Shown: piece after piece, positions 1 to 64,000 of the stretch
How positions within the stretch are numbered: position 1 is the stretch's first letter
Layout of the letters: every line of letters starts with the position of its first letter
NCBI RefSeq assembly: GCF_024972735.1
Contig: NZ_CP087723.1
Location: forward strand, 1,116,001 to 1,180,000
Source: Halalkaliarchaeum sp. AArc-CO
GTDB lineage: Archaea > Halobacteriota > Halobacteria > Halobacteriales > Haloferacaceae
DNA length: 64,000 bases
Reading direction: 5' to 3'
The notes under the pieces: generated by a model
Told to the model about the DNA's origin: nothing
Database searches by the model: none
Seen by the model: the letters and a program-made list of their open reading frames with translations, nothing else
Program-made: the position numbers and the translations under genes

Positions 1-399
1 CACGTCTTCAACGGCAGGATTGGCGTACTCGATGGTTCCGTCGGGATCCGTGAGAAAGATCGCGTGTCCGGCGTGCTCTACTGCCTCGCGAAAACTCCGG
101 AGGCGGTCGTTGGCCGCTTTCAGCTCTTCCTTGATACGGGTTTCTTCCTCCACGTACTGGGAGAGGTAGTGGACTGTTGCCAGTGCCAGAAAACTCACTA
201 CGAGTCCGGGTAATTCGTCGAAACCGGTACCACCTGCGGCGATCAGTGTCCACAGTTGTCGGGATGCCATCAGCGCAAGCATCACCGTCAGGAAGCCAAA
301 CCTGCGGTCACCACTCTGATAGAGCAATACGACCGAGTACGCGACTCCGACCAGTCGCACCAGTATCGAAATGAGCAGGATTACACTCACGGTCCCCAC
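1..399 (-). CDS. Membrane PAS-domain sensor protein (probable histidine kinase), partial
   Basis: Reading the minus strand gives an open frame of 133 codons that runs off the left edge. The first ~70 residues hold about three hydrophobic membrane segments, followed by a charged, coiled-coil-like linker (VEEETRIKEELKAANDRL) and then the start of a PAS domain (FREAVEHAGHAIFLTDPDG, then IEYANPAVEDV). This order is typical of haloarchaeal membrane sensor histidine kinases, but the kinase part lies outside the window, so the output domain is inferred. An in-frame TAG sits upstream. The likely start is a GTG at 399 or 390. The gene diverges from the molybdoenzyme operon at 713, so it could sense redox or substrate for that operon; this is inference. 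Confidence 0.75.
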   Translation of the reverse strand, partial: MGTVSVILLISILVRLVGVAYSVVLLYQSGDRRFGFLTVMLALMASRQLWTLIAAGGTGFDELPGLVVSFLALATVHYLSQYVEEETRIKEELKAANDRLRSFREAVEHAGHAIFLTDPDGTIEYANPAVEDV

Positions 400-712
400 C
401 CCGGACTATCGGATCGTTCGCTCGAAGCCTCCATAGGCGCCCTACGGATCGACGGCTAAAGTGGGGCAAAGTAGTTCTCAGAGGGTGAGAACACTGGTTT
501 TTGGGGCTGTAGAGTGGGATTTTACCACTTTAGCAGATTATGGGAGGTCAACAGCAGGAAGAACCAAACAGTATCGGTATTCCATCTATATGCGTTGCAA
601 ATCGCTGTGGCTCCGCCCAAGAGTATCGGTAGAACGCTCAGGCCCCTGGGGTTCCTCTCTTAATCCGTATGACGTCCAGACAGCATTCGACGCGATCGCC
701 TGGTGGTCGACC
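400..712. other. Divergent intergenic region, sensor gene / respiratory operon
   Basis: About 313 bp without a convincing gene. A plus-strand frame continuing the ferredoxin gene upstream to 461 is open, but it has no haloarchaeal protein character (Arg/Ser/Trp-rich) and is treated as leader. AT-richer stretches lie around 515-540 and 575-592. A 10-bp direct repeat, agtatcggta, occurs at 570-579 and 622-631, which could be a regulator site but is short. The promoters of both divergent genes must lie here. Confidence 0.4.
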
Positions 713-1717
713 ATGAGCGACGCCGGCGACGCAATACCGTCAGTCCCGGATTCACAGCAACTCGACGGAGGGGTCCAAGCAGAGTCAAACTCTGTCCTCG
801 ATGATTCCCCCTACGAGACTGGCCTGGGGCTGGAGATGGCCGAAGACGCACGGCGAGTGAGCACCGGCGAACTGTCGAGTGAGGAGTTCTGGCAACGCTA
901 CGATGGTGCTGCAGCCGACGTGTTCGGCGACGCGTACCGGGAGACGCCGAATCCGGCAGTCGACCGGATCGAACAGACGATAGACGACCGGACTGCCGAA
1001 TCCCTCGACTGTGAAGCCGGATCGATGGAAGAGGTAGCAGGATGTGAGGTGGCATCAGTTCCAGACGGTTCAGAGACGGGTGCGGAGGAAGTCACGTGGG
1101 GGATGGTCATCGACTTGCAGAAGTGCGTCGGTTGTGAGTCCTGTACAGTCGCGTGCAAGGCGGAGAATCGGACACCACCCGGCGTCTCGTACAACGTCGT
1201 CCTCGAGCGGGAGCGTGGCGAGTATCCGAACGTCTCACGAACGAATCTCCCGCGCCCGTGCATGCAGTGCGAGAGACCGCCCTGTGTCCAGGTGTGCCCA
1301 GTCAGTGCGACGTACAGGATGGACAACGGCATCGTGAACCTCGACTACGAACGATGTATCGGTTGTCGGTACTGTATGATCGCGTGCCCGTACGAAGCAC
1401 GCTACTTCGACTTCGGCGAGAACTACGAGGACGAGTTCCTAGAGAACGGCGAAATAACGAGCCCGGAGTATGGGGTCGATCGTGGTCCACGGGACGATAG
1501 CTCACCTGTTGGCAACGTCAGAAAGTGTAACTTCTGTCACCATCGTCTGCAACGCGGCGAGGAACCGGCCTGTGTCGAGACTTGTGTCGGGGATGCCCGA
1601 TACATGGGTAATCTCGATAACACGGACAGCGAGGTGAATCGGATGGCCGCCTCCCCGCGGGCGTTTCAGCTGAAAGAGAAGGAAGGGACCGATCCGAACG
1701 TCTACTACCTCAAATAA
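713..1717 (+). CDS. Four-cluster ferredoxin subunit of molybdoenzyme (TtrB/PsrB/DmsB type)
   Basis: 334 aa electron-transfer subunit carrying electrons between the NrfD membrane subunit and the molybdopterin subunit encoded downstream. Sixteen Cys form four [4Fe-4S] motifs: C138/C141/C144/C148 (CVGCESCTVAC), C183/C186/C191/C195, C215/C218/C221/C225 (CIGCRYCMIAC) and C272/C275/C287/C291. An acidic N-terminal extension of about 130 residues precedes the first cluster. There is no signal peptide, as expected if it is co-exported with the Tat-bearing catalytic subunit. The ATG at 713 was chosen because the frame upstream of it (open to 461) is Arg-rich and unlike a haloarchaeal protein. The stop is 2 nt before the next ATG. 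The family assignment is firm; the substrate of the complex is not. Confidence 0.9.
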   Translation: MSDAGDAIPSVPDSQQLDGGVQAESNSVLDDSPYETGLGLEMAEDARRVSTGELSSEEFWQRYDGAAADVFGDAYRETPNPAVDRIEQTIDDRTAESLDCEAGSMEEVAGCEVASVPDGSETGAEEVTWGMVIDLQKCVGCESCTVACKAENRTPPGVSYNVVLERERGEYPNVSRTNLPRPCMQCERPPCVQVCPVSATYRMDNGIVNLDYERCIGCRYCMIACPYEARYFDFGENYEDEFLENGEITSPEYGVDRGPRDDSSPVGNVRKCNFCHHRLQRGEEPACVETCVGDARYMGNLDNTDSEVNRMAASPRAFQLKEKEGTDPNVYYLK

Positions 1718-1719
1718 CG

Positions 1720-2976
1720 ATGGCAACGAATACACACTCGGCAGTCGGCGTCCGGTGGAACCGTCTCAGGGTAGTTTGGTATGCGCTGCTCGTCGCCTTG
1801 CTCGTGGCCGGTGCGTACGGTGGGTACCTCCGAATTACCGAGGGCCTCCAGTCGACGAACCTCTCGAGCTCGGTCCCGTGGGGTGCGTGGGTCGCGTTTT
1901 ACATCTACTTCGTCGGCCTCTCGGCGGGGGCGTTTCTGGTAAGCACGCTCTCGAACGTGTTCGGTGTCGAGCGACTGCACGAGATCGAACGGGAGGCGCT
2001 TTTCGTTGCGATTATTTCGATGATCGTCGCACTCCTGTTCGTTCTCGTCGATCTCGGACAGATGGGTCGTCTCTGGCACCCCTTCGTCTGGCGGCAGCCG
2101 CTCTCTGTTCTCTCCTGGGAAGTACACGCCTACGTGCTGTATATTACAGTTCTCTGTGGGGAACTGTACTTCTCTATGCGCGGTGATCTCGTCGAGAAAC
2201 GTGACGAGGGCGGCCTGCGAGGAAAACTCGCCGGGATTCTCACGCTCGGTCGCCGGGGCCGAAGCGAGCAGGCACTGGAGACAGATCGCCGCTGGCTCAA
2301 GCGACTCGGACTGATCGGAATCCCACTTGCGGTCGTCTTCGTACACGGCGGAACCGGGAACCTCTATGCCGTCGCGGCAACCCGGGAATACTGGTTCAGC
2401 GCGCTGTTTCCCGTGATATTCATCACGTCGGCGGTGGTGAGCGGTATGGCACTGATCGCGCTGATCTACGTTGTACGCACATCCCTGACCGAACGGGAGT
2501 TCGATTACGACCTGTTGAACCTGATGGGACTACTCCTCGTCGGCTTTATTCTGATTGACGCCTCGCTGAAGATACTCGAAGCGTTCGTCGGACTCTACAG
2601 CCTCCACTCCGGTGAAATGGCGACCTGGATGACGATCATGACCGGTGAGATGTGGTGGTCCTTCTGGTTCGTGATGGTCGGAATGGGATGGGTCGTTCCG
2701 CTCGCGTTGTTGCACCGGGAACGCTGGCGGATACAGCCGCGATTCGTCGGTCTCGCAGGCGCGAGTGCGGTCCTCGGAATCATCGGGACGAGATTCAACA
2801 TCGTCGTTCCCGCACAGGTACAGCCTTCCCTCGATGGGCTCTTCGGTGGGTTCTATCTCCCGTCGACCCCCGAGTTGCTTCTCTCGATTGGCCTCATTGC
2901 GCTTGGCGCAGTCATCTACACGATCGGCATAGAACTACTTCCGCTTGTTCCAGAGGACGGTGAAACCCATGACTGA
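1720..2976 (+). CDS. NrfD/PsrC-family integral membrane subunit
   Basis: 418 aa, strongly hydrophobic with roughly nine to ten membrane spans. It matches the NrfD/PsrC family, which exchanges electrons between the quinone pool and the ferredoxin subunit of complex iron-sulfur molybdoenzymes. Two cytoplasmic or loop regions rich in Arg/Glu (around residues 150-190) separate two membrane bundles. It starts 2 nt after the ferredoxin stop, and its own last codons overlap the start of the catalytic-subunit gene by 8 nt, indicating translational coupling. No haem-binding His pattern typical of cytochrome b anchors was noticed, which fits a haem-free NrfD subunit. Quinone use is known for the family and inferred here. 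Confidence 0.9.
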   Translation: MATNTHSAVGVRWNRLRVVWYALLVALLVAGAYGGYLRITEGLQSTNLSSSVPWGAWVAFYIYFVGLSAGAFLVSTLSNVFGVERLHEIEREALFVAIISMIVALLFVLVDLGQMGRLWHPFVWRQPLSVLSWEVHAYVLYITVLCGELYFSMRGDLVEKRDEGGLRGKLAGILTLGRRGRSEQALETDRRWLKRLGLIGIPLAVVFVHGGTGNLYAVAATREYWFSALFPVIFITSAVVSGMALIALIYVVRTSLTEREFDYDLLNLMGLLLVGFILIDASLKILEAFVGLYSLHSGEMATWMTIMTGEMWWSFWFVMVGMGWVVPLALLHRERWRIQPRFVGLAGASAVLGIIGTRFNIVVPAQVQPSLDGLFGGFYLPSTPELLLSIGLIALGAVIYTIGIELLPLVPEDGETHD

Positions 2977-5900
2977 TCCGAACACAACAGACGACGGTAT
3001 CGAACGGCGTGACTTCATGAAGGCAGTTGGCGGTATCGGCGCGGTGTCCGCTGCCAGCGGCCTCGCGAGCATCGGGCTCGACCTCGAGGAACTGCTGAGC
3101 GGCGACGGTAACGGAATCGGCACCGAGTACGACGAGTACGAAGCCTCGGACGTCCTGCATACGACCTGCGGGCAGTGTAACACGTTCTGTCCGATACAGG
3201 TCAGACTCGCAGACGACAGTGGAGCCGGCGGATACAGTTCGCTCGTGCGCAAGCTCGCGGGCAACCCGTACTCGTTTTTGAACACGCAGCCGTACGCCCA
3301 GGTCCCCTACGAGAGCGATCTCGACGACGTGGCGACGGGCGATCTGCAGGGAACCGGCGACGTCGACGTGAGTGGATGGTCGCTGTCGGGCGGACGGATC
3401 TGTCTGAAAGGCCAGGCCGGGATCCAGACTGCCTTCGACAGCTACCGGGTCCGAAAACCGATAAAACGCGTCGGACCACGTGGCAACGACGAGTGGAAGA
3501 CGATCTCCTGGGAGCAAGCGATCGAGGAGATCGTCGAAGGCGACGACGAACTCGGGCACGACGGGCTCCGCGACATGTGGGCGTTCGCACCCGAACAGGA
3601 AGTGATGGACGACTGGGAGGCCGTCCGGAACGACGAGATGAGCAAGGCGGCGTTCGACGAGAAATACGAGGACGTTCTCATCGATACCGATCACCCGGAC
3701 CTCGGACCCAGGGCCAACCAGATCGTGGACGTCGGTGGCTTCCGGCGGGGCTTCATCCGGTCGCGTCTCTGGCACCAGGGACTCGGCTCGGTGAACAGTC
3801 TTCACCACGCCGGAACCTGTGGATTTTCCGGAGTCATCGGCTATCAGCGCTCACATCAGGGCGTAAAAAAGCGCCAGTATCCCGACATCGAGAACTGCGA
3901 GTATCTGTTGGTCTGGGGGACGAATCCGATGGTTGCGAACAAGGGACCCACCTGGCTCGCACCGAAGCTGACGAACGCGATCGAAGACGGGATGAAGATG
4001 GACGTCGTCGACCCTCGACTCTCGAAAACCGCAGAGAAAGCGGACGAGTGGGTTCCGATCCGCCCCGGTGCCGACGCCGCGCTCGCTCTCGGAATGGCAC
4101 GGTGGATTCTCGAAAACGAACGCTACGACGAGACGTATCTCCGGAATCCGGACGAAGATGCAGCGGCGGTCGACGACGAACCGACCTGGAGCGACGCGAC
4201 CCATCTCGTAGTTGTCGATAAAGCGGACGGACCGAAGGCACGCGCCGAGGATCTCGGGTTCGACAGTGACGACTTCCTCGTCGTCGATGCGGAGACTGAC
4301 GACGTCGTGCCGGCAAGCGACGCCGAGGAAGGGGCCCTCGACGTCGATCGCATCGTCGATGGACAGCACGTAAAGAGCGCCTGGACGCTCTACCGGGAGC
4401 GAGTCTTCGAGTACACGCTCGACGAGTACGCCGAGATGACGGGGATCGACGCCGAACGGATGGTCGAACTCGCCGACGAATTCACCAGCCACGGCAAGCG
4501 TGCAGCGATCATGGCCTACCGCGGCCCCGCCAAGCACACGAACGGCTTTTACAACACCCGCGCTATCTCGACGCTCCAGCATCTCATCGGGAACTTCGAC
4601 TGGAAAGGCGGCCAGATTACCCCCTACGCTGGCTACGCGACCATGAGTGGCCGGTACGAACTCGGGGACGTCCCCGACGGCTATTCCCCGTGGGGAATCC
4701 CGATGACGCGCGCCTCCGTAAATTACGAGGAGACGTCGCTGTTCGAGCGCGACGGTGGATATCCCGCCAAGCGCCCCTGGTTTCCGGTCATTCCGCCACA
4801 CGCGGTCCAGGAACTGTACGCCAGTGCCCAAAACGAGTACCCCTATGCCGTCGAGGCACTGTTCATTCGCCCGTACTCGAACAACCACATCATGGCCTCT
4901 GCCGGCGGCGACAAGATCCCGGAGAACCTCAAAGACGAAGACAACATCGGACTGATAGTCGCGTCGGACACTGTCCTCGGAGAGATGAGTCGATATGCGG
5001 ACTACGTATTGCCGGAGCCGACCTATCTCGAGCGGTGGGAGAACTTCGGAACCTACCCCAACAAGCGGTTGGCCGACGAGAAAATCAGCCAGCCGACGGT
5101 GTCGGTCATTCCCGACGCCCGTCCGTTCGAGGATGTTCTCATCGACATCTGGAAAGAACTCGATCTACCGGGCGTCGGAGAGAACGCGATCCGTGCTGCG
5201 GACGGCGAGCGATGGCCGTTGCACGCCTCGGAGGACTTCCACATCAAACTCGCGGCGAACATTGCGTACGACCGCGAGCCCGTACAGGACGCGAGTGACA
5301 GGGAATTCGAACTGTTCGAACGGGCACACGAGAAGGGACTCGGCGACGAGTTCGATCTCGAACGGTGGCAATCCACAGTGACAGACGAGGAGTGGGCCAA
5401 AGTCGTGACCGTCCTCAACCGTGGCGGACGGTTCGAAGATCCAATAGACGGCTACGAGGAGGCTTTTGCCGAGCACGGACACGACTACGATTACGCCGGC
5501 AGGCATCCGAATACGAACGCCTACGACGGCCAGCACATGCGATACAAGCTCGCGAACCGCGTGAATTTCTACGACGAGGTTGCACCGAACGGAAAACACG
5601 CGTACGACGGCGAACGGTTCGATCCGTTGCCCCGCGTCGAGGACGTCAAACACTACAACGGGACCGTACAGGTTCCGGTAACGAGTCTCGTCGAAAACGG
5701 GATGGAACCCGACCGGCCACTTCAACTCACGAACTGGAAGCCCCGAACCCAGGGGATGACCCGTACGATGGGTTCTCCCTGGCTCCGGGAGACAAAATCA
5801 GGGAATTCGCTGTGGATGAACCCCGATGATGCGGCGGAGCGTGGCATCGAGAACGGCGACACTGTGTGCATCGACGCTGGTCGGCGGACGGTTACTGCGA

Positions 5901-6226
5901 CTGTCCGCGTCACGGGTGGGATCATGCCCGGCGTCGTCGGCGCTGCGTGGGGCTATGGGCGGGATGGTGGGGATACGACCGAGACGACGATAGACGACGA
6001 ACGGCGGTCTGGCGCGACCGACGGATATGGCCACACGGGTTACAGGCCTGACACGCCGGACACGACCGGTGAGGGTCACGCGGATGGTCGCGATTGTGGC
6101 TTTGCAGTCAACCACATTGCGCCGCTCGATGAAGAACTCGGGGACGCCGGTCTGAGTGATCCGGTCGGCGGAAGCAACGCTCAGTACGCCACGTCCGTCG
6201 AAGTCGAGCCACAGGAGGACGGATGA
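2969..6226 (+). CDS. Tat-exported molybdopterin oxidoreductase, TtrA-like catalytic subunit
   Basis: 1085 aa. Twin-arginine signal RRDFMK at residues 13-18 followed by a hydrophobic Ala/Gly stretch, so it is predicted to act outside the membrane. The N-terminal [4Fe-4S] ligands are C67, C70, C74 and C145 (TTCGQCNTFC and GGRICLKGQAG). Cys284 (HHAGTCGFSG) sits where the Mo-coordinating residue is expected; a Cys ligand groups it with the tetrathionate, polysulfide/thiosulfate and arsenate reductase branch rather than the Ser-ligand DMSO reductases. The length, the insertion with DHPDLGPRANQ at 241-251, and the ferredoxin/NrfD partners resemble TtrA, but I cannot fix the substrate (tetrathionate, polysulfide, thiosulfate, selenate or arsenate). 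A molybdopterin-dinucleotide-binding C-terminal domain follows NWKPRTQGMTRT near residue 920. The ATG at 2969 is preferred to an upstream in-frame start at 2945. Confidence 0.88.
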   Translation: MTDPNTTDDGIERRDFMKAVGGIGAVSAASGLASIGLDLEELLSGDGNGIGTEYDEYEASDVLHTTCGQCNTFCPIQVRLADDSGAGGYSSLVRKLAGNPYSFLNTQPYAQVPYESDLDDVATGDLQGTGDVDVSGWSLSGGRICLKGQAGIQTAFDSYRVRKPIKRVGPRGNDEWKTISWEQAIEEIVEGDDELGHDGLRDMWAFAPEQEVMDDWEAVRNDEMSKAAFDEKYEDVLIDTDHPDLGPRANQIVDVGGFRRGFIRSRLWHQGLGSVNSLHHAGTCGFSGVIGYQRSHQGVKKRQYPDIENCEYLLVWGTNPMVANKGPTWLAPKLTNAIEDGMKMDVVDPRLSKTAEKADEWVPIRPGADAALALGMARWILENERYDETYLRNPDEDAAAVDDEPTWSDATHLVVVDKADGPKARAEDLGFDSDDFLVVDAETDDVVPASDAEEGALDVDRIVDGQHVKSAWTLYRERVFEYTLDEYAEMTGIDAERMVELADEFTSHGKRAAIMAYRGPAKHTNGFYNTRAISTLQHLIGNFDWKGGQITPYAGYATMSGRYELGDVPDGYSPWGIPMTRASVNYEETSLFERDGGYPAKRPWFPVIPPHAVQELYASAQNEYPYAVEALFIRPYSNNHIMASAGGDKIPENLKDEDNIGLIVASDTVLGEMSRYADYVLPEPTYLERWENFGTYPNKRLADEKISQPTVSVIPDARPFEDVLIDIWKELDLPGVGENAIRAADGERWPLHASEDFHIKLAANIAYDREPVQDASDREFELFERAHEKGLGDEFDLERWQSTVTDEEWAKVVTVLNRGGRFEDPIDGYEEAFAEHGHDYDYAGRHPNTNAYDGQHMRYKLANRVNFYDEVAPNGKHAYDGERFDPLPRVEDVKHYNGTVQVPVTSLVENGMEPDRPLQLTNWKPRTQGMTRTMGSPWLRETKSGNSLWMNPDDAAERGIENGDTVCIDAGRRTVTATVRVTGGIMPGVVGAAWGYGRDGGDTTETTIDDERRSGATDGYGHTGYRPDTPDTTGEGHADGRDCGFAVNHIAPLDEELGDAGLSDPVGGSNAQYATSVEVEPQEDG

Positions 6227-6867
6227 CGACCACCGAGCCGAGAGTCAGAACCGTCGCGGAGGCTCGCGCCGATCTCTACGAACTGCTCGCGGCGACGTTC
6301 GACGGAGAGATGGACGTCCTCGTGGCGGCGATTGAAACAGGCATCTTCGTCGATGTCGCCGCCACGCTGCCCGTCGATATCGACGCCTCGTCCCTCGAAG
6401 ACGGGACGGTCGATCGTGAGAAGCTGGCAATCACCTACGACAACCTCTTCGTCGTGCCTGGGCCGCGATACGTCCCACCCTTTGCCTCCGCTCACACGAC
6501 GGCACCGAGCGAATCTTTCGAGTCGGACTCCCCGTTTCACGATGAAGGGGAGGCCGGTGAGTTACTCGGAGATCCTGCAGCCACAATGTCCCGCCTCTAT
6601 GCGCGCGCAGGCGTGTCGCCCGATCCGGGTGACTTTCCAGATCACGTCGCTACCCAGGTCGCGTTTCTCGCTGCACTCGAGCGTGCGAACGCCCGTCCTG
6701 GCGAGGAACGAGGTGAGGCACTCCAGGAGCTTTGGCAGGGGACAGTATCCAACCTCAGTTGGCTCGATTCGTTCCACAGATCCATCGAACGGGTCGACGA
6801 CACTGGCGTGTTTACAGCACTGGCCGGTATACTGCGCACTGTCATAGCAGATACCTGTAACAACTGA
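6223..6867 (+). CDS. TorD/DmsD-family molybdoenzyme chaperone
   Basis: 214 aa, mostly helical, soluble and acidic. It matches the TorD/DmsD/NarJ chaperone family, which binds the Tat signal of the catalytic subunit and holds it back until the molybdenum cofactor is inserted. Recognisable features are the N-terminal RADLYELLAATFDGEMD helix and the YDNLFVVPGPRYVPPFASAH segment (around residues 67-87), which corresponds to the family's Y-x-x-L-F-x-x-P...P..S motif. The ATG overlaps the catalytic-subunit stop (ATGA), so this is the fourth and last gene of the operon. Its presence supports the view that the preceding Tat-bearing molybdoenzyme is functional. Confidence 0.9.
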   Translation: MTTTEPRVRTVAEARADLYELLAATFDGEMDVLVAAIETGIFVDVAATLPVDIDASSLEDGTVDREKLAITYDNLFVVPGPRYVPPFASAHTTAPSESFESDSPFHDEGEAGELLGDPAATMSRLYARAGVSPDPGDFPDHVATQVAFLAALERANARPGEERGEALQELWQGTVSNLSWLDSFHRSIERVDDTGVFTALAGILRTVIADTCNN

Positions 6868-7234
6868 ACGGTGTCGCCGACCTTCGGGCGCCCTTAAAAG
6901 CGGGAGCGATCTGACGTGATTTTCGAGCGCAAGCCTCGCCCTTCACAGTAGTTGCCGAATCAATTCTCTGCTACTACGGTTTTTCAGATGGCCGCTGATT
7001 TCACTTATATACCAGATAACAGACTGTATAAGGACAGCTCTGGTCTCGAAGATCGGTGGCCTCGGGACACTCTGTTTTTGAGAGGTTCGGCAACTACTGT
7101 TTAGCGCGGGGAGGATGTCAAAGTCTTCGGACCAGCCAGAGTTGTCGAGGGCTCGCTTCGCTCGTCCTTCCACGTTCTTCGAAAACGACGGGACCGCCGA
7201 GGTCGCTGCCACAAGGGACACGCGGCCCCTGTCC
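6868..7234. other. Non-coding stretch downstream of the respiratory operon
   Basis: About 367 bp without a supported gene. It begins with a short GC-rich region, contains the MITE-like element at 6945-7100, and ends with a segment containing gctcgcttcgctcg (about 7151-7164), a motif that also builds the 64-bp tandem array near 57.6 kb. Minus-strand frames here are broken and look like decayed sequence. Confidence 0.5.
6945..7100. mobile_element. MITE-like element with inverted terminal repeats
   Basis: A 156-bp AT-richer segment is bounded by perfect 15-bp inverted repeats: acagtagttgccgaa at 6945-6959 and its reverse complement ttcggcaactactgt at 7086-7100. Allowing a 3-nt gap, the homology extends inward by about six more bases (gaga...cggcaactactgt at both ends). 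The interior (tatataccagataacagactg near 7000-7030) is AT-rich and has no long open frame. Size and structure fit a miniature inverted-repeat element mobilised in trans. I see no clear target-site duplication, and the parent transposon family is not identified. Confidence 0.6.
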
Positions 7235-7549
7235 CTACTCCAGACGTTCGAACCGATGGCGGACGACCTCGGAGCCGTCGTCCCACTCGAATCCCTCGTG
7301 GGCACGCTCGAGCGTCTGTCGATACTGCTCTAGATCGCGGTGCCCCTCGGCCCGGGCGTCGGCGTCAGTGAGGTCGCCGAGCGTCCGCTTTTCGACGGCG
7401 ACCACCTCGAAGGTAGTGTTCTCGATTCCGAAGGTGTCGCCCTCCTCGGCGTACTGCTGGCCGCGGTGGATCTGTGTGACCTCACCTTCGAGGGCCTGCT
7501 GGACCATTCGATCGCTCGGCAACAAGGTGTTGGGATCGATTTCGCTCAT
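7235..7549 (-). CDS. ASCH-domain protein
   Basis: 104 aa, acidic. The sequence MSEIDPNTLLPSDRMVQQ continues into LEGEVTQIHRGQQYAEEGDTFGIENTTFEVVAVEKRTLGDLTDADARAEG, which has the features of the ASCH domain, a PUA-like fold: a basic site on the first strands followed by the E-x-GDxF turn and a strand with V-x-x-V-x-x-R-L-D. Family members bind RNA or modified nucleosides. The role here is unknown. The ATG at 7549 was chosen over an open upstream extension to 7729 that is Arg/Ser-rich and non-haloarchaeal in composition. It diverges from the DUF5995 gene at 7705. Confidence 0.8.
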   Translation of the reverse strand: MSEIDPNTLLPSDRMVQQALEGEVTQIHRGQQYAEEGDTFGIENTTFEVVAVEKRTLGDLTDADARAEGHRDLEQYRQTLERAHEGFEWDDGSEVVRHRFERLE

Positions 7550-7704
7550 GGAGTTAAGTAGGGGCGGACCAACAAAACAGTTCAGGGCGGCAGACCGGCA
7601 GGGGCGGGGTCGATACGGGGGCGACATGTGACGGGACGATCGCGCAGAAACTACTTGGCCGTATAGATCGAGTTTGTCCTGATGAAAGATAACAGTGAGT
7701 CGAG

Positions 7705-8625
7705 ATGAACGACGCGAGCGTTTCCCCATGGTGGCTCGACTCCGACGTCCGTCGCCAGTTATGGCGCGGTATCAGACTGGACACGGCTGACTTCGCCGTC
7801 GGTGGATCGTCGGATCCGGCCGTGCTTGATCTCGTCACAGAACCGTTTGCGTCCGTCGATGACGTCGCCGACAGACTTGGGGAGCTCGAACGACTGCTCG
7901 TCCAGCGGGGGGATCGTCGATCGATCTTTCTCACGGTCTACACGGAGATGACGACACACACGGCCCGAGAGATCGGCGACGGCCGATTCGACGACGCCGA
8001 GTGGATGCGGCGCTACCTCGTTTGCTTTGCGGAGTACTACCGCCGGGCGTTCCGCGACTTCGAGACAGGCAAGTACGCTATGGTCCCCGATCCCTGGATC
8101 GTCTCGTTCGGGACCGCGGTTCGGGGGGACGCGCTGGTGGTACAGGACGCGTTTCTCGGTATCAATGCACACATCGTGTACGACCTGGCGTTGACACTTA
8201 CGGACGTGGGTCTGGATCCCGACCGGGAGTCGAAGTACGAGGATCACCGTCGAGTGGACGACACCCTCGCCCGACTCGTTTCGGTCCAGCGGGAACTTCT
8301 CGCCGAACGGTACGCACCCGGTCTCTCGCAGGTTGGAGAACGGATGGCCGGACTCGACGAACGGTGGTCTGCGTCGACGCTGCGGAGGGCCCGGGAGACC
8401 GCCTGGCGGGCGGCTGTCGTCCGCACCGACACGCGGTGGGGGCCGATCGCGACGGCCACCGACTGGCTGTTGTCCCGGACCGCGACCGGCGGCGCGTCAC
8501 TCCTGTTGTCTCCGACCGTCAGCCCCTCGACGATGCGGGCCCTCCACGAAGTCGAAGCAGATCAGTTCGACCTCGCGTCGTACGTCCGTGCATTCCACGA
8601 TCGCTCGACGGCCGAGCTTTCGTAA
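7705..8625 (+). CDS. DUF5995-family protein
   Basis: 306 aa soluble acidic protein resembling the DUF5995 family of uncharacterised proteins. Visible hallmarks are RSIFLTVYTEMTTHTAREI (residues ~72-90), the aromatic-rich helix ...RYLVCFAEYYRRAFRDFE (~103-120) and the DAFLGINAHIVYDLALTLTDVG segment (~147-168), where the family normally has a G-x-N-A-H-I-x-x-D-L core. The conserved His and Asp in that segment suggest a metal site or catalytic role, but no function is established to my knowledge. It sits alone between the ASCH gene and a repeat-containing gap, and the ATG follows a short AT-rich stretch. Confidence 0.75.
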   Translation: MNDASVSPWWLDSDVRRQLWRGIRLDTADFAVGGSSDPAVLDLVTEPFASVDDVADRLGELERLLVQRGDRRSIFLTVYTEMTTHTAREIGDGRFDDAEWMRRYLVCFAEYYRRAFRDFETGKYAMVPDPWIVSFGTAVRGDALVVQDAFLGINAHIVYDLALTLTDVGLDPDRESKYEDHRRVDDTLARLVSVQRELLAERYAPGLSQVGERMAGLDERWSASTLRRARETAWRAAVVRTDTRWGPIATATDWLLSRTATGGASLLLSPTVSPSTMRALHEVEADQFDLASYVRAFHDRSTAELS

Positions 8626-8656
8626 GCTGTCTCCGTCTCGTTTATCTATCGTCCGT

Positions 8657-8735
8657 AGTACCGGCCGACTGCCGATTTCCGTCCAAGTACCGGCCGACTG
8701 CCGATTTCCGTCCAAGTACCGGCCGACTGCCGGCT
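8657..8735. repeat. 29-bp tandem repeat, about 2.6 copies
   Basis: Copies begin at 8657, 8686 and 8715. The unit opens agtaccggccgactgccg and continues atttccgtcca; the third copy diverges after its first 18 bases. There are no spacers between units, so this is a simple tandem repeat and not a CRISPR array. It lies just after the DUF5995 stop. Confidence 0.85.
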
Positions 8736-8780
8736 TCGTTTCCTGTTTCGTTCAGGTCACGCACGCGTCCGTTTCAGTAG

Positions 8781-8813
8781 GTGCAATTCCGTCACCTTGT
8801 GAAATATTTGCAC
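8781..8813. promoter_or_regulatory. Inverted repeat flanking a TATA-like stretch
   Basis: gtgcaa at 8781-8786 and ttgcac at 8808-8813 form a perfect 6-bp inverted repeat separated by 21 bp; the right half abuts aaatattt (8802-8809), the best TATA-like sequence upstream of the OsmC-methyltransferase pair. This is the geometry of an operator overlapping an archaeal core promoter. Transcription from here would give a leader of roughly 150 nt. Confidence 0.35.
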
Positions 8814-8993
8814 GAATTAGCTACACAGTCCTTCGGCCACTATTCTGTAAAGAACAGCGGAGTTCCGCAGAGGATGGGCACCCACAGTTCACAACTACAG
8901 TTCGATCCGGGCGTCTGCACGTCGCCGTGCAGTCGAATCCGGGAGGATCGAACTCCCATTGACGCGTCTCCGCTGTTAACAGAGGAGTTCATC

Positions 8994-9560
8994 ATGGCAT
9001 CAACGGAACCGACGGAATCGAAGAACGGAGTGGACGTACAGCAACTCACCGAAACAATCGAGGCGGTCTCGGAAAATCCAGGGGCCGGACAGTTCCGGTT
9101 TTACGCGGAGACCGAATGGACGGACGCGTTGAAATGTGTGACCTCGATCGACGAGTTCGATCAGGCCGGCGAGCGAATCAGAACCCGGGAGTTCCACATC
9201 GAGGGTGACGAACCGGAACAGATCCTCGGCGAGAGAACCGCCCCGAACGCCGTCGAACTCCTGCTTGCCGCGCTCGGCTCGTGTCTCAGCGTCGGGTACG
9301 CGGCAAACGCGGCGGCGATGGGAATCGAACTCGACGACCTCCGGTTCGAGATGGAGGGGGACGTCGACCTCCGCGGCTTCCTGGGGATCAGCGACGACGT
9401 TCGCGCCGGCTACGACGGCGTTACCTGCACCACGTATATACGGGCGGACGCGTCCGAGGAGGAACTCGCCGACCTGCGCGATCGCGTGGAGGCCACCTCG
9501 CCGCTCGTCGACAATCTCTCGAACGAGGTGCCTCTCTCGACCGAACTGGTGGTCGAGTGA
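8994..9560 (+). CDS. OsmC-family protein
   Basis: 188 aa OsmC/Ohr-fold protein. Family members reduce organic hydroperoxides or related electrophiles using a reactive Cys. Here the conserved helix is present as ELLLAALGSCLSVGYAANAAAMG (about residues 84-106) with the candidate reactive Cys in GSC. Other Cys lie near the N-terminus (ALKCV) and in GVTCTTY; the usual second catalytic Cys of Ohr is not obvious, so it is more like the YhfA/OsmC-like branch. The ATG at 8994 was chosen because an aggag ribosome-binding site (8983-8987) lies about 6 nt upstream and the open frame further up is not protein-like. A methyltransferase gene follows after 20 bp, suggesting an operon. Confidence 0.88.
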   Translation: MASTEPTESKNGVDVQQLTETIEAVSENPGAGQFRFYAETEWTDALKCVTSIDEFDQAGERIRTREFHIEGDEPEQILGERTAPNAVELLLAALGSCLSVGYAANAAAMGIELDDLRFEMEGDVDLRGFLGISDDVRAGYDGVTCTTYIRADASEEELADLRDRVEATSPLVDNLSNEVPLSTELVVE

Positions 9561-9580
9561 GATCGAACGAGGTGTGATTC

Positions 9581-10348
9581 ATGACCGAATCGCTGGACAC
9601 TACGAAACTCGAACGCGAGGTCAAGTCGATGTACCGGGACGTCGCGGAGTCCTCACAGGGGGAGTTTCACTTCGAGACCGGCCGGGAACTGGCCGAACGG
9701 CTCGGCTACGATCCCGACGTTCTCGATCGCGTTCCGCGGGAAGCGATCGACTCGTTTGCGGGGGTCGGCTACTACTTCGATCTGGTGGACCTTCGTCCCG
9801 GGGAGCGGGTCCTGGATCTCGGCAGCGGGGCCGGGATGGACTGCTTCGTTGCGGCACTCTCCGTGACCGAAACGGGCGACATCATGGGAGTTGACATGAC
9901 CGAGGCACAGATCGAGAAGGCGCGCCGGCTCGCCGAGGAGGGCGGGTTCCACAACGTCCAGATTCGGAACGGCCACATCGAGGACCTCGAGTTCGCGGAC
10001 GAATCGTTCGACGCCGTCGTCTCTAACGGCGTCATCAATCTCTCACCGGAGAAACAGACGGTGTTCGAGGAGGCCTACCGAGTGTTGGAGCCGGGTGGGC
10101 GGCTCGCGCTGGCCGACATCGTCAGCGAACGCCAGCTTCCGGACGGGATCAAATCCGACGCCGACCTGTGGGCGGCCTGCATCGGCGGCGCGAGCCAGGT
10201 CGACAGCTACACGGAGACCATCGAAGCCGCCGGCTTCGACGTGATGGAACTCCGAGAGAACACCGACTACGAGTTCGTCTCCGAACAGGCCGCCAACGCC
10301 TGTGAGAAGTACGGCGTCGCAAGCGTCTCGCTGCTCGCAGAGAAGTAG
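9581..10348 (+). CDS. ArsM-like class I SAM methyltransferase
   Basis: 255 aa with a classical SAM-binding motif I, VLDLGSGAGMDCF (residues ~77-89). Cys88 immediately after motif I, Cys200 (WAACIGGA) and Cys241 recall the As(III)-binding cysteines of ArsM arsenite methyltransferases, whose first Cys also follows GSGAGxD. The overall layout (N-terminal helical cap, GVGYYFDLVDLRPG before motif I, SNGVINLSPEK motif) fits the ArsM branch. Arsenite, selenium or sulfur substrates are possible; the substrate is inferred only. It lies 20 bp after the OsmC gene, which could remove hydroperoxides or electrophiles in the same stress response. No arsR or ars pump gene is adjacent. Confidence 0.75.
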   Translation: MTESLDTTKLEREVKSMYRDVAESSQGEFHFETGRELAERLGYDPDVLDRVPREAIDSFAGVGYYFDLVDLRPGERVLDLGSGAGMDCFVAALSVTETGDIMGVDMTEAQIEKARRLAEEGGFHNVQIRNGHIEDLEFADESFDAVVSNGVINLSPEKQTVFEEAYRVLEPGGRLALADIVSERQLPDGIKSDADLWAACIGGASQVDSYTETIEAAGFDVMELRENTDYEFVSEQAANACEKYGVASVSLLAEK

Positions 10349-10379
10349 TCCGACCGGTTCCGTGAGCGGTGATCGCGGT

Positions 10380-11216
10380 TCAGACCCGCGAGACAGCCAG
10401 CATGTGAATCGAGAGGTCCGTTACGACTGGGTCGTCGTTTGTTTCGCGAACGACGTCTTTCAGGGCATCCAGTTCGGCGGTCGATAGCTCCGCAACGTTC
10501 TTTCGGATCGCCGCGTCGTGAAACAGCGACCCCAGCCCCTCGAGCCCGACGACCTCTTCGACTGTCAGCCCAGCCTTCGAAAGCAACGCCTTCAACTCGT
10601 CTTTCCGGAACAGGTGTGTATCCGTGAACGGCTGTTCGTCGTCGTATTTTGTCAGAAGTCTGCCATCGTAATTGCCGTGATCGAGGAGATCGGGCAGCAG
10701 TTCCAGCTGGTAGCCCGTTGCGAGATACAACTGGACGAACCCGAGCAACCCGATCACTGACGCGAACACCGGACCATCCGGCACGGTAACGCGTTGTAGC
10801 TCCCGTGCCGCTCGCGTTCGCTGCCGTTTCTCGAGGAGATGCGAGAGTGGCCCGCCGAGACAGCACGTCGCGTCGAAACTCCCGTCGTCTGCTCCGAGAT
10901 CCGTAATCGATCCCCTGACGACCGACACGGCTTCGGAGACGCCGTTCTCCGCCGTGTATTCCCGGGCAAGTTCGGTCTGACGTTTGCTGAGATCGATCAG
11001 GGTCACCTCGTATCCGCGCTCGGCAAGCCAGACCGCGTACCGACCGGCGCCCCCGCCGGCGTCGAGAACCTGTCCGTCAGCCGGTAACTGCTCTCGAAGC
11101 GTGGCTGTCGTCGCTTCGAATTCGAGCGAACCGTCGATTCCGGTTTCGAGACGATGCCACTCGTCTCGTCCGTAGGAATCGTAGAATTCGCGTGGGTCCG
11201 GACGGTCCTTCTCCAT
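10380..11216 (-). CDS. Class I SAM-dependent methyltransferase
   Basis: 278 aa with motif I VLDAGGGAGRYAVWLAERG (residues ~47-65) and the following acidic VTLIDLSKRQ (motif II), then FDATCCLGGPLSHLL as motif IV region. It belongs to the general methyltransferase type 11/25 fold; the substrate cannot be predicted. The start ATG at 11216 (MEKDRPDPREFYDSYG) is preferred over an upstream in-frame start at 11288 because the family begins close to this point. It is convergent with the ArsM-like gene (gap ~31 bp), and the zinc-finger gene ends 16 bp upstream on the same strand, so the two may be co-transcribed. Confidence 0.85.
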   Translation of the reverse strand: MEKDRPDPREFYDSYGRDEWHRLETGIDGSLEFEATTATLREQLPADGQVLDAGGGAGRYAVWLAERGYEVTLIDLSKRQTELAREYTAENGVSEAVSVVRGSITDLGADDGSFDATCCLGGPLSHLLEKRQRTRAARELQRVTVPDGPVFASVIGLLGFVQLYLATGYQLELLPDLLDHGNYDGRLLTKYDDEQPFTDTHLFRKDELKALLSKAGLTVEEVVGLEGLGSLFHDAAIRKNVAELSTAELDALKDVVRETNDDPVVTDLSIHMLAVSRV

Positions 11217-11232
11217 GTCTGTCCCGTCGTCG

Positions 11233-11865
11233 CTACCGCCGACAGTGTCGGGTGAGGATCGCGTTTTTCGAGCGGAACTGGCCGCCACAGTCGACGCAGG
11301 TGACGTGGCTTTCGCCGGGCTCGGTCCGGATCCGATGGTCGCCGAGTTCGAACGGGCGGTCGACGGCGCGGGGGCGGATTCGGCCGGGGATCTGCTCGTC
11401 GGGCGATTCGCTGAGATCCGCCCGGAGCTGGATCGTGTTGACGTCCGTCGGCGTCCACCGACCGGAGCCGACCGCGGTCTCCCAGTCGTCGATCTCCGTC
11501 CACCCAGTCACGACGACCGGGGATGGCGTGTCGGTGTCGCCGACCACGACGACGAACCTGACGCCGTCGCGAACGAGGGCGAACCGCCAGCCGTCGCTCG
11601 TGTTCCACCGGAGTTGGCCTCGTTCGATCGCTTCGCTCACGACCGAGGGGGAGACGTATCTCCCCTGCTGGTGGATTCTGCCGCGGAAATGGTCCGTCTG
11701 GGCGTATACGGCGGGATCGCGGACTGGCGGGTCCTCCGGACCGCGGCGAACCGGGGTCGGGGAATCCCCCGTCCGGCGGGGGGAACGCGGCGGTGTACCA
11801 ACAGTACCCTGCGTACCGATACCGGGCGCCTTTTCAGCACCCGAACGACGCTGTCGGGATGCCAC
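11233..11865 (-). CDS. Uncharacterised haloarchaeal protein with C-terminal zinc finger
   Basis: 210 aa if the GTG at 11865 is used. The first ~50 residues are low-complexity and Pro/Arg/Gly-rich, so the true start could be later, though no good alternative ATG or GTG was found. The middle (VSEAIERGQLRWNTSDGWRFALVRDGVRFVVVVG) resembles the DUF4258/RelE-like pattern of a small strand-rich domain. The C-terminus, CVDCGGQFRSKNAILTRHC, is a C2-x-HC/C2H2-like zinc finger. It could be nucleic-acid binding or toxin-like; function unknown. It lies 16 bp upstream of the methyltransferase gene on the same strand. Confidence 0.55.
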   Translation of the reverse strand: MASRQRRSGAEKAPGIGTQGTVGTPPRSPRRTGDSPTPVRRGPEDPPVRDPAVYAQTDHFRGRIHQQGRYVSPSVVSEAIERGQLRWNTSDGWRFALVRDGVRFVVVVGDTDTPSPVVVTGWTEIDDWETAVGSGRWTPTDVNTIQLRADLSESPDEQIPGRIRPRAVDRPFELGDHRIRTEPGESHVTCVDCGGQFRSKNAILTRHCRR

Positions 11866-11943
11866 TACCGCCGCATACGGGGTCTCCCGTTAAGTGTATT
11901 GTGGCGGTGTGGGGCCTTTTTGCCCTGTTTTGACGTTCGGAGT

Positions 11944-13212
11944 TCACTCGAACCGCTTGCGGACGCTCTCGGCGTGAGCGCCCAGTCCCTCGGCCTCCGC
12001 GAGCGTCGTGATGGTCTCGGAGAGGGCCGAAAGCGCGTCTTCGTCGAGGCGCTGGACCGTCGTCGACCGGAGGAAGCTATCGACCGACAGACCGCCGTAC
12101 AGCTTCGCGTTCCCGTTCGTCGGCAAGACGTGGTTCGTTCCGGAGGCGTAATCCCCGGCGGCGACGGGCGTGTACGGCCCCAGGAACGCGCTGCCGGCAC
12201 TTGGAATCCGGTCGAGCATCGCCTCGTCGTCCGCCGCGAGGACGACGAGGTGCTCTGCGGCGTACTCCTCGGCGAACAGCGTCGCCTCGGACATCGACCG
12301 GGCCACGAGTACCCCGCTCGCGTCGTGGTCGAACGCCTCCCTGATGATCTCCTCCCGAGTATGGTCGCCGGCCTGGCTCTCGGCTTCGGCTGCGATCTCC
12401 TCGGCGAGGTCGGAATCGTCGGTTACGGCCACGACCGAGGCGTTCGGGTCGTGTTCGGCCTGCGTCACGAGTTCGGCGGCGACGAGTTTTGGGTCCGCAC
12501 TGTCGTCGGCGACGACGAGCACCTCGCTCGGGCCCGCGAGGAAGTCGATCTCGACGTCGCCACGCACTTCGGCCTTGGCGGCGGTGACCCACTTGTTCCC
12601 GGGTCCGACGACCTTCTGGACTGCCGAGACCGTCTCCGTCCCGTATGCCAGCGCCCCGACCGCCTGTGCGCCACCGACGGCGTAGACTGCGTCTGCGCCG
12701 GCTTCGGCGATCGCCGCGAGTGTCGCCGGGTTCATTTCTTCTGCGGGCGGGGTCGCGACCGCCACGTGTTCGACGCCGGCGACGCGGGCCGGCACGATTC
12801 CCATGATCGCCGAGGAGGGATACGCTGCGGTCCCGCCGGGAACGTAGACGCCGGCCCGTTCGATCGGACGGAACCGTCGCCCCAGTTCTCGACCGTCGAT
12901 CTCCGCCCGCCAGTCGTCGGGCACCTGTCGCTCGTGGAACGTCTCGACGTTGTCGATCGCCGTCCGGATCGCCACGAGCACGTCGTCGTCGACCTCCTCG
13001 ACGGCTCGCTCCGCCTCGGCGGTGACGTCGATGTTTCCGACGTCGACGCCGTCGAACCGGCTCGAGAACTCCCGGAGCGCGACGTCGCCCTCCTCGCGAA
13101 CTCTCTCGAGTATCTCGCGGACGTCACCGCGGATTGACTCCACCCCGGCGTCGCGCTCGAAGAACGCCCGCCTGCGCTCGGGCGACAGCGACGCTACCGT
13201 TTGTACGTCCAT
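11944..13212 (-). CDS. hisD: Histidinol dehydrogenase
   Basis: 422 aa, full length for HisD, which carries out the last two steps of histidine biosynthesis (L-histidinol to L-histidine with two NAD+). Visible signatures are VYVPGGTAAYPSS (nucleotide-binding region), VGPGNKWVTAAKAEVRG, the FLAGPSEVLVVAD segment, and the zinc/catalytic residues in TQAEHDPNASVV and EYAAEHLVVLA. The GPYTPVAAGDYASGTNHVLPT stretch is also conserved. Starts at ATG 13212. It lies 72 bp downstream of purM on the same strand; the two pathways share no step here, and no other his gene is in the window. Confidence 0.97.
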   Translation of the reverse strand: MDVQTVASLSPERRRAFFERDAGVESIRGDVREILERVREEGDVALREFSSRFDGVDVGNIDVTAEAERAVEEVDDDVLVAIRTAIDNVETFHERQVPDDWRAEIDGRELGRRFRPIERAGVYVPGGTAAYPSSAIMGIVPARVAGVEHVAVATPPAEEMNPATLAAIAEAGADAVYAVGGAQAVGALAYGTETVSAVQKVVGPGNKWVTAAKAEVRGDVEIDFLAGPSEVLVVADDSADPKLVAAELVTQAEHDPNASVVAVTDDSDLAEEIAAEAESQAGDHTREEIIREAFDHDASGVLVARSMSEATLFAEEYAAEHLVVLAADDEAMLDRIPSAGSAFLGPYTPVAAGDYASGTNHVLPTNGNAKLYGGLSVDSFLRSTTVQRLDEDALSALSETITTLAEAEGLGAHAESVRKRFE

Positions 13213-13284
13213 ACGTCAGGTGGCGGTCGGGACCGGGAAATCGATTCCGGAAGACGGCGAACCGATTCCCAATTCCCCCCGGTA

Positions 13285-14310
13285 TTACTCTGATGACAGT
13301 TCGATTCCCTCGACAGCGACGCCTTCCCCTTCTTCGACGCGTCCGATCACTCGCCCGTCGGTCGCCGCCGCGAGTTCGTCGGCGCGATCGGCGTCGACGG
13401 CGGCGACGAATCCCGTGCCCATGTTGAACGTGGCGTACATCTCCTGGTCGCTGACGTTCCCCTCGCGCTGGACGAACCCGAACACCGGATGGGGGTCAAA
13501 TGCGTCCTCGATCGCGTATCGATACTCTCCGAGCCGCGTCAGGTTGTGCCATCCCCCGCCGGTTACGTGGGCGGCCCCCCGGACGCCGTGGTCCCGCATC
13601 GGCTCCAGCAGGTCGGTGTAGATCCGCGTCGGTTCCAACAGTGCCTCGCCGACCGTCTCGTAGCCCGTAAACGGACACGGATCGGTGTACTCGTGGCGAT
13701 CGGTCGTCGCCGCCCGTGCCAGCGTCAACCCGTTGGAGTGGATCCCCGACGAGCGAAACCCGACGAGCGCGTCTCCCGCCTCGGCTCCCCCCTCGAAGAG
13801 CGCGTCCTTGTGGGCGAGTCCTGCGGCAGTCCCCGCGAGGTCAAGCCCTTTGATCACTTCCGGCATCACCGCGGTTTCGCCACCGACGAGTTCGACGTCT
13901 GCCCGTTCGGCCCCCTCCGCGAGCCCCCGACCGACCTGGGCCGAGACGTCGTCGTCCGGTTCGTCGACTGCGAGGTAATCGACGAATGCGACCGGTCTGA
14001 TCCCGGCGGCGACGAGGTCGTTTACGTTCATCGCGATGCAGTCGATGCCGATCGTCGAGTAGTCCCCGAGCGCCTCCGCGACGAGCAGCTTGGTGCCCAC
14101 GCCGTCGGTGGCGAGGCCGAGATACCGGTCGCCGATGTCCAGCAGGCCGGCGTAGTCGCCAGCGGTATCACCGACTGCGTCGACGAGCGACGCCGTCGCC
14201 GACTCGCTCGCGGCGATGTCGACGCCGGCGTCGGCGTAGGTCAGTTCGTCGTTCCCGGTCGTCTCATTGTTCCCCCGCTCGCCGGAGTTTACGTCGGCGT
14301 CGTCGCTCAT
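13285..14310 (-). CDS. purM: Phosphoribosylformylglycinamidine cyclo-ligase
   Basis: 341 aa AIR synthetase, which closes the imidazole ring in purine biosynthesis (FGAM + ATP to AIR). The N-terminal LTYADAGVDI, the ATDGVGTKLLVAE motif, IGIDCIAMNVNDLVAAGIRPVAFVDY and LVGGETAVMPEV (residues ~135-146) are diagnostic. A short acidic N-terminal extension (~20 residues) precedes the conserved core. The ATG at 14310 was preferred to an upstream in-frame start at 14376. purF lies far away at 59-60.5 kb, so purine genes are dispersed. Confidence 0.97.
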   Translation of the reverse strand: MSDDADVNSGERGNNETTGNDELTYADAGVDIAASESATASLVDAVGDTAGDYAGLLDIGDRYLGLATDGVGTKLLVAEALGDYSTIGIDCIAMNVNDLVAAGIRPVAFVDYLAVDEPDDDVSAQVGRGLAEGAERADVELVGGETAVMPEVIKGLDLAGTAAGLAHKDALFEGGAEAGDALVGFRSSGIHSNGLTLARAATTDRHEYTDPCPFTGYETVGEALLEPTRIYTDLLEPMRDHGVRGAAHVTGGGWHNLTRLGEYRYAIEDAFDPHPVFGFVQREGNVSDQEMYATFNMGTGFVAAVDADRADELAAATDGRVIGRVEEGEGVAVEGIELSSE

Positions 14311-14416
14311 GCTTCGAGGAGCGACCGGCACCGAGAAAAGGACTCCGTTCCGACGAGCGGGTTCAGACGGGCACATCTAGCAGTTTCGAGGCGGAGCCCC
14401 CGACGAGAGCTGCAGT

Positions 14417-15100
14417 TCAGAAGCTCCCGCCGAAACCGAGCCCGTAGCCGAACACGGAGACGACGGCGATAACGACCGTCGGAACGAAGAAGACGACCCA
14501 GACGAGTTTGCTCCACTGGATGACGGTCTTGCCGTCGAGCGGGCCGTACGGGATCAAGTTGAAGGCCGCCAGGAAGATGTTGATCGCAAAGCCCCGGGAG
14601 CCGAGCAGCCAGATGAGGTCGGAGCCGAACAGAACGCCGAGTACCATCACCGGAATGAACAGCGCTGTAAGAATCACGTTCGTCACTGGACCCGCGAGCG
14701 CGATCAGCCCGTGCTGTCGCAGCGTCAACCGTCCACGATGGACGACTGCGCCGGGGGCGGCGAAGATAAAGCCCAGGAGGGCGCTCATAACCGCAAGGAA
14801 CAACATTCCGTAATCGGCCTCGAAGGCGGCGACCTGGTCGTAGTGGACTGCGACCACTTTGTGAGCCAGTTCGTGCAACAGGAAGCCGAGTCCGGCCGTA
14901 AAGAGGCTCACCAACACGGGGATGACGATCCCGCCGGCGAGCAGCCGGTCGATGTTCGCGGCCCCGCCGACGAAAAACAGCGCGAACGCGACCCCGAGCG
15001 CCAGCCACGCGACGAGCAGATCCTGCAGCTCCGACTGGCTGAACTGGAGTTGCCCGATCCGTACGCCGTAGGCGTCGCGTCCGCGACCGTGTCGGCTCAT
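14417..15100 (-). CDS. M50-family intramembrane metalloprotease (site-2 protease like)
   Basis: 227 aa multi-pass membrane protein. The zinc motif HELAHK is at residues 76-81 within a hydrophobic segment, and the third ligand region, NLIPYGPLDGKTV (~180-192), matches the N/D-P-x-D-G motif of M50 proteases. These cleave transmembrane segments of regulators or remnant signal peptides. About six membrane spans; no PDZ or CBS domain is attached, so this is a minimal form. Its ATG overlaps the stop of the TraB-family gene by 4 nt, indicating translation coupling and a probable shared membrane function. Confidence 0.9.
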   Translation of the reverse strand: MSRHGRGRDAYGVRIGQLQFSQSELQDLLVAWLALGVAFALFFVGGAANIDRLLAGGIVIPVLVSLFTAGLGFLLHELAHKVVAVHYDQVAAFEADYGMLFLAVMSALLGFIFAAPGAVVHRGRLTLRQHGLIALAGPVTNVILTALFIPVMVLGVLFGSDLIWLLGSRGFAINIFLAAFNLIPYGPLDGKTVIQWSKLVWVVFFVPTVVIAVVSVFGYGLGFGGSF

Positions 15101-16767
15101 GTGATCGTCCTCCAGATCAGGTCTGCACTGTTTTGAGCCCCACGAACCATCTCCCGACCGACTGCCTCGACACCGCCCAGTTCGGCGAAGAACATCGGAA
15201 GCACGTACGTCGCAAACAGGAACGTGGCGATCATGCTCCCGACGTTCGTCATTGCGACGACCATGATGAGCCGGAACAGCGGGACGTCGAACATCTCGGA
15301 GACGATCTCGGAGACAGGGCGGGTTTCGTCAGAGAGGATCTCGTTGAGCCGAGTGATGTCACCGACGTTCACTCTGAGGTGACGAAGTTCGGCGTACCCC
15401 GCGAACCAGCCCGGCGCAAGCATTGGATTGATCGACGTGAGCCAGGCCACCGCACCGCCGACGCCCGCCGAGGTCCACCGCGCTCCCGCCAGCTTCGCGA
15501 GCGAGAACGCAAACACGGCGTTTATGAGGAACCACGCCGCGAACAGCCGCAGCAGGAAGCCGTCCCGGACCCCAGCCATCGCGAGCAGCAGGAAGAAGGC
15601 GACGAATCCGATCGAGAAGACCACGCCGATCACCTTGAACCATGGAATTCCCCGCCCCCGTTCGGTGCCGGTGAGCTCCTCCATCGGCGGTAGCGTCTCC
15701 GGCTCCCGGAGGTAGCGCTCGATCCCCGCCTGGTGTCCGGCGCCCACGACTGCGACGACGTGGTAGCCGGCTTCCCGAAGTGCGACGAGTTTGTGGGCGA
15801 TGTAGGCGTCGCGTTCGTCGATGAGTGCCTCCGCCCCGCCCGGGCTGAACTGTCTGAACTCCTCCATCATCATCGACACCACGTCGGTGTCGGTGAGCTC
15901 CTCCATCGAGAGTTCCTCGAGGCCGCCCTCTTCGGGGCGATCGTCCTCGAACAGGCCGAGAAACAGCGCTACGACGCCGCCGACCAGAATCCCTGTCGTG
16001 ATCCCGAGGGTTAGCGAGCCGACCGCGTTGACCACGAACCCGCCGAGATACGCCTCGACGTACGGGTCGACGACTCCCGTCAGGAGAAGGCCGATACCGA
16101 GCAGTCCCCCACCGCCGATCGCCGCGAACAGCCGACCGTCGGGTGAGAGGCTCCCGCGACCGAGACGGTCGACGAGATACGCCGCGGCGATCCCGACGAG
16201 AGCGGCGCCCGTCACCCGGACAAGCAGCGCATCCGTGACGCCGAATGAACCGCCGAACAGCGCGATGATCGGCCCCGCGACGATTCCGATCGCGAGTCCG
16301 AGGACGAGCCCGGCCGCCCGACTGTCGCCGACGCCGAATGCGAGCCCGCCGATCATACGGAGCTTCTCCGTGAGGCTCATCCGGGCCCAGAACCGCTGGA
16401 TCGTGGTCTGGATCTCGCGATCGACCAGCGCGACATCGAGGTTCAACCCCTCTGCGGTCTCGACTGCCGCCATCATGTCCGCGCCGGGGGTGACATCGAA
16501 TCGCTCGCCCATCTTCGTTTGCACGTACGAGAGCATCCAGTACGCGAGAAACTGGAAGACGGTGTTGCCGCGCAGCAGATCTGATGCATCCAGGTCTTCG
16601 GGGGTTTCCCCTTGCAGCTGGCGGTAGCGCCCTTCGTCGAGTTCGACTGCGACGACGTCGGGTCGTTCGCGGTCGATCGTCTCTTCGACTTCTTCGACGC
16701 TCGCCGAGGAGATGTGGGCGGTGCCGACGACCGTGACGCTCCCCTCACGGTCGGCCGTGTCGCTCAT
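15097..16767 (-). CDS. TraB/PrgY-family membrane protein
   Basis: 556 aa. The N-terminal ~230 residues form a TraB (PrgY/GumN-like) domain with the GTAHIS motif at 15-20, a conserved DVVAVELDEGRY (~37-48) and LVDREIQTTIQRFW. Several hydrophobic spans follow, then a second conserved portion with VVAVVGAGHQAG and a C-terminal group of membrane helices. The family includes PrgY, which blocks a peptide pheromone in Enterococcus, and is related to Tiki/GumN proteases with conserved Glu and His residues. A protease-like or peptide-sequestering role is inferred. Start ATG 16767. The 3' end overlaps the M50 protease start by 4 nt. Confidence 0.88.
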   Translation of the reverse strand: MSDTADREGSVTVVGTAHISSASVEEVEETIDRERPDVVAVELDEGRYRQLQGETPEDLDASDLLRGNTVFQFLAYWMLSYVQTKMGERFDVTPGADMMAAVETAEGLNLDVALVDREIQTTIQRFWARMSLTEKLRMIGGLAFGVGDSRAAGLVLGLAIGIVAGPIIALFGGSFGVTDALLVRVTGAALVGIAAAYLVDRLGRGSLSPDGRLFAAIGGGGLLGIGLLLTGVVDPYVEAYLGGFVVNAVGSLTLGITTGILVGGVVALFLGLFEDDRPEEGGLEELSMEELTDTDVVSMMMEEFRQFSPGGAEALIDERDAYIAHKLVALREAGYHVVAVVGAGHQAGIERYLREPETLPPMEELTGTERGRGIPWFKVIGVVFSIGFVAFFLLLAMAGVRDGFLLRLFAAWFLINAVFAFSLAKLAGARWTSAGVGGAVAWLTSINPMLAPGWFAGYAELRHLRVNVGDITRLNEILSDETRPVSEIVSEMFDVPLFRLIMVVAMTNVGSMIATFLFATYVLPMFFAELGGVEAVGREMVRGAQNSADLIWRTIT

Positions 16768-16843
16768 TGGGGCGTGGTAAATCCGCAGGCGGTAAACGTG
16801 TGTCGAAACGGGAGCCTTCCGACTACTGGGTATCCGTTCGGGA

Positions 16844-17011
16844 CTACTTGTCTACCGGGACGAACGATCCGTTGATGTCCCACTCGTGAATGCAGAACGG
16901 CTCTCCCGGGGCGGCACTGACGCGCCAGGACTCGACCTCGTCGTTCCATTCCTCCGTGCGGCCGCAGTGCTCGCACGTACGCAGGGTCGGTTTTCGGACT
17001 GTTGCGCCCAT
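16844..17011 (-). CDS. HEWD family small zinc-binding protein
   Basis: 55 aa. One CxxC pair (CEHCGRTEEW) and a lone Cys just before the diagnostic HEWDINGSF motif (residues ~45-53) identify the haloarchaeal HEWD family, whose function is unknown. The ATG at 17011 (MGATVRKPTLRTCEHC) matches family length; an open extension to 17038 adds nine residues. It stands alone upstream of the TraB-M50 pair on the same strand, with a gap of about 76 bp to that operon. Confidence 0.85.
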   Translation of the reverse strand: MGATVRKPTLRTCEHCGRTEEWNDEVESWRVSAAPGEPFCIHEWDINGSFVPVDK

Positions 17012-17134
17012 AGCTCGAACTGGGATATCTGAATACAAAAACGTGACTCCGGGAGTCGACTCGCGCGAGTGTTACGCCACCGTCAAGAGCTCCCCGCCGA
17101 TAGAACGAAGGGTCCGGCCCCGGGAGGCGTACGT

Positions 17135-17455
17135 GTGATCAAACTAGTCGAATTCCTCGTCAAAAAGCCAGACCTCACCCACGACGAGTTCGCCGAGTAC
17201 TGGCTGGAAACGCACAGTCCACTCGCCGCGGATCTCCCCGGAGTGAAACGGTACGTGACGTCCCTGCCGACCGATCCGGAGAAAAGCGAGTACGACGGCG
17301 TTCTCGAACTGTACTTCGAGGACGAGGACGCGCTCTCGTCGGCGTTCGACTCCGAGATCGGCGAGACCGTTCTGTCGGACGCCGAGGAGTTCATCGAGGT
17401 CGGCACGGGTCCGAGCACGATCGTCGAAGAAACCGTTCAGGTGGACCAAACCTGA
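17135..17455 (+). CDS. EthD-domain (dimeric alpha-beta barrel) protein
   Basis: 106 aa with IKLVEFLVKKPDLTHDEFAEYWLETHSPLA (residues ~2-31) and PGVKRYVTS, the pattern of the EthD domain, a ferredoxin-like dimeric fold found in small enzymes and degradation-associated proteins. No catalytic role can be assigned. It starts at GTG 17135; a cgggagg stretch at 17121-17127 lies about 7 nt upstream and fits a ribosome-binding site, which decides this start over the longer open frame from 17069. Confidence 0.8.
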   Translation: MIKLVEFLVKKPDLTHDEFAEYWLETHSPLAADLPGVKRYVTSLPTDPEKSEYDGVLELYFEDEDALSSAFDSEIGETVLSDAEEFIEVGTGPSTIVEETVQVDQT

Positions 17456-17571
17456 CGAGTGCTCGCTGTCGGCGTTGGCAATCGACGAGCGTTTACAACT
17501 CTCGCCAGGCCCAAATAATTTCTTGACGTATGTCCAATATATAGTGGAGGCCAGGATCGTTCACGCGGCTA

Positions 17572-17598
17572 TTGATTATATTAGTATTAATATATCAA
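17572..17598. promoter_or_regulatory. AT-rich palindrome
   Basis: A 27-bp imperfect palindrome begins ttgattatatta and ends attaatatatcaa; with one bulged T the two arms pair over twelve positions. It sits 58 bp upstream of the rubrerythrin-like gene start in a strongly AT-rich island (17505-17640) that stands out from the GC-rich surroundings. It could be an operator. Confidence 0.35.
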
Positions 17599-17626
17599 GG
17601 TCTATCTACGCATGACAGGATAACTG

Positions 17627-17635
17627 TAAAATACC
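17627..17635 (+). promoter_or_regulatory. TATA box for rubrerythrin-like gene
   Basis: taaaatacc is centred about 26 nt upstream of the GTG at 17656, the spacing expected for a leaderless haloarchaeal transcript. Confidence 0.4.
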
Positions 17636-17655
17636 TAATCCTGCCAACGAATGGC

Positions 17656-17811
17656 GTGACAGTTTACAATTCGCGTATCGATCCGTACGAAGCGACGTAC
17701 GACTACTACGAGTGTACCGAATGTGGATACAGGGAACTCCCGAGCGACGGCCCCGCGGCGTGTCCGAACTGCGATGGCTGGATGCGTGACATCGCGGTTC
17801 CCCGGGAGTGA
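17656..17811 (+). CDS. Rubrerythrin-like domain zinc-ribbon protein
   Basis: 51 aa. RIDPYEATYDYYECTECGYRELPSD followed by ACPNCDGWMRDIAVPRE is the pattern of the short haloarchaeal rubrerythrin-like zinc-ribbon proteins: CxxC near residue 17, a second CxxC near 35, and the conserved MRxIAVxRE ending. The GTG at 17656 gives the usual family length, and a TATA element lies 26 nt upstream; an in-frame start at 17572 would add 28 unconserved residues. Function unknown, possibly metal or redox sensing. Confidence 0.8.
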   Translation: MTVYNSRIDPYEATYDYYECTECGYRELPSDGPAACPNCDGWMRDIAVPRE

Positions 17812-17842
17812 CCGCCTGGAGTAACCGGCCGTTTCGATCCGG

Positions 17843-18814
17843 TCAAATCGACTGCTCCTCGCTGTAGTAGTCCATGACGCCAGCGTAGTGATCGAGCACG
17901 AGGACGATCGCCGCCCCGACGGCTGCAGCAGCGAGAAACGTCGCCAGCACCGACGGCGTCCAGGATCGTCCGGCTTCCGAAAGCGCCAGATCGGCCTGGA
18001 CGACCGGCGCCCGGAGCGCTCCTGCCACCAGTGCGACCAGGAACGCGAACGTGGCGTTCCGGTAGCGTGCCAGCGCGTATCGCACCCCGTGAGCGACCGT
18101 AAAGAGACCGACGACGGCCCCCGAAAGGAAGATGATCACCGGCGGTGCCGTCTCCAGGACTGCTGCGGTTGATCCGCCCATACCCAGTCCGAACAGCGCG
18201 TCGACGAACCCTTCCAGCGCCCGCGACATGTACTCGTACTGTCCCAGCAGGATCAACAGTAGCGATCCCGACACCCCTGGAAGGACCATTGCGCTCACGG
18301 CGATCGCACCGGCGACGAAGACGAGCAGTCCCCCGGAGTCGGCTCCGGCAGCCGTCTCACCCGAGAGGAGAAATGCAACGAGGAATCCGGTGACGGCGGC
18401 GGCTTTTTGCCCTCGGGTTACCAGTGACAGGTCCGCAAAGAGGACGATCGCCGAGGCGCCGATCAGCCCGAAGAAGAACGCGAACGTGGCGACCGGGACG
18501 GTGTCGAGTAGAAACACGACCGTCCGGAGTACGGTGATGACCGCGGTCATGATCCCGACCCCGAGCACGAGCAGGAACGGGCCGTCCATCTCGAGGAACG
18601 CCGCCCGTGCGTCCGGCAGGTTCCGCGGGTTGAGTCCCGAGAGGAGTCGCCTGATCCGGTCGGCGTCGATCGCCGTGATCGCGGCGACGAGTCGTTCGTA
18701 GATCCCTGTGATCAGGGCGATCGTTCCCCCCGAAACCCCCGGGACAGCGTCGGCTGCACCCATGCACGCGCCTTTCAGGAACACCGATACCAGATCACGG
18801 AGCGGTGAGGTCAC
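17843..18814 (-). CDS. DUF368 family membrane protein, candidate polyprenyl-phosphate transporter (PopT type)
   Basis: 323 aa, about eight to ten membrane spans. Two internal repeats carry the family signature: ADAVPGVSGGTIALITGIYERL (residues ~21-42) and MVLPGVSGSLLLILLGQYEYM (~176-196). DUF368 proteins have been reported as bacterial undecaprenyl-phosphate translocases that return the lipid carrier to the cytoplasmic side. Here the gene starts (GTG 18814) 9 bp after the aglB stop on the same strand, so recycling of dolichyl phosphate released by AglB is the natural inference. No experimental support for archaeal members is claimed. Confidence 0.85.
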   Translation of the reverse strand: MTSPLRDLVSVFLKGACMGAADAVPGVSGGTIALITGIYERLVAAITAIDADRIRRLLSGLNPRNLPDARAAFLEMDGPFLLVLGVGIMTAVITVLRTVVFLLDTVPVATFAFFFGLIGASAIVLFADLSLVTRGQKAAAVTGFLVAFLLSGETAAGADSGGLLVFVAGAIAVSAMVLPGVSGSLLLILLGQYEYMSRALEGFVDALFGLGMGGSTAAVLETAPPVIIFLSGAVVGLFTVAHGVRYALARYRNATFAFLVALVAGALRAPVVQADLALSEAGRSWTPSVLATFLAAAAVGAAIVLVLDHYAGVMDYYSEEQSI

Positions 18815-18823
18815 GATCGGGAG

Positions 18824-21800
18824 TCACCCGACGAGTGTCGGCGCCACAAGCGATTCGTCAGTGTCGCCGTTCCCCTCGGTCTCCTCCTCGTCACCGTTGG
18901 GTTCCTCGTCGCCGTCGGATTCTTCATCGGCGCCGTTTTCTTCGTCCTCTCCAGTGGGTGCTTGACCGAGGTCGAGCGCCTCGGGTTCCAGCGTTACGCT
19001 GACCGGGTCGGGATCGTCACCGACGACCTGTCCTTCGTGAACGTCGGTCGTGTCGAGGTACTGGACGAGCTCTCCGTCCTGCTCTTCGATCCCCTCTTCC
19101 ATGATCGTGTACTCGCCGGTCGCCCGGACGCTCACGTTGGTGTAGCCGTTGTCGGGGCCGTACTCGTCGTAGCCGATCGTCGAGTACGGGACGGTAAACT
19201 CGAACTCGCCGTCCTCGTCGGCGGTGGCGTACTGAGTGTAGGTGAACGTCTCGCCGGTCGCGGGCACCTCCATCGGTACCTGCGCGACGACGTCTTCCCC
19301 GGGCGTGGCGTTCTCGCCTTCGATCGTCGCACCCGGCACCCGTTCGAACGTCTTCACCCACTGTGGCTGGGTTTCGATCAGGGCATCGGGGGAGAGTCCG
19401 GTCATCTGTGCAGTCCGCTGGAGATGATTCACGTACTCAGTGCCGGGGATCATCGCCGACGAGTCGCTCGCCTTCACCAGGCGGTAGTGTTCGAGTGCGG
19501 GCACTCTCTCGGAGGGATACGGTCCGACACCACCGATCTGGGCGTTGTCGTTCTCCTCGATGTACTCCTCGGCCTCCTCCATCGTGTCGAACTCGAGGAC
19601 GAACTCCTCGTCGCCGGTGGGCATCTGTTTGACGTCGATCTCTTCACCGGTTTCGACGTTGGTGTACGTTTGCTCCTCCCACTGGATCACGATCGGGCGC
19701 GGATCCTGTGCGCTGCCGTGGTATTCGTAGAGCCGGACCATCAGGCTCTCGTAGTAGCGCTGTTCCTGGACGAACCCGACCGGCTGTGCACCACCTTCCT
19801 GTTCACCCTCCTGAATCTGCTGCCACATGGTCGTGTAGAAGTCCTCTCTCTCCAGGTCGGGGTTCTCGTCGTACCAGACGATCGGCGCGCCGAACTTCGA
19901 GCCGGGCGTGGTCATCTGGTAGTCGACCATCACGTACCGGGTGTTCTCGCCTTCGTCACTTTGGCGTGCGAGCACGTCACGAGCGTCGTCCTCGCTGGGT
20001 GCAAGCAGGAAGTTCGCGGCCTCGGTAGCGTGCTGCTGGAACGGGTTGGCGTTCGATATCCGTTCTCCCCTCGTGGTTATCCAGTGGCCGTAGTCCCACC
20101 AGGATTGCACGCCGTAGGCGCCGTCGGGATAGTCGAAGTCGCCGTCTGCCGGGCGTTCGTACGTGCCGTAGTACTCCATCGGGTTGTCGTGTCCTTCGAG
20201 TTCGCCCGGATGGGGCGTCTCCTCGCTCATCCAGTCGAGGCTGTCGTCCCACTGGGTGACTGCACCTGGGCCGGTACCGGCACCGGCTGTCCATGCCGGA
20301 GTGGCAACCGCCACGAGCGGGACCAGAAGCAGAACGACGACGGTTCCCACGACCATCACCTGCCAGCCCTTGACGTTCTTGAGGTCGGCAAGCGACGGCT
20401 CTGCGAGGTCGATCCGGACGAGAAGTTCCTGCAGGAAGTAGGCGGTCAGGACCACGACCACGATTGCGAGATAGTAGTTGAACCGGGTCTGGGTGAACGC
20501 CGCACTCGCGATGAACGCCGCCCAGACGACGAGGAACGTCTCCTCGACGTCGTACTCGACCCGATAAAACGCACCGGCGATGATCCCTGCAGCGATCAGA
20601 AGGCCGACCAGCTGCCAGGCCATCCCGAGGACTCCGCCGATCGCCCCTGGGATCGCGGGAAGAAGCAGGACCGTCCCGATGACCGCGATGCCGGCGACGG
20701 CGTAACCGGTGTCGTTGGTGTCGTCGCTTCCGATCAGTGGCTTCGCGAGCAGCGTGACCGCACCCAGCGCGGCGATGAAGAACGCGAGGCCGTACTCCTC
20801 GATAATCCGCTCGACGGGCGTCATTCCCTGCTGCTGGAGGACGCTTTCCGCGAGGAACGGTTGCGCTTCGCCGATCGTCCGCGTCTCGGCCCCGGCACTG
20901 AAGCCGACTGTCCGAAGGAGGTTCGTCTCGATCGTGCTCCAGGCGTCCGGGAGGACAACGGCGAAGATCCCGACCGAAATCCCGATGAGACCGAGCGTGG
21001 CCACCGGATACGCCATCGGCTGGATCTCCCGCTGTTCCCACTGCCGGGCCAGGAACGCGAGGAACACTGCACCGCCGGCGACCGCAAGCGGGAGGAACAC
21101 CTGGGTGAGCGAATAGTCGGTGACGCCGAACGTGAACCGATCGAGCGGGATCACCATCAACACTCCCGTAACCCCCATCGAAACGGCCGCCGCGAAGGCG
21201 GCCGGTTCGGGGCTGTCACCGTGTGCGACGTCGCTGGTCATCTTCAGGACGACGAACAGTCCGACGATACCGACCAGGAGGACGCCGGGTTGCCAGGTGT
21301 ACATGTACAGCGCGACCAGTACACCGGCGCCGGTCGCCCACTTCGCGGGCCGTTTCAGCGCCTCGGTGTCACGGTCGACGACGAGCTCCCAGACGGGTTT
21401 TTCCCGTTCCGCGACGGCGAAGGCGATCAGTAGGCCGATCACCGCAGCGGCCTGGAAGAAGACTTCTGCCGCGTGGTGATCGTAGAACCCGACGAGCGTG
21501 TAGCTGAGGAACGTTCCCGGAAGGAGAGCCAACACCAGGATCCCGACGAGGCTCGCGAGCCGGCCGGCGAAACGCCGACAGATGAAATACGTCGGAATCG
21601 CTGCTGCCGCGCCGAAGAGGGGTGCCATCACGAGCATCACGCTCATCGCCTGCGCCTCGGTGGGACTCCCGAGCCCGACGAGCAGGATGATCGTCGCGGT
21701 GATCTGATCGTACAGCGTCCCGAACTGGCCGACCAGGCGGCCGTACGGGAACCCGGTCCAGACCTCATAGGGCATCGTATTCGGGTAGTTCTCCACGGCG

Positions 21801-22003
21801 TACATCGTCTCCCGGTAGTGGTACCACGGATCGTTCCCGCGGAAGTACACCTCGCCACCGACGACGAAGTTGTCGTACGCCTGAAGGCGGAACCACAGTA
21901 TCACGCCGACGAGGAATCCGAGAACCGGAACGTGATAGTACTCCTGGAGGGTTTCGAGGACCGACGTCCCGGCGTCGTCGGTCTCCTCATTCGATTCACT
22001 CAT
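18824..22003 (-). CDS. aglB: Dolichyl-phosphooligosaccharide--protein glycotransferase
   Basis: 1059 aa archaeal oligosaccharyltransferase that moves the glycan from a dolichol (pyro)phosphate carrier to Asn in N-x-S/T sequons outside the membrane. The N-terminal part is a ~13-span membrane domain with the first metal motif GNDPWYHYR (residues ~56-64), a second acidic motif FYDHHAAEVF (~173-182), and TIGE at ~376-379 on external loop 5. The soluble C-terminal domain opens with the sequon-binding WWDYG motif (635-639). The last ~40 residues are very acidic (Asp/Glu/Gly-rich). Start ATG 22003, diverging from a GT2 glycosyltransferase; DUF368 lies just downstream. Confidence 0.97.
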   Translation of the reverse strand: MSESNEETDDAGTSVLETLQEYYHVPVLGFLVGVILWFRLQAYDNFVVGGEVYFRGNDPWYHYRETMYAVENYPNTMPYEVWTGFPYGRLVGQFGTLYDQITATIILLVGLGSPTEAQAMSVMLVMAPLFGAAAAIPTYFICRRFAGRLASLVGILVLALLPGTFLSYTLVGFYDHHAAEVFFQAAAVIGLLIAFAVAEREKPVWELVVDRDTEALKRPAKWATGAGVLVALYMYTWQPGVLLVGIVGLFVVLKMTSDVAHGDSPEPAAFAAAVSMGVTGVLMVIPLDRFTFGVTDYSLTQVFLPLAVAGGAVFLAFLARQWEQREIQPMAYPVATLGLIGISVGIFAVVLPDAWSTIETNLLRTVGFSAGAETRTIGEAQPFLAESVLQQQGMTPVERIIEEYGLAFFIAALGAVTLLAKPLIGSDDTNDTGYAVAGIAVIGTVLLLPAIPGAIGGVLGMAWQLVGLLIAAGIIAGAFYRVEYDVEETFLVVWAAFIASAAFTQTRFNYYLAIVVVVLTAYFLQELLVRIDLAEPSLADLKNVKGWQVMVVGTVVVLLLVPLVAVATPAWTAGAGTGPGAVTQWDDSLDWMSEETPHPGELEGHDNPMEYYGTYERPADGDFDYPDGAYGVQSWWDYGHWITTRGERISNANPFQQHATEAANFLLAPSEDDARDVLARQSDEGENTRYVMVDYQMTTPGSKFGAPIVWYDENPDLEREDFYTTMWQQIQEGEQEGGAQPVGFVQEQRYYESLMVRLYEYHGSAQDPRPIVIQWEEQTYTNVETGEEIDVKQMPTGDEEFVLEFDTMEEAEEYIEENDNAQIGGVGPYPSERVPALEHYRLVKASDSSAMIPGTEYVNHLQRTAQMTGLSPDALIETQPQWVKTFERVPGATIEGENATPGEDVVAQVPMEVPATGETFTYTQYATADEDGEFEFTVPYSTIGYDEYGPDNGYTNVSVRATGEYTIMEEGIEEQDGELVQYLDTTDVHEGQVVGDDPDPVSVTLEPEALDLGQAPTGEDEENGADEESDGDEEPNGDEEETEGNGDTDESLVAPTLVG

Positions 22004-22127
22004 TGTTCCCTACGACTGGCAAAAGTCGCATAAGCCTTGTCATCTCTCGTCTTCTGTGGCTGTGCTGTCGTCCACGATCAGCTATCGGCCGGGGGGATAT
22101 TCCGTTCGACTGCCGGCCGGAAGGAAA

Positions 22128-22136
22128 TTCTTATTC
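22128..22136 (+). promoter_or_regulatory. TATA-like element upstream of GT2 gene
   Basis: ttcttattc ends about 25 nt upstream of the ATG at 22161, consistent with a leaderless transcript. The aglB promoter must also lie in this 157-bp divergent gap. Confidence 0.35.
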
Positions 22137-22160
22137 GCTGCAGGCGTGAATCGGCGGCCA

Positions 22161-23141
22161 ATGAAGGTCTCGGTCGTCGTCTGTACGTATTCGATGGATC
22201 GGCTGGATCCCTTCTTCGAAGCAGTCGATAGCGTGCTCGCACAGACGTACGACCCGCTCGAGGTCGTTTTGGTCGTCGACGGGAACGAGGAGGTGTTCGA
22301 ACACGTCGCGGAACGATATGAGGACGAACGCGAAGTGGCGACCGAGTTCACGGGCGATGTCGTGCTCCACTGCAACGAGGAGAATCGCGGGATCTCTTAC
22401 AGCAGGACGAAGGGTGCAGAACTCGCGTCTGGTGACGTCGTCGCCTTCATCGACGACGACGGCGTCGCCGAACCCGAGTGGATCGAGACGCTGGTGGACA
22501 CCTACGAGCGCACGGACGCGATCGCGGTCGGCGGCTACGTCGCACCCGACTGGGTGACTGAAAAGCCCGACTTCTTCCCCGAAGAGTTCTACTGGCTCGT
22601 CGGCTGTACGGAGCGGGGATTCGCCGACCACATGGAAGAGGTTCGGAACACCTACGGTTCGAATATCTCCTACAAACGGGAGGTGTTCCGTTCTGTCGGC
22701 GGGTACGATCCGAACACGGGACGGAAAGGCGACCGACACATCCAGGCCCACGAGGCCCCGGTGGGAATCCGCTTGCGGGAGCGGTACGGGAAAGGCGTCG
22801 TGTACAACAGGAACGCGGTGGTACGTCACAAACTGTTCGACTACCGTGGCGAGTTTCGGTGGCTGGTGTTCCGGTCGTTTTGGCAGGGCTACTCGAAACG
22901 GATCATGAGCGTCCTCTATCCCGATTCGCAGGGCGACGAGTCGGCATTCCTCGGCAAGCTGCTGTTTTCGTTTCTGCCGGGTCGGCTGTGGTCGCTCGCA
23001 AAAGCGCCGGCGGCGGCGAAAGCAAAACAGATCGTCGCGATCGTCGTCTTCACCGCCGCCGTCGGCTTCGGATACCTGTACGGGCTGACGAAAACCGAAC
23101 GGGAGGTCCTCCGCGAGGAGTCCGGCGACGACGCAGCCTGA
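22161..23141 (+). CDS. GT2 glycosyltransferase, AglG-like
   Basis: 326 aa GT-A fold enzyme. MKVSVVVCTYSMDRLDPFFEAVDSVL begins the fold, FIDDDGVAEPEW (residues ~96-107) carries the DxD-type metal motif, and a C-terminal hydrophobic segment near residues 285-307 (KAKQIVAIVVFTAAVGFGYLYG region) suggests membrane attachment. It resembles AglG of Haloferax, which adds a hexuronic acid to dolichyl phosphate-bound sugar. The neighbouring UDP-glucose dehydrogenase, which makes UDP-glucuronate, supports a uronic-acid donor; this assignment is inferred. ATG 22161 follows a TATA-like element; the frame open from 22056 is not conserved-looking. Confidence 0.82.
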   Translation: MKVSVVVCTYSMDRLDPFFEAVDSVLAQTYDPLEVVLVVDGNEEVFEHVAERYEDEREVATEFTGDVVLHCNEENRGISYSRTKGAELASGDVVAFIDDDGVAEPEWIETLVDTYERTDAIAVGGYVAPDWVTEKPDFFPEEFYWLVGCTERGFADHMEEVRNTYGSNISYKREVFRSVGGYDPNTGRKGDRHIQAHEAPVGIRLRERYGKGVVYNRNAVVRHKLFDYRGEFRWLVFRSFWQGYSKRIMSVLYPDSQGDESAFLGKLLFSFLPGRLWSLAKAPAAAKAKQIVAIVVFTAAVGFGYLYGLTKTEREVLREESGDDAA

Positions 23142-23156
23142 CAGCGACCCGTTCGA

Positions 23157-24521
23157 TCACCAGGTCAACCCTTCATACGTGATCCCGTCGCGCCGCTCGA
23201 TGATCCGCCGGCCGTCGATCACCACTGGTTCGGCCATCGCGTCGAATTCTGTATCCAGCGTCGCGAACTCGTCCCAGTCGGTCACGACGACGGTGGCATG
23301 GGCGCCCGACAGCGCCGTCTCGGCGGAGCCGGCGGCCTCGAACTCCAGGTGGGGATACCGCTCCCGGATGTCCTCGACGGCGACAGGATCGTACGCGACG
23401 ACCTCGCCACCCCGTTCGGTCAGCCCCTCGATGACCGGCACCGCTCGGGAGTTGCGGGTGTCGTCGGTGCCCGGCTTGAACGCCAGCCCGAGCACAGCCA
23501 CCCGCTTGCCGTCGACGTCGACGTGTCTATCCAGCAACTCCAGCAGTCGTTCGGGCTGGTAGTCATTCACCGCGACGGCGGCATCGAGGAGTTCGGGCTG
23601 GTAGCCCCGACCGCGGGCGGCCGCCCGGAGCGCGTCCACGTCCTTCGGAAAGCAACTCCCGCCCCACCCCACCCCCGACCGCAGGAACTGCTCGCCGATC
23701 CGATCGTCGAGCCCGAGGGCGTCGGCAACCTCGTAGGCGTCGATGCCGTACTCCTTGCAGACGTTGCCGAGTTCGTTTATCAGACTGATCTTGGACGCGA
23801 GGAACGCGTTGTTGGCGTACTTGATCATCATCGCGGTCGCCGGATCGGTTCGCACGACGGGGACCGCGTCGGAAAGTAGGGGTTCGAAGACGGCCTCGAG
23901 GCGCTCGCCCGCCCACTCGGCGTCGTAGCCGAACACCATTTTGTCAGGGTTCTGGAGGTCCGAAACGGCGGAGCCCTCCCGCAGGAACTCGGGGTTGGTC
24001 GCGACCTCGACTTCGAACTGCCCCGGCGCGTCGGCGTCGTCGCTCGAATCCCGAGAGGCGAGTTCCCGGCCGAGCCCGCGTTCGATCGCGGGGGCGACGA
24101 CCTCCGCGGGGACCGCCGGCGTGACTGTGCTCTTTACCACGACCAGGTGACGGATGGTTTCGCCGTCGGGGACGGCACCCGCCTGTTCGGCTCTGTTGAG
24201 CGCCTCGCCGACCGATTCGGCGCCGCTCTCGATCGCGGAGACGTCGACGCTGCCGTCGTCTCTGGAGGGGGTCGGCAAGGCGAGGAACGTGACATCTGCA
24301 TCGGCGACGGCTGCGTATTCGGTCGTCGCCGTGAGGCTACCGCCGGCGTGTTCGGCGACGAGTTCGTCCAGCCCGGGTTCGTGGATCGGCGATTGGCCGG
24401 CGTTGATCGCCGCCACGGGTTCTTCGTCGATGTCGATCGCGACGACCTCGTGGCCGATCTCAGCGAGACAGGCCGCAAGCGTCGTGCCGACGTAGCCGCT
24501 TCCGACGATGGTGACCTTCAT
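23157..24521 (-). CDS. aglM: UDP-glucose 6-dehydrogenase
   Basis: 454 aa. NAD-binding [17 protein letters not shown] at residues 7-23, the E-x-G-L-DEL motif, the central [25 protein letters not shown], the catalytic Cys in [10 protein letters not shown], and the C-terminal [17 protein letters not shown] are all present. It oxidises UDP-glucose to UDP-glucuronate for N-glycan assembly. An acidic insertion ([13 protein letters not shown], ~178-190) is haloarchaeal. The ATG at 24521 is chosen because it puts the first strand at residue 2. It is convergent with the GT2 gene (16 bp between stops). The symbol follows the Haloferax volcanii name. Confidence 0.92.
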
Positions 24522-24694
24522 GGTGTCCGGAACTCGGGCAAACGCAATCAGCCTTCGGTTGTTTGCTGGTGGGTCTTTTAAGCGCGGCTGGGAGTGCCAC
24601 GTTCGCGCACCTTGTCGTGGTCTCAGCGAGGGATTGTCCCCCAACTGCGTCCTTCTGCCTATCTCTTCTTTCGTTCTGACCTGTTCACGTTCCG

Positions 24695-24758
24695 CTTTCA
24701 GTCGCTCTGTCTTTCAGTCGCTCTGTCTTTCAGTCTCTCTGTGTCTCACTCGCTCTGC
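24695..24758. repeat. 16-bp tandem repeat, three copies plus one degenerate
   Basis: ctttcagtcgctctgt is repeated at 24695-24710 and 24711-24726, followed by a one-base variant at 24727-24742 and a degenerate fourth copy (24743-24758). The strand is pyrimidine-rich. It lies in a divergent intergenic gap with no gene. Confidence 0.75.
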
Positions 24759-25015
24759 CTTTAAAACGAACCGCTGCTCAATTTCTCCGCCTCTCACCTC
24801 CCCAGCCGATCGTTCGCTCGGTTCGCGGCTGACGCCGCTCACCTCGCGAACGATCCCTCGCGCGCGGCTGTCTCGGCAACACAGCCTCGACAGCGCGCGC
24901 CACTTAAAAGGGTGAGAGTGTTTCGAAGGTGGACATAACAGCACTTTCGTGCGATTACAACCCCCGATTCGTAGACGCGAAACGGCCGGGACGACGGGAT
25001 TGGGCCATCCGCACC

Positions 25016-25023
25016 TTTTAAAC
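25016..25023 (+). promoter_or_regulatory. TATA box of RuvC-like gene
   Basis: ttttaaac lies about 26 nt upstream of the GTG start at 25046, the spacing of a leaderless haloarchaeal promoter. Confidence 0.45.
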
Positions 25024-25045
25024 GGGGGATCGCCTACCAGCCGCC

Positions 25046-25822
25046 GTGATCGTCGTCGCCACCGAGGACTTCGAACTGTACCACGAGGCGGTCTCCGCGT
25101 TGCGGGAGCGCGGCGTCACGTTTACGACCGTCCAGCCGGGCGATCCGCTCCCGGACGGAACCACTGTCGTGCTCACCGGGCGCGACGACGACCTGGATCC
25201 CGCGGCGGTTTCGTTCACCGGGGAGCGGGAGTCGCCGCCCGAGATCGTTTGCATCGATCCCGAGGACGTACGAGGCGGGATCGAGGAGGCGCTCTCGATC
25301 CTGCGCGGGAACGGCGAACGCACGGTTGTCGGGATCGATTCCGGCCCACGACCTGGGGTGGTAGTCCTGTCGGGAAAGACCGTTGTCGCTGCGTTTTCGG
25401 TGCCGATTAGCGACGTCGTCGAACTGGTCGCCGAGGAGCTTTCGGACGTCGCAGATCCGGTCGTGCGCGTCGGTGACGGCGACCGTCTCAAAAGTGCCCG
25501 GATCGTGAACGAACTCGCGGAGCTGGAGGGCGTCGAGATCCAACTCGTCGATGAGACCGGAACCACCCCCTATCTCGGTGCCGGCGCTCGTGGCGCCTCC
25601 GACGTGCTCGCGGCAGTCAACATCGCACTGCGGGAGGGAGAACCCGTCTCGTCTCGGGAGATCGAACCCACTCCCGGCGAACTCAAGCGCATCAAGACCG
25701 CCTCCCGGGAGCAATCCGCGGGGGATCGGACGATCGACGAGGAACTCGCCCGCAGGGTCGCGGGCGGCGAGTTGACGATCGAAGAGGCGCTACAGCGCCA
25801 TCGAGAACGGGACGCGACGTGA
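25046..25822 (+). CDS. Uncharacterised protein with RuvC/YqgF-like (RNase H fold) domain
   Basis: 258 aa. The N-terminal ~90 residues form a small alpha/beta domain with no motif I recognise. Residues ~92-200 look like a RuvC/YqgF-type RNase H fold: TVVGIDSGPRPGVVVL with Asp98 on the first strand, VEIQLVDETGTTP with Glu170, and RGASDVLAAVNIALREG with Asp186, the D-E-D arrangement of metal-dependent nucleases and Holliday-junction resolvases. The C-terminus is a short helical region (ELARRVAGGELTIEEALQRH). Nuclease activity is inferred from motif order only. GTG start at 25046 with a TATA box 26 nt upstream. Neighbours give no functional hint. Confidence 0.7.
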   Translation: MIVVATEDFELYHEAVSALRERGVTFTTVQPGDPLPDGTTVVLTGRDDDLDPAAVSFTGERESPPEIVCIDPEDVRGGIEEALSILRGNGERTVVGIDSGPRPGVVVLSGKTVVAAFSVPISDVVELVAEELSDVADPVVRVGDGDRLKSARIVNELAELEGVEIQLVDETGTTPYLGAGARGASDVLAAVNIALREGEPVSSREIEPTPGELKRIKTASREQSAGDRTIDEELARRVAGGELTIEEALQRHRERDAT

Positions 25823-25930
25823 TCACTGCCGCGTACTGTGAAGTCGTGTCAGGTTTTCGTTCGAAATTACTGTCATTTCCTTCCTCGTGAAGGTCCGAAT
25901 AGTTATCTCGGACACTCACCTACGAACATC

Positions 25931-26755
25931 ATGGTATTAGATAACGTGAAACATAGCGCTGCGGACGGACCCCTCGGTGACATCGCGTATCTCGTCCGTT
26001 CCGACCACCGCGTTTCGGTACTCGTGGTGCTTTCGGACTGCCCACAGGGCAGAGACGAACTCTGCGAGAGGACCGACGTTTCGTCGTCAACGATTCGACG
26101 AACCCTGGGTGAGTTCGAAAAACGCTCCTGGGTCTGCAAGAACGGACACCAGTACGAAGCCACGCAACTGGGGTCGTTCATCGCCGAGGCGATGCAGGTG
26201 CTGATAGACCGGGTCGAAACGGAGCGAAAGCTGCGCGACGTCTGGCACTGGCTTCCCGAGGAATTCGGAGAGCTTTCCGTCGAAACGTGGCCGGATCTCC
26301 GGGTGACTGTCGCCGAACCCGACTTCCCGTATCGACCGATAAACCGGTTCGAGTCGCTTCTCCAGGGAACGACCCGGTTTCGCTGTCTCCGTCCCGAGGT
26401 CTCCCTGATGGAACCGTGCTTCGGGCTTCTCTTTCAACTGCTTGACGACGAAGCGAACATCACGCTGATCGACAGACGGGCGTGTCATGCGTACTTTCTT
26501 TCGACGTATCCCGAGCGGAGTGCAGAGATGATCCAACGGGACACGTTCACCGCCCTGGAGCACGACCGGCTTCCCTCACACGGCATCGGCCTTCTCGATG
26601 ACCGAGTTACCATCAGCTGCTTCGAGAAGGGCAGCGGGACGGTCCGGGCGTTGATCGACACCGATTCACAGGAGGTCCGAGAGTGGGCCGAATCCATCTA
26701 TGCGTCGTACAGGGCGGATGCCCGGCCGATAGACAGTCAACAGATCGTCGGATAA
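25931..26755 (+). CDS. Winged-helix regulator with FilR1-type C-terminal domain
   Basis: 274 aa. The N-terminal half is a winged helix: VLVVLSDCPQGRDELCERTDVSSSTIRRTLGEFEKRSWV (residues ~24-62) is a clear helix-turn-helix followed by a wing with YEATQLGSFI. The C-terminal half (from ~150, FRCLRPEVSLMEPCFGLLFQLL..., ending ISCFEKGSGTVRALIDTDSQEVREWAESIYASYR) matches the archaeal FilR1/DUF1724 effector domain common in haloarchaea. The ATG at 25931 gives the usual start with a short N-terminal tail; the frame is open to 25838. It is convergent with larC. Its target is unknown. Confidence 0.85.
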   Translation: MVLDNVKHSAADGPLGDIAYLVRSDHRVSVLVVLSDCPQGRDELCERTDVSSSTIRRTLGEFEKRSWVCKNGHQYEATQLGSFIAEAMQVLIDRVETERKLRDVWHWLPEEFGELSVETWPDLRVTVAEPDFPYRPINRFESLLQGTTRFRCLRPEVSLMEPCFGLLFQLLDDEANITLIDRRACHAYFLSTYPERSAEMIQRDTFTALEHDRLPSHGIGLLDDRVTISCFEKGSGTVRALIDTDSQEVREWAESIYASYRADARPIDSQQIVG

Positions 26756-26817
26756 CGATTCCAGTCGGTTCCAGTGACCTTCCGGGTTTCGGGACCCGAC
26801 CTGCCGCAGTTCCGTTG

Positions 26818-28044
26818 TCACCGCCGGGCGTCCGTCTCGACGCCGGCACGCCGCTCGGCTCGACGGACGACTTCCCGCGTCGCGAGCCCGGTCTCATCGG
26901 CGACAGCGGCGGCGTCGTCGTACTCGGCGCTCGCGTCGTACACCTCGCCGTCGACCGTGCTCGCGATCTTGACGCCGACCTCGTAGCTCTCGCCGTCGAT
27001 CTCCAGCTCGACAGTCTCGTGTCGCCTGTTTGCGACCCACCGGTGGCCGGCGCCGTGCTCCCGGACGCCGAGCGTCCCGGTCTCGATCGCGAGCGCGCGG
27101 GCCACCCGACGGGCGTCCCCCGGCCGGCAGATCACTTTCACCAGGTGGCCCGGACGAGATTTCTTCATCGTCGTCGACACCACCGAGACGTCGAGCGCCC
27201 CCGCCTCTCGAAGTCGCTCGTGGAGCCCCCCGAGCGTCTCCGGCGTCGCGTCGTCGAGGTTCGTCTCCAGGACGGTGATCTCCTCGCGCCGGAGCCGACC
27301 GGCCGCCGCTCCGATCACCGCTCGGAGCACGTTCGGTCGGTCGGTGAGGTCCGCGTCCCCGGCGCCGAACCCCGATCCGGTCACCGAAAGCTCCGGAAGC
27401 GTGTCGACCCCGTCGGCGAAGTGGGCGAGGATCGCCGCCCCCGTGGGGGTGAGGAGCTCCCGATCGACGGGACCGCCGACGAGTCGCCAGTCGGCACGCT
27501 CGGCCAGTTGGACGACCGCGGGTGCCGGAACCGGATACGTGCCGTGGCTCGTGGACACCTCCCCGCCGCCCGCAGAAACCGGTGTCGTCACGACGCGATC
27601 CGCTCGGAGATCCGCAAACAGTAGGCTGGCGCCGACGACGTCTGCGATCGCGTCGTCGGCGCCTACCTCGTGAAAGTGGACGTCGGTGACGTCGACGCCG
27701 TGGATCGCCGCCTCCGCCTCGGCGAGGAGCTCGAAGACCGAACGGGCGTCGCGCTCGACCTCCTTCGACAGGTTCAGGCCCTCGACGATTTCGACCACCT
27801 CGTCGTAGCTCCGCGAGGGGCCGTGTCCCTCCGCGTGCCCGGGGTCGGATTCGTCGTCGTGTTCCAGCAGGACGTCGACGGCGGTCGCCGTGACTCCCGA
27901 CTTCGTCACCCGGGAGACGTCATACTCGATCGGAAGCCGCTCCTCGACCGGGGCGAGTGCGTCACGGTCGGCCCCCGCCGCGAGCAGCGCACCGAGGATC
28001 ATGTCGCCGGCGGCGCCGGTCCGACCGTCGAACGCGAGTATCAT
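26818..28044 (-). CDS. larC: Nickel pincer cofactor biosynthesis protein LarC
   Basis: 408 aa LarC/DUF111 family. LarC inserts nickel to finish the pyridinium-dithio nickel-pincer cofactor first found in lactate racemase. Diagnostic features are the N-terminal MILAFDGRTGAAGDMILGALLAAG, FHEVGADDAIADVVG (residues ~111-125), LLTPTGAAILAHF and ETNLDDATPE(~239-248), plus a C-terminal ferredoxin-like domain with MKKSRPGHLVKVI. The start ATG overlaps the ileS stop by 4 nt, so it is translated from the ileS transcript. larA, larB and larE are not in this window. Which enzyme uses the cofactor here cannot be told. Confidence 0.93.
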   Translation of the reverse strand: MILAFDGRTGAAGDMILGALLAAGADRDALAPVEERLPIEYDVSRVTKSGVTATAVDVLLEHDDESDPGHAEGHGPSRSYDEVVEIVEGLNLSKEVERDARSVFELLAEAEAAIHGVDVTDVHFHEVGADDAIADVVGASLLFADLRADRVVTTPVSAGGGEVSTSHGTYPVPAPAVVQLAERADWRLVGGPVDRELLTPTGAAILAHFADGVDTLPELSVTGSGFGAGDADLTDRPNVLRAVIGAAAGRLRREEITVLETNLDDATPETLGGLHERLREAGALDVSVVSTTMKKSRPGHLVKVICRPGDARRVARALAIETGTLGVREHGAGHRWVANRRHETVELEIDGESYEVGVKIASTVDGEVYDASAEYDDAAAVADETGLATREVVRRAERRAGVETDARR

Positions 28045-31000
28045 GCCGTCGCGGCGACGCGCTCGACACCGATCGTGACGGTCACGCCCTCGACGTCCCA
28101 TTCCTCGGCGAGGTCATCCGCTTCATTCGGGGTGTCGAGCCACGCCTCGGTTCTGGTCTCCTCGGCGACGAACTCCAGGTGGCGATCGACCAGTTTTGCG
28201 ATCCGGTCGTCCTCGATTTCGAACCCGACGCGGATGGGCTCCTCGACGTCGAGATCCAGCTCCTTGCGCATCTCCTGGATCCGTCGGATCACGTCACGGG
28301 CGTAGCCTTCCGCCTCGATCTCCTCGGTGAGCGTGGTGTCGACGTAGACGGTGCCCCCGTCGAAGTCGGCCGCCGAGACGTTTTCCGGCGGTTCGGCGAC
28401 GTACTCGACCATCTCCTCGTCGAGTTCGACCATCTCACCGTCGATTTCGACACCCGACTCTATCTCCTCCCGCGTGGCGCCGTCGACCGTCTCCATCACT
28501 GACTGTGCGTCCGCTCCGAACGCCGGGCCGATTGCGCCCATCTGTGGTTCGGCGCGCTCGATCAGTTCGTCGAACGTCCCCACCACCTCGATCCGTCGGG
28601 CGTTGACCCGCTCTTCGAGAAGCTCCGAAAGCGACGCGACCGCCTCCCGGACCGCCTCGGTCTCGCTTTGGACGACGACCCGGGTGACCGGCCACCGGAG
28701 CTTCCGCCCGCCCTGCTGTCGGGCGGTCGCGGCTGCCTCCTCGACGCGTCGGAGGACCTCGATCTCGCCTTCGAGTTCGGGGTCGTGCCAGCCGTCGTCG
28801 GGCGTCGGATACGACAGGGCGTGCACCGTCGTCTCGCGCCCGTCGAGCGTCTGGTACATCCGTTCGGTGAGGTACGGGACGAACGGCGCCAGCAGGCGAA
28901 TCGTCTCCGAGAGCACGGTTACGAGCGTGGCGTACGCCCCCCGCTTGCTTGCGGAATCGGACTCTTCCCACATCCGCTCGCGGACTGCCTTCACGTAAAA
29001 GCGGGAGACGTCCTGGGTGACGAACTCCACGACGGCGTTGAGTGCGTCGTGGGGAGCGTACTCCTCCCAGGCGTCTTCGACCTCGCCTTCGAGTGATTGT
29101 AGCCGGGAGAGTACCCACAGATCGACGGTCAAGAGATCGACATCTTCCCCGAGAGCGTCCGGTCCCGACTCCGGAAGCTGGAGGTCGGCCACGTCGTAGC
29201 CGTCGAGTCGCATGTACGGCAGCGGGAAGCGGAACACGTTCCAGAAAATGTTCAGCTTCCGCTCGGTCTCCGAGAGGCCGTCCCACTCGAAGGCGAGATC
29301 CTCGCCGTGCTGGTTGTGCGACAGCAGATACGCTCTGAGGGGATCCCGACCGGCCCGGTCGATCGCCTCTTCGGGTGTGACGATGTTCCCCAGCGACTTC
29401 GACATCTTCCGGCCGTCGCTGTCGTTGGCGAACCCGTGCATCAAAACGCGTTCGTAGGGAATCTCGCCCATCGCGGCCGTCCCCATCCCCAGCTGGGACC
29501 AGAACCACCCCCGTGTCTGGTCGTGTGCTTCGATGATGAGGTCGGCGGGCCACAGTTCCTCGAACGCCTCGGTCTCGCCCGGATAGCCGAGGGTTCCCCA
29601 CGTGGCCACCGACGAATCGAGCCAGACGTCGAACACGTCTGGGATGCGCTGGTAGGTGGTCTCGCCTTCGGTGATCGTGATGTCGTCGACCGTCGGTCGG
29701 TGGAGGTCCACCTCGTCTGGATCGACATCCTGGTCAGCTCGGTTTGCAAGCTCCTCGCGGGAGCCGATCACGATGACGTCGTCCCCGTCGGGATCGATCG
29801 TCTCGACCTCGAGCCGTTCGGGGTCGCCTTCCGGCACCCAGATCGGGATCGGGATCCCCCAGTAGCGCTGTCTGGAGACGTTCCAGTCTGGGGCGTCCTC
29901 GATGAAATCCCGGAAGCGATTGTCCCGTGCCCACTGGGGGTGCCACTCCGACTGCTCCATGTTCTCCAGGAGGTCGTCCTTGATGTCGGTAATCGAGATG
30001 AACCACTGGTCGGTAACGAGCTGGACAATCCCGGTGTCACACCGCCAACAATGGCCGTAGGAGTGCTCGTACGTCTCGTCGGCCAGAAGCAGCCCCTTCC
30101 CGTCGAGGTCCGCCCGGATCCCCTCGTTGGCGTCGCGGACGAACTCGCCGGCGTAGTCGCCGGCCAATTCTGTGAACTTGCCGTCTGGACCCACTGGACA
30201 GAATATCTCGAGATCGAGCTCCTGTCCGCGCTCGAAGTCCTCCTCGCCGTGTCCGGGTGCAGAGTGTACGAGTCCCGTCCGATCGGCTTCCACGTAGTCG
30301 GCGAGATAAACGGTCCCGGCCCCTTCGAAGTCGGGGTGGTCGGGCACCTCATCCGACAGCGGATGGTCGTACTCCCAGCCGACGAGGTCGGCGCCGTCGA
30401 ACTCCTCGCGAACCTCGTAGGAGTCGTATCGCCCCTTCCGAAGCACGTCCTCGACGCACGATTCGGCGACGTACAGGAGTTCAGTTTCACCGTCAGTCGT
30501 CGCCTCGACAGCCTGGTAGGTGAGCTCCTCCCCGACCGCGACGAACGTGTTCCCGGGGATCGTCCACGGCGTCGTCGTCCAGATGACGAGATATCCCTCG
30601 CGACCGGACAGGGGGAACTTCACGTAGATCGAGGGATCCTCGACCTCTTCGTACTCGACCTCGTTGTTTGCAAGCGCCGTCTCACACCGGGGACACTGCG
30701 AGATCGAACGCTTCCCGCGCTCGACGAGCCCGCGTTCGGCCACCTGCTGGAACCCCCACCAGGCGGCCTCCATGTACTCCGGCGACACTGTCTTGTACGG
30801 GTCCTCCCAGTCCATCCAGGCGCCGATCGACTGGAAGTCTTCGTTCATCGCCTCGAGGTTACGCTCGGCGAACGACTTGCACTCCTCGATGAACGCCTCC
30901 ATCCCGTACTCTTCGATGTCGCGCTTCGACTCGAATCCGAGTTCCTCCTCGACTTTCACCTCGATCGGCAGGCCGTGCATGTCGTATCCCGGTCGGTCGG

Positions 31001-31238
31001 TGACGTCGTAGCCGCTCATCCGCTTGTACCGGATGACGGCGTCCTTCAGGGTCTTGTTCCAGGCGGTTCCGAGATGCATCTGGCCGCTGGTGTACGGCGG
31101 GCCGTCGACGAAAAAGAAGGCGGGGTCGTCGGCGTGAGCCTCCTTTGCCGCCTCGTAGGCGTCGTGTTCCTCCCAGTACGACTCGACCGCGGGCTCGACG
31201 TCCGCGGGCGTGTACTGGTCCTCGACTGTGTCGTCCAT
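28041..31238 (-). CDS. ileS: Isoleucyl-tRNA synthetase
   Basis: 1065 aa class I synthetase. The HIGH-type signature is PPYTSGQMHLGTAWNK (residues ~49-64) and the KMSKS loop is GRKMSKSLGN. A CP1 editing domain lies between, with WTTTPWTIPGN, and a SQCPRCETAL zinc motif is present. The long C-terminal anticodon-binding region matches archaeal/eukaryal-type IleRS. The ATG at 31238 (MDDTVEDQYTPADVEPAVESYW) fits the family start; an upstream in-frame start exists at 31268. Charges tRNA-Ile in the cytoplasm. Confidence 0.98.
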   Translation of the reverse strand: MDDTVEDQYTPADVEPAVESYWEEHDAYEAAKEAHADDPAFFFVDGPPYTSGQMHLGTAWNKTLKDAVIRYKRMSGYDVTDRPGYDMHGLPIEVKVEEELGFESKRDIEEYGMEAFIEECKSFAERNLEAMNEDFQSIGAWMDWEDPYKTVSPEYMEAAWWGFQQVAERGLVERGKRSISQCPRCETALANNEVEYEEVEDPSIYVKFPLSGREGYLVIWTTTPWTIPGNTFVAVGEELTYQAVEATTDGETELLYVAESCVEDVLRKGRYDSYEVREEFDGADLVGWEYDHPLSDEVPDHPDFEGAGTVYLADYVEADRTGLVHSAPGHGEEDFERGQELDLEIFCPVGPDGKFTELAGDYAGEFVRDANEGIRADLDGKGLLLADETYEHSYGHCWRCDTGIVQLVTDQWFISITDIKDDLLENMEQSEWHPQWARDNRFRDFIEDAPDWNVSRQRYWGIPIPIWVPEGDPERLEVETIDPDGDDVIVIGSREELANRADQDVDPDEVDLHRPTVDDITITEGETTYQRIPDVFDVWLDSSVATWGTLGYPGETEAFEELWPADLIIEAHDQTRGWFWSQLGMGTAAMGEIPYERVLMHGFANDSDGRKMSKSLGNIVTPEEAIDRAGRDPLRAYLLSHNQHGEDLAFEWDGLSETERKLNIFWNVFRFPLPYMRLDGYDVADLQLPESGPDALGEDVDLLTVDLWVLSRLQSLEGEVEDAWEEYAPHDALNAVVEFVTQDVSRFYVKAVRERMWEESDSASKRGAYATLVTVLSETIRLLAPFVPYLTERMYQTLDGRETTVHALSYPTPDDGWHDPELEGEIEVLRRVEEAAATARQQGGRKLRWPVTRVVVQSETEAVREAVASLSELLEERVNARRIEVVGTFDELIERAEPQMGAIGPAFGADAQSVMETVDGATREEIESGVEIDGEMVELDEEMVEYVAEPPENVSAADFDGGTVYVDTTLTEEIEAEGYARDVIRRIQEMRKELDLDVEEPIRVGFEIEDDRIAKLVDRHLEFVAEETRTEAWLDTPNEADDLAEEWDVEGVTVTIGVERVAATA

Positions 31239-31324
31239 ACCTGTTTCGTATAGACCGGTATATATCAAAACGGTGGTCCCGTGGCGCCGGCACCCCGCGA
31301 GCGTTCCTCGGGGTCACAATGCTG

Positions 31325-31783
31325 CTATCCGAAATCCGGGAGGTCGTCCGGGGCGTCGTAGGCGGCCTCCCAGTCGATGTACTCCTCCTTGAGGACCTCA
31401 CAGACGATCTGTCCGAGTTCGGTGAGCCCCGCGTTGATGCCGGAAACGGTTCCCCAGGAATCGAGATCCGGATGCAGGTCGCGGTGTTTCCAGTCTTCCG
31501 GGAGTCCAGGGGCGTGATACCCGACGCGATCGGCGAAGTCGTCCCAAAAGAAGTCGTACTCCCGTATCAACCCCAGATCGAGGACGATCTGCCACTCCGG
31601 TTCGGTCAGGTCGCTGGAGGCGGCCCATTCCTCGAAGGCGTCCTCCCAGGCACCCTCCCGGAGGAGCTGTTCGAGTTCGGTCCGGCGGTAGTCGGTGTCG
31701 CCGACGATCTCCGCGTCGTCGTACTGGTTTGGATCGATCTCTTCGAGTTCGGGCGGTTCCGGGGGTTCGACGTCGAGAGTCAT
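31325..31783 (-). CDS. Conserved haloarchaeal hypothetical protein
   Basis: 152 aa, very acidic, with no signal peptide or membrane span. An N-terminal Pro/Glu-rich tail (VEPPEPPELEEIDPNQYDD) precedes a helical region with many Trp (WEDAFEEWAAS, WQIVLDLGLIREYDFFWDDF, DWKHRDLHPDLDSWGTVSGINAGLTELGQIVCEVL). I do not recognise a characterised family. ATG 31783 is preferred over an open start at 31807. It precedes ileS on the same strand with ~86 bp between, and diverges from the HtrA gene. Confidence 0.7.
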   Translation of the reverse strand: MTLDVEPPEPPELEEIDPNQYDDAEIVGDTDYRRTELEQLLREGAWEDAFEEWAASSDLTEPEWQIVLDLGLIREYDFFWDDFADRVGYHAPGLPEDWKHRDLHPDLDSWGTVSGINAGLTELGQIVCEVLKEEYIDWEAAYDAPDDLPDFG

Positions 31784-31894
31784 ACCGTCCAGTGGGTTCC
31801 GAGACACTAAAAGACGGTCGCCAGGGACGGATCTCGGGGGAATCCCTACCGGTCTCGGGCGAGGATTTACCCGCTACGAGTACGATGAGAGCAC

Positions 31895-33004
31895 ATGAAA
31901 AATACCCGACGGGGGTTCCTCGCTACGGCCGGCACGGTTGCGATCGCAGGCTGTACGAGCCCGGCGACCGAAATCGGCCCGGACGACGATCCGAACGGGA
32001 ACGAATCGGCCACCGGCGAGGGCAACCTAACGGAGGTGGCCGACGAAGGGGACGACTCGGAGACGTACACGGCCGTCGCCGAGAGCGTCTCGCAATCCGT
32101 TGTCAGGGTACAGATTTACGAGGACGGAATCGAGGCGGGCCAGGGATCGGGGTTCCTCCACCGCGGCCACGTCGTCACGAACGAACACGTGGTCTACGGC
32201 GGCGACACCGTTCGGTTGCAGTACGCCGATGGTGCCTGGTACGAGGCTGACATCGTCGGAACGGATCCGTACAGCGATCTGGCGGTACTATCGCCCGGGC
32301 GGGACCTGGAAGCGGCTGCAGCTCCGTCCGAACTGGAACTGGTCGACCGGACCCCGGACATCGGGACTGAAGTACTGGCGTTCGGCGCACCGTTCGGGCT
32401 CGGGGGCTCGGTGACCCAGGGCATCATAAGCGGTCGGAACCGGTCACTACCAGCACCGAACGACTACCAGATCCCGGACGCGGTCCAGACTGACGCCGCG
32501 GTGAATCCGGGCAACAGCGGGGGCCCCCTCGTCACGCTCGATCAGGAGGTCGCCGGCGTGGTTACTGCGACACGCGGGGAGAACGTCGGGTTCGCGGTGT
32601 CGGCGCCGCTTTCCGACCGTATCGTTCCGTCGCTCATCGAGGACGGCGAGTACGAACACTCCCGACTGGGCGTACAGGTCCGACCGGTCACGCCAACGGT
32701 CGCGGAGGTGAACGACCTCGAGGAGGTTCGCGGCGTCTACGTCGTCGAAGTTGTTTCGGACGGGCCTGCCGACGGGGTTCTCGAAGGGGCGACTGACTCC
32801 GAGACGGTCGGTGGGCAGTCGATCCCGACCGGCGGGGACGTGATCGTCGGTTTCGAGGACACCGAGATCGCCACGAACGAGGACCTCGCGCGGTTCCTGG
32901 CGCTCGAGACGTCCCCGGGCGAAACGATCGACGTGCACGTGATCCGCGACGGCGAACGCGTGACCGAATCGCTCACGCTGGGCACCCGCCCCCCGGCACG
33001 GTAG
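31895..33004 (+). CDS. HtrA/DegP-like trypsin-family serine protease, Tat lipoprotein
   Basis: 369 aa. A twin-arginine signal (NTRRGFLATAG) ends in the lipobox AIAGC with Cys20, so it is probably exported by Tat and lipid-anchored outside. The trypsin-like S1C domain carries His98 (VVTNEHVV), Asp128 (PYSDLAVL) and Ser208 (NPGNSGGPLV) as the catalytic triad. A single C-terminal PDZ domain follows from about residue 255 (GVQVRPVTPTVAEVNDLEEVRGVYVVEVV). It likely degrades or refolds misfolded surface proteins. An acidic Asp/Glu/Asn-rich linker follows the lipid-anchored Cys. Start ATG 31895. It stands alone. Confidence 0.95.
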   Translation: MKNTRRGFLATAGTVAIAGCTSPATEIGPDDDPNGNESATGEGNLTEVADEGDDSETYTAVAESVSQSVVRVQIYEDGIEAGQGSGFLHRGHVVTNEHVVYGGDTVRLQYADGAWYEADIVGTDPYSDLAVLSPGRDLEAAAAPSELELVDRTPDIGTEVLAFGAPFGLGGSVTQGIISGRNRSLPAPNDYQIPDAVQTDAAVNPGNSGGPLVTLDQEVAGVVTATRGENVGFAVSAPLSDRIVPSLIEDGEYEHSRLGVQVRPVTPTVAEVNDLEEVRGVYVVEVVSDGPADGVLEGATDSETVGGQSIPTGGDVIVGFEDTEIATNEDLARFLALETSPGETIDVHVIRDGERVTESLTLGTRPPAR

Positions 33005-33032
33005 GCGGCGTCGATTTCCGGGCGAAACGGCG

Positions 33033-33518
33033 TCACTCAGATTCGAGCCTGTCGACGACGTCTTCGAGTTGTCGCCGGCGCTCCGCTTTCGCCCGGTCGC
33101 GAAGCGACTCCTCTTCCGTCGTCGGACACTCGAGGTTCGGGACCGGCGTCGGAACACCGTCGTCGTCGAGCGCGACGAACGTAAAAAACGAGGTAGTAGT
33201 TTGCCGTCGTTCGTCCGTTCGGGGATCCTCAGCCCGGACCTCTACGCGAACGTCGAGACTCGTCCGTCCGGTGTTGAACACGTAGCCTTCGATGATGGCG
33301 ACCTCGCCCAGATCGATCGGACTGATAAAGTCGACGTGGTCCATCGAGGCGGTCACTACGCCCCGGTTTGCGAACCGCATCGCCGCGATTGCGCCACAGA
33401 CGTCCATCCAGTGGAGCACGACGCCGCCGAGTGCCCGTCCATAGGTGTTGGTGTCGTTCGGCAGCAGGATCTCGGTCATCTCCGTGTGTGACTCCGCGAG
33501 TGTTGCCGTCTCGTCCAT
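33033..33518 (-). CDS. Hotdog-fold acyl-CoA thioesterase
   Basis: 161 aa. TEILLPNDTNTYGRALGGVVLHWMDVCGAIAAMRFANRGVVTASMDHVDFISPIDLGEVAIIEG is the YciA/BACH-type thioesterase pattern: the conserved N-D-x-N at ~21-24, GG-x-x-L-x-W-M-D helix, and D-x-V-x-F-x-x-P-I strand. The C-terminus adds a charged helix (RDRAKAERRRQLEDVVDRLESE). It hydrolyses acyl-CoA to free acid and CoA; chain length is unknown. ATG 33518 chosen over 33545. Convergent with the HtrA gene. Confidence 0.92.
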   Translation of the reverse strand: MDETATLAESHTEMTEILLPNDTNTYGRALGGVVLHWMDVCGAIAAMRFANRGVVTASMDHVDFISPIDLGEVAIIEGYVFNTGRTSLDVRVEVRAEDPRTDERRQTTTSFFTFVALDDDGVPTPVPNLECPTTEEESLRDRAKAERRRQLEDVVDRLESE

Positions 33519-33598
33519 GCTGTAAACTTTCGAGGACGGACGCAAGAAAGTAGGCGTCGGCGGGTGGGATCCACCTAGCCTGCCGTGGCCCGTGGGAG

Positions 33599-34231
33599 CT
33601 ACTGCTCGTCGGATTCGTCGTCGGGGTCGTCGGGATCCAGATCACCCAACTCCTCGGAGGGGTCGTTTCCGAACGGTCCGTCGTCGAACGTGTCTCCTCC
33701 GAACTCTTCCTCGCCGAACTCCCCGAACTCCTCGTGGTCGTCGAACGGATCACCGGCCTCTCCGAAGGGGTCTCCGCCGGGCATTCCCTCCTCGTCGCCA
33801 GCCGGGGCGAGTTCCTCCGGGGGACGCCCCGCCTCGTCGATGATCTCGTCGCTTACGGTGATCGTACAGTCGACCCTGACCGCGAGCGCGATCGCATCGC
33901 TCGGGCGCGCGTCGAAGACGAACGGCTCTGGTTCCCCGTTTTCGTATCGCTGTGCGTCCACTTTCGCATAGAAGGTTCCGTCCGAGAGGTCGTCGATCCG
34001 GATCCCGTCGACCGCGCCGCCGAACTCGGTGACCATCTCGACCATCAGGTCGTGTGTCAGCGGCCGTTCGAACGGCTCCCCAGAGAGGGCGAGACGGATC
34101 GAGTCGGCCTGGTCGTGCGTGACAAATATCGGCAAGTACTCCTCGCGGACGTCGAGCACGATCGCCGGAATACGGCTCCCTTCGGGGCCGAGTCCGACGC
34201 CGATCCCTTCCACTTCGGCCTCGTGGTCCAT
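33599..34231 (-). CDS. Bifunctional nuclease (BFN) family protein
   Basis: 210 aa. Residues ~1-130 form a BFN/DUF151 domain: IPAIVLDVREEYLPIFVTHDQADSIRLALSGEPFERPLTHDLMVEM, then FYAKVDAQRYENGEPEPFVFDARPSDAIALAVRVDCTITVSDEII. R-P-S-D-A-I-A-L-A is the family hallmark. Plant and archaeal members have been tied to RNase/DNase activity and stress response. The C-terminal ~65 residues are an unusually acidic tail rich in Asp, Glu, Phe and Gly, likely disordered. Start ATG 34231; an AT-rich TATA-like cttcatact (minus strand) lies just upstream. Confidence 0.9.
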   Translation of the reverse strand: MDHEAEVEGIGVGLGPEGSRIPAIVLDVREEYLPIFVTHDQADSIRLALSGEPFERPLTHDLMVEMVTEFGGAVDGIRIDDLSDGTFYAKVDAQRYENGEPEPFVFDARPSDAIALAVRVDCTITVSDEIIDEAGRPPEELAPAGDEEGMPGGDPFGEAGDPFDDHEEFGEFGEEEFGGDTFDDGPFGNDPSEELGDLDPDDPDDESDEQ

Positions 34232-34305
34232 GTTCCCGACTTGGGCAGGGAAGTATGAATAGCTGTTCCCCGCAGACCGAAACGCATCAGCCGTGTCGCC
34301 CCCTG

Positions 34306-35064
34306 TCAGGGCCAGCCGTACCGCGACCCGAGATACTGGATCGCGAACACTGCAAGGAGAACACTCAACCCGCCGAGGAAGAACACGACCCCTGGCGGCA
34401 GCGCGGAGAACGTTCCCTCCGCGAGGGCCGACACCTGATCGGCCGCAGTCGTGTAAAACTCGGCGTCCTCGGCGGCACGTTCGGCGACCTCTTCTGCTTC
34501 CGGAACCGGCGTCTCTTCGGGTGCCGGCGTCTCAGTCGGTTCCTCTTCGGGCTCTTCGGCGACCGCAGGCCCGACGTCGTCGTCGGCGGTATCGACGTCG
34601 TCGACGGTCGGCACGATGCCGGGGGGATCGGTCGCGAGCATCGCGTGGGCGACGGCGCTCGCGGCCGCGAGCGCCCCGATCCCGCCGAGCAGCCGGGTGA
34701 GGGCCGTCTTCAACCCGGTGCTTTCGGCTTCTCGCCCGGCGAAAAGCACCAGCGGTTGATCCGACGGCGCGTACACGTTCATCTCTCTGCCTTTCTCGGA
34801 GTACACCGTGTCGACGACGTCGACGAGGTCGGCGTCTTCGAGTTTACCGATGTGGTACTGCGTGTTCTGGAGGGTGGTGTCGACCCGGTCGGAGAGTTCG
34901 GAGGGCGTCCCCGGTTCCTCGTGCATTTCGGTGAGCAGGGCGCGGGCGGTGTCAGAGGAGAGCGCAGCGATCAGGTCGTCGGCGTCGTCGCTGTTGACGC
35001 CGACGACGCGGGGGTCTCCGTCCGACGGCTGTGGGTCGGTGCGGGAGGGCAACAGCCGGGACAT
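34306..35064 (-). CDS. Membrane-anchored winged-helix (ArsR-type) regulator
   Basis: 252 aa. Residues ~20-100 are an ArsR-type winged helix (IAALSSDTARALLTEMHEEPGTPSELSDRVDTTLQNTQYHIGKLEDADLVDVV, with KGREMNVYAPSDQPLVLFAG as the wing). A hydrophobic stretch follows (LLGGIGALAAASAVAHAML, ~129-147), then an acidic Pro/Glu-rich linker and a final membrane helix (VVFFLGGLSVLLAVFAIQYLG, ~224-244). So a DNA-binding head is tied to the membrane by two spans. The ATG at 35064 fits the family start. It diverges from the SLC13-type transporter gene and is a candidate regulator of it. Confidence 0.85.
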   Translation of the reverse strand: MSRLLPSRTDPQPSDGDPRVVGVNSDDADDLIAALSSDTARALLTEMHEEPGTPSELSDRVDTTLQNTQYHIGKLEDADLVDVVDTVYSEKGREMNVYAPSDQPLVLFAGREAESTGLKTALTRLLGGIGALAAASAVAHAMLATDPPGIVPTVDDVDTADDDVGPAVAEEPEEEPTETPAPEETPVPEAEEVAERAAEDAEFYTTAADQVSALAEGTFSALPPGVVFFLGGLSVLLAVFAIQYLGSRYGWP

Positions 35065-35136
35065 ACCCGACCGGAGGAGACGGGGGTACACAAATCTTCT
35101 CCCTTTTTGCGCCCGCTCGGCGCCTTTTCCCGGTAT

Positions 35137-35150
35137 TAATTTATATATTT
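35137..35150 (+). promoter_or_regulatory. TATA box of SLC13-type transporter gene
   Basis: taatttatatattt is centred about 24-25 nt before the GTG at 35169, a strong leaderless-type haloarchaeal promoter in the divergent gap with the winged-helix regulator. Confidence 0.6.
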
Positions 35151-35168
35151 CCGGGAGAGAATCGGCGT

Positions 35169-36698
35169 GTGATTCCGACGCCACGACTCACACGGCAGAC
35201 AGTCGGACTGTTCCTCGGCCCGGCATCGTTTCTCCTCCTGTACGTCGGGAACCCCTTCGGGCTTGATCCGGCGGCGACGGCTGTCCTCGCTGGAACCGCC
35301 TGGGTAGTCTTCTGGTGGGTGACAGAGGCGCTTCCGATCCCCGTGACGTCCTTGCTTCCGATTGTCCTGTTCCCGATGACTGGCGTCATGTCCGTCGGGA
35401 ACGCGACTTCCCCCTACGCCGATCCGATCGTCTTCCTGCTTTTGGGTGGGTTTCTCATCGCGCTCGCCATCGAGCGGTGGAACCTCCATCACCGCCTGTC
35501 GCTTCTGATCATCTCCGGAGTCGGGACGAGCGGAAACCGGCTGGTCCTCGGGTTCATGGGCGCGACTGCGGTGTTATCGATGTGGATATCGAACACTGCC
35601 ACCGCGATGATGATGGTGCCGATCGGCGCGGCGGTGATCGTCGAACTCACGTCGATCGGCGGCCGTCGCAAGCCACCGATCGACCGGGACGACATCGTGG
35701 ACCCGAACGATCCACACGATGTCGACGGCGAATTGCTTCACAACGTCGACATCGACCCCGAAGAGCTACCCAACACAGCGTTCGGGATCGCGTTGATGCT
35801 CGGGATCGCCTACGGCGCCTCGATCGGCGGCGCGGCGACGCTGATCGGGAGCCCGCCGAACGCCGTCCTCGCGGGCGTCGCCGCCTCCAATCTCGGGGTC
35901 GACATTGGCTTCCTCGAATGGATGCTCGTCGGGGTGCCACTCGCGACGGTCTTTCTGTTCGTCACGTGGGGGATCCTGGTGGCGCTCTTACGACCGACGA
36001 TCGACAGACAGCCCGGTCGGGAGGACGTCATCGACGAGCAGCTCGCGGAACTGGGATCGATGACTACAGGGGAGCGTCGGGTGCTTGCGGTGTTCGGGCT
36101 CGTTGCCGCCGCTTGGATTTTGCGGCCGTTTCTGCTTCAACCCACCTTTCCGATGCTCACAGACGCCGTTATCGCAATTGCCGGCGCCGTCCTCGTGTTC
36201 CTGGTTCCCGTCGACGGGAATCGACTCCTCGACTGGGAGTACACTACCCGCGTCCCGTGAGGGGTTTTGCTCCTTCTCGGCGCGGGCTTTTCGATCGCAC
36301 GCGGCTTCCAGGAGAGCGGGCTCGACGAAACCGTCGCCGACGCGATCGCCGGACTCGGGATCACCGAACTCGCTGTGATGATCCTCCTGATCGCCTCAGT
36401 CGTTGTCGCGCTCACCAACGTCACGTCGAACACCGCCACGGCCTCGCTTTTCATGCCGATCACACTGTCGATCGGGATCGCGATCGGCGTCGCACCGCTG
36501 ACGCTGATGGCGACGGCGGCGTTCGCCGCCTCCTTCGCCTTCGTGTTGCCGGTCGCGACGGCACCAAACGCGATCGTCTTCGGCAGCGGCTATCTGACGA
36601 TCCCAGAGATGGCAAAGGTCGGGCTCGCGATCACGCTTCCTGCGATCCTGGCGATCTCGGCGTTCGCGATCTGGTGGATCCCGATGGTGTGGTCGTGA
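35169..36698 (+). pseudogene. SLC13/DASS-type anion symporter, interrupted by one in-frame TGA
   Basis: The frame reads as one SLC13/DASS transporter (di/tricarboxylate or sulfate with Na+): GFLIALAIERWNLHHRLSL, the first helix-hairpin MWISNTATAMMMVPIG (around residue 137), ASIGGAATLIGSPPNAV, and after the break LTNVTSNTATASLFMP and PVATAPNAIVFGSGY, the second repeat's substrate/sodium-binding motif. A TGA at 36258-36260 interrupts it at residue 364, exactly where the family has the Trp of the I-P-W-G-V-L-L-L motif; frame and sequence continue unchanged (GVLLLLGAGFSIARGFQESG). Without the stop the protein would be about 509 aa, normal for the family. Start GTG 35169 has a TATA box ~25 nt upstream. 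The stop may be a real nonsense mutation, a strain variant or a sequencing error. The upper half alone lacks the second symmetric repeat. Confidence 0.85.
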
Positions 36699-36782
36699 GG
36701 CTGCGTCATCGCTCTCGACTGTCCCACACCGCGGCGGCCTCTACTTCGTTCCGTCACTGGAGTGGAGTATAGCTGACCCGCA

Positions 36783-37343
36783 TCAGACGCCGGCGAGGCG
36801 CGCGAGCCCGCGAACTCCGCTCGCGGCGGCGATCAAAAGTGCCACGTACGCCACATTGCCGACAGCGGCTGCCAGCAGAAACTGTCCCGACGGATACCCA
36901 CCGAGCCCGGCCGGAATGGCCATCACGCCCCGTATTCCCGGCACCAGGTTCGAGACGGCGACGGCCCAGCCGCCGTAGGCATCGAAGTAGCGCTCGACGA
37001 TGGCGAGCCGGCGATCGCCGACCCGGCGCTCGACGGTTTCTGGGATCCGATCGAGTCCCGGAACCGTCCGCCTGATCCCGAACAGTTCCGACGCGTCCTC
37101 GTCGAAGCCGCGAGCGAGCGTCCACTGTCCCAGCGTCGCCGCGACTGTGACGGCTCCCCCCAGGAGCGCAAGTTTCGGCCACGAGGGGACCGTCGCCGCG
37201 ACGTAGCCGACGAACACCAGCGGGGGTTGCAATATCTTCCCGACGAACATCCCCTCGAAGTAAAAAAGGATCACGAGCGCCGGACCGCCGACTGCGACTG
37301 CGAAGGCGAGCGCACGGCCAGCGAGGTCCAACTCCAGTGGCAC
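36783..37343 (-). CDS. DedA/VTT-family membrane protein
   Basis: 186 aa, about four to five membrane segments. YFEGMFVGKILQPPLVFVGYVA near the start matches the first re-entrant segment of DedA proteins, and RYFDAYGGWAVAVSNLVPGIRGVMAIPAGLGGYPSGQFLLAAAVGN (~117-162) matches the second with the conserved R-x-x-P-G-x-R-G-x-x-x-x-x-A-G core. Bacterial DedA members include UptA, reported as a polyprenyl-phosphate translocase; other members affect membrane composition. Starts at GTG 37343. Not in an operon with its neighbours; convergent with the SLC13-type gene. Confidence 0.9.
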   Translation of the reverse strand: MPLELDLAGRALAFAVAVGGPALVILFYFEGMFVGKILQPPLVFVGYVAATVPSWPKLALLGGAVTVAATLGQWTLARGFDEDASELFGIRRTVPGLDRIPETVERRVGDRRLAIVERYFDAYGGWAVAVSNLVPGIRGVMAIPAGLGGYPSGQFLLAAAVGNVAYVALLIAAASGVRGLARLAGV

Positions 37344-37378
37344 GGGTTACCTGCAGGCGGAGTGTCCGACGTCGTCGC

Positions 37379-38566
37379 TCATTCGTTTTCGGGACTGCTT
37401 GGATGATAGTCGGTGTCGTACTCTCCCGGCCTGTCGTCGAGACGGTCGGGGTTGATCCGTCCGGAAAGCAGCATGAAATCCAGGATCGTGAGGTTCACCA
37501 TCGCCTCCACGACCGGAACCGCACGCGGCGGCAGTGACGGATCGTGCCGGCCGACGACCTGGATTTCTTTTTCCTCCCCGGTTTCCCAGTCGGCGGTTCG
37601 CTGCGTTTTGGGGATCGACGTGGGTGCGTGTAGCGTCACCTCGCCGGTGATCGGTTGGCCGGTTGTGATCCCGCCCTGCAGGCCCCCGTGATCGTTGCCG
37701 ACCGGCACCGGGTCGCCCTCTTCGCTTACGATCTCGGGATGTGATTCCCCGTCGTCGAACGTCCAGTCGTCGTTCCGTTCGGAACCGGTGACTGACGCCG
37801 CCTCCCGTCCCAGCCCGAACTCGAAGGCGGTCGTGGCCGGAACCGACAGCAGTGCCTGTCCCAGCCGTGCGGGGAAGCCGTCGAACCGCGGGGCGCCCAG
37901 CCCGCGAGGCACCCCGCGTGCTTCGAACTGGACGGCGCCACCGATCGAGTCACCCTCCTTCTGGTACTGTTCGATCGCCTCGCGCATCCGGGCTGCCGTC
38001 TCGGGGTCGGCACAGCGGACCTCGTTTTCCTCGCTGTGTTCCAGCAGCTGTTCGAAGCTCACGTCGGGCGCCTCGATGTCGCCGATTCGGTTGACGTGAG
38101 CTTTCACCCGAACATCGTACTCGCTCTGTTCGAGGACCGCCTCTGCGACGGCGCCAGCGGCGACCCAGTTTACGGTTTCGCGTGCCGAGGACCGACCGCC
38201 GCCGCCCCAGTTTCGGCTGCCGAACTTTGCCGAGTACGTGTAGTCACCGTGGGAGGGACGTGGTGCCGTCACGTACGGCTCGTACTTGCCCGATCGGGCG
38301 TCCTTGTTCTGGATCACCATCCCGATCGGTGTGCCGGTGGTGTAGCCGTCCTGGAGCCCGGAGTTGATGACGACCTCGTCGGGCTCCCCTCTGGAGGTGG
38401 TGATCATCGACTGACCGGGTTTTCGCCGGTCGAGTTCCCGCTGGATGCGCTGTTCGTCGAGTTCGACGCCGGCGGGACAGCCCGAGACGGTGACGCCCAT
38501 CGCCGGTCCGTGGCTCTCGCCGTATGTAGTGACCTGGAACAGTCGGCCGAACCGATTTCCGTTCAT
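37379..38566 (-). CDS. aroC: Chorismate synthase
   Basis: 395 aa. Catalyses the last shikimate step (EPSP to chorismate, using reduced FMN). Visible signatures are GRLFQVTTYGESHGPAMGVTVSGCPAG (residues ~6-32), the FMN-binding GRSSARETVNWVAAGAVAEAVL (~126-147) and GNDHGGLQGGITTGQPI near residue 300. ATG 38566 is chosen because the family begins M-x-G-N-x-F-G; the frame is open to 38662. It follows aroA on the same strand, with about 190 bp between, so the two shikimate genes may or may not share a transcript. Confidence 0.97.
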   Translation of the reverse strand: MNGNRFGRLFQVTTYGESHGPAMGVTVSGCPAGVELDEQRIQRELDRRKPGQSMITTSRGEPDEVVINSGLQDGYTTGTPIGMVIQNKDARSGKYEPYVTAPRPSHGDYTYSAKFGSRNWGGGGRSSARETVNWVAAGAVAEAVLEQSEYDVRVKAHVNRIGDIEAPDVSFEQLLEHSEENEVRCADPETAARMREAIEQYQKEGDSIGGAVQFEARGVPRGLGAPRFDGFPARLGQALLSVPATTAFEFGLGREAASVTGSERNDDWTFDDGESHPEIVSEEGDPVPVGNDHGGLQGGITTGQPITGEVTLHAPTSIPKTQRTADWETGEEKEIQVVGRHDPSLPPRAVPVVEAMVNLTILDFMLLSGRINPDRLDDRPGEYDTDYHPSSPENE

Positions 38567-38639
38567 TACCTCTTGTGGGGGCCCCCGGGTTAAATGCGTT
38601 TGACCTCGAGCGTTTTCTGCCTCGCGTGAACTCGCTTCG

Positions 38640-38672
38640 CTCGTCGACCACTCGTCGACCACTCGTCGACCA
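38640..38672. repeat. 11-bp tandem repeat, three copies
   Basis: ctcgtcgacca is repeated three times without interruption at 38640-38650, 38651-38661 and 38662-38672. It lies in the gap between aroA (upstream) and aroC (downstream) on the minus strand, where the aroC promoter is expected. Each copy contains the GTCGAC palindrome. Confidence 0.75.
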
Positions 38673-38758
38673 CTTCGAAAAACTCGGTCGATAAGCCCGG
38701 TGGCTCGTCCCTTCGATTACTCGTCGTTCGAGGAGTTCGACGGGATCCCCCGAGCGCA

Positions 38759-40102
38759 TCACTTCGAACGTTCCACCGACGCGCCCAGATCGTACAGCGC
38801 ATCGAAGAACCCCGGGAACGAGACGTCGACGTGTTCGGCCCCTCGGACGGTGGTCGTCCCTTCTGCCACGAGCCCGGCGACAGCAAGCGCCATCACGAGC
38901 CGGTGGTCGCCGCGTCCGTCGACGGTCGCACTCGATAGCTCGCTTTCGCCGCCGGCGATCGTCAGAACGTCGGGCTCTTCAGTTACCTCCGCACCGAGTT
39001 TCTCCAGCTCTTCGGCCATCGCCGTCACCCGGTCGGTCTCCTTGTACCGGACGTGTTCGCAGTTTTCGATCCGGGTTTCCCCGTTTGCGACGGCCCCCAG
39101 CGTCGCGATCGTCGGCAGCAGATCCGGGGTGTCGCCGACGTCGACCGTCACGCCCGACAGCGGGGATCGCTCGACCCGGACGTGGCCGTTGTCTCGGTCC
39201 CACTCGATCGTCGCCCCCATCCGATCGAGCACGTCGACGATCGCGGCGTCACCCTGTGCGCTCGGGTGCGCGCCGGCGACCAGAACCGCTTCGCCCTGCT
39301 CGGCCGCGACTGAACCGGCTGCGAGGAGATACGACATCGACGAGAAGTCGCCCGGAACCGAGTACTCGCCGTCCGTCGGTTCGTAGGACTGTCCACCCGG
39401 AACCTGGAACCCGTCTGCGCCCGCACTCGCGATGTCGCCGTCCTCGATACCTCCGATCACGTTCACTGACACACCGAACGCGTCGAGCACGTCGAGGGTG
39501 ATGTCGACGTACGGCGCCGACTTCAGCTCGGTTGTCAGTTCGATGTCGACCCCTTCCTCGGTCACCGCTCCGGCCATCAAAAGCGCAGTGACGTACTGCG
39601 AGGAGACGTCACCCGGGATCGACACCGCGCCGCCGTCGGTCGGCCCGAACACGACCAGCGGTGCCTGTCCGTTCCTCCGGGTGCTCTCGGCTCTCGCTTC
39701 CAGCTGTTCGAGGGCGTCGAGCAGCGGACCCTGGGGGCGCGATCGGAGTGAGGCGTCCCCGGTTAGAACTGTACCGCCGTCGGCGAGGCCGGCTGTCGCC
39801 GTCGTCAACCGCATCGTCGTCCCCGAGTTCGCACAGTCGATGACATCCGACGGCACGTCAGGTCGGCTGCCGAAACCGTCCACGTCGAGTGTCCCGTCTT
39901 CCCTTCGGGACGCGCGATCGACTGTGCCGCCGTACCGCTCGACAGCGCGAGCCGTGGCTTTCGTGTCGGCGCTCCACAGTGGGTTTCGAACCAGTGCGCC
40001 GGCGCTGTACCCGGCCGCGAGGATCGCCCGGTGGGTGTAGCTCTTGGACGGCGGGGCGCGTACCCGTCCGGAGACGGTCGACTGGGTGACGTGTGCGTCC
40101 AT
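38759..40102 (-). CDS. aroA: 3-phosphoshikimate 1-carboxyvinyltransferase (EPSP synthase)
   Basis: 447 aa. It joins shikimate-3-phosphate and PEP to make EPSP. The N-terminal [20 protein letters not shown] (residues ~15-34) and [16 protein letters not shown] (~87-102) are the two substrate-binding signatures, and [21 protein letters not shown] occurs near 350. The two similar domains of the family are evident. ATG 40102 ([14 protein letters not shown]) is preferred to in-frame starts further upstream to 40309. The protein is very acidic overall. Confidence 0.97.
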
Positions 40103-40262
40103 GTCGCTATTCTCCACCGGACGGAGGAAAGGGGTTCCGGCCGCGGCCAGGTTTCCGATCCGATGCGTGAAGGCTCTTCGATCCGATGCGTGCAGTCTCT
40201 TCGATTCGATGCTCGTTTCGTTCGTCCCCGGGCTATTTGCTGGAACGACAGGTACCGTTTGT

Positions 40263-40733
40263 ATGGTACAGACTGTCCTGGTCCCGATAGAAGGGGCACC
40301 CCTCTCCATGAAAGCACTCGAGGTCGCGCTGACGGACTATCCCGAGGCCGATATCGTCTTCTGCCACGTTATGGACCCGATCGGATCGGGACTCAGTCTC
40401 ATCGACGTCATGAGGCCGACGTTCGACGACGGAGCGCCGCCAGGATCTGTCTCGCCCGAGTACTGGCGCGAGTGGCACGAGAAAGCCACGTCGAAGGCCG
40501 AGACGGTCTTCGAGGAGGCACGAAACATCGCCGGCGATCACGGCGAACGCGTCGAAACCGTTCTGGAGTTCGGTGATCCGGACGAAGTAATCCTCGAATA
40601 CGCCGAGGAAAACGACGTCGACCGTATCGTCATGGGGAGTCACTGTCGCTCGGGTGCAGAGCGGTTCCTCGTCGGAAGCGTCGCTAAGAGGGTGGTTAGG
40701 CGTGCACCAGTACCCGTTGTGATCGTGAAATAG
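40263..40733 (+). CDS. UspA-type universal stress protein
   Basis: 156 aa. [23 protein letters not shown] begins the Usp fold and [38 protein letters not shown] ends it; the G-2x-G-9x-G-S type ATP-binding motif is present in modified form ([16 protein letters not shown], residues ~121-136), so it probably binds ATP. The role is unknown; usp genes are common in haloarchaea. ATG 40263 is chosen by family alignment; the frame is open back to 40044. It is convergent with the P-type ATPase gene, 15 bp between stops. Confidence 0.92.
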
Positions 40734-40748
40734 TGCGAGCCACCAGTG

Positions 40749-43565
40749 TCAGTACTGCTCGAACAAGCGATCCTGGATTTTCACAAATATCGCCATGATC
40801 AGCGCGAACAGGACAGTAACAATAGCGATCTGGGCCCAGTGGACGAGGCCGAGCGGCGCAACACCGAACAGGAACTGGCCGACGGACGTGTAAAGCACTA
40901 ACAATTGCAACGCGATTGCGACGCCTACCGCGGCCACGAGCCAGCGATTCGAAAGGATTCCGAGCCCGTACCGGTATCTGATTGCCTGTATGCGTACGAT
41001 TTCGAAGACAACCAGCCCGGTGAACACCATTGTCTGGGCGAGTTCTCGTCCGGGATCGTACGTCGGGCTCCATCCGAAGAGGGCGTCAGTTACGTCGTAT
41101 CCAGGGATCAACTCGCCGTAGAAGTTGAGCGTGAAGAGCGGAAGCAGACAGATCGTCATGAATATCGCTATTCCGACGATGGAGGTGACGATTCTGTCTG
41201 TGATGACGCCTTCGTCCCGCGGTCGCGGATCGCGATCCATGATGTCTTTTGCCGCCGGATCAATCCCGATCGAGAGTGCAGGAATACCGTCCGTAACGAC
41301 GTTGATCCAGAGGATCTGGATCGGTGTTATAACGAGTCCGAGTCCCAGCATCGATCCGGTGAATACCATCGTCACCTCGCCGCCGTTACCGGAAAGGAGG
41401 TAGTTTACGAATTTGCGGACGTTGTCGAAGATGCGTCGTCCCCCTTTTACCGCATCCCGGATCGTCGCGAAATTGTCGTCGAGAAGGACGATGTCGGAAG
41501 CCTGCTCGGTAACGTCCGTGCCGCGACGGCCCATCGCGATGCCGACGTCGGCGTTTTTTACCGCTGGCGCGTCGTTGACACCGTCCCCGGTCATCGCGAC
41601 GGTGTGTCCCTTCGCCTGGAGCGTCTGGAGGATTCGAGTCTTGTGCTCGGGCGAGGTTCGCGCGAAAATATCCACTTCTGCTACGACCTCGGCGAGTTCC
41701 TCGTCGCTCATATCATCGAGTTCGGGGCCGGTAACGACACGTGTCGGGCGCAATCCGATTTCCTCTCCGACGGCTCGAGCGGTGACTGCGTTGTCACCGG
41801 TGACCATCACCACGTCGATCCCGGCGTCGAGACATCCCGCGATCGCCTCCGGGACCTCGGGTCGGGGTGGATCGAGCATTCCCTGTAATCCCAGAAATAC
41901 CATCTCCTGCTCGAGGTCTTCGTCCGGTGACTCGATCTGTGACTCCGGGAGGTCGGTTCGGAAGGCAAAGCCCATGACGCGCAATGCGTCTTCTGCGAAC
42001 GCTTCGGTCCGGGTCTCGATCGCTGCTCGACGGTCAGCCGTCAACTCGGTCACTTCACCATCGACGAGTTCGCGGTCGCAGCGCTCGAGAACGGTTTCCG
42101 GAGCTCCCTTCATGTAGGCGGCGGTCTCGCCGTTTGGCGTTCGGTGGACAGTCGTCATGCGCTTGCGGTCGGAGGTGAACTCGATCTCGCCGATTCTGGG
42201 GTACCTAGCGGCGAGATCTTCGTGGTCGAACCCGGCTTTCTGGGCGGCCACGAACAGCGCTATCTCGGTGGGATCCCCGAGATACGTTCTGCCATCCCGA
42301 CTGTTGGACGCCTCGGTTTCGGGCTCACGTCTGCCTTCAGCACCTCGTTCGCGGGTGCCGATATCGACATTGTTACACAACATGCCACAGCGCAACACTT
42401 CAGCAACGCGACCGGTTTCTACCGGTTCACCCTCCTTTCGAAACTCACCGTCGGTGTCGTAGCCGGTTCCAGTCACCTCGAACACCTGTCGATCGGCGAC
42501 GATCCGCTGTACTGTCATCTCCTCTTCGGTGAGTGTCCCCGTCTTGTCAGTACAGATGACGTCAACCGATCCCAGCGCCTCGACGATCGGCAGTCGTCGG
42601 ACGAGCGCGTTCTGATCTGCCATCCGGCGCGCCCCGAGTGCGAGCGAGAGTGTCACGACTGCTGGGAGACCCTCGGGAACAGCTGAAACGGCGATCCCAA
42701 CCGCCGTCAGGAACACCTGCAGTGGTTCCGTTTCGCCGACAGAGATCTCGACGAGCGCGATCACGGCGACTGCGCCGATGACGCCGAGCGCGATGATTTT
42801 CCCGAGGCGATCCATCTCGGCCTGGAACGGTGTTGCTCGTTCCTCGGCCTCCTCGAGCGCGGTCGCGATCTGCCCAATTTCGGACTCCGGACCGGTTTCG
42901 ACAACGATCGCCGTCCCCGAGCCCCGTTCGACGACCGTGTCCTTGTACAGCATGTTCTTGCGTTCGGCCAGCGAGATCTCTTCCTCGACGGTACCGACCT
43001 CCTTCGAGACGCCGACGCTCTCGCCAGTCAGTGCGCTCTCGTCGACCCGGAGGTTGGACTCCTCGACGATCCGGGCATCGGCAGGAACGACGTCACCCGA
43101 CTCGACGAAGATAACGTCTCCCGGCACGACTGTCCTGGCGTCTATTTCCCGTTTCTCTCCGTCACGTCGGACGATCGCGGCTCTTGTCGCCATTTCTGCG
43201 AGCGCTTGAATGCTCTGTTCGGCGCGATAGTCCTGAACGAATCCGAACAACGTGATGAAGATCACGATCGTAGCAATGACGCCAGCGTCGATCGTGTGTC
43301 CGACACCGGCCATCACGAACGCGGCGACGATCAAGACCCATATCAATGCCGAGGTGTACTGCTCGATGAGGATACGAAATGGGGAGATCCCCTCCTCGGC
43401 CACGATCTCGTTTGGACCCTCTTGCTCGAGACGAGTCCGAGCCTCAGCTTTCGACAACCCCTGATCCGATGTCTCGAGCGTCTCGTAGATTGAATCGATT
43501 GATCGCGAGTGCCAGTTACTGGTCGACTTTCGGCGGGATTGTTCGTCTCTCGAAGGCCCTGACAC
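40749..43565 (-). CDS. P2-type cation-transporting ATPase (calcium-pump like)
   Basis: 938 aa. The phosphorylation motif CTDKTGTLTEEE has its Asp at 340; TGES at 180-183 is in the actuator domain, PEGL (297-300) is the M4 ion-binding motif of P2A/P2B pumps, and GDGVNDAPAVKNADVGIAMG is the hinge region. About ten membrane helices with the usual 2+2+6 layout. The M4 motif and general resemblance to SERCA/PMR1-type pumps point to Ca2+, Mn2+ or Na+/K+-like export; substrate is inferred. Start is GTG 43565, with a polar N-terminal tail. Convergent with the uspA-type gene; rad50 ends 76 bp upstream. Confidence 0.93.
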   Translation of the reverse strand: MSGPSRDEQSRRKSTSNWHSRSIDSIYETLETSDQGLSKAEARTRLEQEGPNEIVAEEGISPFRILIEQYTSALIWVLIVAAFVMAGVGHTIDAGVIATIVIFITLFGFVQDYRAEQSIQALAEMATRAAIVRRDGEKREIDARTVVPGDVIFVESGDVVPADARIVEESNLRVDESALTGESVGVSKEVGTVEEEISLAERKNMLYKDTVVERGSGTAIVVETGPESEIGQIATALEEAEERATPFQAEMDRLGKIIALGVIGAVAVIALVEISVGETEPLQVFLTAVGIAVSAVPEGLPAVVTLSLALGARRMADQNALVRRLPIVEALGSVDVICTDKTGTLTEEEMTVQRIVADRQVFEVTGTGYDTDGEFRKEGEPVETGRVAEVLRCGMLCNNVDIGTRERGAEGRREPETEASNSRDGRTYLGDPTEIALFVAAQKAGFDHEDLAARYPRIGEIEFTSDRKRMTTVHRTPNGETAAYMKGAPETVLERCDRELVDGEVTELTADRRAAIETRTEAFAEDALRVMGFAFRTDLPESQIESPDEDLEQEMVFLGLQGMLDPPRPEVPEAIAGCLDAGIDVVMVTGDNAVTARAVGEEIGLRPTRVVTGPELDDMSDEELAEVVAEVDIFARTSPEHKTRILQTLQAKGHTVAMTGDGVNDAPAVKNADVGIAMGRRGTDVTEQASDIVLLDDNFATIRDAVKGGRRIFDNVRKFVNYLLSGNGGEVTMVFTGSMLGLGLVITPIQILWINVVTDGIPALSIGIDPAAKDIMDRDPRPRDEGVITDRIVTSIVGIAIFMTICLLPLFTLNFYGELIPGYDVTDALFGWSPTYDPGRELAQTMVFTGLVVFEIVRIQAIRYRYGLGILSNRWLVAAVGVAIALQLLVLYTSVGQFLFGVAPLGLVHWAQIAIVTVLFALIMAIFVKIQDRLFEQY

Positions 43566-43641
43566 GTCTGTATACTCAATGGCGGACTGCTTGTATTCGA
43601 CCGGAATTTTCGCAAACTGGGAACGTCCTGAGAGCTCTCGA

Positions 43642-46323
43642 TCAATCGTCGTCCGCGATCCCGGACGGGATCGCCGGCGAGTCCTCGCGCCGCACGCTCG
43701 ACCGGTTCGTCGTCGCGTCTTTTTCGACGGTGAGCAGGTCGTCTGCGGCCCCGACCAGTTCGTCGTCGTGGCTCACGATCACGATCTGTCTGACCCCGAA
43801 CTCTCGCATCTCTTCGACCAGCGTGACCAGTCGCGAGACGTGGCCGGCGTCGAGGAACACGGTCGGCTCGTCGAGAATGAGCGGCGGGGTCGGTGCGGCC
43901 CCGTCGATTCCGGCCGACAACAGTCGGTAGATGGCCACCCGCAGCGCCAGGTTGAACAGCGCGCGCTCGCCACCCGAAAGTTGCGCGGGTTCGAGCGGTT
44001 CGCCGTCCTTCTGGTACACTGTGAGTTCGTACTCGCCGTCGAGTTCAATGTGCGAGTACGCGTCGTTACCGTACACCAGTTCGAACGTCTCGTTGAGCAT
44101 GCGCTCGAGCGTCTCGACGTTTCGCTGGCGCAGCTCCGCACGGAGATCGCCGTACAGCTGTTCGAGGGATTCGGCTTCCTCGTGGACCGATTCCAGCATC
44201 TCGACCCGGTCGGCCAGTTGATCCCGCTCTTCTCGCAGGCGTTCGAGTTCGGACAGTTCCGTTTTCACGCCGCCGATCGAGTTCTGGAGTTCGTCTCGCG
44301 TCTCCCTGAGATCTTCGAGTTCGGGTTTCGCCTCCTCGAGATAGGCCTCGGCCGTGCGCTTGTTCTCTCTGGCCGACTCGATCCGGTCGTCGTCGAACGA
44401 CTCCCGGAGTTCGTCCCTCGCTTCGCGCTTTTCCCGCAGACGCTCCCGGCGTTCGTCGTTCAGTTCCTCGAGTGTCGACCGACGGTCGCGATGGCGGTCG
44501 ATTCGATCCGCCAGTTCCTCGATCGCTTCGAGCGTTGACTCGACCGACGAGAGCATCTCCCGTTCGGAATCGATCGTGTCAAGTTTCCTTTCGAGCGTTT
44601 CAATGCGCTCCCGGGCTTCGGCTGCCTCTTCCCGTTTCGTCTCGGCGACCTCCGTGGCCTCGGCGGCCTGCTCCCGCAGCTCGTCGGCGTTCTCCCGGAG
44701 TGTTTCCGCTCGCTCTCGTCGCTCTTCGGCCGTCTCCCGGGCATTCGCGAGTCGTTCTTCACGGAGCTCCCGTGCGTTTTCCAGCTCGCCGAGCCGCTGT
44801 TCGGCCTCGCGGAGTTCCTCGGCGTCCGCCAGTCGCTTTTCGAGACGGCTCACCTCCCCGCGTGCGTCGGACAGTTCCTCTTCGAGTTCGGTAACCCGCT
44901 CGCGGTCCTCGTCGATCGAATCTACGTGGGGTGAGCCATCGACCGGCTGTCCACACTCCGGACATTTGCCGGCCGCGAGCAGTGCCTCGACTTCAGCGAC
45001 GCGTTCGCGAGCGTTCGACAGCTCGGTCTCGAGTTCGGCAACGCGTTCGCGAGCTGCCGACAGTTCCGACTGGATCTCCTCGCGCAGGCTGTCGGCGCTA
45101 CCGGGTTCGACGTCCGTCTCCTCGAACTGTTCTTTGACTGCGTCGATTCGGTCGTCGATCGACTCGAGTTTTTCTTCGTGTTCTCGTGCCGTCTGGTCGG
45201 CCTCCGCCGCGTCGGATTCTGCCTCTGCCGCGTCCGACTCTGCCTCTTCGGCCCGACCTTCGAGCGTCGTTGCCTTCTCGGCGAGGTTCGCGGCCTGGTT
45301 CCGGAACCCCTCCCGTTTCACCCGGATGTCGCTCAGGCGCTCTTCGAGGTCGGCCTCCCTGTCGTCGAGTTCCTCCCGGCGTGTTGCGATCGCCTCGTCG
45401 GTCGCGGCGTCGAGCCCCGCGTCGTCCCGTGCCGTCTCCAGTTCGCTTTCGAGGCCGTCGATGCGTTCCCGGGTCTCGGTGATCCGTTCACGGAGCGTTT
45501 CGCGCTCGGATTCGGCCTCCCGGATCGTCTCCGCAATCTCGTCGATTTCCTCCTCCAGCGCATCGATCTCGGCCCGTTTCTCGTCGTGCTCTTCCAGGAC
45601 GCGCTCGGCGTCGGCTTTCGTCTCTTCGGCCTTCTCGATCTGTGCTTCGACCCGGTCGATCTCGTCGTCGACCTCGCCGAGCCGCGATTCGAGGTCGTTG
45701 AGCTTGCCGTGGAGGTCGGCGTCCTCCTTCTGTTCGATTCGGTCGGCTTTGTCCTCGAGTAGCGTCCGTTTGGACGTGAGCAGGTCCTCGACACCGAGGC
45801 GTGCGTCGCCCGCCCGTTCGCGATAGGTCTCGAGTTTCCCGAGCTGCAGCAGGTCGTCGATCATGTCCTGCCGCTGGCTCGGACTCGCGTTGATCAGTTT
45901 GTTCACCTCCCCCTGGCGGACGTACGCGCAGTTGAGAAACGCCTCCGCGTCCATCCTGAGCAGTTCGGTGACGAATCGGCGGACGTCTCGCGCCCCGTCG
46001 ACGGTGACGTCCGGCCCCTCGAGGGTGCAATCAACGGTGCTGACCCGGTCGCCGCTCGCGCGGATCCGGCGGTAGATCCGGTAGTCGGTGCCGTCGTGGC
46101 TAAACGCCAGTTCGATCTCGGTTTCCTCCTCACCGTTGGTAACCACTTCCTCGAGGGTTCCCTCGAGCGCTTTCGCGCCGTACAAAGCGAAGAAACACGC
46201 CTCCAGGAGCGACGACTTCCCGCTGCCGTTGAGGCCGTGGATGACGGTGACGCCGTCCCGGAGGCGAAGCTCCGCGTCGGCGTACGGTTTGAAGTTCGCG
46301 AGTTCGAGTCGCTCGAACCTCAC
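43642..46323 (-). CDS. rad50: DNA double-strand break repair ATPase Rad50
   Basis: 893 aa SMC-like ATPase that works with Mre11 in double-strand break repair. Walker [11 protein letters not shown] at 29-38, a long Glu/Arg-rich coiled coil (~150-750), the zinc hook [10 protein letters not shown] near 440, the ABC signature [22 protein letters not shown] and Walker [12 protein letters not shown] near the C-terminus are all present. The GTG start at 46323 overlaps the mre11 stop (GTGA), giving coupled translation. A strongly Glu-rich coiled coil explains the Arg/Ser-rich open frames on the opposite strand, which are not genes. Confidence 0.98.
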
Positions 46324-47720
46324 AGGTACTCCTCCATCGATCGTTGCCCGTCGGGTCCGGAGCTTTTCGGTTCGTCCCCGCGTGCCTCACCGTCGCCGCC
46401 CATGTCCCGGTCCTCACCGTCGCCGTCCATGTCCCGGTCCTCACCGTCGCCGTCCATGTCCCGGTCCTCACCCACGCGGCCCATATTACTGCTCTCGCGG
46501 TCGGTCTTTCCGTCCCCACTGCCCTCTTCGCCGTCGCTCGTATCATCGGGTTCAGTCGCCGAAAGCGCCTCCAGGCCTTCCGATTCGATCCGGTCGGACA
46601 GCCGGTTTTTCACCTCGGCCCGAACGTTCGAAGCCGGAATTTCCACCGAGCGAACCACGTCGTCAAACTCTCGTGCGGCCGATGAGAACCCCTCCTCCCG
46701 GATCCGTTCCCGCACCGCCTCGTCCGGGTCACCGAACGAGACAGAGATCTCCTCTGCCGTGTCGACCTCCCGGCGGTCGGTTACCCGCACGATCAACGCG
46801 CCTTCCTCCAGTGCAGTCTCCTCGATTGACGCCGGCGTCACCGGGTCTCCGCTTCCGTCGATTCGGACGATCACGACGGCGTCCTCCAGGTCGTGCTGTG
46901 TCACCCGTTCGCGAACCCGTTCGACGCCCTCGCCGTCCGCCAGTTCCACCTCGACGAACGCGAACGGTCGGGTCTCGATCGTCCGACGACGAATCTCGAC
47001 GCCGTCCGGTCCCCGGGTGTCGGCGTCGAACGTGACGAGGTTGTACCCGCGGGGCGTCTCCTCGCTCGCGCTGGTGCGCTCCGTCGACCCGCAGTAAGTT
47101 ACCCGCGTCCCATCGACTGTCGCCGTGTCGGGGACGTGATTGTCACCGAGCAGCATCGCGTCGAATGCGACGGTCGACTCCGCGAGTACTGTTTCCGTGT
47201 CCCAGTTCGCGTGTGCAAACGGGGTAAACAGACCGTGGCTCACGAGGGCGGCGTGTGCCGCATCGCTGGGTTCGAACTCGTAGTCGAGGTCGTCCCGCCG
47301 GGATTCAGGGACGTGGTCGAGCCCGTAAAAGGCGGTCTCGCCGACTTCGACCGGCTCCGCACCGAGTCTGGTCGCGAGATCCATGCTTTCAAAGAGGTCC
47401 AGCCACTGCCCTCGGCGAGTGGATTCGTGGTTCCCGACGACCGCCAGGAAGGGGATGTCTGCAGCGTCGAGCCGCCGGAGCAACTCGAGTGTCCCGAGTA
47501 GATCCGGCAGCGACGGACGACGATCGTGAAACAGGTCGCCGGCGTGGACGACGGCGTCGACGCTCTCCTCGATCGCGTCGTCGACGACCTGCTCGAACGC
47601 TTCGAGGAAATCCCGTCGTCGCTCGGGGGAGTGGTACTGCTCGTAGCCGACGTGGGTGTCGCCGGTGTGGAGCACCCGCGTCGGAGCCGGTGCGGGTTCC
47701 GATCCGTCAGCCGATGTCAT
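46320..47720 (-). CDS. mre11: DNA double-strand break repair nuclease Mre11
   Basis: 466 aa calcineurin-like phosphoesterase. [27 protein letters not shown] (residues ~15-41), [13 protein letters not shown] (~60-72), VVGNHES and LGDNHVP are the metal-binding motifs. It is a Mn2+-dependent 3'-5' exo- and endonuclease that pairs with Rad50. The C-terminal ~60 residues are very acidic and hold three near-identical 9-residue repeats built on M-D-G-D-G-E-D-R-D. Start ATG 47720 overlaps the upstream gene's stop; its stop overlaps rad50. Confidence 0.97.
46401..46475. repeat. 27-bp tandem repeat inside mre11
   Basis: Three copies start at 46401, 46428 and 46455 (the third partial), encoding the acidic 9-residue repeat at the C-terminus of Mre11 (M-D-G-D-G-E-D-R-D). 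The unit is a multiple of three, so changes in copy number would keep the frame. Confidence 0.8.
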
Positions 47721-48100
47721 TCGTCGAACCTTGCACCTTCTGTGGTAAATGGGTTCCGCGAACGCGTCACGTCTCCGGTTGCCGCTTCCCGAAGCCGGTG
47801 GTAGGAGTCGAGCGCGTTCTCACCCCGATCTGCGAGTTCCTCGTGTCCATCCCTGCGGGCGGAGTCTACCGCCTCCGAGAGCCGGCCGAGTCCGTCGGCC
47901 TCGACGAACGACGCTGCGCGATCGAGGTCCTCCAGCGCCGCGTCGGCCTCCTCGATCACTCCGGCGTACGGCGGCCGCGCCGTGGCTGTGCGTTCGGCGA
48001 GCGTTCGAAGGGCCCGGGCGATGGCGTCCGTGCTGACCACGGGGTTCGTGGTCCCGTGATCGTTTATAAAAAGTTGGCTGGCAGCCACGGGGTCGGCCAT
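47717..48100 (-). CDS. Uncharacterised helical protein in mre11-rad50 operon
   Basis: 127 aa soluble, helical and acidic/Arg-containing: DAIARALRTLAERTATARPPYAGVIEEADAALEDLDRAASFVEADGLGRLSEAVDSARRDGHEELADRGENALDSYHRLRE. I recognise no characterised domain. Its stop overlaps the mre11 start by 4 nt (ATGA), and mre11 overlaps rad50, so it is the first gene of this three-gene repair operon; a role with Mre11-Rad50 is inferred. ATG 48100 was chosen; the frame is open to 48175. It diverges from gatC. Confidence 0.72.
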   Translation of the reverse strand: MADPVAASQLFINDHGTTNPVVSTDAIARALRTLAERTATARPPYAGVIEEADAALEDLDRAASFVEADGLGRLSEAVDSARRDGHEELADRGENALDSYHRLREAATGDVTRSRNPFTTEGARFDE

Positions 48101-48136
48101 CGAAACTCTTACTCTCGCGCCGAAACACCTCCGCGT

Positions 48137-48415
48137 ATGAGCGAACCGACGGTTACGACCGACGACGTCGAACACGTCGCCTCACTCGCGCGGGTTGCGC
48201 TCGAGGTGGGTGAACCCGAGGAGTTCGCCGAGCAGTTCTCCGAGGTGCTCGAGTACTTCGACACGCTGGACGAGGTTCCGGAGGTCGACCGCGACACGGA
48301 ACTCGTGAACGTCCTCCGCGAAGATCAGGTCGAAGACGGGCTCTCTCAGGAGGACGCCCTCGCGAACGCGCCCGAATCGGAAGACGGGAAATTCAAGGGA
48401 CCGCGGGTGTCGTGA
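48137..48415 (+). CDS. gatC: Aspartyl/glutamyl-tRNA amidotransferase subunit C
   Basis: 92 aa. MSEPTVTTDDVEHVASLARVALEVGEPEEFAEQFSEVLEYFDTLDEV is the typical GatC start, and the tail VNVLREDQVEDGLSQEDALANAPESEDGKFKGPRVS is well conserved. GatC stabilises GatA in the GatCAB complex that amidates Glu-tRNA(Gln) or Asp-tRNA(Asn). ATG 48137; the frame upstream is open but unrelated. gatA starts 1 nt after its stop; gatB is not in the window. Confidence 0.93.
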   Translation: MSEPTVTTDDVEHVASLARVALEVGEPEEFAEQFSEVLEYFDTLDEVPEVDRDTELVNVLREDQVEDGLSQEDALANAPESEDGKFKGPRVS

Positions 48416-48416
48416 G

Positions 48417-49724
48417 ATGAGCGCGGATCTCAACCTTTATATCACCGAAGAAACCGTCGACGGCACGTCGGACGGTCCACTCGCCGGAATGACGATCGCG
48501 GTGAAGGACAACATCTCGACGGAGGGGGTCACGACGACCTGCGGGTCGGAAATGCTCGCCGACTACGTCCCGCCGTACGACGCCACCGTGGTCGAGCGCG
48601 TTCTCGACGCCGGCGCGACGATGGTCGGCAAGACGAACATGGACGAGTTCGGGATGGGAACGACGACAGAGACCTCGGCGTTCGGCCCGACGCACAATCC
48701 CGCCGACACCGACCGCGTTCCGGGCGGCTCCTCGGGCGGATCGGCTGCGGCAGTCGCGTCGGGGGACGCCGACCTCGCGCTCGGCTCCGACACCGGCGGG
48801 TCGGTGCGGTGTCCCGCCGCGTTCTGTGGCGTCGTCGGGATCAAGCCCACCTACGGGCTCGTCTCCCGGTACGGACTCGTCGCGTACGCCAACTCACTGG
48901 AGCAGATCGGCCCGATCGCGTCCAGCGTCGAGGACGCCGCCCGACTCCTGGACGTCATCGCCGGCCCCGACGAACGCGACGCGACGACCCGATACGACGA
49001 ACGCGAGGAGTTCGACCGCCATCCGGCCGACGGGACCGATTACGCGGCTGCAGCCGACGGCGACGTCGACGGGACGACGATCGGGATCCCGACGGAGCTT
49101 TTCGACGGTGCCGACGAACGCGTCGTCGAAACCGTCGAGGACGCGCTCGAATCCCTCGAGTCGCGTGGCGCCGAGACCGTCGAGGTGTCGCTCCCGTCGG
49201 TCGATCACGCGGTGCAGGCGTACTACGTGATCGCGATGTCGGAAGCGTCGTCGAACCTCGCGCGGTTCGACGGCGTCAGGTACGGTCACTCGGCGGGTCA
49301 CGACGGCAACTGGAACGACACGTTCGCCGAGACGCGGGAGGCGTTCGGCGCGGAGGTCAAACGTCGGATCCTGCTCGGGACGTACGCCCTCTCGGAGGGC
49401 TATCACGACAAGTACTACCGGAAGGCCCAGGACGCCCGCGCGTGGGTGAAACAGGACTTCGACGCCGCCTTCGAGGAGGTCGACGTGATCGCCTCGCCGA
49501 CGATGCCGGTGTTGCCGTTCGAGCTCGGCGAGAGCCTCGACGATCCCCTGCAGATGTATCTCGCCGATGCGAACACGACGCCTGTCAACCTCGCGAACCT
49601 GCCGGCGATCTCGGTCCCAGCAGGGACCGCCGACGGCCTCCCGGTCGGTCTCCAGCTCGTCGGTCCGCGGTTCGACGAGGAAACGATCGTCCGGGTGGCA
49701 AGCGCGGTGGAAGACGCCGTCTGA
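48417..49724 (+). CDS. gatA: Aspartyl/glutamyl-tRNA amidotransferase subunit A
   Basis: 435 aa amidase-signature enzyme that releases ammonia from glutamine for tRNA-dependent amidation. The Ser-cisSer-Lys triad is seen in AVKDNISTEGVTT (Lys near residue 30), PGGSSGGSAAAVASGD (~103-118) and GSDTGGSVRCPAAFCG (~122-137). Shorter than many bacterial forms (~480 aa) but typical for haloarchaea. The ATG lies 1 nt after the gatC stop, so the pair is an operon. Its 3' end is 1 nt from the trkH stop (convergent). Confidence 0.97.
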   Translation: MSADLNLYITEETVDGTSDGPLAGMTIAVKDNISTEGVTTTCGSEMLADYVPPYDATVVERVLDAGATMVGKTNMDEFGMGTTTETSAFGPTHNPADTDRVPGGSSGGSAAAVASGDADLALGSDTGGSVRCPAAFCGVVGIKPTYGLVSRYGLVAYANSLEQIGPIASSVEDAARLLDVIAGPDERDATTRYDEREEFDRHPADGTDYAAAADGDVDGTTIGIPTELFDGADERVVETVEDALESLESRGAETVEVSLPSVDHAVQAYYVIAMSEASSNLARFDGVRYGHSAGHDGNWNDTFAETREAFGAEVKRRILLGTYALSEGYHDKYYRKAQDARAWVKQDFDAAFEEVDVIASPTMPVLPFELGESLDDPLQMYLADANTTPVNLANLPAISVPAGTADGLPVGLQLVGPRFDEETIVRVASAVEDAV

Positions 49725-49725
49725 G

Positions 49726-51222
49726 CTACGACTTCCAGTACGACCGAGTAAACAGGACCAGCACCGGTATGATCTCGATCCGACCCACCCACATCAGCAC
49801 GATCATCGCGACCTTGGTCGCGTCCGAAAACGGGTAGTAGTTGTCGAACGGGCCTGCGATCCCGAACGCCGGGCCGATGTTGAAGAAGGTCGCCGCAGCC
49901 GCCCCGAGTGCCTCGAACTCGTCGATCCCGAGGCCGATCCGGGCGCTGTCGACCGCGACGAAGATCCCGAGTCCGAAAAAGAGCAACAGCGACAGCAGCG
50001 TGAACGCATACGTGTCCCGGATCGTCTCCTCGTCGACGACCTGATCGCTGAGCCGCACCGGTTTGATGGCGTCGGGATGGACCGCGGTAAACAGGTCCCG
50101 GCGGAGCGCCTTGAAGACGATGAGCCACCGGAGCAGCTTGATCGAACAGGTGGTCGATCCGGCCATGCCGCCCAGGAACATCAACACGAACAGGACGTGT
50201 TTGGCGGCCGGCGACCACGTGTTGAAGTCTGCGGTCGCGAACCCGGTCGTCGTCATGATCGAGACGACCTGGAACGTGGCGTGTCGGAACTTCTCTTCGA
50301 GGGGATACGAGACGGACGGATCGGTCAACAGCAACAGCGCGAGCAGCACCACCGTGCCGGCGACCACGCCGAGGTAAAACCGGAACTCCTCGTTTTCGGC
50401 CGGACGCCCCCAGTCCCCTTGGACGAAGTAGTAGATGAGGATGAAGTTGGTCGCGCCGATGAGCATAAACGGGATAATGGTCCACTGGGCTGCCACCGAG
50501 AACGCTCCCAGGCTCCCCGGAGACGGGGAGAATCCGGCGGTCGCGACGCCGGTGAACGCGTGAGAAAGCGCCATGAACGGGGTCATGTTCGGAGCCAGCC
50601 CCACGAGATGGAGCCCGTACAACGACGCCGCACACAGCGCGGTCACCCCGGCGTACAGCGACCACAGCGTCCGGGCGGTTTCGGCGATGTGTGGCGAGAG
50701 TTTGTGAACGTCCTGGGTTTGTGTTTCGGTCTCCATCAGCTGGGCGCCACCGATCGACAACTGCGAGAGGACCGACAGCGCGAGCACCAGGATTCCGAGC
50801 CCACCGAGCCACTGGATCACCTGACGCCACATCAGCATGGAGTTCGAGTGTGCCGAGAAATCCTCGAGGACGGTCGCACCGGTGGTCGTAACTCCCGACA
50901 TCGCCTCGAACAACGCGTCGATCGGCTGTGCGATGACACCGTTACCCGCCGCCAGAAACGGGATCGCCCCGACGATGGCCACCGACAGCCACGCCAGCGC
51001 GACCATCAGGAACGCTTCGCGGCCGCCCAAGTCGCCTTCGCCGCGGAACTGCTCGAGTGCGCCCCCGACGCCGAGCGTGACCATGATCGTCACGACGAAC
51101 GGCGTCGTCGGTTCGCCGTAGTACACGGCGAGGGCGAGCGGAAACGCGAGGGGGAACGCGAGCCACTTGAGGATGCTTCCGACCAGTCCCAAACTCGCAC
51201 GCCAGTTGACCCGAAGGCGCAT
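49726..51222 (-). CDS. trkH: TrkH-family potassium uptake membrane protein
   Basis: 498 aa, multiple membrane segments in four similar units. The first filter reads AMSGVTTTGATVLEDF (residues ~108-123), and later units hold VATAGFSPSPGSLGAF, TTGFATADFNTWSP and related GF/GP motifs. TrkH subunits form K+ channels/transporters, essential for the salt-in strategy of haloarchaea. A cytoplasmic TrkA/KTN partner is not in the window. Start ATG 51222. Convergent with gatA, with the stops almost touching. Confidence 0.95.
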   Translation of the reverse strand: MRLRVNWRASLGLVGSILKWLAFPLAFPLALAVYYGEPTTPFVVTIMVTLGVGGALEQFRGEGDLGGREAFLMVALAWLSVAIVGAIPFLAAGNGVIAQPIDALFEAMSGVTTTGATVLEDFSAHSNSMLMWRQVIQWLGGLGILVLALSVLSQLSIGGAQLMETETQTQDVHKLSPHIAETARTLWSLYAGVTALCAASLYGLHLVGLAPNMTPFMALSHAFTGVATAGFSPSPGSLGAFSVAAQWTIIPFMLIGATNFILIYYFVQGDWGRPAENEEFRFYLGVVAGTVVLLALLLLTDPSVSYPLEEKFRHATFQVVSIMTTTGFATADFNTWSPAAKHVLFVLMFLGGMAGSTTCSIKLLRWLIVFKALRRDLFTAVHPDAIKPVRLSDQVVDEETIRDTYAFTLLSLLLFFGLGIFVAVDSARIGLGIDEFEALGAAAATFFNIGPAFGIAGPFDNYYPFSDATKVAMIVLMWVGRIEIIPVLVLFTRSYWKS

Positions 51223-51250
51223 CTACCGACCGGATTCGGTTTCTCGTGGT

Positions 51251-51739
51251 TTAGGTTTGCCGTTCGAGGGTCCGCTCGACCGTCTCGATCGCGTCGATAC
51301 CGAGTTCGGCGACGTCCTCGTCCAGATCCGCGTCACGCAGCGCTGCCCTGTCGTACCACTTCCATGCGTCGGCCGTCGCCTCGTCGTCACCGTCCGGATC
51401 GATCTCGCGGCTCTGGACCCGCGCGAAGAACACGTGATCGACGTGCTGGTGGCCGACGGTTCCGTCCGGATGAACGTTGATGTCCTCCAGCAGGAGGTGT
51501 TGTGGAGTCGGGATCGTCCGGGCGGTTTCCGACTCGTAGGTCGGCCCGGGCGTTACGAGCGAGGGATCGAGCCCGGTTTCCTCGCGCGTCTCGCGGAGGG
51601 CGGCCTCGTGGGGTAACTCGTCCCGGTCGATGTGGCCGCCTGGCGGGAGCCGTAGTCCGAGCTTCGGGTGACGGTGCAGCGCCGTCGCGCCGTCGTTGAC
51701 GACGTACAGGGTAGCCACGAAGTGGCGGGTCGTCTCCAT
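51251..51739 (-). CDS. Nudix hydrolase
   Basis: 162 aa. The Nudix box reads GGHIDRDELPHEAALRETREETGL (residues ~35-58), fitting G-x5-E-x7-R-E-U-x-E-E-x-G-U exactly, so it should hydrolyse a nucleoside-diphosphate-linked compound with Mg2+. The rest of the sequence (TPQHLLLEDINVHPDGTVGHQHVDHVFFARVQSREIDPDGDDE) gives no substrate. ATG 51739 chosen over 51787. It follows trkH upstream on the same strand with a 28-bp gap; the TFB gene ends 44 bp upstream. Confidence 0.93.
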   Translation of the reverse strand: METTRHFVATLYVVNDGATALHRHPKLGLRLPPGGHIDRDELPHEAALRETREETGLDPSLVTPGPTYESETARTIPTPQHLLLEDINVHPDGTVGHQHVDHVFFARVQSREIDPDGDDEATADAWKWYDRAALRDADLDEDVAELGIDAIETVERTLERQT

Positions 51740-51783
51740 GTCCGGCGATCGTCGCGACGGTACAAAAGCAGCGCGGACAGCGG

Positions 51784-52758
51784 TCAAGGAAGCTGGACTT
51801 CCTCTTCGGCCTCGAGCAGTTCGTGATAGCGGTTTCGGATCGTCACTTCAGAGATGTTCGCCACCTCGCTCACGTCGTTTTGGGTCACCTTCTCGTTGGT
51901 GAGCAGCGAGGCCGCGTACACGGCGGCAGCGGCGAGCCCGACCGGCGACTTGCCGGAGTGGACGCCCTGCTCCTTTGCGGTCTTGAGCAGCTGTCGCGCG
52001 CGTCGTTCGGCCTCCTCCGAGAGGCCGAGGTCGCTCGCGAACCGGGGGACGTAGCTCTCGGGATCCGCGGGCTGGATCTCCAGTTTCAGTTCGCGGACGA
52101 CGTACCGGTACGTCCGGGCGATCTCGTCTTTCTCGACCCGGGAGACGGCCGCGATCTCGTCGAGACTGCGGGGGGTGCCGGCCTGGCGGGCAGCCGCGTA
52201 CAGCGCGGCGGTGGCGACGCCTTCGATCGAGCGGCCGGGCAGGAGGTCTTCATCGAGCGCACGGCGGTAGATGACCGAGGCGGTCTCGCGGACGTTCTCG
52301 GGCAGCCCCAGCGCCGAGGCCATCCGGTCGATCTCGCCCAGCGCCTGCTTGAGGTTGCGCTCTTTTGAATCGCGAGTACGGAACCGCTCGTTCCAGGTGC
52401 GGAGCCGCTGCATCTTCTCCCGCTGTCGGCTCGAGAGGGTCTTGCCGTAGGCGTCCTTGTCCTGCCAGCCGATGTTCGTCGACAGCCCCTTGTCGTGCAT
52501 CATCTTCGTCGTCGGCGCCCCCACGCGACTCTTTTCGTCTTTCTCTTTGGAGTCGAATGCGCGCCACTCGGGACCGCGGTCGATCTCGTCGGTCTCGACG
52601 ACCAGGCCGCAGTCGGCACAGACGGTTTCGCCGTGTTCGGTATCCGTCTCGAGTTGACCGCCACACTCCGGGCAGGTCACCTGTTCGTCGTCTCGTTCCT
52701 CCTCGGTCTCGCGACGGCGGACACGGTCGTCCGTGTATCGTCGGACGTTCTCACTCAT
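51784..52758 (-). CDS. tfb: Transcription initiation factor TFB
   Basis: 324 aa TFIIB homologue that bridges TBP at the TATA box and RNA polymerase. The N-terminal zinc ribbon is VTCPECGGQLETDTEHGETVCADCGLVVETDEIDRGPEWRAF (~27-68), followed by two cyclin-like repeats (~115-215 and ~225-320), the first with RSIEGVATAALYAAARQAGTPRSLDEIA, the second with KSPVGLAAAAVYAASLLTNEKVTQNDVSEVANISEVTIRNRYHEL (recognition helix for BRE). Haloarchaea have several TFB copies, so the paralogue type is not fixed. Start ATG 52758; an AT-rich TATA candidate (minus strand) lies at 52841-52850, implying a leader of ~60-80 nt. Confidence 0.97.
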   Translation of the reverse strand: MSENVRRYTDDRVRRRETEEERDDEQVTCPECGGQLETDTEHGETVCADCGLVVETDEIDRGPEWRAFDSKEKDEKSRVGAPTTKMMHDKGLSTNIGWQDKDAYGKTLSSRQREKMQRLRTWNERFRTRDSKERNLKQALGEIDRMASALGLPENVRETASVIYRRALDEDLLPGRSIEGVATAALYAAARQAGTPRSLDEIAAVSRVEKDEIARTYRYVVRELKLEIQPADPESYVPRFASDLGLSEEAERRARQLLKTAKEQGVHSGKSPVGLAAAAVYAASLLTNEKVTQNDVSEVANISEVTIRNRYHELLEAEEEVQLP

Positions 52759-53004
52759 ACTTGGATCAGGGTGTGGAGGTCTAACGGGAGAAGCGGGGCT
52801 CCCGGTCGGTTATCTCCGTGATAATCATTTGTAGCGGAAGGCAAATAAAAGTACGGGTATTTTGAAAATTTGTTACCGAATATAACTGCCGGACGGCATT
52901 GGGGTGGTTTCCGGACCGAACTCATCCCGGCGAAGCTCCGTGTGTACGTCGCCTCCAATAGAGGTAGTATATATGTGTTTTGTGGGATCGGAGCCGACAG
53001 AGGT

Positions 53005-53421
53005 TCAGTGGATCTTGAGTTCGACGCGACGGCCGTCGGGGTCACGGACGTATGCGGCCCACGCCCGGCCGTACGCGCCGTAGCGTTTCCGTGGTTCGCC
53101 CGATTCCACTTCTATCCCACGTTCGCGCAGTTCTTCCAGCAATTCCTCGACGTCCGACCGGGAGTCGATCCGGTTGGAGCGCACGAGCAAACAGAGGTGC
53201 TCGCCGTCGACGTCGATCGGGCCGTCTTCCTCCTCGTCGGTCGGTACGAGATGAACGTGTCGGCCCCCGGCGACGACGGCGACGTACGGTACCTCGCCGG
53301 CGTCGTACCGGTCCCGATCGCGGATCGGCATCCCGAGCAGGTCGTGATAAAACGTCAGTGAGCGTTCCAGATCGGTCACGCGGATCGCGACGTGATCCAT
53401 GTCGACGACATCGATCTCCAT
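53005..53421 (-). CDS. VOC/glyoxalase-fold protein
   Basis: 138 aa with MDHVAIRVTDLERSLTFYHDLLGMPI (residues ~8-33) and AWAAYVRDPDGRRVELKIH at the end, the two halves of the vicinal-oxygen-chelate fold. Potential metal ligands are His10, the His and Glu in EHLCLLVRS, and the final Glu before LKIH. The family includes lactoylglutathione lyase, dioxygenases and resistance proteins; no specific substrate is evident. ATG 53421 chosen by family start; the frame is open to 53481. Confidence 0.88.
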   Translation of the reverse strand: MEIDVVDMDHVAIRVTDLERSLTFYHDLLGMPIRDRDRYDAGEVPYVAVVAGGRHVHLVPTDEEEDGPIDVDGEHLCLLVRSNRIDSRSDVEELLEELRERGIEVESGEPRKRYGAYGRAWAAYVRDPDGRRVELKIH

Positions 53422-53511
53422 GCACAACTGGGACGGCGGGAGCGGCTTAGTGGTTCCGTCGATCGAGTGTCGGTCATCCACGGAGGAATCTTCACTTCAG
53501 GGCGGAGGAAG

Positions 53512-53655
53512 TCACGTTCGTTCGTGGGTCGGCTCCTCGGACTTCCTGTCGATGTGATGGACGGCCTCCGGCGACAGGAGGCGACCGGTCGGGAGTTCGA
53601 CCCAGCCGTTCGCGAGGAGGCGGACGTCCCCCTCGTGGAGGAGGTCAATCGGTAG
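53512..53655 (-). CDS. Small conserved-looking open frame without a clear start
   Basis: On the minus strand the frame ending TGA at 53512-53514 reads LPIDLLHEGDVRLLANGWV followed by ELPTGRLLSPEAVHHIDRKS and EEPTHERT. Its composition (Leu/Glu/Asp, haloarchaeal codon use) looks like a real protein, unlike the opposite strand. I find no in-frame ATG, GTG or TTG upstream to at least 53757. A GTG at about 53666 in the next frame (VVVSTD then stop) could be joined by a one-base insertion, so this may be a frameshifted or start-lost gene. About 47 residues. No known family recognised. The 5' boundary is a guess. Confidence 0.5.
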   Translation of the reverse strand, partial: LPIDLLHEGDVRLLANGWVELPTGRLLSPEAVHHIDRKSEEPTHERT

Positions 53656-53781
53656 AGACGACCACGCAACTACTATCGGAGTGGCCTTCCGAATAGTTTC
53701 CGGGCCGAAACGGAACCAGCCGGCGACCGCCGAACGCGATAGGGAGAACTAAAGTGGTTACTACCGATATAGTGAATAACT

Positions 53782-55794
53782 ATGCACCATCCCGGACCCC
53801 CACGGTTTATCGGCGTGGGATCGACGATCGACCTCGCCCCCAGGGACCCCGACCCCTCGGCGGAGTACGAGTGGCACGTCGCGAGAGCACCGAAGGGGAG
53901 CAGCGCGACCCTGGGAGACGCTCCCGTCGAGCAGTTCACGCCCGACGTCTCTGGCACTTACAAGCTGGGTCTCGACGCGCCGGACGGACAACACACGCTC
54001 ACGGTTCGTGTGTTCCCGACGTCCCAAAAGCCGCCCCTTCCCGTCGACGACGAAGGAGACGGGACGGACAGCGACGGTGGCGACGGTGACGGCGGTGGTT
54101 CGTCGGGCGGAAGTGGACTCCACCGAAGTGGCGGCGTGAGCGGTGGGATAAGCGGTGGCGAAAGCGATCTCCCGGCGGAGAGTTGCGGAGGATCCGACGA
54201 CCCGTTCCGGGATGGTGCGGGGGGACGTCCCCGCATCCGGCTGGACGGACGCGTGGAGGGAGACGAAGTCGTGGTGACGGGGACGCCGAAACCGGCACCG
54301 GGGGCCGACGTTCCCCCGGATGGGTTCGCGGTCGAGTTCCTTGCCGACGATCGAGATCCGGTGTCGGGTTCGGAGCTGACGATCGACGGACACGAGGTAC
54401 GGATCGATCGGGCGGACATCCGTGAATACAGCCGAATCCACGCGGTCGCTGTAGATCCCACGAACGATACCTACAGCGTGTCGGACGCGATCGCGGTAGC
54501 ACCGACTGAGGAGGGGCAGATACTCGTCGACCGTCTCAACGAGCCGCCGGCGTGGAGCCGGTCGATCACGCTGTACGAGATCTACGTCCGGACGTTCGCC
54601 GACGGTGACGAGCCGACCTTCGAGGCGATCGCCGATCGACTCCCCGAACTCGCCGAATTCGGGGTGAATTGCATTTGGTTGACGCCGGTGCTCCAAAACG
54701 ACGAATTCGATCACGGCTACAACATCACGGACTTCTTTTCGATCGCCGACGACCTCGGTACCCGAGAGGAGTTCGAGGCGTTGCTCGAGGAAGCTCACGA
54801 TCACGGGATCAAGGTGCTGTTCGATCTGGTGCTCAATCACTCCGCCCGCGAACACGAGTTCTTCGGGCGCGCGAAAGCGGGGGATCCCGAGTATCGTGAC
54901 TGGTACGAGTGGGAGAACGAAGCCGACGATGTCCCGGCCACGTACTTCGACTGGCCGTACATCGCGAACTTCAACTTCGACAACCTCCACGTCAGGCGAC
55001 ATCTGCTCGACGTCGTCGACGAGTGGGCGCCGTACGTCGACGGGTTCCGGTGTGACATGGCCTGGGCAGTGCCCACGAGTTTCTGGCAGGAGATCCGCGA
55101 CCGCGTGAAGTCCCACGATCGCGAGTTCCTGTTGCTCGACGAGACGATCCCGTACGTCCCCGAGTTCCACGAACTCTGTTTCGATGTCCACTTCGACACC
55201 ACGTTGTATCACAACCTGCGGCAGATCGGGCACGGCGAGATGCCCGCGCGGGCGGTGGTGGACGCGATCCGACAGCGCGCCGAGACCGGCTTTCCGGACC
55301 ACGCCGGGTTCCTCCAGTACATGGAGAACCACGACGAGACCCGCTTCCTCGAGGAGTGTGGCCGCCCCGAAACCGAGGCGGCCGCGGGTGCGATATTCAC
55401 GCTTCCCGGGATCCCGCTGCTGTACGCCGGCCAGGAGATCGGCGAGCGAACCCGCCGGGAGAGGATCTCCTGGGAGGAGACAGACGAGGAACTCCGGCGC
55501 CACTACGGGGCGCTGAACGAGCTCAGGCGGGAGCGCCCCGCCTTCGGCCCCGGGGGTGCGTTCGAACCCGTCGAGGTCGACGCCGTACACGACGGCGTGG
55601 TTGCGTACGCCCGCGAAGCCGGCGAGGAGCGTCTCGTCGTCGTGCTGAACTTTGCGCCGATGCCCGAGCACGTCAGTCTCCCTGAGGAAACGGTCGAGCC
55701 AACGGATCTCGTGTCCGGCGGGGACGTCGATACTCCCTCCGGTGATCTCCGGGTCGAAAGTGTCGCCGTCGTTTCCACAGCTGAACCGATGTGA
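53782..55794 (+). CDS. GH13 alpha-amylase-family glycosidase with N-terminal Gly/Asp-rich linker
   Basis: 670 aa. The N-terminal ~80 residues look like a beta-sandwich (PKD/Ig-like: DLAPRDPDPSAEYEWHVARAPKGSSATL... DVSGTYKLGL), followed by a low-complexity Asp/Gly/Ser linker (~90-135). The GH13 barrel begins near 255 (WSRSITLYEIYVRTFADGDEP). LVLNHSAREHEFFGRA, GFRCDMAWAVP (catalytic Asp ~423), FLLLDETIP (acid/base Glu ~453) and MENHDETRF (Asp ~517) are the four conserved regions. No signal peptide is seen. It likely acts on alpha-glucans; exact product specificity unknown. It ends 13 bp from a convergent GH13 gene. Confidence 0.9.
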   Translation: MHHPGPPRFIGVGSTIDLAPRDPDPSAEYEWHVARAPKGSSATLGDAPVEQFTPDVSGTYKLGLDAPDGQHTLTVRVFPTSQKPPLPVDDEGDGTDSDGGDGDGGGSSGGSGLHRSGGVSGGISGGESDLPAESCGGSDDPFRDGAGGRPRIRLDGRVEGDEVVVTGTPKPAPGADVPPDGFAVEFLADDRDPVSGSELTIDGHEVRIDRADIREYSRIHAVAVDPTNDTYSVSDAIAVAPTEEGQILVDRLNEPPAWSRSITLYEIYVRTFADGDEPTFEAIADRLPELAEFGVNCIWLTPVLQNDEFDHGYNITDFFSIADDLGTREEFEALLEEAHDHGIKVLFDLVLNHSAREHEFFGRAKAGDPEYRDWYEWENEADDVPATYFDWPYIANFNFDNLHVRRHLLDVVDEWAPYVDGFRCDMAWAVPTSFWQEIRDRVKSHDREFLLLDETIPYVPEFHELCFDVHFDTTLYHNLRQIGHGEMPARAVVDAIRQRAETGFPDHAGFLQYMENHDETRFLEECGRPETEAAAGAIFTLPGIPLLYAGQEIGERTRRERISWEETDEELRRHYGALNELRRERPAFGPGGAFEPVEVDAVHDGVVAYAREAGEERLVVVLNFAPMPEHVSLPEETVEPTDLVSGGDVDTPSGDLRVESVAVVSTAEPM

Positions 55795-55807
55795 CCGGAC
55801 AGCCAGC

Positions 55808-57484
55808 TCACCGACTGAGCGCCAGCACCTCTCCCGGTTCGGGCGCCCGCTTGCCCCACTTGTCGGCGCGAATCCAGAGGTAGTCACAGCCGTCGAGCTC
55901 GAACGTGAGATCACCGCCCTCGACGCGGTAGTCGCCGTCCCCGACGATCGACGTCGACACGTCTTCGGGTGGTCCGAACGCGCAGGCGACCTCTCTCGGT
56001 TCGTCGGCGAAGTTGTGTCCACACACGAGCAGGTTGTCGCCGTGATCGTAGCGGTGGAGCCAGACGTCGTCACGGTCGACGTCGACGACGGAGTAGATCC
56101 CGTCGACGATCTCCGGACACTGGCTCCGGGCGTCGACGAGTTCCCCGACCCGTGAGAGCAGTGATCCGGGGTCGTTCAGCTGGTCGGCAACGTTGACGCG
56201 TTCGTAGCTGTACTCTCCCTCGTCGATGACGGGATTGTGCACGTCGCCGGGTTCGCTCGTCGAGAAGCCGGCGTACTCCGAGTCGTCCCACTGCATTGGG
56301 GTTCGAACAGCCTCTCGTTCGCGTAGTGACGGATCCGATCCCATCCCGATCTCGTCGCCGGCCAGCAACACCGGGACGTCCGGCAGCGACAGCAACAGGC
56401 TGTGGGCCATCGCCACGCGGTCCAGATCGTTGTCGTATATCTCGGCCAGTCGGAGGCGGTGGCCGCGCTCGAAGATCCACGAGTCGCCCGCGTCCTCGCC
56501 GAACGCCTCGCGGGCGTGATGGAACGCCTCCTCGGGGAGCTTCAACAGGTTCCACTCGTCGTGATTGCGCAGGAAGTTCGCCCACTTGCCGATCCCGTCG
56601 ACGTCGGGAACGATCTCGTGGGCTCGGTGGAGGGGCCAGGTGTCGCCGACCCCGATGGCGTACGTGAGGTGGGCGTTCATCACGAAGTTGAACTGGAGGT
56701 CGAACGCCTCGCCGTCGCCGAAGTAGTAAGGCAGTAGCTCGGGTTGGTCGTCCGCCTCCGCGAGCAGGATGGCGTCGGACTGCTCTTCGCTGACAACACG
56801 CTTCATTTGCTTGAACAACTCGATCGGCTCAGCGAGGGTTCCGCCGTCGTGTCCCTTCGGCATCAACATCGGATGGGCGGCGTCGATCCGGAACCCGTCG
56901 GCTCCCTGGCGGAGCCAGAACCGGAGTATGTCGTGAAACTCCTCTCTAACTTCCGGATTCCGGACGTTCAGGTCCGGCTGGTGGTGGAAGAACTGATGGA
57001 AGTAGTGGGCGTCGGCGACCTCGTCGTACGACCAGACGCCGTCCTCGTGTTCGGGGAAGATGTTGAACGTGTTGTAGGCGGTTTCGACGTCGCCGGTCCA
57101 CAGGTAGTAGTCGCGGTACTTCGACTCGGGATCCCGGCGGGCCGTTTGAAACCACTCGTGGTCGATCGAGGTGTGGTTGAACACCAGATCGGTGAGCACC
57201 CGTATTCCGCGGTCGTGTGCCCGATCGGTAAACTCTCTGAAGTCCTCGAGGGTTCCCAGCCGGTCGTCCACGGCGTAGTAGTCGGCGACGTCGTAGCCGT
57301 TGTCCCGGAGCGGACTGGGATAGAACGGTCGGATCCACAGACAATCGACGCCGAGGTCGTCGACGTACTCGAGTTTCTCGATGAGGCCCTGAAAGTCGCC
57401 CCAGCCGTCGCCGTCGCTGTCGTAGAAGGTCTTCACGTCGAGCGTGTAGATGGTTGCGTCCTCGAGCCAGGCGGTGTCGCTCAT
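55808..57484 (-). CDS. GH13 enzyme, trehalose synthase/alpha-glucosyltransferase-like
   Basis: 558 aa GH13 barrel without signal peptide. MSDTAWLEDATIYTLDVKTFYDSDGDGWGDFQGL is the usual start of the trehalose synthase/oligo-1,6-glucosidase branch. Catalytic residues are Asp201 (GFRIDAAHP), Glu243 (LLAEADDQ) and Asp309 (FLRNHDEWNLL). The LTDLVFNHTSIDHEWF, FHHQPDLNVRNPEV and AVRTPMQWDDSEYAGFS segments also match. Likely makes or converts trehalose/maltose, which could serve as compatible solute or energy reserve. Start ATG 57484. Convergent with the other GH13 gene. Confidence 0.9.
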   Translation of the reverse strand: MSDTAWLEDATIYTLDVKTFYDSDGDGWGDFQGLIEKLEYVDDLGVDCLWIRPFYPSPLRDNGYDVADYYAVDDRLGTLEDFREFTDRAHDRGIRVLTDLVFNHTSIDHEWFQTARRDPESKYRDYYLWTGDVETAYNTFNIFPEHEDGVWSYDEVADAHYFHQFFHHQPDLNVRNPEVREEFHDILRFWLRQGADGFRIDAAHPMLMPKGHDGGTLAEPIELFKQMKRVVSEEQSDAILLAEADDQPELLPYYFGDGEAFDLQFNFVMNAHLTYAIGVGDTWPLHRAHEIVPDVDGIGKWANFLRNHDEWNLLKLPEEAFHHAREAFGEDAGDSWIFERGHRLRLAEIYDNDLDRVAMAHSLLLSLPDVPVLLAGDEIGMGSDPSLREREAVRTPMQWDDSEYAGFSTSEPGDVHNPVIDEGEYSYERVNVADQLNDPGSLLSRVGELVDARSQCPEIVDGIYSVVDVDRDDVWLHRYDHGDNLLVCGHNFADEPREVACAFGPPEDVSTSIVGDGDYRVEGGDLTFELDGCDYLWIRADKWGKRAPEPGEVLALSR

Positions 57485-57568
57485 TCGTTCGAAGAAACGT
57501 CGTTGGAGAGAAAGCGCTTACGGGTTCAGCAGTACGGAATCCAGTAGTTTCGGCCGCACGGTTCCTCA

Positions 57569-57855
57569 CTCGTGTTTTCGAGGTGCTCGCTTCGCTCGCT
57601 GTGACGTCACTCGCGGTTCGCTTCGCTCACCGCTCGTGTTTTCGAGGTGCTCGCTTCGCTCGCTGTGACGTCACTCGCGGTTCGCTTCGCTCACCGCTCG
57701 TGTTTTCGAGGTGCTCGCTTCGCTCGCTGTGACGTCACTCGCGGTTCGCTTCGCTCACCGCTCGTGTTTTCGAGGTGCTCGCTTCGCTCGCTGTGACGTC
57801 ACTCGCGGTTCGCTTCGCTCACCGCTCGTGTTTTCGAGGTGCTCGCTTCGCTCGC
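57569..57855. repeat. 64-bp tandem repeat, about 4.5 copies
   Basis: Units start at 57569, 57633, 57697 and 57761, with a partial 31-base copy from 57825. The copies are identical as far as I can read. Each unit contains the motif gctcgcttcgctcg, the perfect 10-bp palindrome gtgacgtcac and a second cgcttcgctc. There are no spacers, so it is not a CRISPR. The unit length is not a multiple of three and the array sits in a gene-free gap. Confidence 0.9.
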
Positions 57856-57861
57856 ACCTCG

Positions 57862-58035
57862 CTCTCGTCGCGTTGTGCCGCCGAAAAGTGCGTGGGACCG
57901 GATTTGAACCTCGTCGAGACGGTCCGGGCGTGCGGCGCTTCGCGCCGTTCCGGGCTGCGACTCGCCTGGTTCAAATCCTCACCAGATACTCATTCACGGC
58001 GGCACGGCTCCTCGAGCCATTCGCTGCGCTCATGA
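57862..58035. repeat. tRNA-Leu-derived palindromic repeat, copy 1
   Basis: It shares a 49-bp stretch (57862-57910; one mismatch at 57888) with copy 2, starting ctctcgtcgcgttgtgccgc. The last 22 bp (57889-57910) equal the reverse complement of the 3' end of the tRNA-Leu gene at 58178-58262 (acceptor and T arm). An 11-bp ggatttgaacc at 57900-57910 faces its inverse ggttcaaatcc at 57968-57978 across a ~57-bp loop, so the element can fold with T-arm sequences as its stem. Confidence 0.75.
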
Positions 58036-58177
58036 CTCTCGTCGCGTTGTGCCGCCGAAAAATGCGTGGGACCGGATTTGAACCGGACGAAGACTCGCTG
58101 GCGCTCGTCTTCCAGGGTTCAAATCCGCCCTACTCCTTCACTGCAACCTGCTCGCTACGCTCGCAGATATTGTTCAG
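58036..58177. repeat. tRNA-Leu-derived palindromic repeat, copy 2
   Basis: Begins with the same 49-bp stretch as copy 1 (58036-58084), then continues two more bases of the tRNA end (58063-58086, 24 bp identical to 58178-58201). ggatttgaacc at 58074-58084 faces ggttcaaatcc at 58116-58126, with a ~31-bp loop, and ends with ctactccttcactgc (58129-58143) before the tRNA gene. The distance between the copies is 174 bp. Confidence 0.75.
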
Positions 58178-58262
58178 TGCGTGGGACCGGATTTGAACCG
58201 GCGGACCTCTACAGGACAGCGCCCTCAACGCTGCGCCGTTGGCCTGGCTTGGCTACCCACGC
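58178..58262 (-). tRNA. tRNA-Leu (GAG anticodon)
   Basis: An 85-nt tRNA read on the minus strand: the acceptor stem GCGTGGG at the 5' side pairs with CCCACGC, followed by discriminator A (58178). The anticodon loop in GCGTTGAGGGCGC gives GAG, so it reads CUN Leu codons. A long variable arm (about ctgtcctgtagaggtc) fits a class II tRNA-Leu, and the T arm CCGG-TTCAAAT-CCGG is standard. No intron is visible. Partial copies of its 3' end occur at 57889 and 58063. Confidence 0.92.
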
Positions 58263-58395
58263 CCGATGTGAGTTTTAACTGCACTCAACCGTACCCGGGG
58301 GATAATTAAAAGCCCTTCCCTTTGCCACGCGAGTGCCGGGGAGTCCCACGGGAAGTATCGACGAAATCCCGGCCGCTTTTCCCCCGGGAACCCGT

Positions 58396-58971
58396 ATGTC
58401 GAATATGGAAGTTCGACGACGGGCTCGGGACCACGTCCCTGCCCTGACAGCAATTCTCACGGTCGTCGCACTGACACTCGTCTTCGGCGCCGCGCTCCAG
58501 GCGATCCCGACCGACCTGCTCCCGCAGGCGGGCGATGCGTTTCTCGATGCGATTCCCACGGTCAACGCGGTCTTGAGCGCGCTCGCGATCGTCACGATCG
58601 TCGCCGGCTGGCGGTATATCCGGATCGAGGAGGTCGAAAAACACCGCGCGGCGATGGTTGCGTCCTTCGGACTCTTTGCGGCGTTCCTCGTGTTGTATCT
58701 CTACCGCGTGGCCCTGCTAGGACCGGCCGAGTTCCCCGGGCCCGGGACCGTCGAGACGTTCGTGTACCTCCCGCTTTTGGGGGTTCACATTCTGCTTGCG
58801 GTGCTCTGTGTCCCCCTGCTGTTTTACGTCCTATTGCTTGCGGTCACCCGCCCCGTCTCCGAGATCTACGACACCCGACACCGGATCGTCGGCCGGGTGG
58901 CCGCCTCGCTGTGGCTCGTCTCCTTCGTGCTCGGTATCGTCGTCTATCTCCTGCTGTACGTCGTGTACTGA
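58396..58971 (+). CDS. DUF420-family membrane protein (CtaM-like)
   Basis: 191 aa, about five membrane helices. It matches DUF420 by PTVNAVLSALAIVTIVAGWRYIRIEEVEKHRAAMVASFGLFAAFLVLYLYRVAL and VHILLAVLCVPLLFYVLLLAVTR..HRIVGRVAASLWLVSFVLGIVVYLLLY; the His residues (KHRAAM, VHILL, TRHRIVGR) are typical of the family. Gram-positive members (CtaM/YozB) help mature haem-copper oxidases, so a respiratory role is inferred, but no oxidase gene is nearby. ATG 58396 chosen from the family start; a second ATG lies at 58405. The frame is open to 58333. Confidence 0.85.
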   Translation: MSNMEVRRRARDHVPALTAILTVVALTLVFGAALQAIPTDLLPQAGDAFLDAIPTVNAVLSALAIVTIVAGWRYIRIEEVEKHRAAMVASFGLFAAFLVLYLYRVALLGPAEFPGPGTVETFVYLPLLGVHILLAVLCVPLLFYVLLLAVTRPVSEIYDTRHRIVGRVAASLWLVSFVLGIVVYLLLYVVY

Positions 58972-58996
58972 CGGCTCTTTTTTCCGGATCCCGCGA

Positions 58997-60505
58997 TCAG
59001 TCGTCGCCGAGCGCCTGTTCGGGCGAGATATTCGGTCTCGTGATCGGTCGGTCCGTCTCCTCGCCCTCGATGTCGTACGGGTACGCGCCGGTGACACAAC
59101 CGAGACACAGGTTCTCGCGGTCGGTTCCGATCGCGTTTGCGATCGCCTCGACCGACAGGTACGACAGCGACTCGGCCCCGATCACCTCCTGAATCTCCTC
59201 GAGTGACCGGTCTGCCGCGATGAGTTCCTCCCGCGTAGCCATGTCGATTCCGAGGTAACACGGCGCGACGATCGGCGGTGCGCCGATCCGAACGTGCACT
59301 TCCTCGGCCCCGGATTCCCGGAGCAGTTCCACCAGTTGGGTCGACGTCGTCCCCCGAACGATCGAGTCGTCGATCACCGTCACCGTCTTCCCGTCGACCG
59401 TGCTCTTGATCGGGTTGAGTTTCAGCCGGACGGCACGCTCGCGCTCGTCCTGTGTCGGCATGATAAACGTACGACCGACGTAGCGGTTCTTCATCAATCC
59501 CTCCGCGAACGCGACTCCGTCGTCTTCCGGATCTCGAGGATCGCCGTCGACGGTAGTTTCGGCGGCCGCGTCGGCGTAGCCGGCGGCGAACGCGCGTCCC
59601 GAGTCCGGCACGGGCATCACTACGTCCGTTTCGATTCCGGATTCCTCCCACAGCTGGCGTCCGAGTTCGCGCCGGACTTCGTAGACGAGTTCGCCGTCGA
59701 TGACCGAGTCCGGTCGGCCGAAGTACACGTGTTCGAAAAAGCAGTTTGCGGTATGGTCGCGTTCGAACAGCTGATAGGAGTCGTATCCCGAGCCGTCCGG
59801 ATCGAGAACGATCAACTCGCCGGGTCGCACGTCCCGAACCAGCTCCCCGTCGAGGGTGTCGATCGCGGCTGACTCGCTTGCGAGGACGTATCCGTCGGGC
59901 AGTTCTCCGAGACAGAGCGGTCGGTTTCCGCCCGGGTCGCGAACCCCGAGAACCGTGTCGCCGTGAGCGATAGTAAGCGAGTAAGAGCCGTGAATCCGTT
60001 CCATCGTCCGTTTGATCGCCCGCACCAGGTCCGCCTCGAGCAGGTTGCGCGCGAGGTCGTGGGCGATCACCTCGGTGTCGCCCGTACTGGTGAACGCGTG
60101 TCCCAGTCCCGCCAGTTCCTCGCGGATCTCGTCGGCGTTGACGAGGTTGCCGTTGTGAGCCAGCCCGAGCGATCCCGACTTGAAAGACACCGTAAACGGC
60201 TGTGCACAGCAGGAGCCCACCCCCCCGGCGGTCGGATACCGAACGTGGCCGATCCCGTTGGAACCGTTCAGCGATTCCAGTGCCGCTTCGTCGAAGACGT
60301 CGCCGACGAGTCCCGTCTCGACGTGACTGTGCTGCTGGAACCCGTCGTGGGTGACGATCCCCGCTGATTCCTGTCCCCGATGCTGGAGCGCGTACAGCGC
60401 ATAGTACAGCGGCCGTGCCGCTGCACGCTCTGTAAGAGAGATTCCGGCGACGCCGCACTTCTCTCGCGGCCCGCCGATCTCGCTCTGCTCCCTGTCGGAT
60501 GCCAT
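58997..60505 (-). CDS. purF: Amidophosphoribosyltransferase
   Basis: 502 aa from ATG 60505 (an in-frame ATG also exists at 60568). The first committed step of purine synthesis: PRPP plus glutamine to phosphoribosylamine. The nucleophile Cys is in REKCGVAGIS (about residue 17), so a short propeptide is implied; RGQESAGIVT and GIGHVRYPTAG are the glutaminase motifs, and VTVIDDSIVRGTTS is the PRPP loop. Four Cys at positions matching the [4Fe-4S] ligands of Bacillus PurF appear in NCFFEHVYFGRPDS, VAPCYLGIDM and LCLGCVTGAYP. Diverges from the RNase Z-like gene. Confidence 0.95.
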   Translation of the reverse strand: MASDREQSEIGGPREKCGVAGISLTERAAARPLYYALYALQHRGQESAGIVTHDGFQQHSHVETGLVGDVFDEAALESLNGSNGIGHVRYPTAGGVGSCCAQPFTVSFKSGSLGLAHNGNLVNADEIREELAGLGHAFTSTGDTEVIAHDLARNLLEADLVRAIKRTMERIHGSYSLTIAHGDTVLGVRDPGGNRPLCLGELPDGYVLASESAAIDTLDGELVRDVRPGELIVLDPDGSGYDSYQLFERDHTANCFFEHVYFGRPDSVIDGELVYEVRRELGRQLWEESGIETDVVMPVPDSGRAFAAGYADAAAETTVDGDPRDPEDDGVAFAEGLMKNRYVGRTFIMPTQDERERAVRLKLNPIKSTVDGKTVTVIDDSIVRGTTSTQLVELLRESGAEEVHVRIGAPPIVAPCYLGIDMATREELIAADRSLEEIQEVIGAESLSYLSVEAIANAIGTDRENLCLGCVTGAYPYDIEGEETDRPITRPNISPEQALGDD

Positions 60506-60648
60506 ACCCGCGTTCACGTCCCGATCGGTAAAAACCCCCGTGGTTGTGACGTACTCATCTCCACTCATGAATGAATTATGCACTATCTTGAATATGTCGT
60601 GGGCGGACGTCCCACGGAAGTTTTTGCCCCGGGACGCGACTCGCCGGT

Positions 60649-61428
60649 ATGGACGTCACGTTCCTCGGCACCGGTAGCGCGATGCCGGTCTCCGAGCGAG
60701 TACAGACTGGGCTGTTGCTGGAACGGGACGACCGGACGCTGCTCGTCGACTGTGGCGCAGGCGTTCTCCACCGGCTCTCCCGCGTCGACGGCGGGTACGA
60801 GTCGGTGTCGTCGGTCCTTCTGACGCATCACCACCTCGACCACGTCGCCGACCTGTTGCCCCTTTTGAAGGCACGGTGGCTCGCTGGCGAGGCCCATCTC
60901 GAGATCGCCGGCCCGCCGGGGACGAAAGCGCTCGTCGACGGGCTTCTCGAGGTGTACGACTACCTGCGCGACAGAGTGGATCTTCGCCTGCGTGAGGTCC
61001 ACGCCGGTTCGACGTTCGAGATCGCCGGGTTCGATGTCGAGGCGTTCGAAACCCGCCACTCGATGACTTGTTTCGCCTATCGGTTCGCCGGCAGTCGTGA
61101 CCGGGGTGACCGAGAGGTGAACTCGACAGGTGGTGATTTCACGTTCTCGGGAGACTCGGAGGCGTTCCCCGGTCTCGCTAACTTCGCGGACGGCTCGCGC
61201 GTGCTCGCCCACGACTGTTCGTTCCCGGACGGGCTGGACGTTTCCAACCATCCGACGCCGACGCAACTCGGGGAGGCGCTCGCGGGAACTGACATCGATC
61301 GGCTGTATCTCACTCACCGTTATCCTCACACCGAAGGAAAGGGAGAATCCCTCCGGGAGAGCGTTCGAGCTGCCGGATTCGATGGCGAGGTCCGACTCGC
61401 CCGAGACGGTCTTCGTGTCACCATTTGA
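60649..61428 (+). CDS. Metallo-beta-lactamase-fold hydrolase, RNase Z-like
   Basis: 259 aa. [25 protein letters not shown] begins like RNase Z; the metal motif [18 protein letters not shown] is HxHxDH-type (THHHLDH, residues ~64-70), with LVDCGAG before it and [16 protein letters not shown] and [10 protein letters not shown] after. It lacks the usual exosite insertion, so it could be a tRNase Z variant or a different arylsulfatase/phosphodiesterase-like enzyme of the ElaC branch. Start ATG 60649 lies in a 143-bp divergent gap with purF. moaA starts about 90 bp after its stop. Confidence 0.85.
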
Positions 61429-61517
61429 GCCACTCGTTGGTCGTCGATGTAACTAATAATATTTACAATATTCCGGGATACACCCGTCAGCTTAAGTCAT
61501 CGTGGACTAACCTCCAG

Positions 61518-62546
61518 ATGATGACGGAGCCACTCGCCGACGACGTCGGTCGGGAGACGACGGGTCCGCTCTCGGACGACTTCGGCCGGGAGGTGACCGG
61601 GGTTCGGATCTCTCTTACGGATCGTTGTAACTTCGACTGTATCTACTGTCACAACGAAGGACTCGGCGACACGCGGGGGCCGATGGAGCCGAGCGACGAC
61701 GAGATGACTGCCGACGACGTGATCAGGTTTCTGGAGGTCGTCGAGGAGTACGGCGTCCGGAAGGCGAAGTTCACCGGTGGGGAGCCGATGCTTCGGGAGG
61801 ACCTCGAGGAAATCGTCCGCCGGACCCCCGACTCGATGGAGACGTCACTGACCACCAACGGGACGTTCCTTCCCGGACGCGCGGAGGCGCTCCGGGACGC
61901 CGGCCTCGAACGGGTCAACGTTTCCCAGGACGCGCTCGACCCGGAGGCGTTCGCGGAGATTACGCAGTCGGGCGCGTACGACCGCGTCCTCGAGGGCGTG
62001 GATGCCGCATTGGATGCCGGACTGGACCCGGTAAAGCTCAACATGGTCGTCTTCGAGCACACCGCCGGCTACGTCGAGGACATGGTCTATCACGTCGCCG
62101 AGAACGACGGGCTCCAGCTCCAGCTCATCGAGTACATGCCGGAGCTCACGGGTCGCCCGGAGTGGAGTATCGACATCCAGCGGGTCCACGACTGGCTTTC
62201 AGACATCGCCGACCGGGTCGAACGCCGCGAGATGCACGACCGGAAGCGTTACTTCGTGAACGGCGGGATGATCGAGATCGTCGACCCCGTCGGAAACGAG
62301 AAGTTCTGTGCCAACTGCGGCCGCGTCCGGGTTACCCACGAGGGCTACCTCAAGGGGTGTCTCAATCGCAACGACGACTTGCGGCCGATGGGCGAGATGA
62401 CCCGCGAGGAGATCCGGGAGGCGTACGAACGGACGGTCGAAACCCGGGTCCCGTACTACGGCGAGTATCTGAAAACGAACGGGAGCGGCGAGTACGAGAT
62501 CAACGAGAAGTACATCGGCGCGCCACAATCGACGCCGAGTGACTGA
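61518..62546 (+). CDS. moaA: GTP 3',8-cyclase (molybdenum cofactor biosynthesis protein A)
   Basis: 342 aa radical SAM enzyme for the first step of molybdopterin synthesis from GTP. The N-terminal [17 protein letters not shown] has the CxxxCxxC radical-SAM cluster (~40-48), [13 protein letters not shown] the GGEP motif, and [18 protein letters not shown] near the C-terminus holds the ligands of the second [4Fe-4S] cluster that binds GTP. Two ATGs at 61518 and 61521 are possible; the open frame from 61425 is not conserved. An AT-rich stretch (about 61451-61477) upstream is promoter-like. Provides cofactor for molybdoenzymes such as the one at 2969. Confidence 0.95.
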
Positions 62547-62600
62547 TTTTCCGGGACGCGTCCGGATCCACTACACCGGTTCCTGCCGCCGGTTCGTGAC

Positions 62601-62609
62601 GTTTAAATA
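62601..62609 (+). promoter_or_regulatory. TATA box upstream of tRNA-Ser/rps13
   Basis: gtttaaata lies about 100 nt upstream of the tRNA-Ser gene at 62704 and is the clearest TATA element between moaA and the ribosomal cluster. Transcription could enter the tRNA and continue into rps13. Confidence 0.4.
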
Positions 62610-62703
62610 GAGTCGCCCAGTTGTATCGGGTACACGTGAACTGTAGGGGCGAACGTCCCGAGTCGCGGGCCGTGGGTCCGTCGGCGACGATACCAAAAAG
62701 CGA

Positions 62704-62787
62704 GTTGCGGTAGCCAAGCCTGGCCCAAGGCGCTGGGTTGCTAACTCAGTGGCGCAAGCCTCCGGGGTTCGAATCCCCGCCGCAACG
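62704..62787 (+). tRNA. tRNA-Ser (GCT anticodon)
   Basis: 84 nt. Acceptor stem GTTGCGG pairs with CCGCAAC followed by discriminator G. The anticodon arm ctggg-ttgctaa-ctcag gives GCT, reading AGY Ser codons. The variable arm is long (about tggcgcaagcctc), and the T arm is cgggg-ttcgaat-ccccg, so it is a class II tRNA-Ser. No intron is seen. It lies 17 bp before the rps13 start. Confidence 0.95.
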
Positions 62788-62804
62788 CTGCAACGCAACC
62801 AGAT

Positions 62805-63344
62805 ATGAGTGCAGACGAACCACAGGACGGCTCTCCGGAGGAGGACGAGGACCTCCGTTACTTCGTCCGGGTCGGACAGACCGACCTCGACGGGACGAAG
62901 TCCGTGGAGCGAAGCCTGACAGAACTGAACGGAATCGGCACGCGTACGGCGCGTTTCGTGGCTGACACGGTCGGAATCGACCGGACTGCCACGTTCGGCG
63001 CGCTGGACGACGAGGTGATCGAAGAGGTCGTCGACGTGGTCGAGAACCTCTCGGAGCACGCCCCCGAGTGGATGGCCAACCGTCGCAACGACTTCTACAC
63101 TGGAGAGACGACCCACGAGACCGGGTCCGAGCTCAACCAGCGACGTCGGTACGACATCAACCGGATGAAGATGATCGACTCCTACAAAGGTGTCCGGCAC
63201 AAGCGCGGACAGAAGGTTCGCGGACAGCGAACGAAGTCCACCGGGCGGACCGAAGGAACGATCGGCGTCAACGTCGAGGAGATCCGCGAAGAGGCCGCAG
63301 AGGAAGCGGCCGAAGCGGCTGAAGAGGAGGATGAAGGGCTATGA
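62805..63344 (+). CDS. rps13: 30S ribosomal protein uS13
   Basis: 179 aa. Core: [42 protein letters not shown] (residues ~17-58) and [39 protein letters not shown] (~118-156), the helix-hairpin-helix and RNA-binding tail of S13. Both ends carry extra acidic stretches (N-terminal [15 protein letters not shown] and C-terminal [18 protein letters not shown]) typical of haloarchaea. It sits in the head of the small subunit. First of the ribosomal genes here; rps4 overlaps its stop by 4 nt. Confidence 0.98.
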
Positions 63345-63868
63345 CGACCGGGAGCAACACCAAACGGTACGAAACGCCGAACCACCCCTACCAGGGCGAA
63401 CGGATCGCCGAGGAGTCGGGTCTGATCGGCCAGTACGGCCTCAAGAACAAAGAGGAGCTGTGGCGCGCTCAATCGGAACTGCGCGACTACCGACGCGAGG
63501 CCCGCCGGCTGCTCGGCGAGGCGCAGGGTGACGTCGAAATCGCCGGCGAGTACGGCGAGGAGTTCGTCGCCCGGCTGCGGCGGTACGGGATCCTCTCGGA
63601 GAACGACGACATCAGCGCAGTCCTGGAACTGGACGTCACCGACGTCCTCGAACGGCGGCTGCAGACGGTCGCCTACCGCCAGGGGCTCGCAAGCACCACG
63701 AAACAGGCACGACAGTTCATCGTCCATGGCCACGTTATCGTCGACGGTGCGCGGGTAACCCGCCCGTCGAAAAAGGTGGCCGTCGGCGAGGAGGACTTCA
63801 TCGACTTCGACGAAACGAGTCCGCTCGCGGACGAACTGCACCCCGAGCGGGCGGAGGGACAGGAGTAA
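63341..63868 (+). CDS. rps4: 30S ribosomal protein uS4
   Basis: 175 aa archaeal S4. [58 protein letters not shown] opens the protein, and an S4 RNA-binding domain follows with [45 protein letters not shown] (~103-147). An acidic C-terminal tail ends it. Binds 16S rRNA early in assembly. ATG overlaps the rps13 stop (ATGA), 3 nt before rps11. Confidence 0.98.
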
Positions 63869-63871
63869 CCC

Positions 63872-64000
63872 ATGTCAGCAAACGATACCGACAAGTGGGG
63901 AATCGCCCACGTGTTCGCGTCGTTCAACAACACGCTCATCACGATCACCGACCAGACCGGCGCCGAGACGATCGCCAAGTCCTCGGGCGGTACCGTGGTG
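63872..64000 (+). CDS. rps11: 30S ribosomal protein uS11, partial
   Basis: The first 43 codons of S11 before the window ends: [20 protein letters not shown] followed by [23 protein letters not shown]. The A-S-F-N-N-T and T-D-x-T-G-A-E motifs are diagnostic. The ATG starts 3 nt after the rps4 stop, continuing the rps13-rps4-rps11 operon; the rpoD gene expected next in this archaeal cluster lies beyond the window. Confidence 0.95.

Follow-up and report, generated by a model that had tools for sequence, protein, structure and literature searches.

The aglB-DUF368 locus

The analysed window, a stretch of 64,000 nucleotides from Halalkaliarchaeum sp. AArc-CO (contig NZ_CP087723.1), contains an oligosaccharyltransferase gene, aglB, with a gene for a DUF368 membrane protein behind it (Table 1). 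The aglB open reading frame (1059 aa) encodes a protein that passed the NCBIfam cut-off of 450 for TIGR04154 with 906.5 bits and was assigned the Pfam domains STT3, AglB_core and AglB_L1 in a profile search. Its translation reads SWWDYGHW and hence carries the WWDYG motif of AglB. The DUF368 reading frame (323 aa) starts with GTG, and its product matched PF04018 with 208.9 bits against a cut-off of 26; this genome has no other PF04018 gene. A preliminary description of the DNA had placed the DUF368 start 9 bp past the aglB stop, and counting the nine bases between the two minus-strand genes confirmed this. From this junction, we infer that aglB and DUF368 form one transcription unit.

Table 1. 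Features at the aglB-DUF368 locus, in window positions.
Feature	Position	Strand	Basis
DUF368 / PopT-type polyprenyl-phosphate transporter gene	17843..18814	-	PF04018; two homologous halves, each with PG[VI]SG
Spacer, aglB stop to DUF368 GTG	18815..18823	.	9 bp; a promoter cannot fit
aglB, oligosaccharyltransferase (archaeal STT3, archaeosortase-associated subfamily)	18824..22003	-	TIGR04154, PF02516, PF22627, PF18079, WWDYG
Conserved promoter-like element of aglB, ACAAGGCTTATgcgacTTTT	22021..22040	-	genome motif search
aglG, divergent glycosyltransferase	22161..23141	+	NF041394, 509.5 bits (cut-off 440)
aglM, UDP-glucose 6-dehydrogenase	23157..24521	-	NF041297, 703.7 bits (cut-off 670)

The aglG reading frame is listed from 22056 and that of aglM to 24644, with the family matches beginning at residues 36 and 42, respectively. 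Like the agl cluster of Haloferax volcanii (aglJ to aglM) with AglB, the window thus holds the AglB, AglG and AglM families side by side; the published cluster, as delimited in an excerpt of PMC5867893, ends at aglM, and DUF368 is not counted in.

The DUF368 protein

Alignment of residues 1-157 with residues 158-323 by hhalign (probability 98, E 2.3e-13) revealed two homologous halves. Each contains a PG[VI]SG motif, a criterion derived from the alignment made in this analysis, and the P, G, S and G of both motifs are invariant in 36 aligned sequences. The protein shares its Pfam family with the DUF368/PopT translocases (PF04018, COG2035) VCA0040 of Vibrio cholerae and SAOUHSC_00846 of Staphylococcus aureus, and relatives from Salinivibrio, Vibrio and Photobacterium are 31-37% identical to it over about three quarters of its length. 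PopT has reportedly been the subject of a study by Roney and Rudner. The NCBIfam PopT equivalogs NF052564 and NF052563 scored 174.3 and 87.4 bits against cut-offs of 400, so the window protein was not filed as either. It differs from bacterial PopT in that its gene is tied to an oligosaccharyltransferase gene, and its expected carrier is dolichyl phosphate instead of undecaprenyl phosphate.

An AlphaFold2 model of the protein was confident (mean pLDDT 91.3). A sequence search found no related solved structure, and Foldseek returned no match to the model at E <= 0.001; the BacA structure 6fmt, listed at E 0.75, was treated as noise. The best VIA-align hit, a ZIP transporter aligned over 167 residues, had a Z score of 9.1, in a range that the tool calls common.

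DUF368 is the most conserved neighbor of aglB in Halobacteria

The preliminary description had proposed counting how often the two genes adjoin in archaea. Of 116 Halobacteria genomes, 76 have DUF368 as the immediate same-strand gene downstream of aglB, and these represent eight of nine families and 31 of the 46 genera. DUF368 lies within 3 kb but not directly adjacent in four more (80/116 in total). H. volcanii, whose aglB is HVO_RS12050 (PMC5131992, PMC7749143, both cited from excerpts), carries its DUF368 gene, HVO_RS12060, two locus tags away (tags from excerpts of PMC9876793 and PMC5131992). DUF368 itself was found in 115 of the 116 genomes; in 35 it is far from aglB and in one it is absent, so the linkage is dispensable. 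Many genomes carry the unlinked form by itself, and in five it accompanies the linked one. No alternative partner emerged for it: ten open reading frames near three such loci had only non-specific domains and no glycan-related family.

As gene order within one class is inherited, the 76 genomes do not represent 76 independent events. Neighbors were also compared over nine positions using one aglB locus per genus (45 of 46 genera with aglB called). DUF368 occupied the +1 position in 31 of the 45 loci, followed in rank by a divergent AglG-type gene at -1 (22/45), while the remaining named gene clusters reached at most 9/45 at any of the nine positions. Other flanking genes, on both sides of aglB, are scrambled across the same genus range. 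The pairing exceeds chance, and aglB followed by DUF368 is usually the arrangement in haloarchaea.

In a DUF368 tree built with a quick method, in which the outgroup does not fall on one side of a branch and two rows are misplaced, the linked form occurs in all early-branching haloarchaeal lineages, and most unlinked sequences form one inner clade (nine rows, SH-aLRT 97). Two rows (L095, L100) were scored as linked though aglB ends about 1.8-1.9 kb upstream; the former is Haloferax marinum, where about 1.8 kb separate aglB from the DUF368 gene downstream on the same strand. A third (L094) was scored as unlinked from 3.4 kb of upstream sequence only. Given the linked early branches and the inner clade of most unlinked forms, the linkage looks old and retained.

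Outside Halobacteria the picture is different. DUF368 is present in 28 of 163 other genomes of the phylum and adjoins an STT3 gene in none of these (0/28); STT3 was present in 55 of 60 sampled genomes, and most STT3-bearing archaea of the phylum outside Halobacteria are without DUF368. At 40 such DUF368 loci, mostly from Methanobacteriaceae, the recurring neighbors are unrelated, for example UvrA and helicases, with DNA repair, helicase and metabolic genes around those of Methanobacteriaceae. In three genomes of one non-Halobacteria family, DUF368 and STT3 are 12-14 kb apart, and the genes in between are unlike a glycosylation cluster (open reading frame starts read by eye). The proposed count thus came out in favor of adjacency within Halobacteria and against it elsewhere, ruling out a general archaeal rule: the aglB-DUF368 pair is a haloarchaeal unit.

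Promoter elements and junctions are consistent with coupled expression

The promoter-like element ACAAGGCTTATgcgacTTTT has its sole match in the 3.18 Mb genome upstream of aglB, even with up to two mismatches allowed. Of 49 aglB loci compared, 42 carry CAAGGCTTAT (at most one mismatch) upstream of the gene, and in 37 of the 49 the spacing to the aglB start is 31 nt. TATA-like elements, which have a base rate of 48/4475 in coding DNA, were found in the usual position ahead of aglB at 13 of 32 loci and ahead of DUF368 at none (0/32). Among the 31 genus loci with a direct pair, stop and start overlap in 8 and are separated by 0-9 bp in 9; together, these 17 junctions fit coupled expression of aglB and DUF368. 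At several loci with long gaps, judged by eye, DUF368 may have its own promoter.

A second STT3-like protein goes with BacA

Sixty-six of the 116 Halobacteria genomes encode a second STT3-like protein, which lacks the WWDYG motif. BacA, a pyrophosphate phosphatase, is missing from the genome of the window and from 56 of the 116, and 54 genomes have both BacA and the second STT3-like protein. BacA/UppP, the undecaprenyl-pyrophosphate phosphatase, acts in carrier recycling, as predicted for DUF368, but, unlike DUF368, goes with the second STT3-like protein. This distribution suggests a pairing of either transferase with the enzyme that recovers the leaving group it produces.

Discussion

Published work, cited here from excerpts, gives the aglB-DUF368 pair a functional context. 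In a V. cholerae mutant of vca0040, which encodes an undecaprenyl-phosphate (C55-P) translocase, the H. volcanii DUF368 protein HVO_RS12060 partly makes up for the defect, and fusions of DUF368 to BacA or PAP2 are described in other microbes (PMC9876793). The donor of the haloarchaeal AglB pathway is dolichol monophosphate (DolP; PMC3871713), so that DolP would be what AglB releases. The preliminary description, which had aglB release dolichyl phosphate or pyrophosphate, would therefore hold for the former and not for the latter. By analogy with H. volcanii, and with BacA absent, the AglB donor in the window organism would likewise be linked to DolP rather than to dolichyl pyrophosphate (DolPP). 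In the literature searched, we found no paper on DUF368 together with AglB or on COG2035 together with glycosylation, and no protein assigned to archaeal DolP return after N-glycosylation.

We propose that aglB and DUF368 are the haloarchaeal unit of one carrier cycle, a prediction to which we assign a probability of roughly 0.6. On the outer face, AglB would take the glycan off dolichyl phosphate and attach it to asparagine, so that DolP stays behind; DUF368, a PopT-family membrane transporter with a two-fold repeat, would bring this DolP back to the cytoplasmic leaflet for assembly of the next glycan. A phosphatase between transfer and return would not be needed, since the donor is a monophosphate. 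DolP as the lipid transported in haloarchaea, the inward direction and the service to AglB as main role are all predicted here. Carrier return by DUF368 had already been suggested in the preliminary description; the partial complementation (PMC9876793, from an excerpt) and the linkage in Halobacteria speak for it, but not as an archaea-wide scheme.

The linkage data are also compatible with DUF368 working outward, moving glycan-charged DolP to the outer face and thus feeding AglB its substrate. The location of its gene next to that of the transferase makes DUF368 an obvious candidate for the charged-lipid translocator, and the charged lipid has the same phosphate head group. This reading nonetheless appears quite improbable in light of the excerpts at hand: bare C55-P builds up on the surface of bacterial DUF368 mutants, consistent with return of uncharged carrier, the H. 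volcanii protein works partly in V. cholerae, where the carrier is C55-P and not DolP-glycan (PMC9876793), and AglR and Agl15 are already proposed outward flippases (PMC3871713). Alternatively, DUF368 might be a transporter for envelope lipids in general or for salt/alkali fitness, with no specific role in N-glycosylation; the steady expression of both genes would then explain its place behind aglB. Such a transporter would suit the near-universal retention of DUF368, linked or not, its unlinked occurrence with and without a linked copy, and the high-salt fitness role proposed and the enrichment in Halobacteria noted in PMC9876793 (excerpt); we consider it unlikely, as DUF368 has outlasted all other flanks of aglB and overlapping junctions recur.

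Every linked case falls within one class, as expected if the adjacency were merely inherited gene order, kept by chance and the cost of operon breakage. The scrambled flanks on both sides and, in the tree, several departures of DUF368 imply that there was time enough to break the pair, which renders this explanation highly improbable.

Carrier return by DUF368 need not be exclusive. DedA/COG0586 undecaprenyl-phosphate flippases, a different family with the same proposed job (PMC10127716), could compensate for loss of DUF368: DedA-domain proteins are encoded in all 116 Halobacteria genomes, so DUF368 is perhaps not the sole carrier returner. As partners of aglB they were rejected; among the matches listed, none adjoins aglB and at least five lie within 20 kb (by eye).

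More tentatively, haloarchaea could possess two parallel oligosaccharyltransferase systems, AglB-DUF368 for DolP, with return only, and the second STT3-like protein with BacA for DolPP, with dephosphorylation first. The transferase for the DolPP-linked glycan of Halobacterium salinarum is described as missing in an excerpt of PMC3871713; should the proposal for the second transferase and BacA be borne out, leaving-group logic would make this pair a candidate. For the AglB pathway, the conserved two-gene unit and the activity published for the H. volcanii protein reduce the matter of DolP return to the deletion of a single gene in a standard laboratory archaeon.

Pairing of aglB and DUF368 in Halobacteria

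Judged by their family profile scores, the two genes are beyond doubt aglB and a DUF368 gene, separated, as the preliminary description had observed, by nine bases (see table). AglG- and AglM-family genes lie beside aglB, so that the locus is the edge of an agl cluster resembling that of Haloferax volcanii. The 3.18-Mb haloarchaeal host genome holds only one DUF368 copy, as revealed by a genome search.

Features of the window locus and examples from second-STT3 loci
Feature	Position	Strand	Basis or remark
DUF368 gene	17843-18814	-	family profile scores
aglB	18824-22003	-	family profile scores
promoter-like decamer CAAGGCTTAT	22030-22039	-	upstream of aglB
AglG-family gene, divergent	22161-23141	+	family profile match
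AglM-family gene	23157-24521	-	family profile match
second STT3 (locus L154)	G000:C2:409279-411783		further loci L150-L162
PF02397 sugar-phosphate transferase	L150:1503-2945		also in L157, L159, L162

Among 116 evenly drawn Halobacteria genomes (46 genera, 9 families), all searched with both PF04018 and TIGR04154, aglB was present in every genome and DUF368 in 115, the exception being G021. Direct adjacency, that is profile matches less than 1 kb apart on the same strand with DUF368 downstream, was found in 76 of the 116; four further genomes showed the same order within 3 kb, and in 35 DUF368 was distant from aglB or on another contig. Linked genomes turned up in all but one of the 9 families and in 31 of 46 genera, while unlinked ones fell mostly into two families (f4, 16 of 27; f3, 15 of 23). 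As a local control, we compared nine positions in one aglB neighborhood per genus after clustering the neighboring proteins (aglB called in 45 of 46 genus loci). DUF368 was the next gene after aglB in 31 of 45 and the divergent gene ahead of aglB was AglG-like in 22; any other cluster was common to at most nine loci, with the commonest one two places downstream common to four. The pair thus outlasts its surroundings.

A phylum sample of 196 genomes (33 Halobacteria, 163 others) contained DUF368 in 60, namely 32 Halobacteria and 28 others; all of these 28 carried an STT3 gene, which lay beside DUF368 in none. A separate sampling of 60 genomes across the phylum detected STT3 in 55, and its wide distribution, set against the sparse occurrence of DUF368 outside Halobacteria, indicates that DUF368 is dispensable for N-glycosylation as such. 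In a further 40 loci from Methanobacteriaceae and a few other archaea (DUF368 re-found in 39), the flanks examined held no AglB match, and the recurring neighbors were unrelated genes. The adjacency count proposed in the preliminary description therefore supports an association within Halobacteria but not outside: it is strong in one class and missing elsewhere.

In a quick-method tree of 91 DUF368 proteins, every early-branching haloarchaeal lineage has the linked form, whereas a single inner clade (SH-aLRT 97) unites nine unlinked proteins drawn from three families. We read this as an old pair, the linked copy of which was later replaced by an unlinked one in some lineages, although the tree does not prove this direction of change. 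The distinct unlinked clade (L050, L053 and related loci) occurs in families f3, f4 and f8; five linked genomes (G005, G025, G091, G107, G044) carry a second, unlinked copy. Ten ORFs near three unlinked loci included no glycan genes.

Junction and promoter elements

We compared the junctions of 31 adjacent loci, the window's own and 30 fetched ones, with DUF368 starts picked by alignment to the window's start. DUF368 overlapped the aglB stop in eight cases and followed it after 0-9 bp in nine, 27-63 bp in seven and 84-168 bp in seven. A strict TATA-like pattern stood at the usual place in 0 of 32 DUF368 genes versus 13 of 32 aglB genes (base rate in coding DNA, 48/4475; one of the 32 loci has a 1.8-kb gap). 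Ahead of DUF368 in seven long-gap loci, a weaker GAACGCTTTTGG-like element was seen by eye, perhaps its own promoter. Upstream of aglB, CAAGGCTTAT was exact in 20 of 49 loci (window and L002-L049) and within one mismatch in 42, lying 31 nt from the aglB start in 37. The window's genome holds three copies, another of which precedes a tubulin-like ORF (CetZ-type, by eye).

A second STT3-like protein and BacA

Comparing TIGR04154 and BacA searches across the 116 Halobacteria revealed weak second STT3 matches near BacA. Two of these proteins, scanned against family models, matched STT3 or AglB_L1, with TIGR04154 well under its cut-off. An alignment of twelve showed retained NDPY and mostly DHH motifs, with SxWGxNRMYN at the WWDYG position of AglB. 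A profile search located full or nearly full copies in 66 of 116 genomes, after G023, G065 and G069 (AglB itself or a fragment) were dropped from 69 reaching the threshold. The second STT3 and BacA occurred together in 54 genomes, second STT3 only in 12 (including the window's genome), BacA only in 6 and neither in 44 (Fisher p 1.7e-14, uncorrected for kinship). Where second STT3 varies within a genus (n=10), BacA tracks it fully in six genera and in all but one genome of a seventh, and is absent throughout the remaining three. In 10 genomes, belonging to 6 genera, no more than 1.3 kb separates the two genes.

Copies on plasmids bear the annotation 'STT3 domain-containing protein' or a different one. 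Of the 13 stretches fetched, 4 include a polyprenyl-phosphate sugar-phosphate transferase cluster, and some loci carry a recurring DUF4330 protein accompanied by an ORF that has no name. The DUF368-less G021 (L039, L150) retains aglB and has second STT3 and BacA 119 bp apart. According to PMC3871713, H. salinarum uses DolP to deliver one glycan and DolPP to deliver a second, and an additional transferase may be missing.

DUF368 as a candidate partner of AglB

An AlphaFold2 model of the DUF368 protein (36 sequences) reached a mean pLDDT of 91.3. Its halves are homologous, each with a conserved PG[VI]SG motif, in keeping with the predicted topology of a transporter that has two re-entrant loops. 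Sequence search returned no solved structural relative, and fold searches with the model gave no clear match.

Bacterial function is described by Sit et al. (PMC9876793). In that study, Vibrio cholerae and Staphylococcus aureus DUF368 proteins act in undecaprenyl phosphate recycling, HVO_RS12060 from H. volcanii gives at least partial complementation of the V. cholerae mutant, DUF368 is enriched in Halobacteria, and dolichol phosphate is mentioned in general terms. PMC5131992 and PMC7749143 give H. volcanii aglB as HVO_RS12050, and one of them gives aglG as HVO_RS12045. As tags step by five, DUF368 sits two tags past aglB, with probably aglM between; in Haloferax marinum (L095), the two genes share a strand, with aglB ~1.8 kb upstream. 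As published (PMC5867893), the H. volcanii cluster extends no further than aglM, which may explain why DUF368 was left out, and our literature search found no paper covering DUF368 and AglB together.

The glycan donor in H. volcanii is DolP (PMC3871713). AglB transfer would then leave DolP on the outer face, and transport alone would be needed, with DUF368 returning the lipid to the inside of the cell. The lack of BacA in the window's genome and in 56 of 116 Halobacteria fits a DolP carrier needing transport without a pyrophosphate phosphatase. DUF368 might instead move glycan-charged DolP outward, a role for which the translocator is not known (PMC4335974); the bacterial data, however, favor return of the bare lipid. 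We consider DUF368 as carrier-recycling partner of AglB the best reading, with a probability of roughly 0.6. DedA proteins occur in 116 of 116 genomes, so a single DUF368 deletion might show little. Beside aglB, an already known transporter family appears in a new context, and the recycling hypothesis is open to direct test.

Follow-up and report, generated by a model that had tools for sequence, protein, structure and literature searches.

A modular hairpin unit built around a copy of the local tRNA 3' end recurs behind the tRNA genes of haloarchaea, and we give about an even chance to the reading that such units are small non-coding cassettes: they would insert at the 3' ends of tRNAs and rebuild the tRNA end there, and T-arm recombination would shuffle and amplify them. 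We favour this reading because local copies lie only downstream of tRNAs, the copied block is a sharp 22 nt, sites are filled in one genome and empty in another, and modules are shuffled, and because of the strand polarity, the covariation, the lack of a linked integrase and the order-wide spread of the units.

The locus from which the analysis started lies in a 64,000-nt window of the Halalkaliarchaeum sp. AArc-CO genome, where the last 22 nt of tRNA-Leu(GAG) are repeated exactly twice downstream of the gene, in direct repeats 174 bp apart. The first-pass annotation had placed the three copies of the tRNA-Leu 3' end at 57889, 58063 and 58178, coordinates that proved exact to the base. In the direction of the tRNA, each unit runs from a tail through an inverted T-arm and a loop to the copy of the tRNA 3' end:

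58178..58262, minus strand: tRNA-Leu(GAG) gene, host of the array (ARAGORN; Rfam RF00005, 44 bits)
58178..58199, minus strand: 22-nt source block of tRNA-Leu(GAG), GGTTCAAATCCGGTCCCACGCA on the minus strand, comprising G52-G53, the T-loop, the 3' strands of the T and acceptor stems and the discriminator N73 (from the sequence, with boundaries from the 136-locus identity profile)
58128..58177, minus strand: tail of unit 2 (proximal), with the tandem-GA hairpin TGCGAGCGTAGCGAGCA
58116..58127, minus strand: inverted T-arm of unit 2, CGGATTTGAACC on the minus strand (inverted repeat I7, 12/12)
58085..58115, minus strand: loop of unit 2, hairpin GAAGAC-GA-GC-GCCA-GC-GA-GTCTTC
58063..58084, minus strand: unit 2 copy of the tRNA 3' end, 22/22
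57980..58062, minus strand: tail of unit 1 (distal), a homologue of the tRNA-Val(GAC) tail in this genome
57968..57979, minus strand: inverted T-arm of unit 1, AGGATTTGAACC, 11/12 complementary to the copy
57911..57967, minus strand: loop of unit 1, family A (GAGTCGCAGCCCGGA...CGGACCGTCTC)
57889..57910, minus strand: unit 1 copy of the tRNA 3' end, 22/22
57858..57888, minus strand: former trailer of tRNA-Leu(GAG) (alignment with the congener)

The pairing of each T-arm copy with an inverted copy, described earlier for the 174-bp direct repeats, was confirmed (12/12 and 11/12 complementary) and gives stable folds. As RNA, the two hairpins reach -32.3 and -42.1 kcal/mol (z -4.9 and -3.3), values attained by none of 200 shuffles each, and as DNA the tRNA-sense strand likewise beat all 200 shuffles. 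Unit 1 and the tRNA-Val(GAC) unit are identical at 66 of 79 positions over the tail end, the inverted arm and the loop start. In the congener, whose tRNA-Leu(GAG) has no unit, the sequence right behind that gene aligns with the 31 nt after the last copy here (57858..57888), and the match starts at the boundary. Abutting the distal unit without a gap is a 64-bp tandem repeat of about five copies (57505-57888) with abundant minus-strand GAGCGAAGCGAG hairpins, so that the hairpin-rich zone reaches well past the reported interval.

A BLAST search of the locus against its own genome returned matches behind many other tRNAs. When each tRNA's own last 20 nt were sought within 1.5 kb downstream, allowing at most two mismatches, copies were found behind 17 of 44 tRNAs here (36 copies) and 10 of 44 in the one congener compared (12 copies), while the upstream sides of all 88 tRNAs in both genomes had none, which places the arrangement far beyond chance. 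Across 136 non-redundant tRNA loci, the last copy corresponds to the tRNA from G52 and G53, the two bases before the T-loop TTC, to the discriminator N73; identity is 0.87-1.00 per position within this block but only about 0.4-0.5 at the first base beyond either end. Since the tRNA keeps its G52-N73 block and the unit repeats it at its far end, the tRNA stays intact. The median distance from the tRNA to the end of the first copy is 125 nt, and the units, at about 86-190 bp, are too short for any gene.

Copy and inverted arm both follow the local tRNA. In cores that were found without the acceptor and carry an inverted arm, the local acceptor matched at 10.4 of 11 positions, compared with 4.9 of 11 over all tRNAs of the genome, and the local tRNA was the best acceptor match for 35 of 38. 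The inverted T-loop tracks the local A/G variant, with 37 and 19 cases in agreement and one in disagreement; beyond about 12 nt the arm is weakly local (3.3/6 versus 2.5/6). Since the unit holds an inverted local T-arm, the arm, loop and copy form a hairpin. The loops themselves are diverse, with 139 distinct sequences in 170 units from 131 loci, and form recurrent classes whose asymmetric internal loops are conserved across families of the order; class F units, for example, stand behind Asp-GTC and Ser-GGA at many loci.

The units are not unique to this site, as a search of other haloarchaea, the check attached to the original observation, made clear. An exact T-arm palindrome (GGATTTGAACC, 15-45 nt, GGTTCAAATCC) occurred in 108 stretches among 84,980 species genomes, 93 of them haloarchaeal. 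In 86 of these 93 the palindrome lies 31-262 nt downstream of a tRNA; by hand count, five of the others have no tRNA in the stretch and in two ARAGORN takes the copy as the gene end. A stricter variant of the pattern was found in 39 of 393 genomes of the phylum, all among the 81 genomes of the own order, and in none of the about 312 phylum genomes outside it. A looser pattern matched 130 of 146 genomes of the order, with no match for the reversed-pattern control; some single matches are the tRNA-Ser(CGA) body, as seen by reading the sequence, and the 111 of 146 genomes with at least two matches are the conservative count. This recurrence in independent complete genomes excludes an assembly artefact. 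Haloferax is among the genera that carry such units.

The same architecture was seen behind Ser-CGA in a woesearchaeote (copy 23/23 by eye), behind Pro-GGG in a Rhodospirillaceae MAG, and behind Pro-CGG in another alphaproteobacterial MAG, where it is tandem and the copy includes CCA (stretches L071, L103, L107 and L134). Because these three share the architecture, the design is not limited to haloarchaea. Palindromes of other kinds were also met. A 23-bp palindrome found in Bifidobacterium genomes and in similar IMG/VR contigs (L064, L065, L133, L164-L169) combines a tRNA-like T-arm with CCAGAGG, lies beside atgccccgctac and is possibly a phage attP. A Saprospiraceae MAG and related contigs carry the dispersed palindrome atacccagattaaagaGGATTTGAACC...tctttaatctgggtat (L074, L075, L120, L149, L157), which has the same 11-mers as family members and was set aside as an unrelated dispersed repeat with no tRNA nearby.

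Comparison with the congener showed many sites filled in one genome and empty in the other, tRNA-Leu(GAG) among them. At sites with surviving orthologous sequence (Arg-CCG, Gly-CCC, Leu-GAG, Tyr and others), what follows the last copy in the filled genome aligns with the trailer in the empty one, indicating that the units sit exactly between the discriminator base and the former trailer. Precise loss through the 22-bp repeats would give the same 'empty sites' as gain, a point against the cassette model. Copy number also varies, with four units behind Leu-CAA here and one in the congener before the same flank. Near-identical palindromes stand at different tRNAs with different tails, yet each finishes with the acceptor sequence of its own tRNA, as at Pro-TGG and Lys-CTT (67/68) and at Val-TAC and Gln-TTG (74/76), where identity stops at the point at which the acceptors begin to diverge. 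The reciprocal case is found in the congener, where the tails of Lys-CTT and Lys-TTT agree at 43 of 44 positions and the loops differ. Only 3 of 31 similar-loop pairs at different tRNAs have similar tails. This makes palindrome and tail separate modules whose breakpoints fall at the T-arm sequences. The original suggestion of a tRNA-derived repeat, mobile or extragenic, holds in kind, the units being polymorphic between congeners and their palindromes recurring at different tRNAs.

The hairpins are strongly polar. Tandem sheared G-A hairpins (type CGAACGAAGTGAG) occurred on the tRNA-sense strand in 110 of 170 loops and on the other strand in one; for tails the counts were 83 and two, respectively. 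In the 300 nt behind 88 tRNAs, 115 sense and 27 antisense tandem G-A hairpins were counted, against a shuffled mean of 12.7. Two loop classes covary, with five and seven pairs changed on both sides; none of 500 shuffles reached their scores, and sliding the partner strand abolished the pairing in both classes. The polarity and the compensatory changes together indicate that the tRNA-sense single strand matters, as RNA or as single-stranded DNA. In the outer arm, where selection on RNA might be told from selection on DNA, G-U pairs were not enriched over A-C pairs.

In the cassette model, recognition or movement would act on the tRNA-sense strand, folded either as single-stranded DNA or as RNA. 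Insertion and exchange would proceed by recombination at the T-arm core GGTTCRAATCC, probably through homologous or host-encoded machinery and not an enzyme of the element, with the 22-nt tRNA end recreated at each insertion. Crossovers at the 22-bp direct repeats could then amplify units or remove them precisely, leaving the tRNA unharmed, and exchange between tRNA loci would swap palindromes and tails. Several observations sit uneasily with the cassette model. Neither an intermediate, be it a circle, single-stranded DNA or RNA, nor an enzyme was seen. A freely inverting T-loop recombinase would not be expected to produce strict strand polarity, and the model does not explain how the inverted arm becomes local, its local match being weak past about 12 nt. 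In addition, some units are stable between congeners (loop identity 0.98 at Ala-CGC and 1.0 at Leu-CAA), as would also be expected of a kept function.

Two rivals are still live, a kept RNA function and a pure mutational hotspot. In the former, which we consider unlikely, the array would be transcribed behind the tRNA, and its hairpin, with a fold under selection, would be freed as a small RNA or would modulate trailer processing or termination, roles of the kind described for the E. coli rtT RNA. The near-exclusive placement of hairpins on the tRNA-sense strand, the compensatory changes in two loop classes and the presence of class F units behind Asp-GTC and Ser-GGA at many loci all favour such a function, as does the annotation of E. 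coli rtT, which has the same architecture, as an ncRNA. However, most orthologous tRNAs have no unit (tRNA-Leu-GAG lacks one in about 24 of 29 genomes), loops and tails are freely swapped, G-U does not exceed A-C in the outer arm, and an Rfam scan of the locus yielded nothing except the tRNA itself, so that a known RNA family was rejected.

The second rival, which we rate as about equally unlikely, involves no mobile element: replication or repair at tRNA genes, with template switching, would produce tandem duplications with inverted junctions, and quasi-palindrome correction would keep the arms local. Both arms are indeed copies of the local tRNA, and the flanks after the last copy often start with part of the tail, as a duplication would leave them. 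Nevertheless, a shared source is needed to explain loops that barely differ between tRNAs whose units have unrelated tails, and likewise the asymmetric loop families conserved across the families of the order; the upstream sides of the tRNAs, moreover, are empty.

The first-pass annotation had also raised att scars. In that case tyrosine-integrase elements, arriving one after another and each restoring the 3' end of the tRNA, would have left the units as remnants. Half of this idea stands: the tRNA 3' end is directly repeated on both sides, and the att-core-like 22-nt block lies at the insertion boundary and spans the T-loop to the tRNA 3' end, which in archaea is a standard sublocation of att sites (PMC8371274). 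The other half does not, and we regard the explanation as weak and quite improbable. Pfam PF00589 marked seven places in this genome and about nine proteins (10 places) in the congener, of which, by coordinates, only one per genome is no more than about 3 kb from a tRNA. In either genome just one or two integrases are near tRNAs, and the check for integrases, proposed for tRNA-Leu, turned up none linked to the arrays. No unit holds cargo, the same loop stands at tRNAs of different identity, phage records gave no match and no contig is evidently haloviral. Every unit also has an inverted arm and a structured, conserved and shared loop, features that are absent from ordinary att scars and that the scar reading leaves unexplained.

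Origins in phages or plasmids were likewise rejected. Phage records held no match to the units, the single plasmid match itself stands behind a plasmid tRNA-Val, and the IMG/VR palindromes resemble those of Bifidobacterium, none looking haloviral. As to a MITE, the BLAST search of the own genome and the pattern searches gave tRNA-linked copies and no autonomous partner; inverted arms are present, but these are tRNA T-arms. A PATE, IS605-derived or REP identity does not agree with the 22-nt duplication at every unit; the genome does have four Y1 transposases, but the units differ from such elements in target and architecture.

The closest known kind is the rtT distal repeat of E. coli (rtT RNA, rttR), which is transcribed into a small RNA and, to our knowledge, has so far been known from one locus. 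At tyrT/tyrV of E. coli K-12, a tail, GGGGAAGGAT, a loop and ATCCTTCCCCCACCACCA follow one another three times at 178 bp, and the record annotates the product as an ncRNA. Both systems consist of tandem non-coding units right behind a tRNA that end in its 3' end, and in E. coli, too, an inverted arm, GGGGAAGGAT, opposite ATCCTTCCCC encloses a loop, with the tandem-GA hairpin on the sense strand only. The E. coli repeats differ in being bacterial and confined to one locus, with 178-bp units and an encoded CCA in the copy, whereas the haloarchaeal units stand behind a quarter to two fifths of tRNAs and have exchangeable loops and tails; we claim no sequence homology between them.

Other systems share fewer features. 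The att sites of tyrosine recombinases of the archaeal SSV, pNOB8 and SNJ2 types also duplicate the 3' part of a tRNA and restore it after insertion, but the present units have no integrase or cargo and possess a palindromic arm, a structured loop and tandem arrays. Integron attC cassettes, with their imperfect palindromes, variable loops and head-to-tail arrays beside a primary site, may work in a comparable way; the likeness is one of analogy only, and the units have no IntI and no gene cargo. The PATEs and SMRs of Haloquadratum walsbyi are also short, non-coding, palindromic mobile repeats of haloarchaea, but they leave their target unduplicated and have no tie to tRNA genes (PMC3119063), whereas the units here always come with a 22-nt duplicate of the tRNA end.

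There is a broader proposal, which we hold to be possible rather than probable: the units may represent a previously unrecognised class of tRNA-parasitic non-coding cassettes, of a design common to archaea and bacteria with rtT as the one noted case, recognised and moved as the folded tRNA-sense strand via the T-arm core and forming integron-like arrays at tRNA 3' ends. The hairpin-repeat design seems to have been noted previously at one E. coli tRNA locus alone, and our literature search, which most subscription papers lay outside, found no description of the haloarchaeal family. With this family, a single-locus curiosity of decades' standing, the rtT repeats of E. coli, becomes a general, testable phenomenon: across an entire archaeal order, tRNA 3' ends bear hairpin arrays that are polymorphic and modular and that track the local tRNA sequence. 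It bears on how non-coding repeats spread without an enzyme, on tRNA 3' ends as recombination hotspots and on the role of haloarchaeal tRNA trailers, and Haloferax offers a unit-bearing genus with genetics.

There is also a practical side, as the copies create spurious ORFs with GFEP...GSNP peptides and mislead tRNA finders. In the window, a 161-aa open frame with the peptide RGTGFEP...GSNP (57711-58196, plus strand) crosses both units in the antisense direction; frames of this kind probably enter databases as spurious hypothetical proteins. ARAGORN appears to fuse a tRNA body with a 3'-end copy as if an intron lay between them (stretches L083, 335-543, and L099, 841-2018). On the 828-kb plasmid of Natronorubrum bangense, a tRNA-Val(CAC) that is missing from the listed annotation is followed by a unit with a near-local copy (L266, 2862-3090).
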